Shown: one piece after another, positions 1-38,916 of the stretch
How positions within the stretch are numbered: the first letter of the stretch is position 1
How the letters are laid out: the number at the start of each line of letters is the position of its first letter
Virus record (IMG/VR): IMGVR_UViG_3300012931_000041
Coordinates: 1-38,916 of that record
Reading direction: 5' to 3' (one strand)
Origin: a virus
DNA: 38,916 bases
Made by a program: the position numbers and the translations under genes
Notes under the pieces: generated by a model
The model's input: the letters and a program-made list of their open reading frames with translations, nothing else
Told to the model about the DNA's origin: nothing
Database searches by the model: none

Positions 1-165
1 CAACCAATCGCCCCCAATGCAGTGAGGCTTGCGCAACCAATCGCCACCGATGCAGTGAGGCTTGCGCAACCAATCGCCCCCGATGCAGTGAGGCTTGCGC
101 AACCAATCGCCACCGATGCAGTGAGGCTTGCGCAACCAATCGCCCCCGATGCAGTGAGGCTTGCG
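1..165. repeat. 33-bp tandem repeat array, left part
   Basis: Five consecutive 33-bp units (1-33, 34-66, 67-99, 100-132, 133-165). They differ at only two positions: A or C in the middle of the C-run, and A or G just after it. The A and C forms alternate from unit to unit. The unit length is a multiple of three. On the minus strand it encodes an 11-residue repeat of the type ASLTASGAIGC inside the tail-fibre gene. The array continues at the other end of the window (38869-38916), so the window ends cut through it. The true copy number may be collapsed by assembly. Confidence 0.95.
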
Positions 166-359
166 GCGGTAAGCGCTGCCACCGACAGCCCCCCTAAAGA
201 ATCTCGCTTGCACAGAGCATATGCCGTCGCTGCGTCAGTGGATTTCGCTACGGTGCCATCGCCACCAAGCCAAAGAATATTTGACTCAATGCGATTCGCG
301 GCGACGTAATCGAATGCGCCGCCAGCGATGTGATCTACTTTTGGTGTTGCCCACGACAT
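1..359 (-). CDS. Tail fibre protein, N-terminal part (continues at the window's right end)
   Basis: The gene starts at the ATG at 359 and runs off position 1, continuing in frame from 38901/38916 down to 38535. An AGGAGG ribosome site at 371-365 overlaps the stop of the collar gene. The N-terminus reads MSWATPKVDHIAGGAFDYVA, with no signal peptide. From about residue 62 the protein becomes a ladder of 11-residue repeats (ASLTASGAIGC and variants), alternating small and hydrophobic residues with one Cys per unit. Such short-period repeats suit a trimeric beta-helical or collagen-like shaft; that is inference. Position after tail-tip and collar genes supports a fibre or receptor-binding role. 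The receptor-binding end is encoded in the right-end segment. Confidence 0.8.
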   Translation of the reverse strand, partial: MSWATPKVDHIAGGAFDYVAANRIESNILWLGGDGTVAKSTDAATAYALCKRDSLGGLSVAALTAASLTASGAIGCASLTASVAIGCASLTASGAIGCASLTASVAIGCASLTALGAIG

Positions 360-368
360 GGCGACCTC

Positions 369-965
369 CTAGTACTTGATGATATAATTCACGCCGATTG
401 TTTTTCCGCGAGTCACGGTGCCGGTGCGCGGGGTGCCGTTGGTGCCATCAGTACTTGGGTCTCCGACCATATCAGAACCAACAAATACCGAAGAAGCATC
501 CAGCGCCGCTTGGCCTGATCCAGAAGCCAGTGAACTTATACCTCTTACATTATTATGATGATGTCCTTGCCCTTGATCGTCAGCAAACGCACCCAGCGCT
601 CGCGCATCATGCGCAGTAATTGCTCCATGCGTGGTTCCCGTTACTGCGCTATATGTTCCAGCTCCAATCGGCGCAGCCTCGCGGAGGTCGGGGAGGTTAA
701 ATGTCGTCGATCCGTCGCCCACGCCCCAAGTAGTGCCGATGGCTGTGTAGAGGTCGGCGTATGTTGAGCGCGATACGGCCTGCCCATTGCAGAGGAGCCA
801 GCCGGACGGGGCAGAGGCGGCGGCGTAGGGCGCCATGATTCCGGGGGGCTGGATCAGCGATCCGGGAATAGCTACTGTGCTCCCGCCCTGCACTGCGAGA
901 ATCAATGCAGTTCCGAGCATTACGGTCGCGGCGGTGAGCGCTGAAATCTTTTTACTGCTTGCCAT
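369..965 (-). CDS. Phage tail collar-domain fibre protein
   Basis: 198 residues. The N-terminus (KISALTAAT, then VQGGSTVAI) resembles the short lead segment seen on many phage fibre proteins and is not a convincing export signal. Residues about 40-100 match the phage tail collar domain: a PPG/AP stretch, then SGWLLCNGQAVSR, then Y..LY.AIGT.WG.GDGSTTFNLPDLR. This domain sits at the base of tail fibres and is known from the T4 short tail fibre family. A His cluster (GHHH) near residue 133 resembles the metal-binding HxH region of such fibres. It lies directly between the 672-residue tail-tip gene and the repeat fibre. It is probably a structural fibre or fibre-tip adaptor. Confidence 0.85.
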   Translation of the reverse strand: MASSKKISALTAATVMLGTALILAVQGGSTVAIPGSLIQPPGIMAPYAAASAPSGWLLCNGQAVSRSTYADLYTAIGTTWGVGDGSTTFNLPDLREAAPIGAGTYSAVTGTTHGAITAHDARALGAFADDQGQGHHHNNVRGISSLASGSGQAALDASSVFVGSDMVGDPSTDGTNGTPRTGTVTRGKTIGVNYIIKY

Positions 966-968
966 AAC

Positions 969-2987
969 TTACTCCGTTTCGAGGAGATAGCCGTCCTCGG
1001 TTTCTAGCAAATAACCATCCTCGGTCATGAGGATGTATTCCTGAGGTACATTGATCGCGTCGTGAGATACTCGAAGCGTCCCGTCCCAGGTAATCGTCTG
1101 CCTGATAAGCCAAAAGAAATCCGTTGCGGTGCGGCTCGTGTCGGTCGTAATGCGATCCCCAAGCTCGAGGGCAGGATCGCCCCGCCATTCCTGCGTGAGG
1201 TCGCGCCGGGCATTCGAGTAAGCTGAAAGAATCTTATCGGCGATCGACTGCGCTTGAGCCCTGGTCTGGACAAGGGCGTTGTCGGGAAAGTCGTATTCGA
1301 TATCGCCGAACTCGGAGATGGAAGCCGAGTCGGTCGAAGATACTTGTGTCCCACCCGACACACTCAAGACCTGGGCGTCAATGTCGAGCTCGACCGTAAC
1401 ATCGGCCGCGGTGGTATTCGTGATCGTGATCTTCGCGCCCCAGGAATAGTATTCAGACGCGGTAATCGACACGCCCGACGGAGGATCAAGAAGAGACGCC
1501 GAAGGATCAACAACAGGGCTTTCGGTATAGAAAACGGTAAATTGATTAGTAGCGCCCGCAGGAACGACAACCTCGGTATTTTGATACACCGGCGTCGCAG
1601 CATCAGCAGGGGCGTAAGGGAGCGAATTCACGTTGATAATGTTCTTCACCTGCGCGAAACGTGAAGGATTTGACCGCGAATAATATTCCGATGCCGTTAT
1701 CGTGCGCTCCGAGGTCGTTTTATTTGCTCGTAGGTAGTCCGGTCCCTCTACACGAAGAACGCCGTAGCGGTCGGAGAACACGGAGGCAAGGCCAGCCTCG
1801 GAGGCTATTCGAACGGTTTCGCGGTGAGTTGTCTTCTCGATGTATGCGTATGGGATGAGGATCGAATTGAGTGCGGGGTCGATAAAATATTTCGTAGACG
1901 ACAGTCCGAAATCAATGAAGGCGTTTTCGATAATGCTGTACAGAGTCTGATTAGTAAGTAATCCCGGAGCGTATGATGTTCGGCTCATAAGGTCGAGCAC
2001 ATCGTACCCGACCGTCGAGGCGTAGATGTCATCGTCGGGGACGTCCCACTCGGCCGACCAGAACACGCCTAAAGGAATCCACTCGATCTCGCCGCCTGCG
2101 CCCATCGCCCCGATGTAGGGGGTCAGCTTGCGTAAGGGCTTAATCAGGTTGGCGATTGCCGATCCTGAGCCGTAGTCGAATTGGCGAGCGAAGTTGAGAA
2201 GCTTCACGCTGAATTGATTGGCCGAGATATTTCCGATCGGGATACTCGAGGACTCGGGGTCGCGCTCCTCGAGAAGCTCCATCGAGAAGATGGAATTCGA
2301 AAGGTAGGTGCGCCTTATCGAAGTATAGAACTCGTAGATTTTCGCGCAGCGGCCGACGTGCGACCACTTCGTAATCGACAACTCTTGGCAAGCTACGCCT
2401 GAGACGGCCGTGATGTTCTTCGTCCAGTACTCGAGCGCATTCCCGGTGACGGTCTCGGTATAGAGGAGCGCGTCGTCGACGTCGTAGAGCTTGATCGTGA
2501 AGTCGACAGGATACTCATGCTTTATTGTATCCGAGCACACGAGAAGGCTTTCAATTGGCCGCTCCGAGAAGCACACGGTCAAGACCTGCGCCGAGGCGAA
2601 CGCGCCCAGGGCTCCCGACACATCGTCCGACCACCACCCAGTCTCCATACTGGGCTCGTAGTAGGCGTCGTCGCCGGGGGGCATGAGCACGAAGGAGCCG
2701 TCGAGAACCGCGGAGCCGTCGAGCGGGAACCAATTCGCCGTAGGCTCATAGATGCCATCGGCGACCTGGTTGACGTAGGTCATCGTCGAGGCGTCGCGCT
2801 CGAACTCGAGGAGGTAGCCGTCCTCGGTCAGTATCTGGAAGTCATCTTCTGTGGCGAGGATGATCGTATTGACGCTGATCGATTGATCGACAAAGGGGTC
2901 GGTGAAATCTATCTCCACCTTGCCGTAGGTCCGCCGCTTCGTGCGCTTGGCGATGGACGCCTTATACTCAGCCGAGGTCGCTATCAT
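969..2987 (-). CDS. Tail tip / baseplate hub protein
   Basis: 672 residues, overlapping the preceding gene by ATGA. Its place after the tape measure and a small distal-tail-like protein, and before fibre genes, is the usual place for the tail hub that carries fibres. A central region (about 250-430) resembles the hub folds of siphophage tail proteins. Later segments contain repeated TASEYYS blocks at about 440 and 530, suggesting duplicated beta domains. The motif TEDGYLLE occurs near residue 54 and twice in tandem at the C-terminus. No peptidase or lysozyme motif was recognised. The family call rests mainly on length and gene order. Confidence 0.7.
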   Translation of the reverse strand: MIATSAEYKASIAKRTKRRTYGKVEIDFTDPFVDQSISVNTIILATEDDFQILTEDGYLLEFERDASTMTYVNQVADGIYEPTANWFPLDGSAVLDGSFVLMPPGDDAYYEPSMETGWWSDDVSGALGAFASAQVLTVCFSERPIESLLVCSDTIKHEYPVDFTIKLYDVDDALLYTETVTGNALEYWTKNITAVSGVACQELSITKWSHVGRCAKIYEFYTSIRRTYLSNSIFSMELLEERDPESSSIPIGNISANQFSVKLLNFARQFDYGSGSAIANLIKPLRKLTPYIGAMGAGGEIEWIPLGVFWSAEWDVPDDDIYASTVGYDVLDLMSRTSYAPGLLTNQTLYSIIENAFIDFGLSSTKYFIDPALNSILIPYAYIEKTTHRETVRIASEAGLASVFSDRYGVLRVEGPDYLRANKTTSERTITASEYYSRSNPSRFAQVKNIINVNSLPYAPADAATPVYQNTEVVVPAGATNQFTVFYTESPVVDPSASLLDPPSGVSITASEYYSWGAKITITNTTAADVTVELDIDAQVLSVSGGTQVSSTDSASISEFGDIEYDFPDNALVQTRAQAQSIADKILSAYSNARRDLTQEWRGDPALELGDRITTDTSRTATDFFWLIRQTITWDGTLRVSHDAINVPQEYILMTEDGYLLETEDGYLLETE

Positions 2988-3355
2988 ACTTCATCCAGGA
3001 CGATCTTCACGCCCGACCATAGCCAGATGTCGCGCACGAGGTCGCGCGCGGGCCCGAGGGGACGCATGACGACGGTATAGGTGCTCGTCGTCGCGTCCTC
3101 GTTCAGGACGATAAGTGAGAGCTCCTCATGCAGATCGTAGAGAGCGAGGAAGGTATCGAGTACTGAACCGAGACAGCCCTGGTCGTAGCTGATTTCCCAA
3201 TGCCGCTTGACCGCGCGGAGGTCTGAGGTCAGCGTCCCGTCAGCTGCGCGCTGCTCGGTGGCGATCTCGGAATCGGAATAGGCAAAGCTAAGCCCGGCCC
3301 GTGGGAGTACGGTCTCGAGTCCTGATTGCCCTAAGGATACATCGCCTGCGCTCAT
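2984..3355 (-). CDS. Distal tail-like / minor tail protein
   Basis: 123 residues, with ATGA overlaps to the genes on both sides (3355-3352 with the tape measure, 2987-2984 with the tail hub). It is a mixed polar protein without membrane segments or Cys motifs beyond a single Cys near residue 61. In siphophages the gene between tape measure and hub is usually the distal tail protein, which joins the tube to the baseplate. This one is shorter than the classical Dit (about 250 residues), so it may be a minor tail protein instead. Function is assigned by position only. Confidence 0.6.
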   Translation of the reverse strand: MSAGDVSLGQSGLETVLPRAGLSFAYSDSEIATEQRAADGTLTSDLRAVKRHWEISYDQGCLGSVLDTFLALYDLHEELSLIVLNEDATTSTYTVVMRPLGPARDLVRDIWLWSGVKIVLDEV

Positions 3356-5691
3356 GCTCCTACCCTCACGTCTTCCTGGAGCCCGTAACGCCTAAGGGTC
3401 CGCTCAAGATTCCTGAGGCCCGAGTCGTCGGCGATAATGATTGCCCCCGCCATGCTTAATGATTTACTAGATCCGCTCGTAGTCACCGATGATCCGTTCG
3501 CTGCGGCGACGCTCTTCTCGGTAACCCCAGCCGGACGGGATATTGATGCGAGGGCGGAAACGATTCCTGATCCAATACCCTCAAATGTTTCGGGAGAAAG
3601 AGGAGCGACGACCTCATTATACTTGGAGTTGTCTCCGATCATGGCGAGGGTCGGCGAGGAAGCCACGCCACCCGATGCTAGAGATACGGCCTGAAGAGCG
3701 GCTCCCGTAGCCCATGCCGCAGCTGCTCCTCCGCCCAAGACCGCCGCAGATGCGTAAAGACCTGGTGCTGTTGCGACCGTTAGGACATTCGTTGAAGCGG
3801 CGATGGCTTCGATAAGCGTTGCGGCTGCCTTGGCCGCGAGCTGGTCGCCAAGCGCTGAAACTATTTTACCTATGGCATGAATTGCGGCGGTCCCAAAACT
3901 TTCCCAGCTTAATTCACCATTTGCAAGATCGGTGCCGATTGACTCAAAAATACTTTTAAAAGAAGAATTAGTTAGATCAAGAGCTCTTTTCATATTTGCT
4001 GCGAATTCATCAGCCGCTGTCTTATCTTTCAGCGCGGTGTAGTAGATATTAAGCGCATCAAGAGCCTGCTGCTTTGCGGCGACCGAAGCATCAGAGGTTT
4101 CTATCTCGGCTACCGCCTCGGCCTTCTCAGCAGTGATCGCATCGTATACCGTCGCGCTTTTTGTCTTCAGCTTTTCGGTTAGCGAGACATAGTTGTCAGC
4201 CACCTTTCCCATGGCTTCGTTTTCTTTAGCTATCGAAGCCATGCGAATTAGCGCATCGCTAGTAGCGATTTGGGTAGTGCGCTCCTGGTAGTCGACGGTT
4301 TGTTGTTCGGTCTCTTGAGTTTGCTGGCCGAGATCCTTTAAGGCTTTAGCGAGAGCTTTTCCACCGATGCTATTCTCGTTTGCAGAGTAGCCCGCATCGA
4401 TCAAGGCCTGAGCGTATTTCTTCGTCGCCTCGGTGTTAGCCTTTACGGCTTCCGATTCCGGAATTAATCCAGTTTCGAGGTATCTTTTATTTGCCGCGAG
4501 CTCTTCTTCGTAAGCCTTTAGCGCCGCCTTTCTTGCTTCTATTTGAGCATCAGCGGCCTCGTTTAACTTATCTTGAGCATCCTTTTTATCAGACAGGTAC
4601 TTCGCCGCCGAAGAGTTGGCTGCATTAAGAGCATTCTGAAAAGCAATAGCTTTCTTATATTCCGGCTCTGCCTTTTGGAGCTCGGCCGTCTGCTCGGCCA
4701 TATATTGCTTGGCTAGTTTTTTTTGTGCGGCAGTCTTTGAGTCCGAGTCGATGGCCGCCTGATTGACTGCAATCAGCCCTACAAGAGCGTCGTGATATTC
4801 GATAACCGACGCTTTTCCATTTTTATATGCCTGATAAATATCTTGCAGCGTTGTGATGCGATGCTGCTCATTCATGTTTTCGATTATTTTTACAAGCCAT
4901 CCTGATATTGTCTGAAGCGCAGGTATCGAATCCTGCGTGAGCGACATGGTGTAGGATTTCCAAGCGGATTTCAGAGCCTCCGTGGTATCCTTGAACTCGC
5001 CCGACTTCTTGATTGTCTCTTCGCTTAAAACGATCCCAAGCCCGTGGGCTTTATCCTTAAGCTCCTGTAGTCCATTCGCGCCGAGCTTAATGATCGGAAC
5101 AATCTCCTGCGCTCCGCGGCCGAAGAGCTGCAAGGCGAGCTTACTCTGCTCGGTCTCGTTGGTCATGCTCCCAAGAGCAGTTATCGTGTCGCTGAAAATA
5201 TCATTCTGATCTCTGAAATTACCATTCGCGTCCTTGACGTTGACGCCCAGCGACTTGAAGGTTTCGGCGTTCGTGTCGAGGCCGCGCGTCATGAGCTTGA
5301 TGGAGCTGGTGATCGATTCGAGCGTCGTCCCCGTCTGCTCGGCGGCGAACTTATACTCCTGCAATGCCGTCGTCGATATTCCGGTCTGATCGGACATATC
5401 GCTGATCTTGTCGCCATAGTCAGCGAGATCTTTTGTCGTATCGACAAAGGCCTTGCCAACGGCGAGAACTGCGGTGGCCGCAAGGATAAGGGGATTCGTT
5501 AAAAGTTTTCCGATCTTTGACCCGAGGCCGCCTAGCACCGAGTCGATTTCCTTGAACTGTGAAGTAAGATTCCCGGTTATATTTTTCCCGGTATTTTTTG
5601 CGGATTCCTCGGAGGCGGCGAGGGTTTTATCGAAACTTGACTTGTCGCCGATTATGCGGAAGAGCAGATCGCCGAGCAGGTTCGTAGCCAT
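3352..5691 (-). CDS. Tail tape measure protein
   Basis: About 779 residues, the longest late gene, directly after the tail chaperone and its frameshift extension. Residues about 1-330 are helical with a hydrophobic patch (NPLILAATAVLAVGKAFV). Residues 330-560 are a coiled-coil region rich in Ala, Glu and Lys. A Gly/Ala-rich hydrophobic stretch near 620-680 would fit the segment released into the host membrane. Tape measure proteins set tail length and exit during DNA injection. The ATG at 5691 is preferred because AAGGGGGAG lies just upstream. A GTG at 5694 would add one residue. The stop codon of the chaperone extension overlaps this start. Confidence 0.93.
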   Translation of the reverse strand: MATNLLGDLLFRIIGDKSSFDKTLAASEESAKNTGKNITGNLTSQFKEIDSVLGGLGSKIGKLLTNPLILAATAVLAVGKAFVDTTKDLADYGDKISDMSDQTGISTTALQEYKFAAEQTGTTLESITSSIKLMTRGLDTNAETFKSLGVNVKDANGNFRDQNDIFSDTITALGSMTNETEQSKLALQLFGRGAQEIVPIIKLGANGLQELKDKAHGLGIVLSEETIKKSGEFKDTTEALKSAWKSYTMSLTQDSIPALQTISGWLVKIIENMNEQHRITTLQDIYQAYKNGKASVIEYHDALVGLIAVNQAAIDSDSKTAAQKKLAKQYMAEQTAELQKAEPEYKKAIAFQNALNAANSSAAKYLSDKKDAQDKLNEAADAQIEARKAALKAYEEELAANKRYLETGLIPESEAVKANTEATKKYAQALIDAGYSANENSIGGKALAKALKDLGQQTQETEQQTVDYQERTTQIATSDALIRMASIAKENEAMGKVADNYVSLTEKLKTKSATVYDAITAEKAEAVAEIETSDASVAAKQQALDALNIYYTALKDKTAADEFAANMKRALDLTNSSFKSIFESIGTDLANGELSWESFGTAAIHAIGKIVSALGDQLAAKAAATLIEAIAASTNVLTVATAPGLYASAAVLGGGAAAAWATGAALQAVSLASGGVASSPTLAMIGDNSKYNEVVAPLSPETFEGIGSGIVSALASISRPAGVTEKSVAAANGSSVTTSGSSKSLSMAGAIIIADDSGLRNLERTLRRYGLQEDVRVGA

Positions 5692-5921
5692 CACTCCCCC
5701 TTCATCCGATTTTCAGCGGCGGCAATACGCGCTTTCATCGCGTCCATGTCCGCCTTCTGCATTACGCCCTTCGATCCGCGCCGCTTAACCTTGCGCCCTT
5801 CGTAGTGTTTTTCACAGCCATACTCGTACATCGTCACCATCTGCGTAAACGGACTATCTAGCACATACTCGACCGTCCACCCGTACCACTCGCACAGGTC
5901 GGAGACGATCGCCCCGATCCT
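5691..5921 (-). CDS. Tail assembly chaperone C-terminal extension (reached by -1 frameshift)
   Basis: This is an open frame of about 76 codons in the -1 frame relative to the upstream chaperone gene. It runs from the region of that gene's stop (5921) to a TGA at 5691 that overlaps the tape-measure start. There is no ATG, GTG or TTG near its beginning. The first in-frame ATG lies well inside, after a well-formed segment reading GAIVSDLCEWYGWTVEYVLD. This is the arrangement of the lambda G/GT pair, where a minority of ribosomes slip by -1 to make a long chaperone that binds the tape measure. The likely slip point is the AAA lysine codon just before TAA (about 5926-5924). No canonical heptamer is present, so the exact site is uncertain. 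Confidence 0.7.
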   Translation of the reverse strand, partial: RIGAIVSDLCEWYGWTVEYVLDSPFTQMVTMYEYGCEKHYEGRKVKRRGSKGVMQKADMDAMKARIAAAENRMKGE

Positions 5922-6427
5922 TATTTCGGCGCCGCCGTCTCCGGCGCCTGAAGAGGGTTTGCCTGTAAAAACTCCATAATGAGACCCATCGCGAGATGAA
6001 GCACGACGAGGCCCTGGGTTATAGATAGGTTGTCGAAAAGAAAATCAACGGTGATCTTCGGGTCGGACTTCTCGCCGATCTCCGCGATAATGGAAAGGAT
6101 GAGGCGGAATTGCTCTTCCTTGATATCGTCCTGCTTCATCTTCGTGAGCGCGCTAAACTCGTCGAGGTGATCGAGAAGGAAGAGGCTCGAACGGAAAGAG
6201 AGGAAGGTCGCGTCGAAGGTGTGGACACAGCCCTTGAGCAGCGCCCGGCTGCGGGCGATCTTCTGCCTGAGGCTGGCCGACCGAAGTCGAGCGAGCGGGC
6301 CCTTGAAGCGGGCGAGCTCGGCCTCGTCTTCGGCGATGATGCGAGCAAGCTCCTTCCCCGAGCGGTCGGTGAATCGGACCGACCGCTCGGGGGGAGCGAA
6401 GACGTCGAGGTCGAGGATCTCGGCCAT
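5921..6427 (-). CDS. Tail assembly chaperone (short form, gpG-like)
   Basis: 168 residues from an ATG at 6427 whose first bases overlap the TAA of the tail tube gene. It is mostly charged and helical (QDDIKEEQFRLILSIIAEIGEKS) and ends in Pro/Ala-rich residues before TAA at 5921. Its position between tail tube and tape measure, with an overlapping -1 frame downstream, matches the conserved siphophage chaperone pair. That pair coats the tape measure during tail assembly and is absent from the finished particle. There is no catalytic motif. Assignment is by gene order and the frameshift architecture. Confidence 0.82.
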   Translation of the reverse strand: MAEILDLDVFAPPERSVRFTDRSGKELARIIAEDEAELARFKGPLARLRSASLRQKIARSRALLKGCVHTFDATFLSFRSSLFLLDHLDEFSALTKMKQDDIKEEQFRLILSIIAEIGEKSDPKITVDFLFDNLSITQGLVVLHLAMGLIMEFLQANPLQAPETAAPK

Positions 6428-7302
6428 TACAGGATGCCCCTGTCCTGGTACATCTTCCACAGCTGCTTGCCGGGCGTGGCGATGGACGAGTCCAGGATGG
6501 CCGTCGCGCTGACCGCGTTCGACACGATGGGGTCGGCGTCGTCGTCCTTCTTGAAGGCGAGATCGTAGCCGCCGTCCATCGAGCACTTGTACGCCCAGAA
6601 GCGAACGATCTTGCCGTTCTCGTCGGTGTTCGTGATGCGGGCCATGAAGTAGGGAATGGTCGTCTTGCCGCCCGAGTAGGTCGTCTGGCTGGCGTAGGGC
6701 GTGTAGTCGTAGACGATGGTCATGGCCTGAGAGAGGGTCGTGACGGTCGCCGAGTCCCAGATCACGATGCCCCAGATGCCGGAGCCGGGTGACTGCTCGA
6801 CGATCGCGTAGTCCGTGCCCAGGACGAGGGCGCCGTCGGTGCCGCCCGTGACGGAGGTCGGGGTGATCTTGGCCTTCGAGCCGTTCTGGTAGGTGAAGGG
6901 GATGAACTTGTCGTAGGCCCAGCCGCCCGAGGCGACGACCTGCGAGAACCCCGAGACGAGGGAACCAGCGACCGGCGTGCCCGATACATCGAAGGCGCCG
7001 CGCAGGATCGCGCGCACGTCCTCGCTCGCGGCCTCGCGCTGGTTGAAGCTGATCTGCAGGGTCTGATCGCTGGCGTACTTTTCCTCGAGGGCGTTGTCGC
7101 CCTTTAGCTGGGTCGCCTTGATGTCCTCTTTCAGCTTGAGGCTCTCGATAGATCCGACGTTTTTCCAGCTGATGGCGTCGGTGCCCGACGTGCTGGCCGC
7201 GAGCAGGGCCACGGCCGCCGCGTCGTAGGCGGCGATCTCGAGCAGCCCCGAGCCCTTGAGTCTGGCCGCGGCTTCCTGAAGCGAACTCTGGTAAGTAGCC
7301 AT
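6427..7302 (-). CDS. Major tail tube protein
   Basis: 291 residues. The sequence is rich in Thr, Ser, Gly and beta-type segments, with no membrane segments and a YDYTP segment in the middle. Residues around 45-75 (VGSIESLKLKEDIKATQLKG) resemble the strand pattern of phage tail tube proteins that compare reference and rise values. It lies between a tail-completion-type gene and the chaperone pair, which is where the tube gene is found. Tube subunits stack as hexameric rings around the tape measure. This should be one of the two most abundant virion proteins. Confidence 0.8.
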   Translation of the reverse strand: MATYQSSLQEAAARLKGSGLLEIAAYDAAAVALLAASTSGTDAISWKNVGSIESLKLKEDIKATQLKGDNALEEKYASDQTLQISFNQREAASEDVRAILRGAFDVSGTPVAGSLVSGFSQVVASGGWAYDKFIPFTYQNGSKAKITPTSVTGGTDGALVLGTDYAIVEQSPGSGIWGIVIWDSATVTTLSQAMTIVYDYTPYASQTTYSGGKTTIPYFMARITNTDENGKIVRFWAYKCSMDGGYDLAFKKDDDADPIVSNAVSATAILDSSIATPGKQLWKMYQDRGIL

Positions 7303-7303
7303 G

Positions 7304-7702
7304 TTAGATACCTCCCTCGTAATTGACGTGATACTCCGCGGCGATCCTAGACTCGCCCGTCGTGGCGTCTGGGAGCTCGACGCTCCTGACGTGTGAGATG
7401 CTCGATATCTTGTAGCCGGACTGGACGCCCTTATAGCGCTGCAGCCCAGCCTTAAGCGCGAGATCGATCGCCTTAACGCGGGCCATGCCCGAACGCGAGA
7501 CGATGTTAAATTGCTTATTGTCGGAGCCGTCGTCGTCCTGGTTGACCCCGTCGGTTACGCTCGACAGGCTGACGTATTCGGTGATCGTCGCCCCGGCCGC
7601 GTTCTTCGCCGGCACGATGCCCCAATAAAACGGGATGGCGGGCGCCGGGATGGTGGCGAGGATCGGCGCGACGAGGGCTTGCAGAGCGGTTTCGATGCTC
7701 AT
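7304..7702 (-). CDS. Tail completion / tail terminator-type protein
   Basis: About 132 residues. The ATG at 7702 overlaps the upstream stop (ATGA) and is preferred to an ATG 15 bases earlier. The protein starts MSIETALQALVAPILATIPA and has a Pro-rich turn followed by beta-type sequence ending EYHVNYEGGI. Size, composition and position before the tail tube match the tail-completion or terminator group (DUF3168-like) that caps the tube at the head end. No catalytic residues are expected in this family. The family call is tentative. Confidence 0.6.
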   Translation of the reverse strand: MSIETALQALVAPILATIPAPAIPFYWGIVPAKNAAGATITEYVSLSSVTDGVNQDDDGSDNKQFNIVSRSGMARVKAIDLALKAGLQRYKGVQSGYKISSISHVRSVELPDATTGESRIAAEYHVNYEGGI

Positions 7703-8031
7703 TGCACTACCTCGCAATCGACGAGCTGCACCGCGCCACCCGACAGCCTTGACGGGTTGACGAGCTTGACGTCGTAGTATTCGGGCGCCGTCCCTGAATC
7801 CGGAACGACGCGCAGGCGCTCGCCGTACAGCGGGACCACAGCGCAGGTCATCGCGGCGCGGTGCGTCGAGAATAGGGTCGGCTTGTCCACGCTCGCACGC
7901 TCACGGGAACTCAAGACGCGTACATAGCCGCGATTCGAGCCGGAGCGGTCGGCCCAGGACGCAGTACCGTCCCATGTCGGGGTGTTGGTCTGCACATAGA
8001 TCGTGGCGTTGTAGTGGGTGTCGATGCTCAT
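7699..8031 (-). CDS. Head-tail joining protein, minor capsid type
   Basis: About 110 residues from the ATG at 8031 (MSIDTHYN...). A longer frame upstream is open to 8277, but it would translate through an 11-bp repeat array and overlap the preceding gene, so the later start is preferred. An AAGGG lies several bases upstream of the chosen ATG. The protein is mostly beta-like, with SSRERASVDKPTLFSTHRA in the middle and a C-terminus reading LVDCEVVQ. It lies between the HK97-gp10-like and tail-completion genes, where siphophages encode stopper or head-closure proteins. No stronger family match was recognised. Confidence 0.6.
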   Translation of the reverse strand: MSIDTHYNATIYVQTNTPTWDGTASWADRSGSNRGYVRVLSSRERASVDKPTLFSTHRAAMTCAVVPLYGERLRVVPDSGTAPEYYDVKLVNPSRLSGGAVQLVDCEVVQ

Positions 8032-8080
8032 ATAGCAACCCTTGTGCCAAATAACGCGCCCGAACTCCGGCCGAGTTCCG

Positions 8081-8168
8081 GTAAACACCATGTAAACATC
8101 CGGTAAACATCCGGGGAAGCTCCGGTAAACACCAGGTAAACACCAGGTAAACACCATGTAAACATTAT
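8081..8168. repeat. Eight 11-bp tandem repeats (GTAAACACCAK type)
   Basis: Units start at 8081, 8092, 8103, 8114, 8125, 8136, 8147 and 8158. Seven keep GTAAACA; the fourth has decayed to GGGAAGCTCCG. Endings alternate between CCAT, TCCG, CCAG and TTAT. The period of 11 is not a multiple of three and lies near one helical turn. The array fills the short gap between the gp10-like gene (stop at 8165) and the next gene (start 8031). It looks like protein-binding iterons or a transcription or recombination site, not coding sequence. Confidence 0.9.
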
Positions 8169-8566
8169 TGGAGCCCCCGATAGGCTGCGGCGATGTTCTT
8201 CGGCAGTTCCTCTGACGCCTTGGGAATAGTCGGGCGCATATAAGGCTTGCCACCATTGCGCGTTCTCGTTCCGCCATCTGGCATTTGTTCGCCTAGAAGA
8301 AACTCCTGATAAACCGCATAGGTCATAATGTCCTCATGGGTTTTGGGGTTGTCTGCGCGGTGAGGACCATATGCCCCCTCGATCTGCCCCTCGGCGTTAA
8401 CTACGGCATGGTCAGGACCAATAGAGCCCTGGAGGGCTGTCGTATCGCGATTACAGAGCCGCTTCGCCTCGATAGCCGCGTCGCTCGTCGTCTTGTCGAT
8501 GCCGAGGATAAGGGCGCGCTCGACGAGGGCCTCGATGGCCGCGCCGTTCCAGGTGAGCTCGCTCAT
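8165..8566 (-). CDS. HK97 gp10-like head-tail / minor tail component
   Basis: 133 residues, overlapping the upstream connector gene by ATGA (8566-8563). The N-terminal helix (WNGAAIEALVERALILGIDKTTSDAAIEAKRLC) is followed by a polar middle and a C-terminus reading PYMRPTIPKASEELPKNIAAAY. That layout is characteristic of HK97 gp10-type proteins, where a final helix follows a PFMRPA-like turn. The family belongs to the head-tail joining or tail-terminator group of long-tailed phages. Neighbours on both sides are head-tail joining genes. The 3' end touches the first unit of the 11-bp repeat array. Confidence 0.75.
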   Translation of the reverse strand: MSELTWNGAAIEALVERALILGIDKTTSDAAIEAKRLCNRDTTALQGSIGPDHAVVNAEGQIEGAYGPHRADNPKTHEDIMTYAVYQEFLLGEQMPDGGTRTRNGGKPYMRPTIPKASEELPKNIAAAYRGLQ

Positions 8567-9372
8567 GCGAAGCTCCTTTGGTTCGTGCCCAGGCGCGCGA
8601 GAATCTTCTCCCGCTCGGCCTCGAGGTCGGCCGCGGTGTAGCTGTACTCCCCTCCCCCGATCGACTCAGACTTAAGGCCCGGCTTCGAGGACACGGCGAG
8701 CGAGCAGAGGTCGTAGAGGGCCTTCACGCGCTTGGCGGTATCGGCTATCGGGACGTAGATCATAACGACTCGCTGGCCCCAGTCCTCGCGCGGGTGAGCG
8801 CCCGTGCCCAGACGCCGGATCTGCTTGCCGCCGGCCACGATCTCATAGTCCGAGGCGGCGAGGGTAACGGGGGTCTCCTCGCACCAGTCGCCGATGAAAT
8901 TGTCGCGGTAGATGACGGTCTCGACGATGCTCGTCACGGACAGGACTGGGCGTTTCGGGAATAGGTAGTCGCCGGGGATCTCCTCCTCGAAGGTCTCGAC
9001 CTGCGAAGCATGCGCGCCGAAGCGGCTAACGATCTCCTGCTCCTCGGCGTCGATGATCTCCTGGAGGGCCACGTCGGTCATGCCCGTGGATACGTGAGCC
9101 CGTAGCCCGGTCGGCGTGATGAGGCTCGAGGCGCTCGACCATATCGCGTAGAGCGTCGTGTCGGCCGAGATGGCGAAGACGGCGCCGGGGGCGTAGGTCG
9201 TACCCGTGCCATCCGCCGCGGTGTTCCAACCTGCGAAGGTGTAGCCGGCGAGATTGAGCGCGCCCCCGTTACCCTGGACCGTGACGGAAGCGCCCGCCGT
9301 GTAGGCGGTCGCGTCGACAGGGACAGAGCCGCCCGTCGCGCCGTTGCGGTGGTAGGTAAGGGAGACGCTCAT
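8563..9372 (-). CDS. Head-tail connector with an N-terminal Listeria-Bacteroides repeat-like domain
   Basis: 269 residues. Residues about 1-78 (YHRNGATGGSVP, then GYTFAGWNTAADGTGTTYAPG and TLYAIW) fit the InlB B-repeat / Listeria-Bacteroides repeat pattern. That small beta fold is common in surface adhesins. Residues about 84-269 look like a phage head-tail connector of the gp6 type: RAHVSTGMTDVALQEIIDAEEQEIVSRFG, then beta strands and a C-terminal helical region. The connector ring closes the head and docks the tail. The extra domain at the N-terminus is unusual for a connector and could decorate the virion neck. Both parts lie in one frame with no sign of a break. Confidence 0.75.
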   Translation of the reverse strand: MSVSLTYHRNGATGGSVPVDATAYTAGASVTVQGNGGALNLAGYTFAGWNTAADGTGTTYAPGAVFAISADTTLYAIWSSASSLITPTGLRAHVSTGMTDVALQEIIDAEEQEIVSRFGAHASQVETFEEEIPGDYLFPKRPVLSVTSIVETVIYRDNFIGDWCEETPVTLAASDYEIVAGGKQIRRLGTGAHPREDWGQRVVMIYVPIADTAKRVKALYDLCSLAVSSKPGLKSESIGGGEYSYTAADLEAEREKILARLGTNQRSFA

Positions 9373-9639
9373 TTACTCTTCCGCCTTCTCGAGCAACTTC
9401 TCGATGATGGCCGCGCGGTCGGTTTCCTCTATCCCTTGGTCGATGGCGAGGGCGAGGAGCTCGTCGTCGGTCTTGGCTTCGAGGATCTCGCGGGCGGACT
9501 GGTCTTCGTCGCCTCCGGTATCCGGATCTTGTTCTCCGTCGGTCTGCGCATCGGCACCCTCCTTGAGACCCTCGGCTTTCTTCGCGGCCCCAGCCTTCAC
9601 CGCCCTGGCTTTCTCGGACCACATATCGAATGTCCTCAT
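9373..9639 (-). CDS. Small acidic head protein, function unknown
   Basis: 88 residues from the ATG at 9639, with AAGGAG nearby upstream. The first 28 residues are Ala/Lys-rich (KARAVKAGAAKKAEGLKEGA). The rest is strongly acidic (DGEQDPDTGGDEDQSAREILEAKTDDELLALAIDQG) and ends in a short helix. It resembles the small charged proteins many phages encode between capsid and connector genes. No known domain was recognised. A hairpin precedes it. Confidence 0.6.
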   Translation of the reverse strand: MRTFDMWSEKARAVKAGAAKKAEGLKEGADAQTDGEQDPDTGGDEDQSAREILEAKTDDELLALAIDQGIEETDRAAIIEKLLEKAEE

Positions 9640-9656
9640 CGATCGCTCCTTGAAGT

Positions 9657-9680
9657 GGCGGGGCCTGTTAGAGCCCCGCC
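9657..9680 (-). terminator. Hairpin between head genes
   Basis: A perfect 8-bp inverted repeat (GGCGGGGC and GCCCCGCC) with an 8-nt loop, in the 47-bp gap between two head genes. There is no U-tract, so it probably slows decay or partly terminates, rather than being a strong terminator. It could adjust the ratio of capsid-module mRNA to downstream mRNA. Confidence 0.55.
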
Positions 9681-9686
9681 AGATCC

Positions 9687-10313
9687 CTACTTATTGATGT
9701 AGGCCATGTTGACCTGCTGGATGGTACCGGTCGCCGTGGCGTTGTTTTCCTGGATGACGCAGGGCTCGCCCACGTCGGGGTGGAAGATGACGCCGTTCTC
9801 CGACTCGAATTCGGTCGTGACCGAGGCCGCGCAGGGGAGGCTCTGGCACATGCCGTCCGCGAGGACGCCGATGATGCGGACCTTGGCGCCGGAGGCCACA
9901 GCCTTGGCGAGGGCCGTCTTGAAGGTGATCGCCAAGGCTGCGAGGGAGTCGACCTCGTTGAACTCCCAAGTGCCGTCCGTGCACTCGTAGGCCACGACGT
10001 CGCCAGAAGCCGCAGCACCGCCTGCGGGGTCGGTGGGGGCGCTGGTCACGTTGATGATCATGTCACCCGCGGCGGCCGCGACGCTCGCAGTATTCTTGGA
10101 GCCGGCCAGGGTTGCGGCGGCTGGGGCGTGGCCGCCGTTGGTCGTGGCGGGGTAGAGCATGGAGAGGGTGTGCGCGGTGCCAGCGCAGGTTACGAGGGCG
10201 CGCAGCATGACCGCACGGAACCCGGTGAGGCCGGGTACATTGTGCTGGATGATGGTGCCGAAGGCAATGGACTTCTTGCCGAAGGGCAGAAGCTTCTGGA
10301 CGTTCGCGAGCAT
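9687..10313 (-). CDS. Putative capsid decoration protein
   Basis: 208 residues, just downstream of the major capsid gene, with AAAGGAAGGA before the ATG. It is rich in Ala, Thr, Gly and Val. The middle (TLAGSKNTASVAAAAGDMIINVTSAPT) reads like a beta-rich domain, followed by a second beta domain. There is no signal peptide. Position and composition suggest a head decoration or head fibre protein on the capsid surface. No family is clearly recognisable, so the role is inferred. Confidence 0.55.
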   Translation of the reverse strand: MLANVQKLLPFGKKSIAFGTIIQHNVPGLTGFRAVMLRALVTCAGTAHTLSMLYPATTNGGHAPAAATLAGSKNTASVAAAAGDMIINVTSAPTDPAGGAAASGDVVAYECTDGTWEFNEVDSLAALAITFKTALAKAVASGAKVRIIGVLADGMCQSLPCAASVTTEFESENGVIFHPDVGEPCVIQENNATATGTIQQVNMAYINK

Positions 10314-10362
10314 TTGATCCTTCCTTTGGGCTGAGGTTTGTCACCACGCCCGAGAGAGCCGC

Positions 10363-10384
10363 GCCGGGGGATTGCTCCCCCGGC
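10363..10384 (-). terminator. Hairpin after the major capsid gene
   Basis: A perfect 8-bp inverted repeat (GCCGGGGG and CCCCCGGC) with a 6-nt loop, within 10 bases of the end of the capsid gene. No U-tract follows. Hairpins after capsid genes commonly stabilise the highly expressed capsid mRNA or terminate a fraction of transcripts. Confidence 0.6.
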
Positions 10385-10392
10385 TATTCGAA

Positions 10393-11631
10393 TCACGCGA
10401 TGTTCGTGACCTTGGCGAACGCGAGGGGGCGCTTCCAGACGAAACAGCCGCGCGTCCAGCAGCGGATCGCGTACTTGTTGGAGATGAAGTCGGAGGCGTG
10501 GCTATCCGAGATCTCGATCGTGATTCCGGAGCGCTCGGCGTAGCACATGCGGGCGAAGTCGCCGAGGACGGCCGTGCCCTTGGGCAGACGGAAGGTCGCG
10601 ACGAGAGTCCGGCCCCAGACGCGCATCGGGCCGATGTCGGCGGGATGGCCCCAGATGTACTGGCCGTTGTCGCTCTTCATAAGCTGGATGGGCTCCCAGT
10701 TCTCCCCGTTGACCGCGACCATGTTCGGCTCGGCGAAGCCGTTCTTCTGGACCTTGCCCATAGCCATGTACAGGGCGTCGAGAGGCATCTGTCCCTGGGC
10801 GTCCTGGGTGTTGATGCCGGTCTTGTTGATGAGACCCTGAAGCACGGGGGTCGAGCCCGAGCCGTTGTACAGCTCGTAGTCGAGAAGCTCGCGCAGGCCC
10901 AGGGTCAGCTCGTCGTTGACGATGCCCTGGATCTGCGGCACGTCGTCGAGCTGCTTGCGGGTGATCGGGAGCCAGTGGCCCACGTCCTCGACGGGGACCG
11001 AGCGCTCGGTGAAGGCGAAGGCGGACTCCCCATAGGCGCCAGTCTCGGCCTTCTCAGCCGCGGCCTGGGTCCGGGTCGTCTCCTCCATGTACACGTAGGA
11101 GCTCTGGGATGTCAGGCGCTTGGGGATCTTGTCGAAGAGGCCCACGGACTCGACGGGCATCATCTCGATCTCGCCCGTACGCACGGCCTGAGGCGCGAAG
11201 CCGGCGGCCGTGGTCATGAGGGTCTTGAGGCCGCGGTCGGCGAAATGGAGCTTGAAGCCGCGCAGCCCGCCGTCGCCGAGGGCGGCCTTGAACTCGGCCG
11301 ACTCGGTGAAGAGCTCGCCGAGAGACTTCACGCCCCTGGCGCCGGGCTCGCCGTGTTGCATGCGGCCCTTCGTCTCGGGGTCGGGCTCGTGGTCGTCGAA
11401 GCTCGCGAGAGCCTTGACGAGGTTGTCGACCTCGGCGCCGAGGGCGTCCTGCTGGTCCTTCATCTTGCGCATCTCGCCGATGCGGGTCTGGAGGTCGCCG
11501 GTCAGGCCGGTCGCCTTCATGAGGTCGAAGTCGCCGCCGTCCACCTTGGACTCGTCGCGGGCCTTCTTGATCTTCTCGTTTACGGCGGTGAGCTCGTTGC
11601 GCTTCGCCACCAGGTCGGACTTGATAGCCAT
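10393..11631 (-). CDS. Major capsid protein, HK97 fold
   Basis: 412 residues, matching the length of HK97-type precursors. Residues about 1-90 form a charged coiled coil (KSDLVAKRNELTAVNEKIKKA) that corresponds to the delta scaffolding domain removed by the prohead protease. The mature part begins after about residue 100 and contains typical HK97-like text: MTTAAGFAPQAVRTGEI, then LYNGSGSTPVLQGLINK, then a C-terminal AIRCWTRGCFVWKRPLAFAKVTN. The gene follows the protease with a shared boundary base at 11631. It is the principal shell protein. Confidence 0.95.
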   Translation of the reverse strand: MAIKSDLVAKRNELTAVNEKIKKARDESKVDGGDFDLMKATGLTGDLQTRIGEMRKMKDQQDALGAEVDNLVKALASFDDHEPDPETKGRMQHGEPGARGVKSLGELFTESAEFKAALGDGGLRGFKLHFADRGLKTLMTTAAGFAPQAVRTGEIEMMPVESVGLFDKIPKRLTSQSSYVYMEETTRTQAAAEKAETGAYGESAFAFTERSVPVEDVGHWLPITRKQLDDVPQIQGIVNDELTLGLRELLDYELYNGSGSTPVLQGLINKTGINTQDAQGQMPLDALYMAMGKVQKNGFAEPNMVAVNGENWEPIQLMKSDNGQYIWGHPADIGPMRVWGRTLVATFRLPKGTAVLGDFARMCYAERSGITIEISDSHASDFISNKYAIRCWTRGCFVWKRPLAFAKVTNIA

Positions 11632-12395
11632 TACAGACTCCTTGCTAGGTCGTTTGCTTCGATCTGCCCGAACAGGGCAGCCACTTCCGCGCGCGCCTTC
11701 GCGGCCTCGGCCTCCGGGTCGGAAAGCGCGATGCGAGTAAGCTCGCCCGCCGCCTTCGTAAGCTCCGAGGCGATAGCCTTGAGGCCGTCGCGGTTCTTCT
11801 GCGCCGCCGGCTCTTTGCCCTTCTCCGCCCTGAGGTCCGCGATGCTTTGCGATCGCTTGACGAATTCGGCCACATCAGCCAGGAGCTTCTCTGCGTGCTC
11901 CTGGTAGGTGGACGAGTCCGCGCCTAGGCCTTTGATGTCCAAGGTCCGGGTATCGATCCCCGCGCCCAAAAGGACGGGGGATACTTCATAGACGCTCAAT
12001 TTCTTGAGGCGTCGGATGTCCTGATTTGTAGCGGGATCCTTGATGAATTCCTTCTCGAGTACGTCGAAGCCGAAAGACCATTCCCCGAGCTCGCCGATAT
12101 TCTTGACGGTTTTATAGGTCTCGAGGCCGCCCGCGGTGTCGAGGAAAAACTGGCCGTCGAAGATGAGCTCGTTCCCCACTTCGGAAATCGTGCCCTTCCC
12201 GACAGGCATAGCTCCGCCCCAACTGGAATGGTTGTATGCGCTGATACGGACCTTCTGCCCGTTGACGATCGCACCGGCGGGGATGATGTCGCCGTCATGG
12301 TCAACGACGCCGAGGGTCGCGAAGACGGCCTTGACCGTCCCGGCTTCGGAGACGGCCAGGTCCTTGAATTGTATCTGCTTGCGTTCCGGCATCAT
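11631..12395 (-). CDS. Prohead maturation protease (HK97 gp4-type, family U35)
   Basis: 254 residues. The catalytic core lies within residues 1-165: VVDHDGDIIPAGA, the presumed catalytic His in AYNHSSW (about residue 55), and the presumed catalytic Ser in GEWSFGFDV (about 105-113). These fit the Ser/His arrangement of prohead proteases. YEVSPVLLGAG (about 134-146) is another family hallmark. Residues 165-254 are charged and helical and may act as a scaffold. The enzyme cuts the delta domain from the capsid precursor inside the procapsid. It starts with ATGATG overlapping the upstream stop. Confidence 0.92.
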   Translation of the reverse strand: MMPERKQIQFKDLAVSEAGTVKAVFATLGVVDHDGDIIPAGAIVNGQKVRISAYNHSSWGGAMPVGKGTISEVGNELIFDGQFFLDTAGGLETYKTVKNIGELGEWSFGFDVLEKEFIKDPATNQDIRRLKKLSVYEVSPVLLGAGIDTRTLDIKGLGADSSTYQEHAEKLLADVAEFVKRSQSIADLRAEKGKEPAAQKNRDGLKAIASELTKAAGELTRIALSDPEAEAAKARAEVAALFGQIEANDLARSL

Positions 12396-12583
12396 GCGCC
12401 TCCGGTTTTATTGAGGTAGACGAAATCATTCCACCATCCCGAAAGGGGGGTGATGGGCGCCAATATTTTCCATCCGATAGTAATCGTCGGATCGCTAAAG
12501 GAATTGGTTATTCGGGCCAAGCGGATAAAAAACCATTGCAGGACTACGAAGTTCAGAAACCCCAACCACGTAATGCGCATCAT
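12392..12583 (-). CDS. Small one-pass membrane protein between portal and protease
   Basis: 63 residues, starting MMRITWLGFLNF and overlapping the portal stop through ATGATG. One hydrophobic segment (about 5-24) is followed by a segment ending PITPLSGWWNDFVYL. Comparable short proteins with a PLTGWW..Y.YL ending are, to my recollection, present in many phage genomes, with unknown role. Base composition is more A/T-rich than its neighbours. A membrane protein inside the head module is unusual. It might be a superinfection or entry factor, but nothing here proves that. Confidence 0.6.
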   Translation of the reverse strand: MMRITWLGFLNFVVLQWFFIRLARITNSFSDPTITIGWKILAPITPLSGWWNDFVYLNKTGGA

Positions 12584-14781
12584 GCGCCTCCTGAAATTGT
12601 GGGCGAAAAACTGAGCGTCCCTTGAGGATGCTCGAGTTCGGTTTCTCGCTCGGCTTCCTCGAAGGTGAACGTCTGCCCGTTGCGCTCGTCGCACTCGTCG
12701 TCGAAGCTGCCCTTCTGCGAATCGAAGGCGAGCATCGAGTCGAACGTCCCCGAGCCCTTCGCAACCTCGATGCTTGATACGTTCTGCGCGTACTTCGTCT
12801 CGGTTCGGCTGATCGTCTCTGCCCGATACTGCCTGGCCGCCTTGTCGCCGGCCGCCGCCGCCTTCTCCTCGCTCCAGCCGCGGGCGATGGCGCGGTCGTG
12901 CGCTTCCTTCGCCACGCCGGGGTACATCGAGGCGCCCTCGACGTTGGAGCGCATGGTGCGGGCGATCTCGCGCGGCCCGAGGCCAGCAGTGCGGCCCTCG
13001 GCGAGCGCCTTGAAGACCGCGTCTTGGGTCTGCTTCTCGAGGTTGACGAGGGCGATATGCTTCCCGCCCTTGGCGAGAATCTCGCGCTGGACGAGGTCAG
13101 GCAGGTCGAGGGCGACGCCATAGATGGCCTTGATGTTGCGCACGGTCGTCTGGGTCACGGCGAGGTAGTGGCCCTTCCACGCCAGCTCATCGGACAGGGC
13201 GCCGGCCTGGGTGGCGCGGGTCACGATCTTGTTGGCCTCAGCCTCGAGCTCGATGCCCTCGGGGCTATTCGGATCGATCTCTTCGGCTTTGCGGGCAGCG
13301 GGCGCGCGCGAGGCCAGGCCCGACGACTCGTAAGCGGAGACGATGCGATCGGCGATCGACACAAAGCCGCTTTCTAGCTCGCCCGTGTACGCGGCGCGGT
13401 GGCGCTCCTCGTACTGCGCCTGAGCCTTGGCAAATGCGCGCTCGCGGGAGGCGCCCTTCGTGTGGCGGGACTTCGAGACGGCGGGATCGGCGGGCGCGGC
13501 CGTGGATGTAGCAGGAGACGGATTGAGCGCCTCGATCTGCTCGAGGGTCAGCCCGTCCGGGACCTCGGTCACGCTGAACGGTACGCGCCTGATCTCGTCG
13601 GCGGGGGTCGTCTCGAAGCCGAGCTCCTTGCGCGCTTCAGCCCTCGAAATCACGCCGCCCGCGAAGTCGTTGACCATCCTGGTATGCAGCTTGTCCTCGT
13701 CCTCCTGTAGGACACGGACCTCGGACAGATCGAACTTGACCGTCCACTCGTCGGGGTTGGGCTCGAAGTCGTCGAGGAGCTGCGTCTCGAGCTCCGGCCC
13801 GATGAGGCGCTGGATCGGGATGATGGCGTCCTCGTAGGATTGCTCGCGCAGGCTCGTCATGGTCGCGCCTACGGCCGTCTGCGCAAGGCCCGCGCCGAAT
13901 CCTACGACGGCCGCCTTGACTCCGGTCACGGCGCAGACGCGCTCCTCGGGGATGCCGCGCATAGACGACAGATCCATGGCGGCAGGGGAGAAGCCGAATT
14001 GCTGAACCTTCGTCGGGCCCGCGTTGACCATAGGCTCGCCGCGATTGTCGCCGGAGAAGTGCGCCTTGATGTATTTCTTCGCCGCCTCGGCATCGAAGCC
14101 GCCGAGCACCTGCCCCGCCGCCACGTCGGGCGAGAAGAGGAGGCCGGGCACGCCCATGTTATGCAGCATGGAGGCCGCGAAGTTGTCGGCTTCCTCGTCG
14201 GTCGCCGCGTCGCGGATGACGGACTTCAGGGGCGCGAAGCCCTTGCGAGGGTTGAATGGGTCGATGCCGTAGCGCAGGTGGATCACGTCGGAGGGGTCGA
14301 GCTTCTGCGGCATCATCCCGCCGGGCGTGTACTGGTAGTAGCTCACGAAATCATTGGAGCCCTGGTTGACCATGGGCTCCATTTGGAAGTGCGGCACGTA
14401 CCAAAGTTCGCGGACGGACAGATCGCGGTTGCGGACTTTGACCATGTAGCCGTTGCCGTCCCAGATCAGGGACAGGATCACGCCCCACCAGAGCACCGTC
14501 CCCGAGTAGTTGGGATTCGGGCGGTTAAGGAGCTTGAGCATCGCATGATCTTTGACCGCCTCGCCCTTTCCGTCCTCGAGGTATATCGGGGCCTCGGGCC
14601 AGCGGCGGACGATCCAGAGCAGGACAGCCATGAGGAGCGAGGAGCCGGTCGGGTCGGCGGACAGCTTCGAATAGTCGCGCTTCGTACCGTAGGCGAAGGC
14701 GCCGAGGAAGCGGGAGAAGAGGCCGTGCTGCATCTCGGCGAGGGCCTTGCGGTTGGATACGATGGGGGAGCGGATGGTCAT
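12580..14781 (-). CDS. Portal protein fused to a MuF-type head morphogenesis domain
   Basis: About 733 residues, much longer than a normal HK97 portal (about 400). Residues 1-400 have portal hallmarks: RRWPEAPIYLED, GNGYMVKVRN, then DVIHLRYGIDPFNPRKGFAPL and GGVISRAEARKELG. After a Pro/Ala linker (about 415-435) the second half is a MuF-like minor head domain. It includes RAETISRTETKYAQN (a TE[ST]R-like motif, about 660) and near the end FDDECDERNGQTF followed by HPQGT. In many MuF domains the last motif is HPNCRC; the Cys pair is absent here. Start at 14781 is chosen for the ATGA overlap with terminase. The portal ring is the DNA channel; MuF may be an ejected internal protein. Confidence 0.9.
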   Translation of the reverse strand: MTIRSPIVSNRKALAEMQHGLFSRFLGAFAYGTKRDYSKLSADPTGSSLLMAVLLWIVRRWPEAPIYLEDGKGEAVKDHAMLKLLNRPNPNYSGTVLWWGVILSLIWDGNGYMVKVRNRDLSVRELWYVPHFQMEPMVNQGSNDFVSYYQYTPGGMMPQKLDPSDVIHLRYGIDPFNPRKGFAPLKSVIRDAATDEEADNFAASMLHNMGVPGLLFSPDVAAGQVLGGFDAEAAKKYIKAHFSGDNRGEPMVNAGPTKVQQFGFSPAAMDLSSMRGIPEERVCAVTGVKAAVVGFGAGLAQTAVGATMTSLREQSYEDAIIPIQRLIGPELETQLLDDFEPNPDEWTVKFDLSEVRVLQEDEDKLHTRMVNDFAGGVISRAEARKELGFETTPADEIRRVPFSVTEVPDGLTLEQIEALNPSPATSTAAPADPAVSKSRHTKGASRERAFAKAQAQYEERHRAAYTGELESGFVSIADRIVSAYESSGLASRAPAARKAEEIDPNSPEGIELEAEANKIVTRATQAGALSDELAWKGHYLAVTQTTVRNIKAIYGVALDLPDLVQREILAKGGKHIALVNLEKQTQDAVFKALAEGRTAGLGPREIARTMRSNVEGASMYPGVAKEAHDRAIARGWSEEKAAAAGDKAARQYRAETISRTETKYAQNVSSIEVAKGSGTFDSMLAFDSQKGSFDDECDERNGQTFTFEEAERETELEHPQGTLSFSPTISGGA

Positions 14782-16076
14782 ACGAACCCCCATTTAAGGC
14801 CAGGCTGTATCAGCTCATCGATCGCGTATCGCGCCGCGGCGAGGGCGTCGTCGTGGAAGCTGAATATCTCCTCGGTAGGCTGCCCGTTCTTGTCTTTCTT
14901 GTAGACCGCCCCCCGCACTTCCGTCGCGAGGCCTGGGCAGGCCTCGGGGTCGATGTGCCAGCGATGGCCGCGCAGGTAGGCGAAGCCCGACTTAACGAAG
15001 TCGGGCCGGCCGGACTTGTTGACGCCGACCATGTTGAAGCCAGCCTGCTGCCATTCCAGGATAGTCTTAGGCTCGGCCGAGTCGCCGCGCTGTAGCTCAT
15101 GCTTCCCGACGATGGGCGCGGCCGCGGCGATGATCCCTGAGTTGACGAGCTGCCGCACGTATAGCTCGCTGAAGCTGTAGAGTTCCCCGTCCTTGACGCC
15201 GATGCCCTCGGTCGCGTCGAAATGCTGGAAGCCGAAGTCGTGGCCCCAGAGTACCTGATCGAAGTCCTCGACCTTGTAGGGGCAGGGCTCATAGACGACA
15301 TTCGGGAAAGCCGCGTCGCCAAGCTCGCCCCATTCACCCAGGGCGTAAACTTGATACATGGTCGGGTCGGTGAGGCGAAGGGCCTCGAGCTCAGCCTTAT
15401 AGCCCTCGTCGATCCACTGGTTGTCGAGGTAGGTCGAGCGCAGGATTGTCGCGTTCGGCTTGGGGTTGTCAAAGAATTCCGCCTTCAGCCAGTGGCTAAC
15501 CGATATCGGGTTGAAGGTTAGCGTCATCTGGAACGGCTGGCGGGCCTGGCCTCGTAAGCGCAGGTTCAGTTGCCGGAAGTCCTCGGGCTCGAACTCAGAT
15601 GCTTCCTCGAGGCGGATATCGGTCAAGGGGCCGGACTTAAACGTCACGGACTTCGCATGCTCGCGCGCCCTGATGTCATTCATGCCGCGGAAGATGACCT
15701 CGTTGCCGTTGTGCTTGTTTCGGATCGTCAGCGCCGATTCAGATATGTCGTACAGCGGGGTAAGGTGCCAGGTATCGATCTTGTTGACGAGATCGGCGAA
15801 TGTCGAATAGCGGTTGGACTCGCCGACCTTGCGCAGGATCATGTAGTTGTGGCCGGGCTCGGCGGTGAGCCTGAAGGCGTCGCGTTGCGCGGCCCCGACC
15901 GATTTGCCGGACCCCGCCCCGCCTACCCAGACGTTGAAGCGGTTGTGATCCCAGATCGTCGCGTAGAACTTCGGGTTCATCCACGCGGGCAGGGTTTTGA
16001 AATCTACAGAGAGCACGGTCGCCCCCAGGTTGGCGGTGAAGATGATCGCGGCGAGAAAGGCGGCGATCCTACGCAT
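14778..16076 (-). CDS. terL: Terminase large subunit
   Basis: 432 residues. Walker A is VGGAGSGKSVGAA at about residue 50-62. Walker B is the acidic stretch TDIRLEEASE near 152. The coupling and motor region continues with LTFNPISVSHW. The RNase H-like nuclease begins near GHDFGFQHFDATEGIGV (about 278), with D in that strand and HDDALAAARYA near the C-terminus providing acidic metal ligands. This fits the PBSX/B-family (Terminase_3-like) ATPase-nuclease that packages DNA. The first 24 residues form an odd hydrophobic extension (RRIAAFLAAIIFTANLGA). A GTG at residue 21 preceded by a G-rich stretch is an alternative start. Confidence 0.95.
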   Translation of the reverse strand: MRRIAAFLAAIIFTANLGATVLSVDFKTLPAWMNPKFYATIWDHNRFNVWVGGAGSGKSVGAAQRDAFRLTAEPGHNYMILRKVGESNRYSTFADLVNKIDTWHLTPLYDISESALTIRNKHNGNEVIFRGMNDIRAREHAKSVTFKSGPLTDIRLEEASEFEPEDFRQLNLRLRGQARQPFQMTLTFNPISVSHWLKAEFFDNPKPNATILRSTYLDNQWIDEGYKAELEALRLTDPTMYQVYALGEWGELGDAAFPNVVYEPCPYKVEDFDQVLWGHDFGFQHFDATEGIGVKDGELYSFSELYVRQLVNSGIIAAAAPIVGKHELQRGDSAEPKTILEWQQAGFNMVGVNKSGRPDFVKSGFAYLRGHRWHIDPEACPGLATEVRGAVYKKDKNGQPTEEIFSFHDDALAAARYAIDELIQPGLKWGFV

Positions 16077-16434
16077 CGGGCGCCCCCTCGGGTTTTGGGG
16101 GTAGGCCGATGCTGATCGGGCCGAGGAGCTCGACCTTGCTGCCCTCGGTTGCCTCGCGGATCTCGCGCATGAGGGAGACGGCAGCCGGGCCGCCGGATAT
16201 CAGCACCTGCTTGACGACGCGGTTGACCAGCTTCTCGCCGGTCATGTCCTGCTCGGCCCCGTCGACCCTGACCTTGAAGCGCTCGGCTAGGAACTCGCCG
16301 TATATCTGAGACATGAGCTTTTTCTCATGGCGAGCGACGACGGATTTCTTCCCGCCGGCGCTCCCCCGCTTCTTTGCTTCGTCTTTGCTTAGAGCTCGTA
16401 TCGGCCTAAGATTCGCAGTTTTATCTCTAGGCAT
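16069..16434 (-). CDS. terS: Terminase small subunit
   Basis: 121 residues. The basic N-terminus (MPRDKTANLRPIRALSKDEAKKRGSAGGKKS) would bind DNA. The middle is helical (EKKLMSQIYGEFLAERFKV, then KLVNRVVKQVLISGGPAAVSLMREI). It sits immediately upstream of the large subunit and overlaps it by 8 bases. The small subunit recognises the packaging site. GAAGGA lies a few bases before the ATG. No clear sigma70 -35/-10 pair is visible on this strand upstream, which fits a late promoter needing another factor. Confidence 0.8.
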   Translation of the reverse strand: MPRDKTANLRPIRALSKDEAKKRGSAGGKKSVVARHEKKLMSQIYGEFLAERFKVRVDGAEQDMTGEKLVNRVVKQVLISGGPAAVSLMREIREATEGSKVELLGPISIGLPPKPEGAPDA

Positions 16435-16500
16435 AGCACATTCCTTCGGAAGTCTTTATGCCATAAGGCCAATAAATCGCCTTAGAATCGCCTCTTTTTG

Positions 16501-16529
16501 TTGACAACCAAAGCCGCTTAGGATATAGT
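16501..16529 (+). promoter_or_regulatory. Sigma70-type promoter with repressor-like half-site
   Basis: -35 TTGACA at 16501-16506, a 17-bp spacer, and -10 TATAGT at 16524-16529, with a G-rich ribosome site and ATG following at 16559. The spacer end and -10 read CGCTTAGGATATAG. This nearly matches the inverted operator (CGCTAGGATATA) at the 35.1-kb switch region. Both plus-strand operons are therefore probably controlled by the same XRE repressor. Confidence 0.8.
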
Positions 16530-16558
16530 ATTAGTATCACGAGATTGAGGAGGACGAT

Positions 16559-16942
16559 ATGAACAAGACGATTAGTAAGTACATGAGCGAGCAGGGTGCA
16601 AAGGGTGGAGCTGCGAAGTCCGATAGCAAGACCGCGGCCGTGCAAGCCAATGGGGCTCTCGGCGGGCGCCCTTCCGGGAAGATCATCACGGCATGGAAAG
16701 ACGACATCAAGGTCGGTATCTGGGACAACGAGGAGTGGACTCTTCGCCTCTACGCCGATCGCGCCGTGCTGCATTACCCGACCGTCAAATGGGTCAACAA
16801 TAGCGGCAGCCTGAAATACTGCTCGATGCGAATCGAGGGCAAGACGCACGCGCGCCTGCTCAAGATCGCTGACAATCAGATCGCCGACGACGAGGACTAC
16901 ACCGAAGAAGTCAAAGAGCTTGTTTGGGACTACATGAGGTAA
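16559..16942 (+). CDS. Early/regulated protein with NG..GGRP motif, function unknown
   Basis: 127 residues, first gene of a two-gene plus-strand operon. The first 42 residues are basic and low in complexity (SEQGAKGGAAKSDSKTAAV, then NGALGGRPSGK). The GGRP motif is typical of AT-hook-like minor-groove contacts. The remaining 85 residues form a compact mixed domain (AWKDDIKVGIWDNEEWTLRLY; later MRIEGKTHARLLKIADNQI). No recognised enzyme motif. A strong promoter lies upstream with GAGGAGG before the ATG. Convergent late and replication operons flank it, so a regulatory or host-takeover role is plausible but unproven. Confidence 0.8.
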   Translation: MNKTISKYMSEQGAKGGAAKSDSKTAAVQANGALGGRPSGKIITAWKDDIKVGIWDNEEWTLRLYADRAVLHYPTVKWVNNSGSLKYCSMRIEGKTHARLLKIADNQIADDEDYTEEVKELVWDYMR

Positions 16943-16946
16943 TCGA

Positions 16947-17321
16947 TTGAAAGCTCTCACGGTAAAAAACCCCTGGGCATATTTGATATGCTCGGGGGCG
17001 AAGGACATCGAGAACCGATCATGGCGCACATCGTTTCGCGGGCGCGTGCTCATCCACTCGGCCGCCGCCCTCGATCTGCGCGACTTCGTCCCGCGCGTCG
17101 ACTGCCCCGCGCCCCGCTCGGCTATTATCGGCTCGGTCGAGATAGTCGACTGCATCCGCGACAGCTCAAGCCCGTGGGCCTTCGCCGGATTCTGGCACTG
17201 GGTTTTGTGCGACCCCGTGCTCTTCGAGCGCCCGATACTAGACATTCGCGGCGCCCTCTCGTTTTGGGAGATACCGGAAGGAATAAGTATTCCGGTTTGC
17301 CGAAACTGTCTTGTTGAGTGA
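16947..17321 (+). CDS. ASCH-domain protein
   Basis: 124 residues beginning at a TTG codon, with GAGGT upstream and only four bases after the preceding stop. The N-terminal 40 residues carry ASCH hallmarks: LTVKNPWAYLICSGAKDIENRSW, then R(T)SFRGRVLIHSAA. ASCH is a PUA-like beta-barrel that binds RNA. Members include nucleic-acid hydrolases and RNA-interacting regulators. GSVEIVDCIRDS and HWVLCDPVLFERPI in the C-terminal half fit the rest of the barrel. The last 84 bases overlap the 3' end of the convergent minus-strand ATPase gene. The substrate is unknown. Confidence 0.88.
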   Translation: MKALTVKNPWAYLICSGAKDIENRSWRTSFRGRVLIHSAAALDLRDFVPRVDCPAPRSAIIGSVEIVDCIRDSSSPWAFAGFWHWVLCDPVLFERPILDIRGALSFWEIPEGISIPVCRNCLVE

Positions 17322-18317
17322 TTTAAGATTTTTGTTCGGAGAAGTGTGCCCGGCTCTTACTAGAATCCAGTTTTTTTCTCTCATCCATGATTTTGCAAAC
17401 CCCTTATGTGAGGTTGTAATTCCCACGTAATCGATTTTCGAGTTGTAATAATTTGCACAGAAATTAACTAGGCGGGAATTTAACCCTATCCCTTGGTAAT
17501 CAGGGAGCACCACGAATCGATGACCCTTCATCATGGACAATCCCATCGTGTTAGGGAAATGAATCCATGCGCTGAACCCAATGGGCTTGCCGTGGTAGAA
17601 CGCGACAAACTCATCAGCCGAGGAGCTGATGTCGTGATTTAGATAGTGATAACGCCTAAACATTCCCCATAACCCTTTAACTTTGCGAACTTCAATATCG
17701 ATTTGGGGGCGACAAACCGACCCCCTTGTCATCTGCATTTCGTCTGTCGAGAAAACCCAATCCGGCTCAAGCCAGTCGATTACGTCGTAGTGACAGGTGA
17801 CGGCGATGAACTTCTTACCCGATCGCCTGACGCTACGCTGCAACGCGAGGCTTCCGATCTGCGCGACCTCGCGGTCAACGACCGACGTATACTCGTCGAA
17901 GATGATGATCTCTTGATCTTGGAGGATCGCCCGCGCGAGGTCGACGCGCATTTTCTCGCCGTTCGACAGAACTTCGTAGGGCTTGAGCCAGGAAGGCGGC
18001 GAGGCGAAGCCGACCGAGGACAGCACGCCGAAAAGATCGACGCTCGGGATCTTCTTGTCGAAGTCATCTATCACGCAGGCGGACTTATACTTGAATTTCG
18101 CGAAGTATTCGCCGAAAAGCTCGCGGGCTATCGTCGTCTTGCCGGTCCCCGACTTGCCGACGATGACGCCGATATTCCAGGACTCAGGCGGCGTGATCTC
18201 GCCCGTGAAGCGCTCGTCGAAACGATCCTCGGAGATGTCGAATTGATCGTAGAGCTGGGCGACACGGAAAGACTTCGTGCCGATCTCGTTATGTTTCACA
18301 ATGTCGAAATTCGGCAT
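17238..18317 (-). CDS. ABC-type ATPase fused to GNAT-like (Mom-type) acetyltransferase
   Basis: 359 residues. The N-terminal 200 residues form a soluble ABC ATPase: Walker A GKSGTGKTT (about 54-62), signature LSNGEKMRVDLARAI, Walker B EIIIFDEYTS followed by SVVD, and a switch His in VTCHYDV. No transmembrane segments. The C-terminal 150 residues fit a GNAT fold: FRRYHYLNHDIS, AFYHGKPIGFSAW, GHRFVVLPDYQGIGLNSRLV (acetyl-CoA binding loop) and a final strand. The layout recalls phage Mu Mom-type DNA modification enzymes coupled to an ATPase. It is co-transcribed with the ParB-like gene and overlaps it by 22 bases. A DNA or RNA modification role is inferred, not shown. Confidence 0.82.
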   Translation of the reverse strand: MPNFDIVKHNEIGTKSFRVAQLYDQFDISEDRFDERFTGEITPPESWNIGVIVGKSGTGKTTIARELFGEYFAKFKYKSACVIDDFDKKIPSVDLFGVLSSVGFASPPSWLKPYEVLSNGEKMRVDLARAILQDQEIIIFDEYTSVVDREVAQIGSLALQRSVRRSGKKFIAVTCHYDVIDWLEPDWVFSTDEMQMTRGSVCRPQIDIEVRKVKGLWGMFRRYHYLNHDISSSADEFVAFYHGKPIGFSAWIHFPNTMGLSMMKGHRFVVLPDYQGIGLNSRLVNFCANYYNSKIDYVGITTSHKGFAKSWMREKNWILVRAGHTSPNKNLKSLNKTVSANRNTYSFRYLPKREGAANV

Positions 18318-19090
18318 TGAAGCCCCCTTTCGACGAACTCGGCATACAGCGATTGCGCTTCATCGTCATCCGCAACAGCTATGATCAGCTCGATCTTTTC
18401 GTGATAGCTCGCCTCGTCGCTCTCGCCCTTGGTTTCGGTTTCGCTCTTGCTCTCGCCGATTTCAAGCGTCCCGCTCGGCAGGTTTAATTCCTCGCTATCG
18501 ATTTCCAGCCCGTCCATAAACTCGATGACGCTGTCCACGCTCATCGTGCCATACTGCGAATTGAGCCGCAGGAGCTTCTGCTTCGCCTCGGCTTCGTCCT
18601 TCGCCTCGACGTAGGAGACCGGGAATAGTGGCAGATTCTCCCCGCGTCGGCGCATCTCGGCGAGGGCCTGGATGCGGCCGTGTCCGTCCAGGCAGCGGTT
18701 ATGGCCGTCGCCATTCCAGACGAAGAAGGGGAACGAGAAGCCGTACTTGGTGATCGAGGTAATAATCTTCTCGACATCGGCGGCGGTGCGCTTCTTGAGG
18801 TTGCCCTGAAATTCTTCGATGGCGTCGAGAGGGAGAAGATCAGCGCCGCGGCACTCGATGCGGATATTCGTCGGCCGCCCCTCTGGGCGCTTCATAGCCG
18901 GCGGCCCCTTCTCGGCAGGCGTGTTGGGTTTCTGCGTCTTTAGGTTTTCATGGGTGGCCTTCTTACTTGCGGTCTTCGAGGAGTCATTCGTCTTCGCTTT
19001 CTTCTTGCCCGAGCGAGCGCCTACGACGGCCTCAGCTTTCGCCTTAGCCGTCGAGGCCTTCGGGTTTCTCGCTCCGCTTTCTCGCGTCAT
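18296..19090 (-). CDS. ParB/Srx-fold nuclease-like protein
   Basis: 264 residues. Residues 1-75 are Lys/Ala-rich and disordered, likely contacting nucleic acid. Residues about 75-200 are a ParB-like domain: DLLPLDAIEEFQGNLKKRT, then KYGFSFPFFVWNGDG, then the signature CLDGHGRIQALAEM. The domain occurs in partition proteins and in phage-encoded nucleases or modification helpers. No ParA gene is in the window, so ordinary plasmid partition is doubtful. Iterons lie just upstream (19109-19174), and the next gene is the ATPase-acetyltransferase fusion. A DNA-binding role at these iterons is a reasonable guess. Confidence 0.85.
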   Translation of the reverse strand: MTRESGARNPKASTAKAKAEAVVGARSGKKKAKTNDSSKTASKKATHENLKTQKPNTPAEKGPPAMKRPEGRPTNIRIECRGADLLPLDAIEEFQGNLKKRTAADVEKIITSITKYGFSFPFFVWNGDGHNRCLDGHGRIQALAEMRRRGENLPLFPVSYVEAKDEAEAKQKLLRLNSQYGTMSVDSVIEFMDGLEIDSEELNLPSGTLEIGESKSETETKGESDEASYHEKIELIIAVADDDEAQSLYAEFVERGLQCRISTL

Positions 19091-19108
19091 GCGCGAAGAT
19101 TGCGCCCA

Positions 19109-19174
19109 CCTACAAGCCCCTACAACGTCCTACTATGGCGACAAATGCGACAAAGGCGACATTTATTAAATATC
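19109..19174. other. Iterons plus AT-rich stretch: candidate replication origin or ParB-binding site
   Basis: Three CCTACWA units lie at 19109, 19119 and 19129 (10-bp period), followed by three GCGACAWWK units at 19138, 19147 and 19156 (9-bp period). An AT-only run follows (19161-19173). This lies in the only real gap (19091-19199) of the replication module, between the initiator-like gene pair and the ParB-like gene. Iterons beside an unwinding-type AT-rich run are the classic layout of an origin. A partition site is the alternative. Confidence 0.55.
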
Positions 19175-19199
19175 TCCAAGTAATTCGGCAGAAATCGTA

Positions 19200-19568
19200 C
19201 TACCGCCCCGTCGCCGCCTTCGCCAGTATCCTCCCCCAGTCCATCTCCATCATCTCGCCCTCGGTGACGGTTGAGTCGTCCGGCGCAGGAAGGAGGCGCG
19301 CTGCGAGCTCGGCGCTCAGCTGGTCGGCCGCGCGGATCCTTAGCTGCCGCCGGGCCTCGGGAAGGAGCTTCTCCATCGCCTGGATGTCGGGCGGGTAGCC
19401 GTTGACCTGGTTGATATGGCTCGGGCAAGTCGCGCGCATCTGTAGCCGGAGCTCGTCGAGCTCGGGCGCGGTGAGGCCCGAGAGGTACTCGGCGACGTCG
19501 TCGCGCTGGCCGAGGGGATAGGGGCCGTAGTAACCCGACGCCCAGATGACGAACTCCTTCACGGTCAT
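19200..19568 (-). CDS. Replication-associated small protein
   Basis: 122 residues, with ATGA overlap to the DUF1376 gene (19568-19565). It begins MTVKEFVIWASGYYGPY. The middle contains a Pro-Asp-Ile motif (NGYPPDIQAMEKLLPEARR), and the rest is helical. Small proteins with a YYGPY start and a later PDI motif often follow phage initiator genes, where some may act as helicase-loader partners. No Walker motif, so it is not a loader ATPase by itself. Function inferred from position. Confidence 0.6.
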   Translation of the reverse strand: MTVKEFVIWASGYYGPYPLGQRDDVAEYLSGLTAPELDELRLQMRATCPSHINQVNGYPPDIQAMEKLLPEARRQLRIRAADQLSAELAARLLPAPDDSTVTEGEMMEMDWGRILAKAATGR

Positions 19569-20485
19569 GCGCCGGCCTTGTCTATCCAAGACACGTCGGC
19601 GGCTGCGGCGTCCTTGCGCCATTGCGCCCAGAGGTCCTCGAGGGCGGACAGCATCTTTGAGGGGGTGAAGGGTGACCAGTAGGGCTTTCCCGACTCGTAA
19701 AGGCGCCAATAGGTCTCGAGGAGGCCAAGCGCTGCGGCTTCGGGCTCGAGGTTGTCGGCGGAGGCTTTACGGCGAATCGCGGAGGCAAGGCGGACGAGGT
19801 TCGTGTTCTCTTTGGCGGGGGAAGCGAACTCGGGGACCTTGGCGCGGAAGCTGTCGGCAAGAGCGTCGCGGAGGAGGTCGCGGGGTTTCGGGGGCTTCCT
19901 GGACGCGCGAGCTTCGCGAGGAGAAGAGGGGGACGAGGAGGGGCGAGAGGTCGCCGCTTCGTTGCTCTCTTCTCCGGGTCTGAAGATTTCCGTGACCACG
20001 AAGGGCGAGTCCGCGACAGCGGACGCCTCTTCTCTTTCTTTCTTACTATCTGGAGGTGAAGGTGAAGGTGAAGAGCTTTCTCCTGGGTTATGGTTTGGGT
20101 TACGTTCCGGTATACCGGATGATAACCCCCCGGTTAACCCCCCGGTTTCTTGTGGGTTATTTTTAGGAGGTCGACCTCCTGTAAGTCCATTCTGTCTAGC
20201 TGAATCTCGCCTTTTCTCTGCTTTAGTCATTTCTTCGTCTGCTCGCTTGTTTTTGTAATTCCCGTTCTCGAGCGTGAAATAATAACCCAGGATAAACCGG
20301 GCGGTTTCGCTATCGGTTTTAGCTACTCGGGCTAAACGATCAATATCTGCCCCAATATCTCCATTTTTTAGCCAATAGTGCATGAGTAAAAGCAAGTAGG
20401 CCCCGTGTTCTTTGTCTAACAGTTGTTCAGTGTCACGGAGGTAGTCGCCTATGTAGATAGGCATCCAGATATCTACCTTTGCCAT
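19565..20485 (-). CDS. DUF1376-domain replication initiator-like protein
   Basis: 306 residues from the ATG at 20485, just past the antirepressor's TAA. Residues 1-100 are a DUF1376/YdaU domain: KVDIWMPIYIGDYLRDTEQL, then EHGAYLLLLMHYWLKNG, a winged-helix-like fold in phage replication proteins. A basic motif NGLTGGRPPK and a long Ser/Pro/Glu-rich linker (about 105-225) follow. The C-terminal part is helical and aromatic (ETYWRLYESGKPYWSPFTPSKMLSALEDLWAQW), resembling the DnaD-type end of such initiators. It probably opens or marks the phage origin for host helicase loading. Candidate iterons lie about 400 bases downstream. Confidence 0.8.
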   Translation of the reverse strand: MAKVDIWMPIYIGDYLRDTEQLLDKEHGAYLLLLMHYWLKNGDIGADIDRLARVAKTDSETARFILGYYFTLENGNYKNKRADEEMTKAEKRRDSARQNGLTGGRPPKNNPQETGGLTGGLSSGIPERNPNHNPGESSSPSPSPPDSKKEREEASAVADSPFVVTEIFRPGEESNEAATSRPSSSPSSPREARASRKPPKPRDLLRDALADSFRAKVPEFASPAKENTNLVRLASAIRRKASADNLEPEAAALGLLETYWRLYESGKPYWSPFTPSKMLSALEDLWAQWRKDAAAADVSWIDKAGA

Positions 20486-20486
20486 T

Positions 20487-21167
20487 TTACTTTGCTTCCC
20501 ACGCCTTAATCTGAGGCACGACACGAAGGCGCCATGTCTCAAGCTGAGAGGCTAAGACTACGGCTTGCTTGCGTACTGTGCCGTCTGGGCACTTTGTCTC
20601 CCTTAGCGCAAGGTATCCGGCTTCAATAGCCGATTGCGTCGGAAGATCGGCGCGCGTCAAATAGTCTCGATCGCGAAGATAGGGGAATACTTCGGTCTTT
20701 GGATGAAGGTCGAAATGCTTGGCCGCGTCGGTGATCGACATAGTGCGCTCGGATCGCATGAGGGCCTCGAAGGACTCGACCTTGGGCGCAGCGATCGCGA
20801 GGGCGGCCGTTTTGGCCTCGATTTCCTTTGCCTGATCGGCGGCGAGCTGTAGGGCTTCGGCGTAGGTCTTAGGAATGGCAGGCGTCGCGCCGCGCTCTAG
20901 TTCTATCCATCGGTCAATAATGCGGGCGCGAAGCTCGACCGAATAGCCGGAGACGAGGATCATGGTCTCGCGATAGGGGACATGATAAAAGCGATAGGTT
21001 TGACCATTTTGGGCATTCTGGTAGGTGTCCGCTTTAAGTTGACACCCCACCTTCGGCAATTCATTTTCAATCGAGCGGATTATACTACTATGTGCAGTAT
21101 ACAAAAGCTCCGCGATCTCGCGCGAATCCATCGCCAACACGCCGTCAATCTTGATTAGATCGTTCAT
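20487..21167 (-). CDS. Rha/KilAC-type phage antirepressor
   Basis: 226 residues. Residues 1-95 match the Rha-like domain (DSREIAELLYTAHSSIIRSIENEL, then YRFYHVPYRETMILVSGYSVELRARIIDRWIELE). Residues 115-226 match a KilAC-like C-terminal domain (SERTMSITDAAKHFDLHPKTEVFPYLRDRDYL). Proteins of this build counter a prophage repressor or shift early regulation. A strong AAGGAG sits before the ATG. The leader holds two hairpins and a U-tract (21182-21274), implying control by transcription attenuation. It is co-oriented with the replication genes downstream. Confidence 0.88.
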   Translation of the reverse strand: MNDLIKIDGVLAMDSREIAELLYTAHSSIIRSIENELPKVGCQLKADTYQNAQNGQTYRFYHVPYRETMILVSGYSVELRARIIDRWIELERGATPAIPKTYAEALQLAADQAKEIEAKTAALAIAAPKVESFEALMRSERTMSITDAAKHFDLHPKTEVFPYLRDRDYLTRADLPTQSAIEAGYLALRETKCPDGTVRKQAVVLASQLETWRLRVVPQIKAWEAK

Positions 21168-21181
21168 TATTTTTCGCTCCT

Positions 21182-21274
21182 TAAAAAAAGAATAGCCCCC
21201 GAGCCGGTGGTAGCGGCAATCGGGGGCTATAGACAGGAATGGGTCCGAGAGGCTACCACCTCTCTCGCACCCAT
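21182..21274 (-). ncRNA. Two-hairpin leader with complementary loops, attenuator-like
   Basis: Read on the minus strand, hairpin 1 (21274 to 21239) has a 6-bp stem, a G-G mismatch and a second 6-bp stem. Its loop contains GTGGTAG. Eight bases later, hairpin 2 (21230 to 21192) has an 11-bp stem, a 2-base bulge, a 4-bp stem and a 7-nt loop CTACCAC, the exact complement. A run TTCTTTTTTT follows (21191-21182), as in an intrinsic terminator, and AAGGAG with the antirepressor ATG comes next. The loops could kiss and alter termination. The element starts 14 bases after the upstream gene's stop. Confidence 0.75.
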
Positions 21275-21287
21275 CACTGACACCATA

Positions 21288-21479
21288 CTACGCCCGAGCC
21301 CCCGGCTTGTCAACCCGCGGGTAATGCCAGTCGCAGGCTTTATCCGTCTCTTTGATCGTCAGGCACGATAGGGCGCAGAACGTCCCGCCTACGAAGCCTG
21401 GCTCATACGCCCCACAGGTGCCGCAGAGCTTGGGCTCCGGAGGCGGCGGGGGCTCGGCGAAGAGGTCGAGATCCTTCAT
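21288..21479 (-). CDS. Small Cys-rich zinc-binding-type protein
   Basis: 63 residues, ATGA overlap with the next upstream gene. After MKDLDLF and a Pro run it has CGTCG, then two further Cys (FCALSC) and a final DKACDWHY. The pattern suggests a metal knuckle. Its opening (M.DLDLF) resembles the neighbouring small gene at 21667 (MPELELF), so the two may be diverged duplicates. Function unknown. Confidence 0.7.
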   Translation of the reverse strand: MKDLDLFAEPPPPPEPKLCGTCGAYEPGFVGGTFCALSCLTIKETDKACDWHYPRVDKPGARA

Positions 21480-21667
21480 CCTGCCCCGCCTGGCTTAAAC
21501 TGCGAGCACCTACCCATGGCCCGGTCGACCTTGCGATGGAGGAGAAGGCAGGTGCTCGGCTCCTTCCAGTGAGGGAAGGGCCGCTCGATGTTTCGGCAGT
21601 CGTAGCACGAGGGCTTGCCGGGAAGCCATCGCTCGGAGTAGTTGTCGAATAGCTCCAGCTCAGGCAT
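21476..21667 (-). CDS. Small Cys-containing protein, paralogue-like
   Basis: 63 residues from the ATG at 21667. An ATG 15 bases earlier is possible but would lengthen the overlap with the upstream gene. Begins MPELELF and has CYDC near residue 26, then CLLLH and a later Cys. The layout parallels the following 63-residue gene. A small zinc-stabilised protein is likely. Function unknown. Confidence 0.65.
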   Translation of the reverse strand: MPELELFDNYSERWLPGKPSCYDCRNIERPFPHWKEPSTCLLLHRKVDRAMGRCSQFKPGGAG

Positions 21668-21860
21668 GGGGGCCCTCGGCACTCGTGGCCTCCGGCGCGG
21701 CGGATCGAATTACGGGGCCACACGGCTCGGGATATGCGTCCCCATCCTGATCGTAATTCGGTACGACATGACACTCGCTCTCTCCATACGGCTCGATTTC
21801 ACGCTCCACAAGCTCCGCTCCGCAAGCCGAACAGTGGCCGACGATTATGCGCTCGCTCAT
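21660..21860 (-). CDS. Small zinc-ribbon-like protein
   Basis: 66 residues, ATGA overlap with the upstream gene. One CSACG near residue 10 and further Cys and His (ECHVV, PCGP) look like half of a zinc ribbon. No enzyme motif. One of several short Cys-rich genes transcribed with the replication module. Confidence 0.65.
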   Translation of the reverse strand: MSERIIVGHCSACGAELVEREIEPYGESECHVVPNYDQDGDAYPEPCGPVIRSAAPEATSAEGPHA

Positions 21861-22069
21861 GCCTTCCCTCCCGGCGCTTCATGGGCGAGGGATGAACCTT
21901 CGATGATTTTCACTACGTCGCGCAAAAACACAATGTCCCCCCGCTTGTCAGGAATAAGTCTCCCCTCGGACTTCGACCATGCGAATCGTTCCACTTGCTC
22001 TTGGACTTTACGAGCCATCTTGCGGCGGCTAATATAAGCGGTCGGCTCGAAACCCTCGGCGTAACTCAT
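21857..22069 (-). CDS. Small protein, function unknown
   Basis: 70 residues with ATGA overlaps to both neighbours. Basic middle (RRKMARKVQEQVERFAW) and a C-terminus reading DIVFLRDVVKIIEGSS. No recognised family. Coupled translation with neighbours is the main support that it is expressed. Confidence 0.6.
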   Translation of the reverse strand: MSYAEGFEPTAYISRRKMARKVQEQVERFAWSKSEGRLIPDKRGDIVFLRDVVKIIEGSSLAHEAPGGKA

Positions 22070-23112
22070 TTCTCCCCCTCACGTGTCGTCCCCTCTGCGG
22101 GCTTTCGTTCGTAGTACGGGAATCCGTGGTCGGAGCAGAGGCGCTCTTTGTCCTCGATGTTGCATTCGTGGATCGGGCCTTCGCCATGCGCACACGTCGC
22201 ACAAGAAGGCCCCTCTGCGGTAGTGGCGAGGGCGGCGCGGAGGGCGTGCCATTCAGCGATTACTCCTGGACCGCTCCTATAGGCGACAAACTCGCTAGGT
22301 GAATCCGGGTTGCATAGATATCGGTCTATTAATCGCCGAGCCGCCGCTCTCATCTCCTCGCCCTTGCGCTCGGCCACTGTTATCGAAGCAAGCCGGGTGA
22401 TTGTACTTTCCGGCGTGTGCCCGTCGTAGGCTAGAGGTATTTCAACTTCTCGACAAGGCATCTGATCCCACAATTCAATCTTGTAGTGATATGAAACTTG
22501 CCCGGCAGGAGTATTGATATACACAACGAATAGACCATCCCACACGCTCCCGTCTCCGTTACGCTTTGATTTTACGCATTGATCGGGCATAAGCGTAACG
22601 AGCGCCCGAGTGAGGGCGAATCGATGCGCATAGAGCTCGTCTAGCGTGTGGTATTCGTCCCCCTGCTCGCGGGCCGAAGCGAGCCCTTTGACCTTATCAA
22701 GCGCTGCATCCTTTGCAATTAGGCACTCCGGCTTAGTCATGCCGAGCGTCGCAGCGCGACACTCTTCAACAATCTGCGCGCGGGCCGAGGCGAGGCGGGC
22801 CTCATCCCGCTGTCGTATCGCGAGGTCGCCTCGTTCGCGCTCGGAGATGCAATCAGCGCGAGCCGACGCGAGACGGGCATAGATTGCAATCTTTTGTCTA
22901 CTAAACTCAGCCCCTAGCGCGGCATACTCTGCGCTATCAATATTATGTTCTTTAGACGAGGCGCTGAATCCTAGCGCGAAAAAAGCATCAAGTTGTGTAT
23001 CCAGCTCCCGCGCGTCCTTCGCTTCGGGCTGGGTAGGCTGAGAATTAACGTCAGACAGATATTCCATTTCGTGCGTTACTGGATCAATGCCGATTCTTTT
23101 TGTCGCGTTCAT
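22066..23112 (-). CDS. Helical protein with C-terminal Cys cluster, function unknown
   Basis: 348 residues. The ATG at 23112 is chosen because a GGAG-type site precedes it; the frame is open further up but would run into the HNH gene. The first 170 residues are helical and carry the element LASARA two or three times. The middle is more beta-like (WDGLFVVYINTPAGQVSYHYKIELWD). The end has CATCAHGEGPIHECN and a later Cys, like a zinc site. The final part resembles short phage proteins ending in CATC...C motifs. No activity can be assigned. Confidence 0.6.
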   Translation of the reverse strand: MNATKRIGIDPVTHEMEYLSDVNSQPTQPEAKDARELDTQLDAFFALGFSASSKEHNIDSAEYAALGAEFSRQKIAIYARLASARADCISERERGDLAIRQRDEARLASARAQIVEECRAATLGMTKPECLIAKDAALDKVKGLASAREQGDEYHTLDELYAHRFALTRALVTLMPDQCVKSKRNGDGSVWDGLFVVYINTPAGQVSYHYKIELWDQMPCREVEIPLAYDGHTPESTITRLASITVAERKGEEMRAAARRLIDRYLCNPDSPSEFVAYRSGPGVIAEWHALRAALATTAEGPSCATCAHGEGPIHECNIEDKERLCSDHGFPYYERKPAEGTTREGEK

Positions 23113-23116
23113 CGCC

Positions 23117-23584
23117 TTACTCCTTACGGGCAAACTGCCCAAAATAATCTTTCTCAGCTTGCTTACGGGCCACGATTGCCTCTTGTTCGGTATCGAATAT
23201 TCCCAGGCAAATAACCTTGTGGTTGAGGCATATTCGAGCTTCCCACTTATTTCGATGTGGGTGAACACCTACTGTCCCTGTTTTCTTTTTTCGCATAGGG
23301 GCCCGGTTGATCGCATTTTCGTGCTGAGAACAAATACGGAGATTGCTTCTACGATTGTTTAGTGGGTTCCCGTCTATATGATCGACTACCATATCTTGCG
23401 GAGGACTAAGCAATACGCGACCGATGGGAGTACGCGCTCCATAGGCATTCCGGGAGCAAGCCGCGATCCTAACACTCGCGACTATTCCGCCCTTTCTGTA
23501 AAGCACTTCCCATGTATACCTGTTAATCACTTCGAAATCAGAGGCGTCGATTTCGAAATTGCCACCTGATGCCTTAATGATCAT
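23117..23584 (-). CDS. HNH endonuclease with AP2-type DNA-binding domain
   Basis: 155 residues. The HNH core reads VDHIDGNPLNNRRSNLRICS (about 68-87), with His in DHIDGN and the downstream Asn and His (CSQHENAIN). The C-terminal AP2-like domain follows (VGVHPHRNKWEARICLNHKVICLGIFDTEQEA). This architecture is typical of free-standing homing endonucleases that move within phage genomes. Codon use is more A/T-rich than in the head genes. It sits between two small genes with a neat ATGA overlap, so if it is an invader it has adapted to the operon. Confidence 0.88.
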   Translation of the reverse strand: MIIKASGGNFEIDASDFEVINRYTWEVLYRKGGIVASVRIAACSRNAYGARTPIGRVLLSPPQDMVVDHIDGNPLNNRRSNLRICSQHENAINRAPMRKKKTGTVGVHPHRNKWEARICLNHKVICLGIFDTEQEAIVARKQAEKDYFGQFARKE

Positions 23585-24012
23585 TTTTCTACTACCGTGT
23601 AGCCGTAGCGGGAAAATATTTCCCTGAGCGCTCCCTGATCGGAATCATCCATAGCCCATCCAGATATATCATCAAGCATCGCCATCGGCACTACCTTCGC
23701 CGCTTCGGGCTGGGGGCGGGAGGCGAGATATTCGTCAAGGTCATTGGATGCAGATGCGGCTTCTCCCCAATCCTGATCGCTGATCGCGTTCGCTAATTTA
23801 TTGGAGGCTTGTTTTAACAGCCCCTCCCCCTGTTCGGCTGGGGCGGGCTCCGGGAAGGACTCACGGAGGACGGCAAGCATTTCGGCCTTTACCTTGCTCC
23901 AATTTTCTATCCGCTCCTTTTTGTTTTTCAACACGCGAGCGGCTCCGAGTTCTATTCCGTGGGCAAAGGCCGAATCTATCGCCTTTTCTATTTCGTCTAT
24001 CTGCTTGCTCAT
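23581..24012 (-). CDS. Helical protein, function unknown
   Basis: 143 residues, ATGA overlap with the small gene before it (24012-24009) and with the HNH gene after it. Begins MSKQIDEIEKAIDSAFAHG and is mostly helical and acidic. The end reads DQGALREIFSRYGYTVVEK. No motif recognised. Possibly an accessory protein of the recombination module. Confidence 0.6.
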   Translation of the reverse strand: MSKQIDEIEKAIDSAFAHGIELGAARVLKNKKERIENWSKVKAEMLAVLRESFPEPAPAEQGEGLLKQASNKLANAISDQDWGEAASASNDLDEYLASRPQPEAAKVVPMAMLDDISGWAMDDSDQGALREIFSRYGYTVVEK

Positions 24013-24089
24013 ATCCCTATATCCTCCTCGAGCTGCCGGACCTCGTCGAGGAGGTCGCGGATCTCATCACCCTGCCCGCCCTTGAACAT
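24009..24089 (-). CDS. Very small protein overlapping the HNH gene end
   Basis: 26 residues, MFKGGQGDEIRDLLDEVRQL and then an acidic end. Third positions are G/C-rich as in the real genes, unlike the overlapping HNH frame here. Its TGA overlaps the next ATG exactly (ATGA), the coupling rule of this genome. It may be a true small protein, or the natural C-terminus of the HNH protein reached by a frameshift. No other feature explains the precise stop. Confidence 0.55.
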   Translation of the reverse strand: MFKGGQGDEIRDLLDEVRQLEEDIGI

Positions 24090-24301
24090 GCGGCGGCGAT
24101 CTTGTCGGCGAACTGCGGATACATGGCGGCCCAGGTAGTGCGGCCGCGGTCGTGGTACTCGCGGTGGTGGGTGAAACAGAGAAAAATAGTGTTCCATGGC
24201 TCCCTCGGGCCGCCTGAACCGCGGCTGATTATTTCGTGCGGGTCGGCGCGAGCCCCGCAGATTTCACAGCTCTTGGGCTCGTCGCAGTCGTCGAACTTCA
24301 C
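24017..24301 (-). CDS. HNH-type endonuclease
   Basis: 94 residues from a GTG at 24301 overlapping the upstream TGA (GTGA). The HNH region has a zinc pair CEICG (about 12), the catalytic-type PHEIISRGSGG (about 21), then NTIFLCFTHHREYHDRG, a late His/Asn block. This is the small phage HNH family found near terminases and recombination genes, which nicks DNA. The last 24 residues (ACSRAGRVMRSATSSTRSGS) look like an out-of-frame tail, suggesting a frame change near 24085. The small gene at 24089 may be the intended end. Confidence 0.75.
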   Translation of the reverse strand: MKFDDCDEPKSCEICGARADPHEIISRGSGGPREPWNTIFLCFTHHREYHDRGRTTWAAMYPQFADKIAAACSRAGRVMRSATSSTRSGSSRRI

Positions 24302-24816
24302 GCTTGCCTCACTGCCCCGCCGTAGACACGGCGCGGCTCTTCGTTGATGTACTCGGTGAGCCATAAGCCGTTTGAATCGGCCCATGCGTGGATGAACTCG
24401 ATCAGCTGCGCGGCCTGCGCGGTATCGGCGTCGGCCTCGCTCATAGGCTCAAGAGCCTTCGTGATCGGATCGACGATGGCCTCGCCCTGGCGGTTCATCT
24501 TGGGAGGCCAATATCCTTCCTTCATCGCCATGAGCTTGAGGGCTCGGGCGATCTCTTCGGGGGAGTACTCGATATCGGGCGTCGATAGCTGCTCGGCGAT
24601 ATCGGCGTAATGTCCATGAGAATGGGAGTTCTGTGAGCGAAAGCCCGTCGACCGCTTCTTGCGCGGGGTCTCGATGCGCAAGTCGTAGCGATCGACGGGC
24701 AGGCCTTTCTTGACGAGCTCGGCATATTCGGCCGCCCTGGACAGCGGGATCTCGAAAGAGACGATCCGCGGCGATCCAGCAGAGAGGCGGCGAACATGCA
24801 CGAGCTCGAGCTTCAT
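24298..24816 (-). CDS. NinB-like / phage recombination-associated protein
   Basis: 172 residues. A central segment (STGFRSQNSHSHGHYADIAEQL), then EYSPEEIARALKLMAMKEGYWPP, then PMSEADADTAQAAQLIEFIHAWADSNGLWLTE resembles phage NinB/Orf-like recombination mediators. It is next to the coiled-coil, SSB and ERF genes and overlaps them by ATGA, which supports a recombination role. No catalytic motif is visible. The family call is from pattern memory and should be treated as tentative. Confidence 0.6.
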   Translation of the reverse strand: MKLELVHVRRLSAGSPRIVSFEIPLSRAAEYAELVKKGLPVDRYDLRIETPRKKRSTGFRSQNSHSHGHYADIAEQLSTPDIEYSPEEIARALKLMAMKEGYWPPKMNRQGEAIVDPITKALEPMSEADADTAQAAQLIEFIHAWADSNGLWLTEYINEEPRRVYGGAVRQA

Positions 24817-25913
24817 GTCAGCTTCTCCGCAGCCGTGCGCGCCCGGGCGAAGATCGTCGCGCAGCCGTCTAGTATCGTTTGAGCCTCAGGGCTGGCAACG
24901 GCCGGCGCCTGGACCGCCTCGAGGGCGGCGATGTAGGCGAGGATCTTCTCGGCGTCTCCCGCCTGAGCCGCCTTTCGCTCGGCCTCTACCCTAGCGAGCC
25001 GTTCCGCTTCGAGCCTCGCGGCTTCCTCGCGAAGCGCCTTAGCTTCGGCGTCGGCCTTGGCTTGTAGGGCGCGCCTGGCCTTCTCTGCCTCTTCTTGGGC
25101 CAGGGCGAGGGCCCGGGCGGCCTTTTCGCGCTCGATCCTAGCCGCCTCGTCCTTGGCCTTCTGCTCGGCCTCGAGGCGTGCGCGTTCCTGGGCTTCTTCG
25201 GCCTCGCGGGCCCGACGCTCTTCCTCGACTTTTGCCCGCTCGGCGGCGATCTCGGCTTCCCTCGCCTCCGCTTCCACCCTTAGGCGCGCATTCTCGGCGG
25301 CGATTTTGGCCTGCTCTTCTTGTGCCGCCTTCTCGGCCGCGATGCGATCTTCCTCCGCCTGGCGTTGCGCCTTGAGCTTGGCTTCAGCCGCGATCTGCGA
25401 ATTCTCGAGGAGCTGTTTGAAGGAGGCTTCGGGCATGTTGCCGAGGTCATAGAAAGAGGTGTCAACCTGGTAGAGGGCGAGCTCCTCGGCCCGCGCGCAG
25501 CGCAGCGCCTCGACGCGGGCCGCCTCCGCCCTCTCGACGAATTGTTCCTTCTCGAGGAGGGCCGTCTCAAGGGGCTTTGTCACGCCTTCGATGAGGTTGT
25601 AGATCGAATCGATGAATCGCCCCTCGATGAGCGCCCCCTCTTTGAGCTTATCGTGCGTCTTCTTGGCGTTGACCCGCACTTCCTTCAGCTTGAGCCGGCC
25701 CTCGCGGGCAAGCGCCATTTCCTTCGTCTGCTTCGCGTCGGTGATGACGAGGCCTTTTACTTCCTGCTCCCATTTCGCGGCCTGCTCGAAGTAGGCAGAA
25801 AAGAAGGCGAGGACGGTCTGGGCTTTTGTCTTCTCGATGCCGCTCTCCGCTACGAGTAGGGCTACGGCTTGCGGCTGCTCGGTGACTGCTTGTGTCTCAA
25901 CGGTTTTACTCAT
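24813..25913 (-). CDS. Long coiled-coil protein of the recombination module
   Basis: 366 residues. Residues 1-170 are a folded helical domain (VLAFFSAYFEQAAKWEQEVKG, then DAKQTKEMALAREGRLKLKE). Residues 175-335 are a highly charged Ala/Glu/Arg coiled coil of TolA-like texture. The final 40 residues form a small helical end. Many phages encode such a protein next to RecT- or ERF-type annealing genes. It may organise single-stranded DNA or partner the annealing protein, but that is not shown. It starts at 25913 after AAGGAG. Confidence 0.6.
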   Translation of the reverse strand: MSKTVETQAVTEQPQAVALLVAESGIEKTKAQTVLAFFSAYFEQAAKWEQEVKGLVITDAKQTKEMALAREGRLKLKEVRVNAKKTHDKLKEGALIEGRFIDSIYNLIEGVTKPLETALLEKEQFVERAEAARVEALRCARAEELALYQVDTSFYDLGNMPEASFKQLLENSQIAAEAKLKAQRQAEEDRIAAEKAAQEEQAKIAAENARLRVEAEAREAEIAAERAKVEEERRAREAEEAQERARLEAEQKAKDEAARIEREKAARALALAQEEAEKARRALQAKADAEAKALREEAARLEAERLARVEAERKAAQAGDAEKILAYIAALEAVQAPAVASPEAQTILDGCATIFARARTAAEKLT

Positions 25914-25925
25914 GCTTGTAACTCC

Positions 25926-26333
25926 TTATTGGATTTGCCCGTGGCATCGCGCACAAAGCCAAACAACTTCTAATGGCTTTGAATAATCAGCATGATGCGC
26001 GTGAATGTGAAATTTGCTTCCGCATATTTCACACGCATCAGGCTTTATCAATTTTCCATCGCGAACAGCGGCATACAGAATATTGTGCGCGCGATACTTC
26101 TCTGGGTTCCTTAACCTCCATTCCTTTGACCGAATCCCAGATTGCTTTAATCTTTCCCCGGTATTTCTTTTTTTATCATAAGCCGCTAATTTGCCTGGAT
26201 GCTCAATTCGCCTAAGTCGCTCATCTTTTTTGCAGCATTCCTTACATTTCCCCAGATGGTCATCAGCCATCTGGGGATGTATATAAAAACTATCAATCTC
26301 TTTTGCAATACCGCACTTAATACAAACTTTCAT
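25926..26333 (-). CDS. HNH-like zinc protein, possible mobile endonuclease
   Basis: 135 residues. The start at 26333 (MKVCIKCG) is preferred because GGAGG lies 5 bases before it; an earlier ATG at 26369 would sit over the SSB stop. Two Cys pairs (VCIKCG and KCKECCKK) form an N-terminal zinc knuckle. The C-terminus holds ACEICGSKFHIHAHHADYSK and WLCARCHGQ, an HNH-like arrangement. A/T-rich third positions (many TTT, AAT, ATA) set it apart from SSB and the coiled-coil gene on either side. It is probably an inserted homing-type gene. Confidence 0.75.
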   Translation of the reverse strand: MKVCIKCGIAKEIDSFYIHPQMADDHLGKCKECCKKDERLRRIEHPGKLAAYDKKRNTGERLKQSGIRSKEWRLRNPEKYRAHNILYAAVRDGKLIKPDACEICGSKFHIHAHHADYSKPLEVVWLCARCHGQIQ

Positions 26334-26368
26334 CTGATCCTCCGGGGGCAGTATATCACGGAAGACCA

Positions 26369-26818
26369 TTAATTAAAAGGGATATCGTCGGTGAAGTCGT
26401 CGCCGGCCGTGGCGCCCTGGCCGGCCCCTGCGCTCGCGGGCTGCCCGGCAGACCGGCGCTCGGCCTGGCCGGTCTGCGCCCCGCCTTGGCCTCCCTGGGA
26501 GCCGAGGAGCTGGACGGTGTTCGCGGTGACGAGGATCTTGGAGCGCGTCTGGCCGTCCTGCTCCCACTTGTCCTGGCGCATCGAACCCTCGACGGCGACG
26601 GGCTTGCCTTTCGTGAGGTACTGGTTGATCGACTCGCCCTGCTTGCCCCATAGATCGACATCCCAAAAGCTGGATTCCTCGATCCACTGATCGCCCTTCT
26701 TGCGCCGCGAGCCCGTCGCGACGGAGAAATGGCATACGGCCTGCCCGGAATTCGTGTATTTAAGCTCAGCGTCGCGCGTGAGCCTACCGACGATTACCGC
26801 GACTGCTAAGTCAGCCAT
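26369..26818 (-). CDS. ssb: Single-stranded DNA-binding protein
   Basis: 149 residues. The OB fold fills residues 1-105: VIVGRLTRDAELKYTNSGQAVCHFSVATG, then WDVDLWGKQGESINQYLTKGKPVAVEGSM. A Gly/Gln/Ala-rich flexible linker follows and the protein ends in the acidic tip DDFTDDIPFN. The DDIPF-type tail is the known docking site for host and phage replication proteins. Its TAA is directly followed by an HNH-like gene. The ERF annealing protein lies immediately upstream. Confidence 0.96.
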   Translation of the reverse strand: MADLAVAVIVGRLTRDAELKYTNSGQAVCHFSVATGSRRKKGDQWIEESSFWDVDLWGKQGESINQYLTKGKPVAVEGSMRQDKWEQDGQTRSKILVTANTVQLLGSQGGQGGAQTGQAERRSAGQPASAGAGQGATAGDDFTDDIPFN

Positions 26819-27469
26819 TTACGCCACCTTCCCCGCATAGCGGGCCTTGAGTTCGGTAGTGAGCGCCGCGAATTCCTCGGGCGTCTTGCAGGCCCGAGCG
26901 CGACCCATCCATTGGGGCTTATCCGCCGCCGGGACGACTTCGTTGACGAGGGCCACGACGCCCGCCATGCCCGCCGCAGGGGGCGCGGAGTGAGAGGCGG
27001 GAGGAGGAAACGAGGGGCGAGCCGGGGGCGGGTTGCCCGTCTTCGGTTTCACGTCGTGCGCCTCCGCGTCCGGGTCGAGGTTTTCCTCGGTGGGTATCGA
27101 GAGGATCTGGAGGATCGCGTACTTGTGGGCGACAGCCATAGCCTTATTCGAGGCCTTGTCGCCCGAGTCCATTCCCTCGCCGATAACCGTAGCGGAGATG
27201 GAAGATCCGTCCCGCGCGAAGAAGTCGTAGCGAATCTTGAGGACGCGATAGATCAGGGCGTTTCCCTTCCCTGAGACGCGGTCCTCGCTCCGCTCCGATT
27301 CGACGCAAGGGACGGAAAATACGCCGTGCTCCACGAAGAGCGGATGAACCGCCGCGTACACGTCGTCGATGCCGCGGTACTTGAAGCCCTGCTGCTGATT
27401 CTGGCGATCCTTCGTAATGTTCGGGACTGCCTTCATGATGTCGGCGAGGGCCTCGTGAATTAGGGCCAT
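26819..27469 (-). CDS. ERF-family single-strand annealing protein
   Basis: 216 residues. The ERF core lies at 1-135: QQGFKYRGIDDVYAAVHPLFVEHGV, then SGKGNALIYRVLKIRYDFFARDGSSISATVIGEGMDSGDKASNKAMAVAHKYAILQIL is the conserved block (only key residues given). The last part is Pro-rich and helical. ERF proteins anneal single strands in phage recombination and may help circularise terminally redundant genomes. Directly upstream of SSB, which is the usual partner. The preceding HNH gene is separated by 44 bases containing a weak hairpin and T-run. Confidence 0.9.
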   Translation of the reverse strand: MALIHEALADIMKAVPNITKDRQNQQQGFKYRGIDDVYAAVHPLFVEHGVFSVPCVESERSEDRVSGKGNALIYRVLKIRYDFFARDGSSISATVIGEGMDSGDKASNKAMAVAHKYAILQILSIPTEENLDPDAEAHDVKPKTGNPPPARPSFPPPASHSAPPAAGMAGVVALVNEVVPAADKPQWMGRARACKTPEEFAALTTELKARYAGKVA

Positions 27470-27513
27470 AAAAACCTCCTTCTCAAAAAACCGGGGCGGC
27501 GCGTGCCCGCGTG

Positions 27514-27990
27514 CTAATCAAATCTTGCGTATTCTCCGTACACTTCTGTGGCCGCCCTGCAATACGCCTCATGTGCCCTTATTGGAGAATCAAACGATCC
27601 AAGATGAGTTCTCTTTCCACTGATACTGATAAAAGCCCTCCATCTCGGGGCTCTTTTTGTACGATCAAAAACAACACCCTTATAGCCGGAAGTGTTATTT
27701 TTATTTTTCCCTCTATTGCCTTGATTTTGAAAATCATTACATGCCCTAAGATTTGCCTTTTGATTATTTAAAGTATTGTGATCCTTGTGATCAATTAATT
27801 TCGGGGATGTTTTTTCTATTCTCAAAATGAAACGATGCAGCGATATACCTGAGTCATTTATTGAAGTTCTGAAATAAACAAGCCCCCAATTTTTTAGCGA
27901 ACTTGTGACAATATGCCATTCGTGCGCCAATACCCGGATGGCGTCTTCATCGTCAATCAGGACATCGTATCCACATATGTTAATAATCAA
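27514..27990 (-). CDS. HNH endonuclease with AP2 domain, A/T-rich island
   Basis: 158 residues. The HNH core is LHRFILRIEK, then LIDHKDHNTLNNQKANLRAC; the AP2-like C-terminus is SGYKGVVFDRTKRAPRWRAFI and a THLGSFDS strand. Its base composition is far more A/T-rich than adjacent genes, and it ends with GEYARF as other members do. It is a free-standing homing-type endonuclease, most likely recently acquired. It lies between the C2H2-finger gene and ERF with no ATGA overlap, which also suggests insertion. Confidence 0.9.
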   Translation of the reverse strand: MIINICGYDVLIDDEDAIRVLAHEWHIVTSSLKNWGLVYFRTSINDSGISLHRFILRIEKTSPKLIDHKDHNTLNNQKANLRACNDFQNQGNRGKNKNNTSGYKGVVFDRTKRAPRWRAFISISGKRTHLGSFDSPIRAHEAYCRAATEVYGEYARFD

Positions 27991-28043
27991 TTTCTTCTCC
28001 TTGAGCCCGGAGGCCGTAGCCTAGTCTCCGGGCGCCCCTCGTT

Positions 28044-28409
28044 CTAATGCGCTCGTTGAAAAATCACCTGCTCTGTCCTGTGATCATCGTCCTCGTGCTT
28101 CCACGCCTCGCGCCACGATCCGAAAGCCCGGCCACAGAGTCCGCAGTGCGGCGGGGTCTTCGGCTGCCGATACTTGTCCATAAGCCTCTGCCTCGCGGCC
28201 AAAGACTCCTCGTTGAGCTGGCGCCAGTACTCGTGCTCGATCTCGGCGAGAGTTGACGAGTCCACGCCGGGGAAGTGCCCCGTGAACGCCGCCCAGTGCC
28301 CGCGGTAGTGGATCTCCTCGGAACCCCGGCGCGTTGCGGAGTAAGCTCGGTAGTCGGCGACACGCTCGGCGATGGTTGGAGTGACGGCGGGGACGGGGGC
28401 GACGAGCAT
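28044..28409 (-). CDS. Zinc-finger (C2H2-type) small protein
   Basis: 121 residues. The C-terminal segment CGLCGRAFGSWREAWKHEDDDH has the spacing C-x2-C-x12-H-x4-H of a C2H2 finger. The first 85 residues are helical and charged (AERVADYRAYSATRRGS, and EYWRQLNEESLAARQRLMDKY). A finger of this type is uncommon in bacterial phages. It could bind DNA or a protein partner. Two bases separate it from the next upstream gene. Confidence 0.7.
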   Translation of the reverse strand: MLVAPVPAVTPTIAERVADYRAYSATRRGSEEIHYRGHWAAFTGHFPGVDSSTLAEIEHEYWRQLNEESLAARQRLMDKYRQPKTPPHCGLCGRAFGSWREAWKHEDDDHRTEQVIFQRAH

Positions 28410-28411
28410 GG

Positions 28412-28657
28412 CTAGGCCTTCTCCCGCTCGGCGAGCATGGCGTCGGCTAAGATATACGCAGCCTTCGCGATAACTTCGTCTGCGGGAAGACAGCCGCTTG
28501 GTTTTTGATCTGCCGAAGTAATACCCGCGAGTGCCTGCCCGGCGAAGTAGTCGCGAAGGGACATACCGCCCATTCCAAAAGGTGCAGGGTCTTCGAGACC
28601 GTTTCCGAAATCAACTTGGCCTTGCGGATACGCTGGGCCTCCGTCTGACTTGCTCAT
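28412..28657 (-). CDS. Conserved-type phage small protein
   Basis: 81 residues. It carries GMSLRDYFAGQALAG and AYILADAMLAERE, a combination I recognise from many phage genomes; function unknown. ATGA overlap with the gene before it. Confidence 0.75.
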   Translation of the reverse strand: MSKSDGGPAYPQGQVDFGNGLEDPAPFGMGGMSLRDYFAGQALAGITSADQKPSGCLPADEVIAKAAYILADAMLAEREKA

Positions 28658-28845
28658 ACAGTCCTCCCCGTCGCGCCCATCCGCGCGGCGATCAGCCCAT
28701 AGCTTCTGCCCACCACGACACCCGGCGCATCGAGGGCCGTGTCGAAGGGGCAGCCATATTCCCGGCAGGCAGTCTTAACGGCCTCGGGGCAGACTTCGCA
28801 GTTGCAGACCTTGGGCCGAGGGGCGAGGCGGACGGGGGCGCTCAT
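28654..28845 (-). CDS. Small Cys-rich protein
   Basis: 63 residues with four or five Cys in the first half (VCNCEVCPEAVKTACREYGC). Zinc binding is likely. ATGA overlaps on both sides. Function unknown. Confidence 0.65.
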   Translation of the reverse strand: MSAPVRLAPRPKVCNCEVCPEAVKTACREYGCPFDTALDAPGVVVGRSYGLIAARMGATGRTV

Positions 28846-29114
28846 GAGCGGGCCTCGGCCTTGGCGATGACTGCGTCATACTTATCCAGCGACTCCGGTT
28901 TCTGGAAATCGGGATGCGAGCAAAGCATGTCGCGAGCATCTTTGAGCGCCTCAAGCAAATCCGGCGCGGCGGCTATCAGACGGGCTTCCGGGCAATCGTC
29001 GGTATCGGGAACGTTGTAGCAAACCGCGACTTCGTTGCCGTCCTCGGACCATACTTTCCAGATACCGCTATGCGCATACTCGGCGCGCCACGGTGTTTGC
29101 ATTCTTTCGCTCAT
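28842..29114 (-). CDS. Conserved-type phage small protein (LIAAAPDLLEAL)
   Basis: 90 residues. Contains ARLIAAAPDLLEALKDARDML, a string common in small early proteins of many phages. The N-terminal half is beta-like. Function unknown. Overlaps neighbours by ATGA. Confidence 0.75.
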   Translation of the reverse strand: MSERMQTPWRAEYAHSGIWKVWSEDGNEVAVCYNVPDTDDCPEARLIAAAPDLLEALKDARDMLCSHPDFQKPESLDKYDAVIAKAEARS

Positions 29115-29404
29115 GCCGCACCCCTCGCCCGCCTCACCTGCTTGACCATGCGGGGCAGGCGGGATCGCATCACGCGCTCGACGGCATCGGCGACGTCGTC
29201 CTCGAGGCCGTGGATCAGATCCGGCAGGCAGTCGCGGACGGCCTGGGCGTAGGCATAGCGTTTGCCCTGATCGTGGATGCGGGCGGCGAGCATGATCGAG
29301 GCGCGCACGTTGTGGTCGAGGTAGTAGACGACCTTGTCGCGGGCGACGATGGCCTCGATGAGCTGGGGTTTCTTCGCAGGGGCGGCGGCGCAGGTGTCGG
29401 ACAT
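29111..29404 (-). CDS. Small basic helical protein
   Basis: 97 residues. Its N-terminus reads MSDTCAAAPAKKPQLIEAIV, and the rest is helical with a basic C-terminus (RSRLPRMVKQVRRARGAA). No recognised motif. Second gene after the switch promoter at 29.8 kb. Confidence 0.6.
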   Translation of the reverse strand: MSDTCAAAPAKKPQLIEAIVARDKVVYYLDHNVRASIMLAARIHDQGKRYAYAQAVRDCLPDLIHGLEDDVADAVERVMRSRLPRMVKQVRRARGAA

Positions 29405-29408
29405 GGCG

Positions 29409-29750
29409 CTACTCTCCCCCGATGACGGCGAGGACTTCGCGCGCTTCGGTGGTGGCGTCCTTGCGCTTCGTTTCCGCTTCCGCTTCTAGGCGAAGAGCCA
29501 TGATCCCGATGATCTCGCGGAGGTTGATCTCGATTTGCTTCTTGATCTCGGCGGTGATCTGGTCGCCCCAGGAATGCGTGGAGCTGTTACCGTAGTAGCC
29601 AGCCCACGTTTCGGTTATGTTGAATCGCATTCCGAGCTTGTCGATAAAGCGGCTGCTATCGTTGGGCTGATCGGCAGCCACGCGGTCGGCGAATTCTCGC
29701 GCATCATCCGCAAGTCTCTTTGCGTTCTTGTATTCCTCGATCTTGCTCAT
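29409..29750 (-). CDS. First gene of the replication operon, function unknown
   Basis: 113 residues from the ATG at 29750, with AAGGAGG just upstream. A perfect -35 and near-consensus -10 lie about 30-60 bases before it. The protein is mostly helical (MSKIEEYKNAKRLADDAREFADRVAA) with a central aromatic patch (ITETWAGYYGNSSTHSWGDQ). No family recognised. Its promoter spacer contains the RHH-type site, so it should be the first gene to respond when that repressor leaves. Confidence 0.75.
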   Translation of the reverse strand: MSKIEEYKNAKRLADDAREFADRVAADQPNDSSRFIDKLGMRFNITETWAGYYGNSSTHSWGDQITAEIKKQIEINLREIIGIMALRLEAEAETKRKDATTEAREVLAVIGGE

Positions 29751-29779
29751 CCGGTCCTCCTTGATCCTTACTGACCTAT

Positions 29780-29807
29780 AGTATATCCCAATGTCTGACA
29801 TTGTCAA
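29780..29807 (-). promoter_or_regulatory. Promoter of the minus-strand replication operon
   Basis: On the minus strand, TTGACA at 29807-29802, a 16-bp spacer and TATACT at 29785-29780. The palindromic site TGTCTGACA falls inside the spacer and another half-site overlaps the -35. It is the strongest promoter-like match in this area. Confidence 0.85.
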
Positions 29808-29874
29808 ACGGTAAACGACTATGTTTGACTTTTTCTTTAGGTGGTGGTATCTTCTTGTCTAACAATGCTTGACG
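29792..29874. promoter_or_regulatory. RHH operator array between divergent promoters
   Basis: Repeated GTC(T/A)(G/A)AC half-sites: 29793-29799, 29803-29809 (10 bp apart), inverted at 29823-29829, and 29857-29863; a weaker one lies at 29868-29874. They cover both divergent promoters. The adjacent ribbon-helix-helix gene is the likely ligand, because tandem sites one turn apart suit that fold. Confidence 0.7.
29825..29853 (+). promoter_or_regulatory. Promoter of the ribbon-helix-helix gene
   Basis: -35 TTGACT at 29825-29830, 17-bp spacer, -10 TATCTT at 29848-29853. It would give a leader of about 30 nt carrying AGGGGG before the GTG start. A second choice, TTGTCT at 29855 with TAAAAT at 29878, would make an almost leaderless mRNA. 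Confidence 0.6.
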
Positions 29875-29890
29875 CTGTAAAATAGGGGGC

Positions 29891-30043
29891 GTGAAAGTGC
29901 AAGTTGGCTATCGGCTCGAGGACAAGCTTGTCGAGACGGTCAAAGAAATGGCCGCCCAGGAAAACCGCAGCGTGTCTAACATGGTCGAGGTGCTGCTCGG
30001 CGAGGCCGTGAAGGCCCGCCAGCCCTCCAAGCCCAAGAAATAG
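29891..30043 (+). CDS. Ribbon-helix-helix repressor-type protein
   Basis: 50 residues from a GTG at 29891. The strand KVQVGYRLEDKLVETVKEMA is followed by the helix AQENRSVSNMVEVLLGEAV and a basic tail. This is the Arc/CopG layout: one beta strand for DNA contact and two helices for dimerisation. It is alone on the plus strand inside minus-strand operons and faces the replication-operon promoter. The operator array between them suggests it represses that operon and itself. Convergent with the minus-strand gene ending at 30052. Confidence 0.85.
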   Translation: MKVQVGYRLEDKLVETVKEMAAQENRSVSNMVEVLLGEAVKARQPSKPKK

Positions 30044-30051
30044 CTTCCCCC

Positions 30052-30258
30052 TCATATCTCCGCGTCCTTCACGATCTCGTGGAGCATCCCCTCGAGCTTC
30101 AGCGCTATATCCCGATAGCTAATCAGCTCCTCGCATACCTTGAGGGTGATCATCGCGAGCCCGGAGCCCTGGTCGGGGCCGAGCATGGCGTGCTTCCGCG
30201 CCTCGGCGACGAGGAGGTCGGACTTCAGGGCGGCGGCGGAGAGGTCGGAGCCGGTCAT
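30052..30258 (-). CDS. Small helical protein
   Basis: 68 residues with ATGA overlap at its start. Helical (DLLVAEARKHAML; VCEELISYRDIALKLEGMLHEIVKD). Last gene of the regulatory operon, ending 8 bases from the convergent RHH gene. Function unknown. Confidence 0.6.
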   Translation of the reverse strand: MTGSDLSAAALKSDLLVAEARKHAMLGPDQGSGLAMITLKVCEELISYRDIALKLEGMLHEIVKDAEI

Positions 30259-30512
30259 GCTGACGCTCCGAATAGATCGGGCTGCGCAGCGGTCTCAATC
30301 TCTGCCTCGAGCGCCTTCACCGTGGAACGAATGTCGTCGGGGTTGTTTTGACCATAGAGTTTCAGGAGGTCGATGGCCTCGCGGAACATGGCGGCCCTGT
30401 CCGTTGCCTTGAGGCGCAGGCTAAAGCCCCAGGTCGGGAAGAAGGCGAAGAAGCTACCATCGGCGGTGATGTGGGTTCGCGCGAAAGCGAAGAGGTAGGG
30501 CTGATCGGTCAT
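30255..30512 (-). CDS. Small protein, function unknown
   Basis: 85 residues. The first 40 residues are beta-like and aromatic (YLFAFARTHITADGSFFAFF), then a helical, acidic end. ATGA overlap with the upstream transglycosylase gene. Confidence 0.6.
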   Translation of the reverse strand: MTDQPYLFAFARTHITADGSFFAFFPTWGFSLRLKATDRAAMFREAIDLLKLYGQNNPDDIRSTVKALEAEIETAAQPDLFGASA

Positions 30513-30964
30513 ATCCCCGTCCTCACTCTCTCCACGTACTCGACATCGATGCCGTCCCGCCGTACCCCAGTCGGCCCTTGCTTATGCGCGGCTATCGCCC
30601 GGTCCTCGCTTCCGAGTTTCGAGAGGTTGTCCATGTAGTAGCGCCCCGAGATGTAGGCCGCCTGGGTCGGGTCGTCCGCGTCGTACTCGCCATAGAGGCG
30701 GACGCGCTCGGCGTGGATTTCGGGCGTCTCATGGAGGCCAAACCAGCCGCGGTCGTGAGGGTCGGGGTGATTGAGATTTGTGCCGAGACTGGACTCGGCG
30801 AAGCAGAGCCCCTTCAGGGTGACCGAGGACGCGCCGGTCACGATCTCCGCGATCTCGTAGCAGGAGAGGCGAGAGGGCACGCGCTGAAGCGTCGGCACGG
30901 GGGAGCGATAGGCAGCCGAGCCGAGGAGGAGAAGCAGGGGGAGGAGGGGGAGGAGGCGGGTCAT
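30509..30964 (-). CDS. Exported lytic transglycosylase (SLT-like)
   Basis: 151 residues. A Leu-rich signal segment (MTRLLPLLPLLLLLGSAA) directs it outside the cytoplasm. The SLT/goose-lysozyme core reads GLCFAESSLGTNLNH with the catalytic-type Glu (about residue 57), then DRGWFGLHE, then AAYISGRYYMDNL and AIAAHKQGPTGV. It would cut peptidoglycan glycan strands without hydrolysis. The gene is in the early/regulatory operon, far from the late lysis cassette, so it may act during entry, in superinfection exclusion or as a secondary lysin. ATGA overlaps on both sides. Confidence 0.82.
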   Translation of the reverse strand: MTRLLPLLPLLLLLGSAAYRSPVPTLQRVPSRLSCYEIAEIVTGASSVTLKGLCFAESSLGTNLNHPDPHDRGWFGLHETPEIHAERVRLYGEYDADDPTQAAYISGRYYMDNLSKLGSEDRAIAAHKQGPTGVRRDGIDVEYVERVRTGI

Positions 30965-31626
30965 TTCAGTAACCTCGCGAGGTTCGTCTTGCGCGCGATC
31001 GTCGTGAACTTCTGAAGCTCGTCGATGAGCGCGCGTACCTTCTCAGCCGAGGGCTCGGGAAGATGGTTCCCGCCTGAGTCGGCGCCGATGTTGACCTGCT
31101 CGGGCTCACAGCGCTTCACCAGCTCGACAAGAGCATCGAAGTCGAAGTCCATGATCGGCTCGATCGTGACGAAGCGGCGGAAGGTCGAGAGATTAGCCAT
31201 CGACAGCGCACGGGACCATGGCGTTGGGCATATCCCCATAACATTCCGGTAGGTTCGATTCGTCTCTACCGTCGTGCAAAGGATTGATCCAGCAGGGATA
31301 CTCCCGGCCCAGGGCTCGAAGCGCCAAGGGCTCTTGGATTGGAATAGGAAGGCATCGAGGTCGGCCTCTCGGCACTTCCCGAGCGTCTCGCTGATCCATG
31401 AATTCGGGATGTCTTCGGCCCACATGTCGCAGCTCGAGCCGACGAAAATGAAGTTCCTTGCTCCGAGATCGGTCTTGAGCTCCTTCGCGTCGAAGCGCAC
31501 GGGCTTCTGCTCACCGAAGCGCCGCATGTAGCAGTAAGTGTAGCCGTGCGGGCAGGTGCCCTTCACCGTGTTAAAAGTATGGGTTATAAAATCGTACATG
31601 TTGCCCTTGGACGGGTTGAGGCTCAC
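30961..31626 (-). CDS. Gp37/Gp68-like (DUF5131) radical-SAM-type protein with a missing Cys
   Basis: About 221 residues; the GTG at 31626 overlaps the upstream TGA and is preferred to a GTG three bases earlier. The N-terminus reads HTFNTVKGTCPHGYTYCYM, where the family signature should be C-x3-C-x2-C. Here the first and third Cys are present but the middle one is Tyr (codon TAC, one base from TGC). The rest matches the family (FIFVGSSCDMWAEDIP, later FVTIEPIMDFD and VNIGADSGG). The family is found in many phages with unknown substrate. Loss of one cluster ligand may inactivate it. Confidence 0.8.
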   Translation of the reverse strand: MSLNPSKGNMYDFITHTFNTVKGTCPHGYTYCYMRRFGEQKPVRFDAKELKTDLGARNFIFVGSSCDMWAEDIPNSWISETLGKCREADLDAFLFQSKSPWRFEPWAGSIPAGSILCTTVETNRTYRNVMGICPTPWSRALSMANLSTFRRFVTIEPIMDFDFDALVELVKRCEPEQVNIGADSGGNHLPEPSAEKVRALIDELQKFTTIARKTNLARLLK

Positions 31627-31922
31627 CACATGCTCCTTATCGCGTCATCCACCGGCGAAGGTTGGCCTACTGTCTCCCACTCCCTGCGCAGGCGGGCGCG
31701 GACCTCGGCGGGGATCTGCTGAGGGCGGCCGTAGTTGTCGTAGCGCTCGGGAAAGGGGCGAGGCGACACGGCTATCTCGACAAGCCCCGAGGGATCGGAA
31801 GCGGCGGCCGCGCGATTCTCGGCCGCGACGAGGGCCTGCCGCTGCTGGAATTCGCGGAAGGCCGAATGAGTCTCGGGGCCTGCGAACACGAAGCACAGGA
31901 CATCGAATAGTCGCCTAAGCAT
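31623..31922 (-). CDS. Small protein with N-terminal hydrophobic segment
   Basis: 99 residues. A short hydrophobic start (MLRRLFDVLCFVFAG) is followed by a helical, Arg/Ala-rich stretch and a Pro-rich middle. It overlaps the radical-SAM-like gene (GTGA) and the gene before it by 8 bases. Function unknown. Confidence 0.55.
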   Translation of the reverse strand: MLRRLFDVLCFVFAGPETHSAFREFQQRQALVAAENRAAAASDPSGLVEIAVSPRPFPERYDNYGRPQQIPAEVRARLRREWETVGQPSPVDDAIRSMW

Positions 31923-32127
31923 CCTCGCCCTCCTTCTTCACCTTCGTTACCTCGCGCAAGATCGGCCGCACTTCCCACCGGCCCCGCTTGCTCAGCCCTG
32001 ACGCTCCGATCTGCGCCCGCGAATTCAGGCAGTCCGCGGCGACGTGCTCGGCGTCGTCAGGCGTGGCCGCGTCGTCGTCGAAGCTGATCAGCACGTCGGT
32101 CACTACGCGGACCTTGAAGCTCTTCAT
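31915..32127 (-). CDS. Small protein, function unknown
   Basis: 70 residues. Beta-like start (FKVRVVTDVLISFDDD), Cys at position about 33, basic end. It is the first gene after the tRNA-like and hairpin region, with AAGGA before the ATG. No motif recognised. Confidence 0.6.
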   Translation of the reverse strand: MKSFKVRVVTDVLISFDDDAATPDDAEHVAADCLNSRAQIGASGLSKRGRWEVRPILREVTKVKKEGEDA

Positions 32128-32140
32128 CTGAAGTCCTTGC

Positions 32141-32195
32141 GCACATGCCAGTCCGCATGTGCCGCGCGCCTCGCCCTGGAAGCCGTGAAGGGCGA
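32141..32195 (-). other. Two perfect hairpins downstream of a tRNA-like element
   Basis: An 8-bp stem (32141-32148 with 32155-32162, 6-nt loop) and a 7-bp stem (32171-32177 with 32189-32195, 11-nt loop). They lie between the tRNA-like fold (32205-32293) and the next ATG at 32127. They could act as processing or leader structures. No U-tract. Confidence 0.6.
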
Positions 32196-32204
32196 AGTGC
32201 GATA

Positions 32205-32293
32205 AGCGCGAGGCGGGAGTCGAACCCGCGATTGATAGGCCCAGTGGTTTACACTGTCGAAAGCCCTTGCCTCCTCCGTATGGCTCCTCGCGC
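32205..32293 (-). ncRNA. tRNA-like RNA, non-canonical
   Basis: Read on the minus strand: a 7-bp acceptor (GCGCGAG at 32293-32287 with CTCGCGC at 32212-32206), a D-arm-like GCC..GGC with a GG-containing loop, an oversized central arm, and a perfect T-arm (GCGGG, TTCGACT, CCCGC). The length (89 nt) would suit a class II tRNA. The central arm does not form a normal 7-nt anticodon loop, however. It holds TTTCGAC followed by a hairpin CAGTG/CACTG. No CCA is encoded. It may be a decayed tRNA, a tRNA with an inserted hairpin, or a tRNA mimic. Confidence 0.6.
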
Positions 32294-32329
32294 GAGCCCG
32301 CGAACGTCGGTCGCGGAGTCCCTGCTTCG

Positions 32330-32713
32330 CTACCTCGCTTCGATCGTGGGCAGAATCACCGACGGCTTGAAGATGACCTTATAGCTGCTCGCCGAGACGT
32401 TCTTCGACTCGAGGGCCTCGGAGAAATACGTCACGTTGTCCGAAAGGCCGAGGTAGTGCTTGAGGTATTCGCCCGAATCGGTCTTGACCGTCACGACGAG
32501 ATCGCCGTCGTCATCCACGATGATCGCCAGCTTGCCCTCGATGGTTAGGATGTAGTCGCCAGTAATGCCGTTGTAGAAAACGACGCGACGGCTAACTTGG
32601 AAATTCTGCTCAGCGCGTTCGAGATTCGATCGCACTACGCTCGCGTCGTTGCATCCCACGAAAGACACGGCCAGGCAAAGCACTGCGAGTGCGACAAGGA
32701 GAAATCTTTTCAC
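32330..32713 (-). CDS. Phage beta-sandwich-type lipoprotein
   Basis: 127 residues. Signal peptide of about 20 residues (KRFLLVALAVLCLAVSF) with a lipobox ending VGC at Cys 21, so it is lipidated and anchored in a membrane. The mature part matches a small lipoprotein type I recognise from several phages: NFQVSRRVVFYNGITGDYIL, IEGKLAI, YLKHYLGLSDNVTYFSEAL, then VIFKPSVILP. Such proteins are expressed early; a role in superinfection exclusion is plausible but unproven. It follows tRNA-Met. Confidence 0.8.
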   Translation of the reverse strand: MKRFLLVALAVLCLAVSFVGCNDASVVRSNLERAEQNFQVSRRVVFYNGITGDYILTIEGKLAIIVDDDGDLVVTVKTDSGEYLKHYLGLSDNVTYFSEALESKNVSASSYKVIFKPSVILPTIEAR

Positions 32714-32739
32714 CTTCTACCTCCAGGGAAATCGAGATA

Positions 32740-32811
32740 TAGGGGCGAGAGGGCTTGAACCTCCGGCGCGCGGGATATGAGCCCACTGCTCTACCTCTGA
32801 GCTACACCCCT
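32740..32811 (-). tRNA. tRNA-Met (anticodon CAT)
   Basis: Full cloverleaf on the minus strand. The acceptor stem is AGGGGTG with CGCCCCT, followed by discriminator A. The D-arm is GCTC, AGAGGTA, GAGC. The anticodon arm is GTGGG, loop CTCATAT, CCCGC. The variable loop has five bases, and the T-arm is GGAGG, TTCAAGC, CCTCT. The anticodon at loop positions 3-5 is CAT. No CCA is encoded. The A1:U72 end does not settle the choice: initiator tRNA usually has a mismatch there, so elongator Met or Ile (lysidine CAT) are the candidates. Confidence 0.93.
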
Positions 32812-32814
32812 GGG

Positions 32815-32887
32815 AAGAAGCGGCCGAGCTTTGAGCCGGTGTATGGCCAGCTCGGCCGCCGATGTTCGATCCCCTTCTTAGCTGGCC
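32815..32887. other. Nested and competing hairpins before tRNA-Met
   Basis: A perfect 10-bp stem (32820-32829 with 32850-32859, 20-nt loop) is enclosed by a further 6-bp match (32815-32820 region with 32874-32879). A competing 8-bp pairing (32845-32852 with 32880-32887) uses part of the same bases. They lie in the 130-bp gap between the 46-residue gene and tRNA-Met. This may be a processing signal or a switch. A tRNA fold was looked for and not found. Confidence 0.55.
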
Positions 32888-32941
32888 GAGGCCTCGTACC
32901 TCGCGCTTGTCGATGGGATGTAGATTTTGACCACCCCCTTT

Positions 32942-33082
32942 CTATTGCAGCGACTTGATGTCGCGAAATGGATCTAACTTTTCGGGAGCGAGGCGAACCA
33001 TGCGCGCGCCGGAAAGGTTGAACCAAGCCCGAAGGCGTGAAAGCCAGCCGAGCTTGCGCTTGTGGTAATACTGGTGTTTCAT
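32942..33082 (-). CDS. Very small basic protein
   Basis: 46 residues, start ATG at 33082 overlapping the upstream TGA (ATGA). Basic N-terminus (MKHQYYHKRKLGWLSRLRAW), then FNLSGARMVRL. AAAGGCG precedes it. Codon coupling and normal codon use support expression. Function unknown; it may contact nucleic acid or membrane. Confidence 0.65.
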   Translation of the reverse strand: MKHQYYHKRKLGWLSRLRAWFNLSGARMVRLAPEKLDPFRDIKSLQ

Positions 33083-33282
33083 TGCTTCGCCTTTCCCGCG
33101 CTTATGCGACGCGGACGCTTTTTCCCATACCCAGCCTTGCGCGCTCCTGCGAGCACGCGCGAAAGAACCTGATCGGCCAACGTCGAGCGCTCGATGCAGC
33201 CGTCGATCTCCTTGGCGCGCTGGGTTAGGTGCGCTTCGAGGTCGGCGGCCATGCGCTTCGTGAGCTCGAGCTCGATCCTCAT
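33079..33282 (-). CDS. Small helical protein, possible DNA binder
   Basis: 67 residues from the ATG at 33282, coupled to the Cys-rich gene before it. IELELTKRMAADLEAHLTQRA suggests a strand-helix start like a ribbon-helix-helix relative; the end is Lys/Arg-rich. The RHH idea is weak. Function unknown. Confidence 0.55.
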   Translation of the reverse strand: MRIELELTKRMAADLEAHLTQRAKEIDGCIERSTLADQVLSRVLAGARKAGYGKKRPRRISAGKAKQ

Positions 33283-33479
33283 CGCCACTCCCTGCACCCG
33301 CACCGCAAGCACCGGCAGCGCTTATGCTTGCCGTCGTCTAGGGTCTCGCCGGTCGGCACCCAGGCATCCGAGGGATGGCCGGAGCACGCGCAGAGGAGCC
33401 AGCCGAAGAGGGCGTGAAGGATGCGCTTGAGGTCCGAGCTGATCGCGAGGAGGACGCGGAGGGAGCGGGGGAGGTTCAT
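33279..33479 (-). CDS. Small Cys-rich membrane-active-looking protein
   Basis: 66 residues. A hydrophobic stretch (ALFGWLLCAC) precedes a Cys cluster near the end (KRCRCLRCGC). The cluster suggests a metal knuckle. ATGA coupling on both sides. Function unknown. Confidence 0.6.
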   Translation of the reverse strand: MNLPRSLRVLLAISSDLKRILHALFGWLLCACSGHPSDAWVPTGETLDDGKHKRCRCLRCGCREWR

Positions 33480-33652
33480 GCCTTCACCGCCTTTCGGTTG
33501 AGCCAGCGCCGGATCTTGGCCTTGTCAAAGCGCCAGCGCCCCAGCCAGAGCTCGGCCGAGGGGATCAGCCCCGCTTCGGCCCAGCGCTCGACGGTGCGCG
33601 TCGTACAGGCCATGTGCTCGGCGATGAAGCCGGAGCCTACCCAGCTTGTCAT
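33476..33652 (-). CDS. Excisionase-like / MerR-type winged HTH protein
   Basis: 58 residues. GFIAEHMACTTRTVERWAEAGLIP is a helix-turn-helix that closely follows MerR/AlpA/excisionase forms, then a wing-like strand (WLGRWRFDKAKIRRWL). Excisionases of this type bend attachment sites, and others regulate genes. No integrase was found in the window, so a regulatory role is more likely. ATGA overlaps on both sides. Confidence 0.8.
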   Translation of the reverse strand: MTSWVGSGFIAEHMACTTRTVERWAEAGLIPSAELWLGRWRFDKAKIRRWLNRKAVKA

Positions 33653-34035
33653 GCTTGCCCCTTGCGTTCGGCTTCGTGGCGCTCTTCCTGATGCCTGCGG
33701 TCTAGCGCGTCGAAGCCCCCGGCCGCGTTATAGGTCTGCGAGTAGAGCTCCATGTATTGCCGCTCGGCCAGCTCTGCGCGGGCTTTCCAGATCAAGCCGA
33801 GGCGCTGCGCTTCGAGGGCGTCGGCGCGAACCTTCTCGGGCGTCTCGCCCGGTTCAATTTCAATGGCGCGCTCCCAGGAATCCGCCCGCTCCTTCTCTGC
33901 GCGATAGGCGGCGGCGAGGGTTTGAAGGGAGACGCTATCCATAGTTGGCGGGTCGGTGTCGAAGCATTCCTTCGACACGTCTGCCCATTTCAAGGCCCCT
34001 TCGATCATGCTCGGATGATCTTGTGTCGGGCTCAC
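33649..34035 (-). CDS. Helical protein, function unknown
   Basis: 128 residues from a GTG at 34035 overlapping the preceding TGA; an internal ATG ten codons in is possible. Mostly helical and acidic (AAYRAEKERADSWERAIEIE, then RAELAERQYMELY). No motif recognised. Confidence 0.55.
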   Translation of the reverse strand: MSPTQDHPSMIEGALKWADVSKECFDTDPPTMDSVSLQTLAAAYRAEKERADSWERAIEIEPGETPEKVRADALEAQRLGLIWKARAELAERQYMELYSQTYNAAGGFDALDRRHQEERHEAERKGQA

Positions 34036-34154
34036 AGGCTCCCCTCCCTGCGCTTGGACTCGTCGCGCATTACGCGGAAGCGGCGGACGAGCTCGCCCAG
34101 GAGCACGCCGAAGAGGACGAGAAGAATCGCGACGATGACGAGGCGGGCGGTCAT
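34032..34154 (-). CDS. Small single-pass membrane protein
   Basis: 40 residues, MTARLVIVAILLVLFGVLLG then a basic tail (RRFRVMRDESKRRE). One membrane helix with a positive cytoplasmic tail. ATGA overlap upstream and GTGA downstream support expression. Could be a small early membrane effector. Function unknown. Confidence 0.7.
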   Translation of the reverse strand: MTARLVIVAILLVLFGVLLGELVRRFRVMRDESKRREGSL

Positions 34155-34387
34155 CCGACTACCTCGGCAAGGCGCTCGCGCTCGTGGCCCGGCCGGTCGA
34201 AGAAGGCGGCGGGCAACTTGGGCCGCAGCGTCTTGTAGGCCAGGCGGAAGGCCGTGGCGTCGGAGTCCAAGGCGGCGAGCTTCGACAGGAGCTCCCCGAC
34301 GCGAAGGGCTTGGGCGGCGCCGTGCTGGCCTTCGATGAGGAAGCCGATCAGATCGGACCAGTCTTGCTCGGTCATGTCGGTGGTCAT
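34151..34387 (-). CDS. Small helical protein, function unknown
   Basis: 78 residues with ATGA overlaps on both sides. Helical start (EQDWSDLIGFLIEGQHG), then a longer helical region with many Leu and Ala. No motif recognised. Confidence 0.6.
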   Translation of the reverse strand: MTTDMTEQDWSDLIGFLIEGQHGAAQALRVGELLSKLAALDSDATAFRLAYKTLRPKLPAAFFDRPGHERERLAEVVG

Positions 34388-34845
34388 GCGCGGGTCTCGG
34401 GGCCGTTCTCAGCGATCAAGCGGAGCTGACCGAAGCCCTTTTCAGCGATGGCGGGCGCTGCCTTCTCGTCCCGCGGCTTCGCGGAAACGATGACGAGGGG
34501 AAGCCCGAGGAGCTCGCGGAGGTCGTCCCGGCTGATCTTGTCCTTCTCGGCCATAAGGCGAAGCTCGCGGAGCTGGGCGCCCGAGGGGAGCCGAGGGCTT
34601 CCGCGCTTGGCGGATAAGGCCTTCCCGTTTTCGGGAAGCTGACCTTCCCCTTCTTGGGAAGGTTTCTCGATCATCGCTCGCTTCGGAAGCTTCTCCATGA
34701 TCTTGATGGCTTCCTGCCGCGTGAACTCGAGGCGGATGCCATTCTGAGCGCGCCCTGGGAAGAGCTCCTCGACAGTCTTGCGGACGGTCTTGTGGTTGCA
34801 GCCCGCCGTGCTGGCGATTTGCCGGACGGTCATCTTGTCGCTCAT
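34384..34845 (-). CDS. HTH regulatory protein of antirepressor type
   Basis: 153 residues. The first 55 residues contain an HTH (MTVRQIASTAGCNHKTVRKTVEELF) that resembles the N-terminal HTH of several phage antirepressors. A basic linker and a helical C-terminal part (GSPRLPSGAQLRELRLMAEKD) follow. ATGA overlap with the XRE gene before it, so the two regulators are made together. Target unknown. Confidence 0.7.
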   Translation of the reverse strand: MSDKMTVRQIASTAGCNHKTVRKTVEELFPGRAQNGIRLEFTRQEAIKIMEKLPKRAMIEKPSQEGEGQLPENGKALSAKRGSPRLPSGAQLRELRLMAEKDKISRDDLRELLGLPLVIVSAKPRDEKAAPAIAEKGFGQLRLIAENGPETRA

Positions 34846-35045
34846 ACTTCCTTCCTTTCGAGCCCGAGCGCCTTCAGGGCTGCCATACTCTTGGCCCTCG
34901 GCGCCCGCCTATCCTGCTCCCATCCCTCAATAGTACGCTTTGACACTTTCGCCCCGGCCTTAGTTAGACGTCGGGCAAAATATTTAGTATTAAGCCCGAG
35001 GGAGCGCCTGAGCTCCTGGATTTGCTCGCCTAATGTCTTATCCAT
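34842..35045 (-). CDS. XRE/Cro-type repressor
   Basis: 67 residues from the ATG at 35045 (MDKTLGEQIQELRRSLGLN). The HTH reads TKYFARRLTKAGAKVSKRTIEGWEQDRRAP, with the recognition helix near the WEQDRRAP end typical of XRE proteins. Single domain, no cleavable partner domain, so it is Cro-like in size. It faces two plus-strand genes across an inverted operator that covers both promoters, which is the standard layout of a phage switch. It begins an operon of about 15 small genes. Confidence 0.85.
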   Translation of the reverse strand: MDKTLGEQIQELRRSLGLNTKYFARRLTKAGAKVSKRTIEGWEQDRRAPRAKSMAALKALGLERKEV

Positions 35046-35113
35046 GACTAGAGAGTAAGGCCATTTCGGCGTATGCGTCAATACTGATTCGATAGATGTT
35101 AGGCAAGGCTAAC

Positions 35114-35143
35114 ATTATATCCTAGCGTATGGTTTATTGTTGA
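35114..35143 (-). promoter_or_regulatory. Promoter of the XRE operon
   Basis: On the minus strand, -35 TCAACA at 35143-35138, 18-bp spacer, -10 TATAAT at 35119-35114. The left operator half overlaps the -10. Its -35 overlaps that of the divergent promoter, so the two cannot be occupied together. The leader to the ATG at 35045 is about 60 nt. Confidence 0.7.
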
Positions 35144-35166
35144 TAATAAGCAAGCGCTAGGATATA
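35116..35166. promoter_or_regulatory. Inverted operator pair of the switch region
   Basis: A perfect 12-bp inverted repeat, TATATCCTAGCG at 35116-35127 and CGCTAGGATATA at 35155-35166, separated by 27 bp. Each half overlaps the -10 of one of two back-to-back promoters. The XRE gene next to it is the natural candidate to bind. A near copy lies in the 16.5-kb promoter. Confidence 0.85.
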
Positions 35167-35168
35167 TT
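35140..35168 (+). promoter_or_regulatory. Promoter of the plus-strand unit at 35.2 kb
   Basis: -35 TTGATA at 35140-35145, 17-bp spacer, -10 TATATT at 35163-35168. The right operator half fills the spacer end and overlaps the -10, which predicts tight repression by the XRE protein. GGGAGG and ATG follow at 35198. Confidence 0.82.
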
Positions 35169-35197
35169 ATAGACAGATCAGATACGGGAGGTACGAG

Positions 35198-35464
35198 ATG
35201 ATACAGATCATTAAGCAGCATAAGGTTACGGGTGAGATCGTCAAGGTAGACGCCAAGACCGCTTGGATTAACACCACCTCCGGCACCATCCCCGCGCGTA
35301 TCATGGCGCAGATCAAGGCCGCGACCGAGGCGGCCTCGGATTACCTCGTGATCGGGCAAGAGGGTACCTACCAGGCCCCGACCTACGTCATGAGTGCTAA
35401 GGACAAAGAGCTTAAGGACTACTGTGACAGCCGGACCCGCCTCGAGCGGGCTATGCACGAGTAA
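35198..35464 (+). CDS. Switch-controlled protein, function unknown
   Basis: 88 residues with GGGAGG before the ATG. Compact and beta-like in the first part (QHKVTGEIVKVDAKTAWINTTSG), then helical, with a charged end (DKELKDYCDSRTRLERAM). Divergent from the XRE repressor, so it occupies the place of an early or lytic gene such as cro or an antirepressor partner. No family recognised. Confidence 0.75.
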   Translation: MIQIIKQHKVTGEIVKVDAKTAWINTTSGTIPARIMAQIKAATEAASDYLVIGQEGTYQAPTYVMSAKDKELKDYCDSRTRLERAMHE

Positions 35465-35475
35465 GGGAGGACACG

Positions 35476-35832
35476 ATGGACTTAACCAAGGGCGACATGA
35501 TCATCATTAGCGGCGAGGGCGACGGAGAGGGGACGATCGAGCGGTACGAGGGCAAACGCGAGCCGGCGGCGATCCGGTCCAGGCTTTCCCGCGAGCGGGC
35601 GGGCGGCGATCGCTGGGCGGACGCGTGGATTGAAGAGCCCGGCCGCGACGACGGGAGCGGGAATAAGGTCTACGGCAAGCTCGGCAAGGGCCTCGACGAG
35701 ATCACCCACGAGCGGAGCATCGACGAGGACGACATCGAGGTCAACCCCGCGGCCCAACTCGCGGCCGGGCACAAGCGCCCCCAGAGCGCGGCCAATGGCG
35801 CCAAGGGCGGGCGGCCCGCGAAGGCAAAATAA
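35476..35832 (+). CDS. Acidic protein with NG..GGRP C-terminal motif
   Basis: 118 residues, 11 bases after the previous gene, with GGGAGG upstream. The N-terminal part is Gly/Glu/Asp-rich (GEGDGEGTIERYEGK). The C-terminus ends NGAKGGRPAKAK, an AT-hook-like minor-groove motif also seen in two other proteins of this phage. It may be a DNA-associated early protein. Function unknown. Confidence 0.7.
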   Translation: MDLTKGDMIIISGEGDGEGTIERYEGKREPAAIRSRLSRERAGGDRWADAWIEEPGRDDGSGNKVYGKLGKGLDEITHERSIDEDDIEVNPAAQLAAGHKRPQSAANGAKGGRPAKAK

Positions 35833-35856
35833 AAAGACCGGGGAGGAAGGCCCCGG
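35826..35856 (-). terminator. Intrinsic terminator on the minus strand
   Basis: Stem CCGGGG/CCCCGG (35838-35843 with 35851-35856) with a 7-nt loop. Read on the minus strand it is followed by TTTTTATTTT over the end of the plus-strand gene. No U-tract on the plus side. A near relative sits at 36184-36207. Confidence 0.6.
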
Positions 35857-35872
35857 CCAGTCGGAGTAGTCT

Positions 35873-35974
35873 ATGCGGCACTCCGGGGCCGGTCCTGAGG
35901 TAGCGAATCTCGGGCTAGTTGATGGGATGGCTGAGGAAGACGTCCACGAAGAGTGGGGGCCAGGGCCAAAATAA
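35873..35974 (+). CDS. Candidate very small protein
   Basis: 33 residues (MRHSGAGPEVANLGLVDGMA, then an acidic end) with GGAG seven bases before the ATG, downstream of two plus-strand genes. Normal codon use. It overlaps the transcribed strand opposite the minus-strand RNA region. Support is modest: start site and codon choice only. Confidence 0.4.
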   Translation: MRHSGAGPEVANLGLVDGMAEEDVHEEWGPGPK

Positions 35975-35998
35975 AACGGCCGGTATCAACCCGGCCGT
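35971..35998 (-). terminator. Terminator of the tRNA-like RNA
   Basis: A perfect 8-bp stem (ACGGCCGG with CCGGCCGT, 35998-35991 and 35983-35976), 7-nt loop, then TTTTATTTT. It starts two bases after the tRNA-like fold, so the two form one transcription unit on the minus strand. Confidence 0.88.
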
Positions 35999-35999
35999 A

Positions 36000-36148
36000 T
36001 ACAATGGGGAGAGTCGAACTCCCTTCAACTGTCGCATATCAGTATAGGATGGGCAGGATCCACTTTCTCCGCCCTCGCCCTTATGTTCTGTAAGGGCCCA
36101 GCATCCACTGATAAACGGTTAGGCGCAATCCTCCTTCCGCCGCATTGT
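36000..36148 (-). ncRNA. 149-nt tRNA-like structured RNA
   Basis: The first and last bases pair (ACAATG at 36148-36143 with CATTGT at 36006-36001), and a T-arm (GGGAG, TTCGACT, CTCCC) stacks directly on that stem. A D-arm-like hairpin (GGCG, 12-nt loop, CGCC) follows the 5' strand. The place of an anticodon arm is taken by a long irregular helix: TATCAGT with ACTGATA, GGAT with ATCC, GGGC with GCCC. Its tip is a 7-bp hairpin GCCCTTA/TAAGGGC. A TATAAT -10 places the start at 36148. Too short for a tmRNA with a tag frame; not a normal tRNA. A tRNA mimic or Y-RNA-like molecule is possible. Confidence 0.8.
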
Positions 36149-36154
36149 GAATAT

Positions 36155-36160
36155 ATTATA
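36155..36160 (-). promoter_or_regulatory. TATAAT box of the tRNA-like RNA
   Basis: A perfect -10 (TATAAT) seven bases before the A at 36148. No clear -35 is seen; the region 17 bp upstream is the U-tract of the late terminator. The coincidence of the predicted start with the first paired base supports an independent transcript. Confidence 0.7.
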
Positions 36161-36170
36161 CTCCGGTTAT

Positions 36171-36207
36171 GGAAAAAAGAAAAGGCCGGGGAATGAGGAC
36201 CCCGGCC
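36171..36207 (-). terminator. Late operon terminator
   Basis: An 8-bp stem GGCCGGGG/CCCCGGCC (36184-36191 with 36200-36207) with an 8-nt loop, followed on the minus strand by TTTTCTTTTTT. It lies after the last lysis gene (36338), which marks the end of late transcription. Confidence 0.9.
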
Positions 36208-36337
36208 AGTCCCTTTTCGCCCGTGGGTCGGGGGCCGCTTCGTGTTTTCGGTGGCCTGCCATAGGCAGCGACTACGGTCTGCCTCGTTCCCGGCGCCTCC
36301 GGGTCGGTGGCAAGCAAGCGGCCTGCCGGCGCCCGTC

Positions 36338-37012
36338 CTAAGGTATCGACTCCAAAGGCAATTTTATCTTTAGCGGCCAGAGCTCCACGACAAGCCAGAC
36401 CCCGCCCCCGGCCGCCCCTACCCCCGCCCCCCATGCCGCGCCGTGTAGAGCGTCCGTGCCCAAGGCTGGGCCCGCGAGGGATCCGGCGAGGCCGAGGGCG
36501 CCCGAGAGGCCGAAGGCTCGCCATAGGCCCGATTTCAGTCTTCCAGCCCTAATTCCCCGACCCGCCTCCACCTTGTAGGTCGCGAAGTCCGTCGACAAGG
36601 ACGCCGAGGCGGCCTTCGAGGCGTCGAGCAATATCGAGATCTCCATCAAGGCCGTCTGCGACGTCTGCAGCTCCGCTTCCGCCTTGGCCAGCCTGTCCGA
36701 TAAGTCCGTCGATTCGCGCTTGGCGGTCTCGTTCTCGAGCTTCAGCGAGGCGACGATAGTCCGCCAGCTCTCGACTTGCGCCTCGGCTTGCGTCTTGCGC
36801 AGCTCGAGCCTTTGCCTGAGCGTCGTCGAGTCGTCCAGCGAGGATTGCGCTGTCTCGAGCATACTGAGCTTCGGCTGAAGCGAGGGCGCGACCGGCGCCT
36901 CCGGGGCTGAGGTAGACGTATCCGAGGGCGAGGCCTGCCCCCAGGAGGAGGCAGCCGAGATACCGAGGCCAGCGATGAGCGCCCAGATAAGCAATGATCG
37001 TTTTAAGCACAT
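36338..37012 (-). CDS. Spanin-like coiled-coil membrane protein
   Basis: 224 residues. The first 26 residues look like an export signal (MCLKRSLLIWALIAGLGISAA). Residues 50-160 form a heptad-type coiled coil (LRQRLELRKTQAEAQVESWR; LKLENETAKRESTDLSDRLA). The C-terminal 55 residues hold two Gly/Ala-rich membrane segments. The final gene of the lysis cassette, near a two-membrane-spanning protein, fits an inner-membrane spanin role, bridging envelope layers at lysis. An overlapping frame of 153 codons is discussed separately. Codon third positions favour this frame. Confidence 0.7.
   Translation of the reverse strand: MCLKRSLLIWALIAGLGISAASSWGQASPSDTSTSAPEAPVAPSLQPKLSMLETAQSSLDDSTTLRQRLELRKTQAEAQVESWRTIVASLKLENETAKRESTDLSDRLAKAEAELQTSQTALMEISILLDASKAASASLSTDFATYKVEAGRGIRAGRLKSGLWRAFGLSGALGLAGSLAGPALGTDALHGAAWGAGVGAAGGGVWLVVELWPLKIKLPLESIP
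36549..37010 (-). CDS. Embedded alternative-frame ORF (possible second spanin part)
   Basis: 153 codons in the next frame of the spanin-like gene, from a GTG at 37010. It predicts an N-terminal membrane helix (YLGCLLLGAGLALGYVYL), a charged helical rod and a Gly-rich end (RDLQGGGGSGN), which recall Rz-type inner spanins. Overlapping spanin genes are known. Third-position base use is less biased here than in the main frame, so a chance shadow remains likely. Confidence 0.25.
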   Translation of the reverse strand: MLKTIIAYLGAHRWPRYLGCLLLGAGLALGYVYLSPGGAGRALASAEAQYARDSAILAGRLDDAQAKARAAQDASRGASRELADYRRLAEARERDRQARIDGLIGQAGQGGSGAADVADGLDGDLDIARRLEGRLGVLVDGLRDLQGGGGSGN

Positions 37013-37020
37013 GCTACCTC

Positions 37021-37302
37021 CTATATCTCTTCGCCCGGGCGGGGCTTATCTCTGATTACGGTTCGGATTTCGGCCTCAGCCTGGCGGGCCTTGGCATATC
37101 CGAGGCCCGAGGGAGTCACAGCGCTGCCGCCCACGAGGATGGCCGCAATGGGGACGAGCTCGTAGCCGCGATCGAATACGAGCATGGCCGCAGCCAGCGC
37201 GACGCCAGCCAGGGCCATAAATACCGCGAGGCGCTTGCCATCGCGGACGAGCACGCGCATTGAGGAAGTGACGCCGGGGGACTCTTCGGTTTCGGTTGTC
37301 AT
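37021..37302 (-). CDS. Two-helix membrane protein, possible holin
   Basis: 93 residues from the ATG at 37302, overlapping the peptidase-like gene's TGA (ATGA). Two hydrophobic segments (LAVFMALAGVALAAAMLVF and LVPIAAILVGGSAV), with a charged C-terminus (RDKPRPGEEI). Size, topology and position inside the lysis cassette fit a holin that times lysis. A second membrane protein upstream (37808-38125) is a rival for the same role. Confidence 0.6.
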   Translation of the reverse strand: MTTETEESPGVTSSMRVLVRDGKRLAVFMALAGVALAAAMLVFDRGYELVPIAAILVGGSAVTPSGLGYAKARQAEAEIRTVIRDKPRPGEEI

Positions 37303-37811
37303 AGCGTAATCAGGAAAACGCGAAGGGACTCGATCTTCCCGTTCGCACGGGTCGCCGATCCATTCTTGATGGGATCCCAGATCGCCGGCCGATTCCCGGT
37401 CCCGTCGCCTTGGATGAAGTGGCCGATCCGCCACACCCAGCGCTCAAGGACCCAGTACCGGGCGGGGTCGAGGGGGGCGGTGGTGGGCACGACGCGGGCG
37501 ACGCCACGGTCGTCGAGCTTGACGGGGAGGCCGAGGAGGTCGAGGGTCACGGCGCGGAGGGGAACCTCGAGAAAGTCGAAGAGGCGCTGATCGTCGAGGA
37601 TCTCGTCCTCGCCGGGGTCGTCGTAGTCGCCGTCGCGGTTTAGGTCGCCCGAAATAATCTTCGCGGCCCTCGCCCCCTCCCATGCCGCGTTGTACTGCGC
37701 GACCGTCCACGGCCGCCCGGCGAGGACCTCGCGCGCGCGGGCGATGGTGTTGAAGCGGCAGCTGTAGTGCTGGGCGTCGGGGGCGATGCCGGGCTCGTTT
37801 TGGTAGATCAT
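37299..37811 (-). CDS. Cysteine-peptidase-like endolysin candidate
   Basis: 170 residues from the ATG at 37811, overlapping the upstream TGA. A Cys occurs early (HYSCRFNTIARAREVLAG, about residue 18) and a His/Asp pair late (IGHFIQGDGTGNRPAIWDP). This is the order C...GHF/V...D/NP used by C39-like and other papain-fold peptidases. No signal peptide. In the middle of the lysis cassette, a peptidoglycan-cleaving role is the natural guess. It could also be an uncharacterised phage family (DUF261-like). The active-site call is inference from spacing. Confidence 0.5.
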   Translation of the reverse strand: MIYQNEPGIAPDAQHYSCRFNTIARAREVLAGRPWTVAQYNAAWEGARAAKIISGDLNRDGDYDDPGEDEILDDQRLFDFLEVPLRAVTLDLLGLPVKLDDRGVARVVPTTAPLDPARYWVLERWVWRIGHFIQGDGTGNRPAIWDPIKNGSATRANGKIESLRVFLITL

Positions 37812-38125
37812 CCTACCCTCTCGATGAGCATGTTCTCCACGCTCTCGTCGGTCTTGTTGAGCTTGCCCAGGGCCCCGGTTATGTTCCCGTTGCACTTCCC
37901 GTCGCGAATAGCCTCGAGCGTCGCGCGCTGCGTATCGGAGAGGTCGAGGATTGCGCGGACGATGATCTGCGTTTCTTCGGTGCGCTTCTTCCCGCCTTCT
38001 CGCATAGCATCGACCGACCTCTTAATTCCAGCGATCCACCCGATTGCCCGAAAAAGCGCATAGAGTAGAGCGGGGACAATGACGCCAATCGCCGCGACGA
38101 TTACCCACTCGAGCAGCTTGCTCAT
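37808..38125 (-). CDS. N-anchored membrane protein of the lysis cassette
   Basis: 105 residues. A membrane segment of about 25 residues at the N-terminus (LLEWVIVAAIGVIVPALLYALF), then a soluble helical domain (TQIIVRAILDLSDTQRATLEAI). This is the build of XhlA-like holin partners or anti-holins. Directly upstream of the peptidase-like gene with ATGA overlap. Confidence 0.6.
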   Translation of the reverse strand: MSKLLEWVIVAAIGVIVPALLYALFRAIGWIAGIKRSVDAMREGGKKRTEETQIIVRAILDLSDTQRATLEAIRDGKCNGNITGALGKLNKTDESVENMLIERVG

Positions 38126-38128
38126 GGC

Positions 38129-38524
38129 TTACTCCTTAATGATCGGCAACAGCTTCGCGGCTGTCGTGCCCATGTAAGGGAGCGGCTTACCGTCCGAGCC
38201 CTTTAAGGCTTCGAGCTCGGCGAAGGTGAATGGCTCAAGCTCGACGCCGGAGTTCGACTTCATAAAGTCCTGGTACTCGGCCTGAAAGGCTTCCTGATTT
38301 ATCTCGCGCAGTTTGGGCGCGCCCTCGATGCCCTTGAGGGATGCCTCAGCCTGGTCGAGCCCGTGCTTGTGCCGGAGGGCGGCGATCTGCCTGTCGAAGC
38401 TCGCCGCGCAGGGCTTGAGCTTCTCGAGCATCATGCCGACGCGATAGCCGAACTTAATCGGGATGTCCTTGCCGGCCAGCTCCACGAGGCCGCCGTTTAC
38501 CTGGATTGCTTGGTCGATATTCAT
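38129..38524 (-). CDS. Protein between fibre and lysis genes, DUF1617-like position
   Basis: 131 residues from the ATG at 38524, chosen because AAGGAG lies eight bases before it. Helical, charged (KPCAASFDRQIAALRHKHG; AFQAEYQDFMKSNSG). Position and texture resemble the small siphophage proteins (DUF1617 type) placed after fibres. A fibre chaperone or minor virion protein is possible. Not recognised with certainty. Confidence 0.55.
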   Translation of the reverse strand: MNIDQAIQVNGGLVELAGKDIPIKFGYRVGMMLEKLKPCAASFDRQIAALRHKHGLDQAEASLKGIEGAPKLREINQEAFQAEYQDFMKSNSGVELEPFTFAELEALKGSDGKPLPYMGTTAAKLLPIIKE

Positions 38525-38534
38525 TGCGAGCTCC

Positions 38535-38916
38535 TTATGACATGATTCCGTTGGCGACAAGAGCTGAGCGTATATTGTTTGCTAAATTAACAAGAGCTAT
38601 TTGTTTTGTGTAAACATATGAAGTATCAGGAGCGGCGAGTGCTCCCCCGCTCGCATACGCTCCCTGCGCTGCCTTGCCGTTGCAGCCGAAGGCGCCTGTA
38701 TTAAGCGTGCCGGATGTAAGATTTTGGGCTACTCCAACCGCTCCTAATATCGTGAGATTCGCGCCGGTCATCTGCCCATTAACTGTTAGGTATCCGTCAA
38801 TGCCAGCGTTACCAGTTACAGTAATATGTTTCGTAGTTATGGAATCTCCGACATCTAGATTGCCGCTTACACCAATCGCCCCCAATACAGTGAGGCTTGC
38901 GCAACCAATCGCCCCC
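38535..38916 (-). CDS. Tail fibre protein, C-terminal part (continues from the window's left end)
   Basis: C-terminal 120 or so codons of the fibre gene that begins at 359. After the last 11-residue repeats (ending LTVLGAIG) the frame continues without a break: VSGNLDVGDSITTKHITVTG, then ILGAVGVAQNL, TGAFGCNGKAA and VYTKQIALVNLANNI, ending TAA at 38535. The Gly/Asn/Thr-rich beta texture is typical of fibre tips. Joining through a shared 15 bp at the window ends keeps the frame, as does direct ligation, because 15 is a multiple of three. Confidence 0.8.
   Translation of the reverse strand, partial: GAIGCASLTVLGAIGVSGNLDVGDSITTKHITVTGNAGIDGYLTVNGQMTGANLTILGAVGVAQNLTSGTLNTGAFGCNGKAAQGAYASGGALAAPDTSYVYTKQIALVNLANNIRSALVANGIMS
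38869..38916. repeat. 33-bp tandem repeat array, right part, with 15-bp identity to the window start
   Basis: One diverged unit (38869-38901) and the first 15 bases of another (38902-38916), identical to bases 1-15. This proves that the two ends belong to one array and supports a circular or terminally redundant molecule. A long-read count is needed to know how many units were lost. Confidence 0.93.

Follow-up and report, generated by a model that had tools for sequence, protein, structure and literature searches.

What does a phage gain from a ParB-like gene that runs into a gene for an ABC ATPase fused to a GNAT acetyltransferase domain (ABC-GNAT)? The question is raised by IMG/VR virus record IMGVR_UViG_3300012931_000041, positions 1–38,916 of which form the window, i.e., the whole stretch of 38,916 nucleotides analyzed here. 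A first-pass annotation made from the sequence had proposed that the pair chemically marks phage DNA, or host RNA, in an energy-dependent way. The open reading frames that it had claimed lie where it placed them, including an ASCH gene on the opposite strand (Table 1), and, judged from where the terminase large subunit gene lies, the packaging genes start with the pair.

Table 1 Features of the locus in the window
Feature	Coordinates	Strand	Basis and assignment
ABC ATPase-GNAT fusion, 359 aa	17238..18317	-	Pfam, PHROGs; predicted DNA-base acyltransferase
ABC ATPase domain, residues 1–202	17712..18317	-	PF00005; NBD folds; conservation
GNAT domain, residues 203–359	17238..17711	-	PF00583; GNAT-only AF2 model against GNAT structures
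ParB-like protein, 264 aa	18296..19090	-	phrog_498, phrog_620; predicted targeting/loading subunit
ParB-like C-terminal module of ~36 residues (..EAQSLYAEFVERGLQCRISTL)	18296..18406	-	predicted ABC-GNAT docking part
ParB-like/ABC-GNAT gene overlap, 22 nt	18296..18317	-	exactly 22 nt in 94/103 IMG/VR loci
ASCH-domain protein, 124 aa	16947..17321	+	PF04266; optional partner
Putative small terminase	16069..16434	-	position before TerL; phrog_2412, without named function
Terminase large subunit (TerL)	14778..16076	-	PF04466, 1.3e-42

An ABC ATPase joined to a GNAT domain

The full set of ABC motifs, the lack of a membrane part and the fusion to a GNAT domain, all claimed by the first-pass annotation, were each recovered from motifs, Pfam and an AF2 model. 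Both domains score above the curated Pfam cut-offs (ABC_tran, 7.3e-10; Acetyltransf_1, 1.5e-5), and the protein matches over its full length phrog_11143, a PHROGs family of unknown function (1.7e-93). The Walker A motif (GKSGTGKT, residues 54–61), the ABC signature (LSNGE, residues 117–121), the Walker B Asp-Glu pair (residues 141–142), the D-loop (SVVDR) and the H-switch (His176) are present, and Lys60, Asp141, Glu142 and His176 are invariant in an alignment of ABC-GNAT homologues (A5, 91 rows). In the GNAT domain, YHYL occupies residues 223–226 and GIG residues 276–278; Tyr225 is invariant and residue 224 is His in 90 of the 91 rows. The conserved GNAT residues (His224-Tyr225-Leu226, Arg267, Gln275-Gly-x-Gly and Arg342) are as well conserved as those of the ABC domain.

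The AF2 model (pLDDT 91.7) divides into a nucleotide-binding domain (residues 1–202) that matches NBD folds with Z up to 15.1, and the GNAT domain (residues 203–359), which modeled separately (pLDDT 90.7) matches GNAT structures. No membrane family was matched in Pfam and the neighbors are ParB-like, ASCH and terminase genes; the protein is not classed as an ABC transporter.

A ParB-like partner with a constant C-terminal module

The ParB-like protein of the window falls below the reporting level of Pfam ParB_N, which 15 of 23 aligned homologues match at E<=0.1, and its N-terminal domain is assigned through PHROG ParB families, i.e., phrog_620 (1.3e-10) and phrog_498 (9.5e-14), the latter a DNA methyltransferase family of which the ParB part is aligned with the window ParB domain. 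A ParB-like gene adjoins ABC-GNAT in 99 of 103 IMG/VR relatives, and the overlap that the first-pass annotation had pointed out recurs at its exact length in nearly all of them (Table 1), an arrangement far beyond chance; among 19 annotated phage loci, no ParB-like neighbor was found in eight. The overlap suggests translational coupling of the two genes.

The part of the partner that stays constant is its C-terminal module (~45 aa), which is common to most of the divergent ParBs, is exchanged for a Cys-rich tail where the ParB partner is Mom, and forms a stand-alone short ORF in Mu-like loci, those in which a formyltransferase (FT) accompanies ABC-GNAT. A ParB HMM flagged an adjacent ParB in 51 of 80 FT loci, a count not to be read as full-length ParB because inspection showed most matches to be the C-terminal module alone. 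In a scripted scan of 78 FT loci with ABC-GNAT, eight had no upstream ORF, and several of the 70 listed rows look like spurious frames. Since the Mu-like loci mostly keep the module alone, the ParB domain appears dispensable.

Downstream of ABC-GNAT, the first ORF of 250 or more residues is a Terminase_6N match in 52 of 77 loci. The window is assigned to this terminase-slot branch; a search of its record with PF25680 and phrog_1384 found no Mom, and no FT gene was seen beside the pair.

Natural exchange with Mom

YHYL and GIG had been read as features of Mom-like enzymes. The motifs stand, whereas assignment of the GNAT domain to the Mom family does not: ABC-GNAT has no match to PF25680 or phrog_1384, and the HMM comparison with Mom that the first-pass annotation had put forward as a check gave a probability of 0.3%, so that membership by sequence is rejected. 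In the profile alignment, which is non-significant, His-Tyr sits on His-Tyr; sub-threshold Mom matches of 14 bits occur in the GNAT region of LE4, Pmp13 and P335 only; and the Mom structure 8bv8 is not among the matches listed for the full or the GNAT-only model. As the GNAT domain lies outside the Mom family by sequence, the likeness is at most remote.

The link to Mom comes from genome position. In the Porphyromonas phages 012a and 011a, 3,239 nt of 90.3% identity lead up to a slot and 91 nt of 81% identity follow it; one phage fills this slot with Mom, the other with the module, ABC-GNAT and a formyltransferase. The Arthrobacter phages Sicarius2 and EastWest are syntenic and carry ParB with Mom and ParB with ABC-GNAT, respectively; their ParB domains are 60% identical and their tails differ. 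The com regions of two further loci share 86.7% identity across 278 nt, and Mom comes next in one locus (L413) and module, ABC-GNAT and FT in the other (L124). Finally, within the branch of the window, terminase-region stretches of ~69–71% identity follow Mom in one locus (L414) and ABC-GNAT in six (L062, L063, L065, L082, L089 and L091). The two enzymes are not simply interchangeable, since the phage AsFcp_2 has both, and Mom does not generally share the ParB partner, since just 3 of the 85 Mom loci have an adjoining ParB. Because related phages place ABC-GNAT at the position of mom, the pair most likely marks phage DNA against restriction.

Com and a formyltransferase in the Mu-like branch

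Com is the activator of mom. A Com homologue lies upstream of ABC-GNAT in 52 of the 80 FT-type loci and in 37 of 50 FT records versus 1 of 30 others, and all three upstream homologues tested by Pfam exceed the PF10122 cut-off; this evidence comes from a sister branch at ~30% identity. Relatives of the window pair thus occupy the mom slot and are accompanied by Com, which speaks for working like Mom and not for membership of its family. Family, motifs, fold, conserved pairing and genomic slot are established for the pair, as are Mom replacement and the Com link for its relatives.

As a marker of Mu-like phages, the Mu transposase family PF02914 proved too narrow (5/50). phrog_296 at E<=1e-18 occurs in 24 of 50 FT records and in none of 30 non-FT records, with a cut chosen after viewing the list because weak P-loop matches occur in all 14 control genomes. 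A contig end lies within 1.6 kb in 38 of 80 FT loci versus 20 of 103 non-FT loci, a weak sign of a Mu right end as contigs may be fragments.

The folate-type formyltransferase is a near-obligate neighbor of ABC-GNAT in this branch (75/80). Its closest solved relative is the N-terminal domain of 10-formyltetrahydrofolate dehydrogenase (PDB code 2bw0; 8e-24), and both lack the usual Asn two residues before the His. This domain of the dehydrogenase loads formyl onto a pantetheine thiol. We tentatively suggest, as an idea more apt to fail than to hold, that the Mu-like FT makes a formyl-thioester such as formyl-CoA from which the GNAT domain writes an N-formyl (or formylated aminoacyl) base in phage DNA, and that ABC-GNATs are a class of ATP-driven acylation enzymes. 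In FT-less branches, including the window, another acyl group would be written, with host acyl-CoA as source. The constant docking module may be the base on which ABC-GNAT DNA acylation machines are built, with ParB domains, Cys-rich tails and the small module as exchangeable aiming parts across Mom, ABC-GNAT and methyltransferase writers.

The ASCH neighbor and alternative targets

The window ASCH product scores 26 bits for PF04266 against a cut-off of 21.2, and its gene is convergent to that of ABC-GNAT, with an 84-nt overlap at the 3′ end of the latter. ASCH occurs in 6 of 103 IMG/VR, 11 of 80 genome and 4 of 19 annotated phage ABC-GNAT loci and in none of the 80 FT or 85 Mom loci, counts taken over sets with different locus lengths, and of the 54 loci in a scan seeded by the window ASCH, one contained ABC-GNAT. 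The minority counts rule out ASCH as an obligate partner. The same convergent layout is seen in Nonomuraea, Planomonospora and gammaproteobacterial loci.

The ASCH gene bears on whether the target could be RNA. In an RNA-base reading, the pair would acylate cytidines of tRNA or rRNA in the manner of the tRNA(Met) cytidine acetyltransferase TmcA, e.g., sustaining translation when tRNAs are attacked, and ASCH would be a hydrolase or reader of N4-acetylcytidine. TmcA (PDB code 2zpa) is the first Foldseek match of the full model (E 3.7e-9) and the second of the GNAT-only model, and the window holds one tRNA-Met (CAT) gene. The TM-scores are low (TMq 0.32 and 0.63, respectively), however, and the ATPase of TmcA is helicase-like, whereas that of the window is of ABC type with the LSNGE signature, so that the protein is not a TmcA. 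Among nine aligned ASCH proteins, Lys19, Glu22 and Arg24 are invariant; we placed Glu22 by eye on the nucleophile Thr24 of the Thr-Lys-Glu triad of YqfB-type amidohydrolases, which would disfavor YqfB-type hydrolysis by the window protein. YqfB is itself an ASCH protein, reported in PMC6972931 to hydrolyze N4-acetylcytidine. Given this residue and the minority counts, the suggestion that the ASCH protein reads or processes marks is a tentative one. The exchange with Mom at a shared position, the ParB partners and the winged-helix-like C-terminal extensions read by eye in four ABC-GNATs favor DNA, and we regard an RNA target, the alternative of the first-pass annotation, as less supported and improbable.

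Somewhat further down we rank the possibility that the GNAT domain acetylates a host protein, e.g., a restriction enzyme or RNA polymerase, as anti-defense or host-takeover cargo. The position of mom may simply accept cargo of various kinds, GNAT-only fold matches are mostly protein acetyltransferases (RimI, Naa50), and the phage GNAT Rac of phiKMV modifies RNA polymerase, as cited in PMC7824862. Yet a GNAT fold is shared too broadly to identify a substrate, and a host-protein target leaves unexplained the upstream Com, the ParB domain shared with a Mom pair, the DNA-binding-like extensions and the constant position beside packaging genes. A role of ParB and the ABC ATPase in DNA partition or cleavage with a regulatory GNAT is very unlikely, for although nicking of DNA has been reported for the ParB/Srx superfamily (PMC12839542), the ParB domain is dispensable, the GNAT residues are conserved as much as the ABC residues, and PADLOC gave ATPase matches alone.

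Proposed function and mechanism

The ParB-like/ABC-GNAT pair thus probably writes modifications into phage DNA, filling the role of Mom with a different enzyme. Energy-dependent marking of DNA remains the best reading, i.e., an ATP-coupled DNA-base acylation system working like Mom, to which the swaps, Com and the winged-helix-like extensions point; the part of the earlier proposal that falls away is the GNAT domain as a Mom-family enzyme. We infer DNA as substrate, coupling to ATP, the acyl group, the base and the protective effect. The ParB-like protein would bind or track along phage DNA and dock ABC-GNAT through its C-terminal module. The ABC domain would bind and hydrolyze ATP, probably in a dimeric form that either DNA or the module gates, and the ATP cycle would time delivery of the base to the GNAT domain, which would acylate an exocyclic amine (adenine N6 or cytosine N4) with an acyl-CoA as donor. 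Expression from just upstream of the terminase genes would allow replicated DNA to be marked before packaging, and the marked DNA would block restriction in the next host.

Relation to known systems

To our knowledge, Mom is the only characterized GNAT-type phage DNA modifier. An ABC ATPase-coupled GNAT system for DNA modification was predicted by Iyer et al. in 2013 and restated in 2021 (PMC7824862), and the core idea is therefore already in print as a prediction. QAX98348.1 (Aeromonas AsFcp_2), named in PMC7824862, is our tblastn hit H38 (32.6% identity, E 2e-41), and pT24, likewise named there, is hit H36; the window protein, with its GNAT domain behind an ABC ATPase and its homology to QAX98348.1, belongs to this family. 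Searches on phrog_11143, COG2401 and formyltransferases with Mu-like phages returned nothing relevant from literature in which subscription papers are mostly outside coverage. What is new is independent evidence, namely the swaps, Com, the constant C-terminal module and the formyltransferase neighbor; the available part of PMC7824862 does not mention the Mom/ABC-GNAT swaps, Com, the formyltransferase or the stand-alone module.

With the swap in near-identical phages, the 2013 prediction can be put to a clean test on pairs of cultured phages, which would tell whether acylation of DNA bases can be powered by an ABC ATPase. Cultured carriers of ABC-GNAT include EastWest, the Gordonia phage Ligma and the Pseudoalteromonas phage SL25. 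If the prediction holds, phages of many bacterial groups would carry an energy-coupled class of DNA modification; such a class would matter for anti-restriction and for sequencing-based detection of modified bases, and would explain phage genes now labeled as ABC or siderophore transporters.

Compared with Mom of phage Mu (PF25680; PDB code 8bv8), a GNAT-type DNA modification enzyme, ABC-GNAT of the Mu-like branch shares the genomic slot and the Com regulator, but Mom has no ABC domain and no sequence-family match to ABC-GNAT. TmcA likewise joins an ATPase to a GNAT domain that acetylates an exocyclic base amine, with tRNA as its substrate. The dehydrogenase of 2bw0 is likened to the sister-branch FT and not to anything beside the window pair. 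In the ParB-fused phage DNA methyltransferases of phrog_498, the same ParB domain fronts a base-modifying enzyme family; judged from family name and profile length, their methyltransferase writer is in the same chain, whereas in the window the writer is the separate ABC-GNAT.

Replacement of Mom by the ATPase-acetyltransferase

The first-pass annotation read the window's ParB-like gene and the gene of an ABC ATPase-GNAT fusion (ABC-GNAT) as a candidate nucleic-acid modification pair. The two overlapping ORFs are indeed present in the window, and we consider it probable that the pair carries out DNA modification. The guess at function was largely right, as Mom, the DNA-modification enzyme of phage Mu, is replaced by ABC-GNAT in relatives; the idea itself is not new, since PMC7824862 cites a 2013 prediction in which a GNAT and an ABC ATPase act together to acylate a DNA base in an uncharacterised way. 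Both pT24 and QAX98348.1, named in that source for the prediction, are homologues of the window's ABC-GNAT. Added here are independent genomic evidence for equivalence to Mom, a new definition of the partner that is conserved, and a formyltransferase that offers a lead to the chemistry; a literature search found no paper on Com (the activator of mom), formyltransferase or Mom-swap links of ABC-GNAT, which does not prove absence.

Porphyromonas phage 012a ends with two tail genes and Mom, and phage 011a with two tail genes, a small ORF, the module (the short C-terminal part of ParB-like proteins), ABC-GNAT and formyltransferase; the two genomes share 90.3% nucleotide identity across the 3,239 nt leading up to the slot and 81% across the 91 nt that follow. 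Arthrobacter phage Sicarius2 carries ParB-Mom at the place of ParB-ABC-GNAT in EastWest, with homologous neighbours (sliding clamp, 53%; one upstream gene, 67%). The ParB domains of the two phages share 60% identity across 129 aa, but the tails differ by partner: the tail is the module where ABC-GNAT follows and a CPNCGHTF stretch where Mom does. Microbacterium phage Appa also has ParB-Mom, and its ParB carries a Cys tail resembling that of Sicarius2. At com, 278 nt of locus L124 (Com-module-ABC-GNAT-formyltransferase) match L413 (Com-Mom) with 86.7% identity, and in L414 Mom directly precedes a terminase stretch that is 69-71% identical to that after ABC-GNAT in L062, L063, L065, L082, L089 and L091.

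It is possible that the mom slot is a cargo slot, and Aeromonas phage AsFcp_2, which carries both genes, opposes strict equivalence. Equivalent function of Mom and ABC-GNAT is nevertheless the simplest account of the swaps known to us. Mom was not found in 50 records of the formyltransferase (FT) branch and 31 others including the window; four Mom-carrier controls were all positive.

Com, the C-terminal module and ParB

In FT loci, the sister, Mu-like branch (L124-L203), an ORF just upstream matches Mu Com in 52 of 80 cases, as in Komp_PAO1_1, and all three Com-like ORFs tested match Zn_ribbon_Com of Pfam (73.5, 64.1 and 48.5 bits; cut-off 22.9; Mu Com itself 36.8). At record level, Com exceeds the cut-off in 37 of the 50 FT records tested (of 80) versus 1 of the 30 non-FT records tested (of 103), the latter with an internal stop in Com, and MuB-like phrog_296 (E<=1e-18) is matched in 24/50 versus 0/30. 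According to PMC6483171, Com activates mom translation. The interval between Com and ABC-GNAT holds an ORF, usually of 47-66 aa (phrog_28816 in Komp_PAO1_1), consisting of the module alone, with no ParB, and a full ParB is kept in some FT loci, e.g., L190, L193 and L199. Because the module stands alone there, it is the constant partner of ABC-GNAT, and ParB an add-on domain.

The ParB-like gene adjoins ABC-GNAT in 99 of 103 IMG/VR loci (94 with an overlap of exactly 22 nt), in 66 of the 80 loci from genome contigs and in 11 of the 19 from annotated phages, counts that take in near-duplicates such as L009/L067. ParB-like proteins are highly divergent (16-26% identity to the window's in 18 of 22 rows), yet the majority share the module at the C-terminus, where a G-x-x-C close to the end is conserved. 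Within PHROGs, the window's ParB domain is most similar to the N-terminal portion of a family of DNA methyltransferases, a likeness that may be a further sign of DNA; a bacterial ParB-acetyltransferase fusion, described as binding GTP (PMC12704722), is a possible parallel.

At least 1.6 kb of downstream sequence was available in 83 of the 103 loci, with a first ORF of 250+ aa in 77 (Terminase_6N in 52, Terminase_3 in 48); since most loci have terminase matches there, the window's order ParB-like/ABC-GNAT/TerS/TerL is the usual arrangement. Other genes of the window are included in the table.

Coordinates of features in the window and in related loci
Sequence	Feature	Position	Strand
Window	127-aa ORF between ASCH and putative TerS; no significant family match	16559-16942	+
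Window	ASCH	16947-17321	+
Window	ABC-GNAT	17238-18317	-
Window	ParB-like	18296-19090	-
Window	Genes 5' of the pair, of kinds present in temperate phages: DUF1376 (primosomal-type), Rha/KilAC (antirepressor)	19565-21167	-
Window	tRNA-Met (CAT)	32740-32811	-
L033	Formyltransferase beside ABC-GNAT	5074-5691
L042	Formyltransferase beside ABC-GNAT	4616-5089
L032	Formyltransferase beside ABC-GNAT	1805-2452
L124-L203	Formyltransferase, beside ABC-GNAT in 75 of 80
AsFcp_2 (MH791401.1)	Mom and ABC-GNAT	206463-207059 and 157-1335
L026	ABC/GNAT frame overlap	4576-4678
L043	ABC/GNAT frame overlap	4079-4181
L023	ABC/GNAT frame overlap	5564-5675

Formyltransferase

A formyltransferase lies 3' of ABC-GNAT in Komp_PAO1_1 and Porphyromonas phages (identified by PF00551) and in Gordonia phage Ligma (HMM match). 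With the formyltransferase alone as query, the best 80 of 219 relatives had ABC-GNAT in 78 cases, adjacent in 75. Among solved structures it is nearest to the N-terminal domains of 10-formyl-THF dehydrogenase (8e-24), which load a pantetheine thiol; methionyl-tRNA and PurN enzymes rank behind. His and Asp are conserved in 83/83 sequences, and the position two before His, which we take to be that of PurN's catalytic Asn, is Gly in 76/83. We regard the enzyme as a chemical lead.

Architecture and distribution of ABC-GNAT

Both predicted domains were found in one 359-aa protein, which matches phrog_11143 across its full length. In its AF2 model (pLDDT 91.7; 91-row alignment), ABC NBDs align to residues 1-202 (Z up to 15.1, rmsd 2.8, 175 aligned) and residues 203-359 form the GNAT, whose separate model (pLDDT 90.7) is closest to 1y9k_D (Z 14.7, rmsd 3.5, 133 aligned). 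Lys60, Asp141, Glu142, the signature L, S and G, and His176 are invariant in the ABC part, as are Tyr225, Arg267 and Arg342 in the GNAT; His224 and Gln275 are each kept in 90/91 rows, and Asn280 of the window is Gly in 83/91. Four longer proteins (454-476 aa; L092, L110, L114, L116) have a C-terminal extension that, read by eye, looks like a winged helix, a possible sign of DNA. In six loci (L026, L043, L023, L035, L036, L024) ABC and GNAT are split over two frames, with GNAT always in frame -1 and overlaps of 103-112 nt; no GNAT start codon lies inside the overlaps of L026, L043 and L023, which suggests joining by programmed frameshift.

ABC-GNAT occurs in 67 phage records by tblastn (including phages of Streptococcus, Lactococcus P335, Oenococcus, Leptospira LE4, Gordonia, Pasteurella, Vibrio, Aeromonas and Porphyromonas), with at least 594 relatives in IMG/VR by profile scan and 481 in genome contigs (80 kept of each). 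Contigs from seven Nonomuraea genomes (L242, L243, L247, L249, L251, L252, L263) and one from Planomonospora (L273) carry it. The window record is a virus contig in IMG/VR. Among genome contigs, its ABC-GNAT is matched best by two from Treponema MAGs (60% and 58%), and one of these, L205, also has ParB-like (54%) and ASCH (62%) genes, so Treponema is the likely host on these similarities.

Comparison with Mom, YqfB and TmcA

The proposal that the GNAT is Mom-like by sequence failed on HMM comparison: the window's ABC-GNAT matches neither PF25680 nor phrog_1384, and profile comparison gave probabilities of 0.1% against Mu Mom and 0.3% against five Moms, with HY aligned on HY. Descent from Mom is thus not demonstrable.

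The gene facing the pair encodes a true ASCH protein by family match, as annotated. This convergent placement recurs at a minority of ABC-GNAT loci, including L249 and L252 (Nonomuraea) and L273 (Planomonospora), where ASCH is downstream as in the window. One ASCH protein, YqfB, is an amidohydrolase that acts on N4-acylcytosines, with Lys21, Thr24 and Glu74 (PMC6972931). Nine aligned ASCH proteins keep Lys and Arg. Placed by eye, a Glu presumably occupies the position that is Thr24 in YqfB, so that a reader role appears as likely as hydrolysis.

TmcA is the first Foldseek match to the whole ABC-GNAT model (E 3.7e-9, TMq 0.32) and the second to the GNAT alone (E 3.2e-6, TMq 0.63). It is likewise an ATPase-GNAT, whose own substrate, tRNA cytidine, is acetylated; by analogy, while no proof of the ABC-GNAT substrate, TmcA serves as a precedent for the chemistry.

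Follow-up and report, generated by a model that had tools for sequence, protein, structure and literature searches.

A predicted tRNA-like phage RNA in which a branched domain occupies the place of the anticodon arm, comparable in design to T4 rnaC

Among the products of the tRNA region of phage T4 are the stable RNAs rnaC and rnaD, neither of which has a known function (PMC3014915). Both have been classed as late and validated by northern blot (PMC9697503), and the role of rnaC has been unknown for decades. Modules resembling tRNA are also carried by bacterial RNAs. The acceptor/T-arm module of tmRNA possesses the loop TTCGA, while the Y RNA YrlA has D-, T- and acceptor-like arms within an RNA of 90-150 nt, a permuted topology and a gene near Ro60; its 5’ and 3’ ends pair as a long basal stem to which Rsr binds (the Ro60-binding end stem), with the tRNA-like module being internal (PMC8394870). 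This tRNA-like domain is not cut by a DNA-damage-induced nuclease and has been proposed to be a competitive inhibitor of it (PMC7790460). The pseudo-tRNA tRNA-Other of Bacillus cereus is chromosomal, has no role in translation and is a tRNA-like element inside larger regulatory transcripts, flanking a genomic island (PMC3399842).

The T4 rnaC molecule (species 1 RNA, 139 nt) was found to consist of an acceptor stem, a canonical T-arm (CCGGG-TTCGAAT-CCCGG), a variable-like hairpin and a long arm. Covariation was investigated among eight T4-like phages at the 22 pairs of the acceptor stem, variable-like hairpin and T-stem. Changes on both sides were found at 11 of these pairs, compared to 4.8 in shuffles, with none of 500 shuffles reaching that number. 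Standard pairs made up 90% of the cells at the 22 pairs, the signal was abolished by sliding the partner, and two mismatches in the acceptor helix were kept in most rows. In Enterobacter phage SonariX (L023), the rnaC homologue at 254-348 is annotated, and also called by ARAGORN, as tRNA-Met, while many T4-like records have no annotation for the homologue or place hypothetical proteins over it.

The stretch of DNA analysed here (the window) is a 38.9-kb virus contig, IMG/VR record IMGVR_UViG_3300012931_000041 at its full length of 38,916 nt, apparently from a virus of bacteria. Joining of the contig ends (positions 1 and 38916) gave a single 250-aa frame running through a tandem repeat, and a terminal repeat of 15 nt is present; on these grounds, a complete and circularly mapped genome is probable. 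Its proteins were found to include a PBSX-type terminase, portal, HK97-type capsid, Erf, SSB and an antirepressor, with no integrase among the proteins tested. A tRNA-like RNA, designated TLS1, was located after lysis-like genes and before two plus-strand genes without family assignment and HTH regulators. The features of this locus, along with two further tRNA genes of the phage, are as follows.

36000..36148, minus strand: TLS1, tRNA-like RNA of 149 nt, from its predicted fold and shuffle statistics
36143..36148, minus strand: 5’ strand of the acceptor stem, ACAATG, paired with 36006-36001 (probability 0.83-0.93)
36122..36141, minus strand: D-arm-like hairpin, GGCG-GAAGGAGGATTG-CGCC, with a 12-nt loop that contains GG (probability 0.77)
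36027..36120, minus strand: branched domain (~94 nt) at the place of the anticodon arm, made up of helix TATCAGT/ACTGATA and two hairpins
36007..36023, minus strand: T-arm, GGGAG-TTCGACT-CTCCC, with a canonical T-loop (probability 0.70)
36001..36006, minus strand: 3’ strand of the acceptor stem, CATTGT, abutting the T-stem without a gap
36155..36160, minus strand: -10 box TATAAT, 6 nt ahead of the first paired base, with a predicted +1 at 36148
35976..35998, minus strand: intrinsic terminator of TLS1, an 8-bp stem followed by TTTATTTT, the stem beginning 2 nt past the fold
36184..36207, minus strand: terminator of the upstream late operon (lysis-like genes), dividing it from TLS1
32205..32293, minus strand: TLS2, a second odd tRNA of 89 nt, absent from the preliminary description; Rfam tRNA score of 31.9 bits against a cut-off of 29
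32740..32811, minus strand: ordinary phage tRNA-Met (CAT), identified with ARAGORN and Rfam, for comparison

Read along the minus strand, the order of TLS1 is ACAATG-C-(GGCG 12 nt CGCC)-T-(branched domain)-GAA-(GGGAG TTCGACT CTCCC)-CATTGT-A. In the predicted fold, a perfect acceptor of 6 bp is stacked on a T-stem of 5 bp (GGGAG at 36023-36019, CTCCC at 36011-36007). The minimum free energy was -53.9 kcal/mol (z -2.6), with none of 200 shuffles being as stable, and z was -3.3 when TLS1 and its terminator were folded together. In the full transcript, to which the pair probabilities listed above apply, the long arm reached 0.97-1.0 and the two hairpins of the branched domain 0.9-1.0 and 0.75-1.0, all named helices having pair probabilities of at least 0.7 except for the end pairs of two inner helices. 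One of the two hairpins carries a 7-nt loop, CAGAACA. TLS1 departs from real tRNAs in having a linker of 1 nt (not 2) between acceptor and D-stem, an A/T-rich acceptor of 6 bp, and no encoded CCA. The tRNA-like elements given in the preliminary description were all found on the minus strand at the positions it had assigned, and the long helix that it had noted in the place of an anticodon arm corresponds to the branched domain predicted here. At the level of the predicted fold, the architecture is confirmed as real and unusual.

Five copies of TATAAT were found on the minus strand of the 38.9 kb, and the copy at 36160-36155 is placed so as to set +1 at 36148, in agreement with the earlier proposal that the RNA starts at its first paired base. 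The proposal that a terminator follows two bases past the fold was likewise borne out, with the stem running from 35998. A recognisable -35 box was absent upstream of TLS1 and a promoter scan gave no call, so the promoter is regarded as likely, not certain. The terminators bracketing the TLS1 unit (36184-36212 and 35836-35863, minus strand) were observed to have GACTGGCCGGGG in common. The adjoining terminator-ended stretches at 36337-36176 and 35970-35830 were also considered as structured RNAs, but were unconvincing (z -1.5 and -0.9, respectively).

Comparison of TLS1 to T4 rnaC showed that both are phage-encoded, with an acceptor on a canonical T-arm, no usual anticodon arm and one greatly enlarged arm. 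They differ in the layout of these parts, as rnaC has its long arm at the place of the D-arm and its T-arm is preceded by a variable-like hairpin, whereas TLS1 has a short D-like hairpin and its large arm at the anticodon place. Furthermore, rnaC sits in a tRNA cluster and is a stable RNA seen on northern blots, while TLS1 is a predicted stand-alone RNA that has signals of its own. A covariance model of rnaC (R1) recovered T4 rnaC at 176.6 bits and did not match TLS1 as a whole, so the likeness is one of design rather than of evident descent.

Distant blastn searches against phages and plasmids identified no homologues of TLS1, and its exact T-arm/acceptor pattern was not found in viral contigs. 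Relatives of five window proteins were sought in viral contigs and the resulting records searched at the DNA level, with TLS1 not found in them. Relatives of the phage itself among viral contigs were few and fragmentary, the best syntenic record (L003) stopping just short of the position of the RNA. Complementarity of the TLS1 loops to translation starts of the phage was no better than that of shuffled loops.

An architecture search, requiring a perfect 6-bp acceptor that adjoins a T-arm and has its partner 60-200 nt upstream, and optionally a D-arm, returned two matches in the window, namely TLS1 and 32293-32205 (TLS2). The latter, which first surfaced in a T-arm search of the window, has a 7-bp acceptor, a D-arm, a T-arm with the T-loop TTCGACT and approximately 15-17 extra nt in the anticodon arm. 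Its score of 31.9 bits was obtained from a 300-nt stretch; the whole-window Rfam scan with default filters and default ARAGORN both missed it, and ARAGORN with introns called it at a 97% threshold. Together with tRNA-Met, the phage thus holds a normal tRNA gene, a second whose anticodon arm is modified and a tRNA-like gene in which this arm is replaced. Alignment of TLS1 with TLS2 was limited to the T-arm, with a score equal to the shuffled mean, and homology was not supported. The Shine-Dalgarno-like hexamer GGAGGA is present in both D-loops (TLS1 36129-36134, TLS2 32272-32277, minus strand); its use as a ribosome decoy was retained only as a lead, the hexamer being no commoner in the window than expected by chance. 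An archaeal-type intron (bulge-helix-bulge) in TLS2 was rejected, as inspection found a bulge on one side only and both phage and promoter look bacterial. Between tRNA-Met and TLS2 lies an ORF (32330-32713, minus strand) that matches phrog_478, the family named recombination directionality factor, over the full length (3e-43), and its protein has a lipoprotein-like start.

Three further tRNA-like RNAs were found upstream of the terminase in a Lactobacillus prophage region reached via its terminase (L002, 8337-8740). One of about 48 nt appears by eye to lack an anticodon arm and to consist of acceptor, D-arm and T-arm; the other two gave tRNA scores of 28.5 and 23.9 bits. A few other Lactobacillaceae genomes (L030 to L033; for example L030 1358-1622) were found to carry elements that are related or similar, with lengths of 103 to 142 nt. 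These elements are rare and fast-diverging. Prophage status was inferred from neighbouring genes for L002 only. Like TLS1, these RNAs possess acceptor, D-arm and T-arm with the middle enlarged or missing, and default ARAGORN is silent on them; unlike TLS1, they are arrayed, lie in some cases beside normal tRNAs and are closer to tRNA. Similarly, tRNA-Other of B. cereus is a tRNA-like element outside translation, as is proposed for TLS1, but differs in its chromosomal location within regulatory transcripts (PMC3399842).

Across the whole window, default ARAGORN and Rfam matched only tRNA-Met (32811-32740), and Rfam at E values up to 10 gave no tRNA, tmRNA or Y RNA match within 35850-36300. When examined against the tRNA family (RF00005), TLS1 did not reach the cut-off of 29 bits that TLS2 passed. 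It has the 5-bp T-arm with loop TTCRANY joined to an acceptor, but lacks a 7-nt anticodon loop on a 5-bp stem with U33, the 94-nt branched domain being there instead and its only 7-nt loop having A at the U33 place. Neither ARAGORN nor Rfam detected a tmRNA and no tag reading frame was recognised; relaxing ARAGORN produced a tRNA or tmRNA overlapping TLS1 only alongside dozens of false calls. A 27-codon frame from GTG across the branched domain was considered as a tmRNA-like tag and rejected, the ARAGORN tmRNA appearing only at a 70% threshold among 106 calls. TLS1 is outside every family tested. ARAGORN and Rfam agree with its earlier description as an autonomous tRNA-like phage RNA distinct from ordinary tRNA and tmRNA, and the Rfam scan proposed at that time, now performed, returned no confident match to either. 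Its designation as undescribed holds for the sequence, which is new, though not for the kind, since T4 rnaC is an already known analogue of comparable architecture (PMC3014915).

Several alternative explanations were weighed. Identity with a bacterial Y RNA or a reduced tmRNA, both of which carry a tRNA-like module, and the former at a length compatible with TLS1, is largely refuted and was judged extremely improbable. The ends of TLS1 form an acceptor stem adjoining the T-arm, rather than the permuted topology and Ro60-binding end stem of YrlA (PMC8394870), and no TROVE/Ro60 domain was found in the record, while a control search was positive in Deinobacterium chartae; the link to Y RNA, Ro and PNPase suggested previously is accordingly not upheld. 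In comparison with tmRNA, TLS1 is 149 nt long and has no tag frame with a resume signal, no CCA and no Rfam match, with the ARAGORN call being confined to the lowered threshold described above. A chance association of a T-loop-like hairpin and a 6-nt complementary repeat, with an unrelated promoter and terminator beside them, would fit with the lack of TLS1 homologues in the searched collections and of a -35 box, but is very unlikely. A T-arm with a contiguous 6-bp acceptor was expected at 0.08 per shuffled window and at only 0.03 once a D-arm was added, and the placement of TATAAT has odds of approximately 4 in 10,000 (five copies per 38.9 kb, three positions allowed).

TLS1 could also be a remnant of an attachment site, its T-arm and acceptor 3’ strand being a copy of the 3’ terminus of the host tRNA at which integration takes place, as temperate phages often carry tRNA 3’ ends of this type (PMC9897764). 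The directionality-factor-family protein at 32330-32713 would be consistent with this, but a complete 5’ acceptor strand and a D-hairpin are also there, the proteins tested included no integrase and the record appears to be circularly complete. To our knowledge, no usual bacterial tRNA fits an ACAATG/CATTGT acceptor without CCA, and this origin is highly improbable. A former tRNA gene that received insertions in its anticodon arm and is now neutral is a less strained proposal, in that TLS2 still scores as a tRNA, indicating that tRNA genes of this phage lie at differing distances from normal. Nevertheless, the acceptor and T-stem of TLS1 are perfect, its new central domain is stable (z -2.6), it has promoter-like and terminator signals of its own and the Rfam tRNA family gave no match even at E 10, making decay rather unlikely. 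TLS1 and TLS2 may instead be decoys for a host defence that targets tRNA, titrating an anticodon nuclease or other tRNA sensor, given that both keep the elbow and acceptor, have altered anticodon arms and lack a cleavable anticodon loop, and that the tRNA-like domain of YrlA offers a precedent as a proposed nuclease inhibitor (PMC7790460). No target system is known and no tRNA-repair genes were among the proteins tested. Recognition by most anticodon nucleases also involves the anticodon loop, and this specific role is considered unlikely.

The acceptor/T-arm stack with its T-loop and D-loop is read by RNase P, RNase Z, the CCA-adding enzyme, EF-Tu, TrmA and TruB. An RNA that keeps this half and drops the anticodon could be processed, stabilised and bound by tRNA enzymes without decoding. 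In the best explanation, TLS1 is probably a phage-encoded tRNA mimic in which the new domain acts as effector or decoy, a general design shared with T4 rnaC. TLS1 would be an independent small-RNA gene of the phage, transcribed from the first acceptor base to its own terminator. It would retain the acceptor/T-arm stack and the D-loop/T-loop elbow, the part of tRNA that host enzymes recognise, with a branched domain swapped in for the anticodon arm, so that it could not decode. Through its tRNA half, the RNA would most likely be trimmed at the 3’ end, stabilised and docked on a host factor that handles tRNA, candidates being a processing or modification enzyme, a tRNA-cleaving nuclease or a ribosome-associated factor, and the branched domain may then serve as decoy or effector. 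We infer the transcription, maturation, binding, decoy or effector role and targets from what is directly supported, namely the predicted fold, its improbability by chance, the signals in the sequence, TLS2 and the covariation of T4 rnaC.

More tentatively, unrelated phages may repeatedly evolve stand-alone or arrayed tRNA mimics in which acceptor and elbow are kept and the anticodon arm is rebuilt or deleted. T4 rnaC, the Lactobacillaceae prophage RNAs, TLS1 and TLS2 would then possibly form one functional class that probably opposes a tRNA-handling factor of the host or works by way of it, and this class would have been overlooked because tRNA finders discard its members. Default tRNA searches miss or mislabel such RNAs, which constitutes a blind spot. 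If this is true, then with an independent phage of the rnaC design and the loosely similar Lactobacillaceae RNAs, what seemed peculiar to one phage would become a subject for comparison, namely the reason for which phages retain the tRNA elbow and acceptor yet lose the anticodon.

Other observations were made on the coding content of the window. Two long frames on the minus strand (36338-37012 and 36549-37010) overlap by approximately 460 bp in different registers, are both protein-like and look like nested Rz/Rz1-type lysis genes; overlapping frames in the same arrangement are present at 8863-9481 of L003. Additionally, the protein encoded at 17238-18317 (minus strand) possesses ABC-ATPase and GNAT domains and weakly matches the Mads defence protein mad3, with a weak match to mad1 at 34384-34845.
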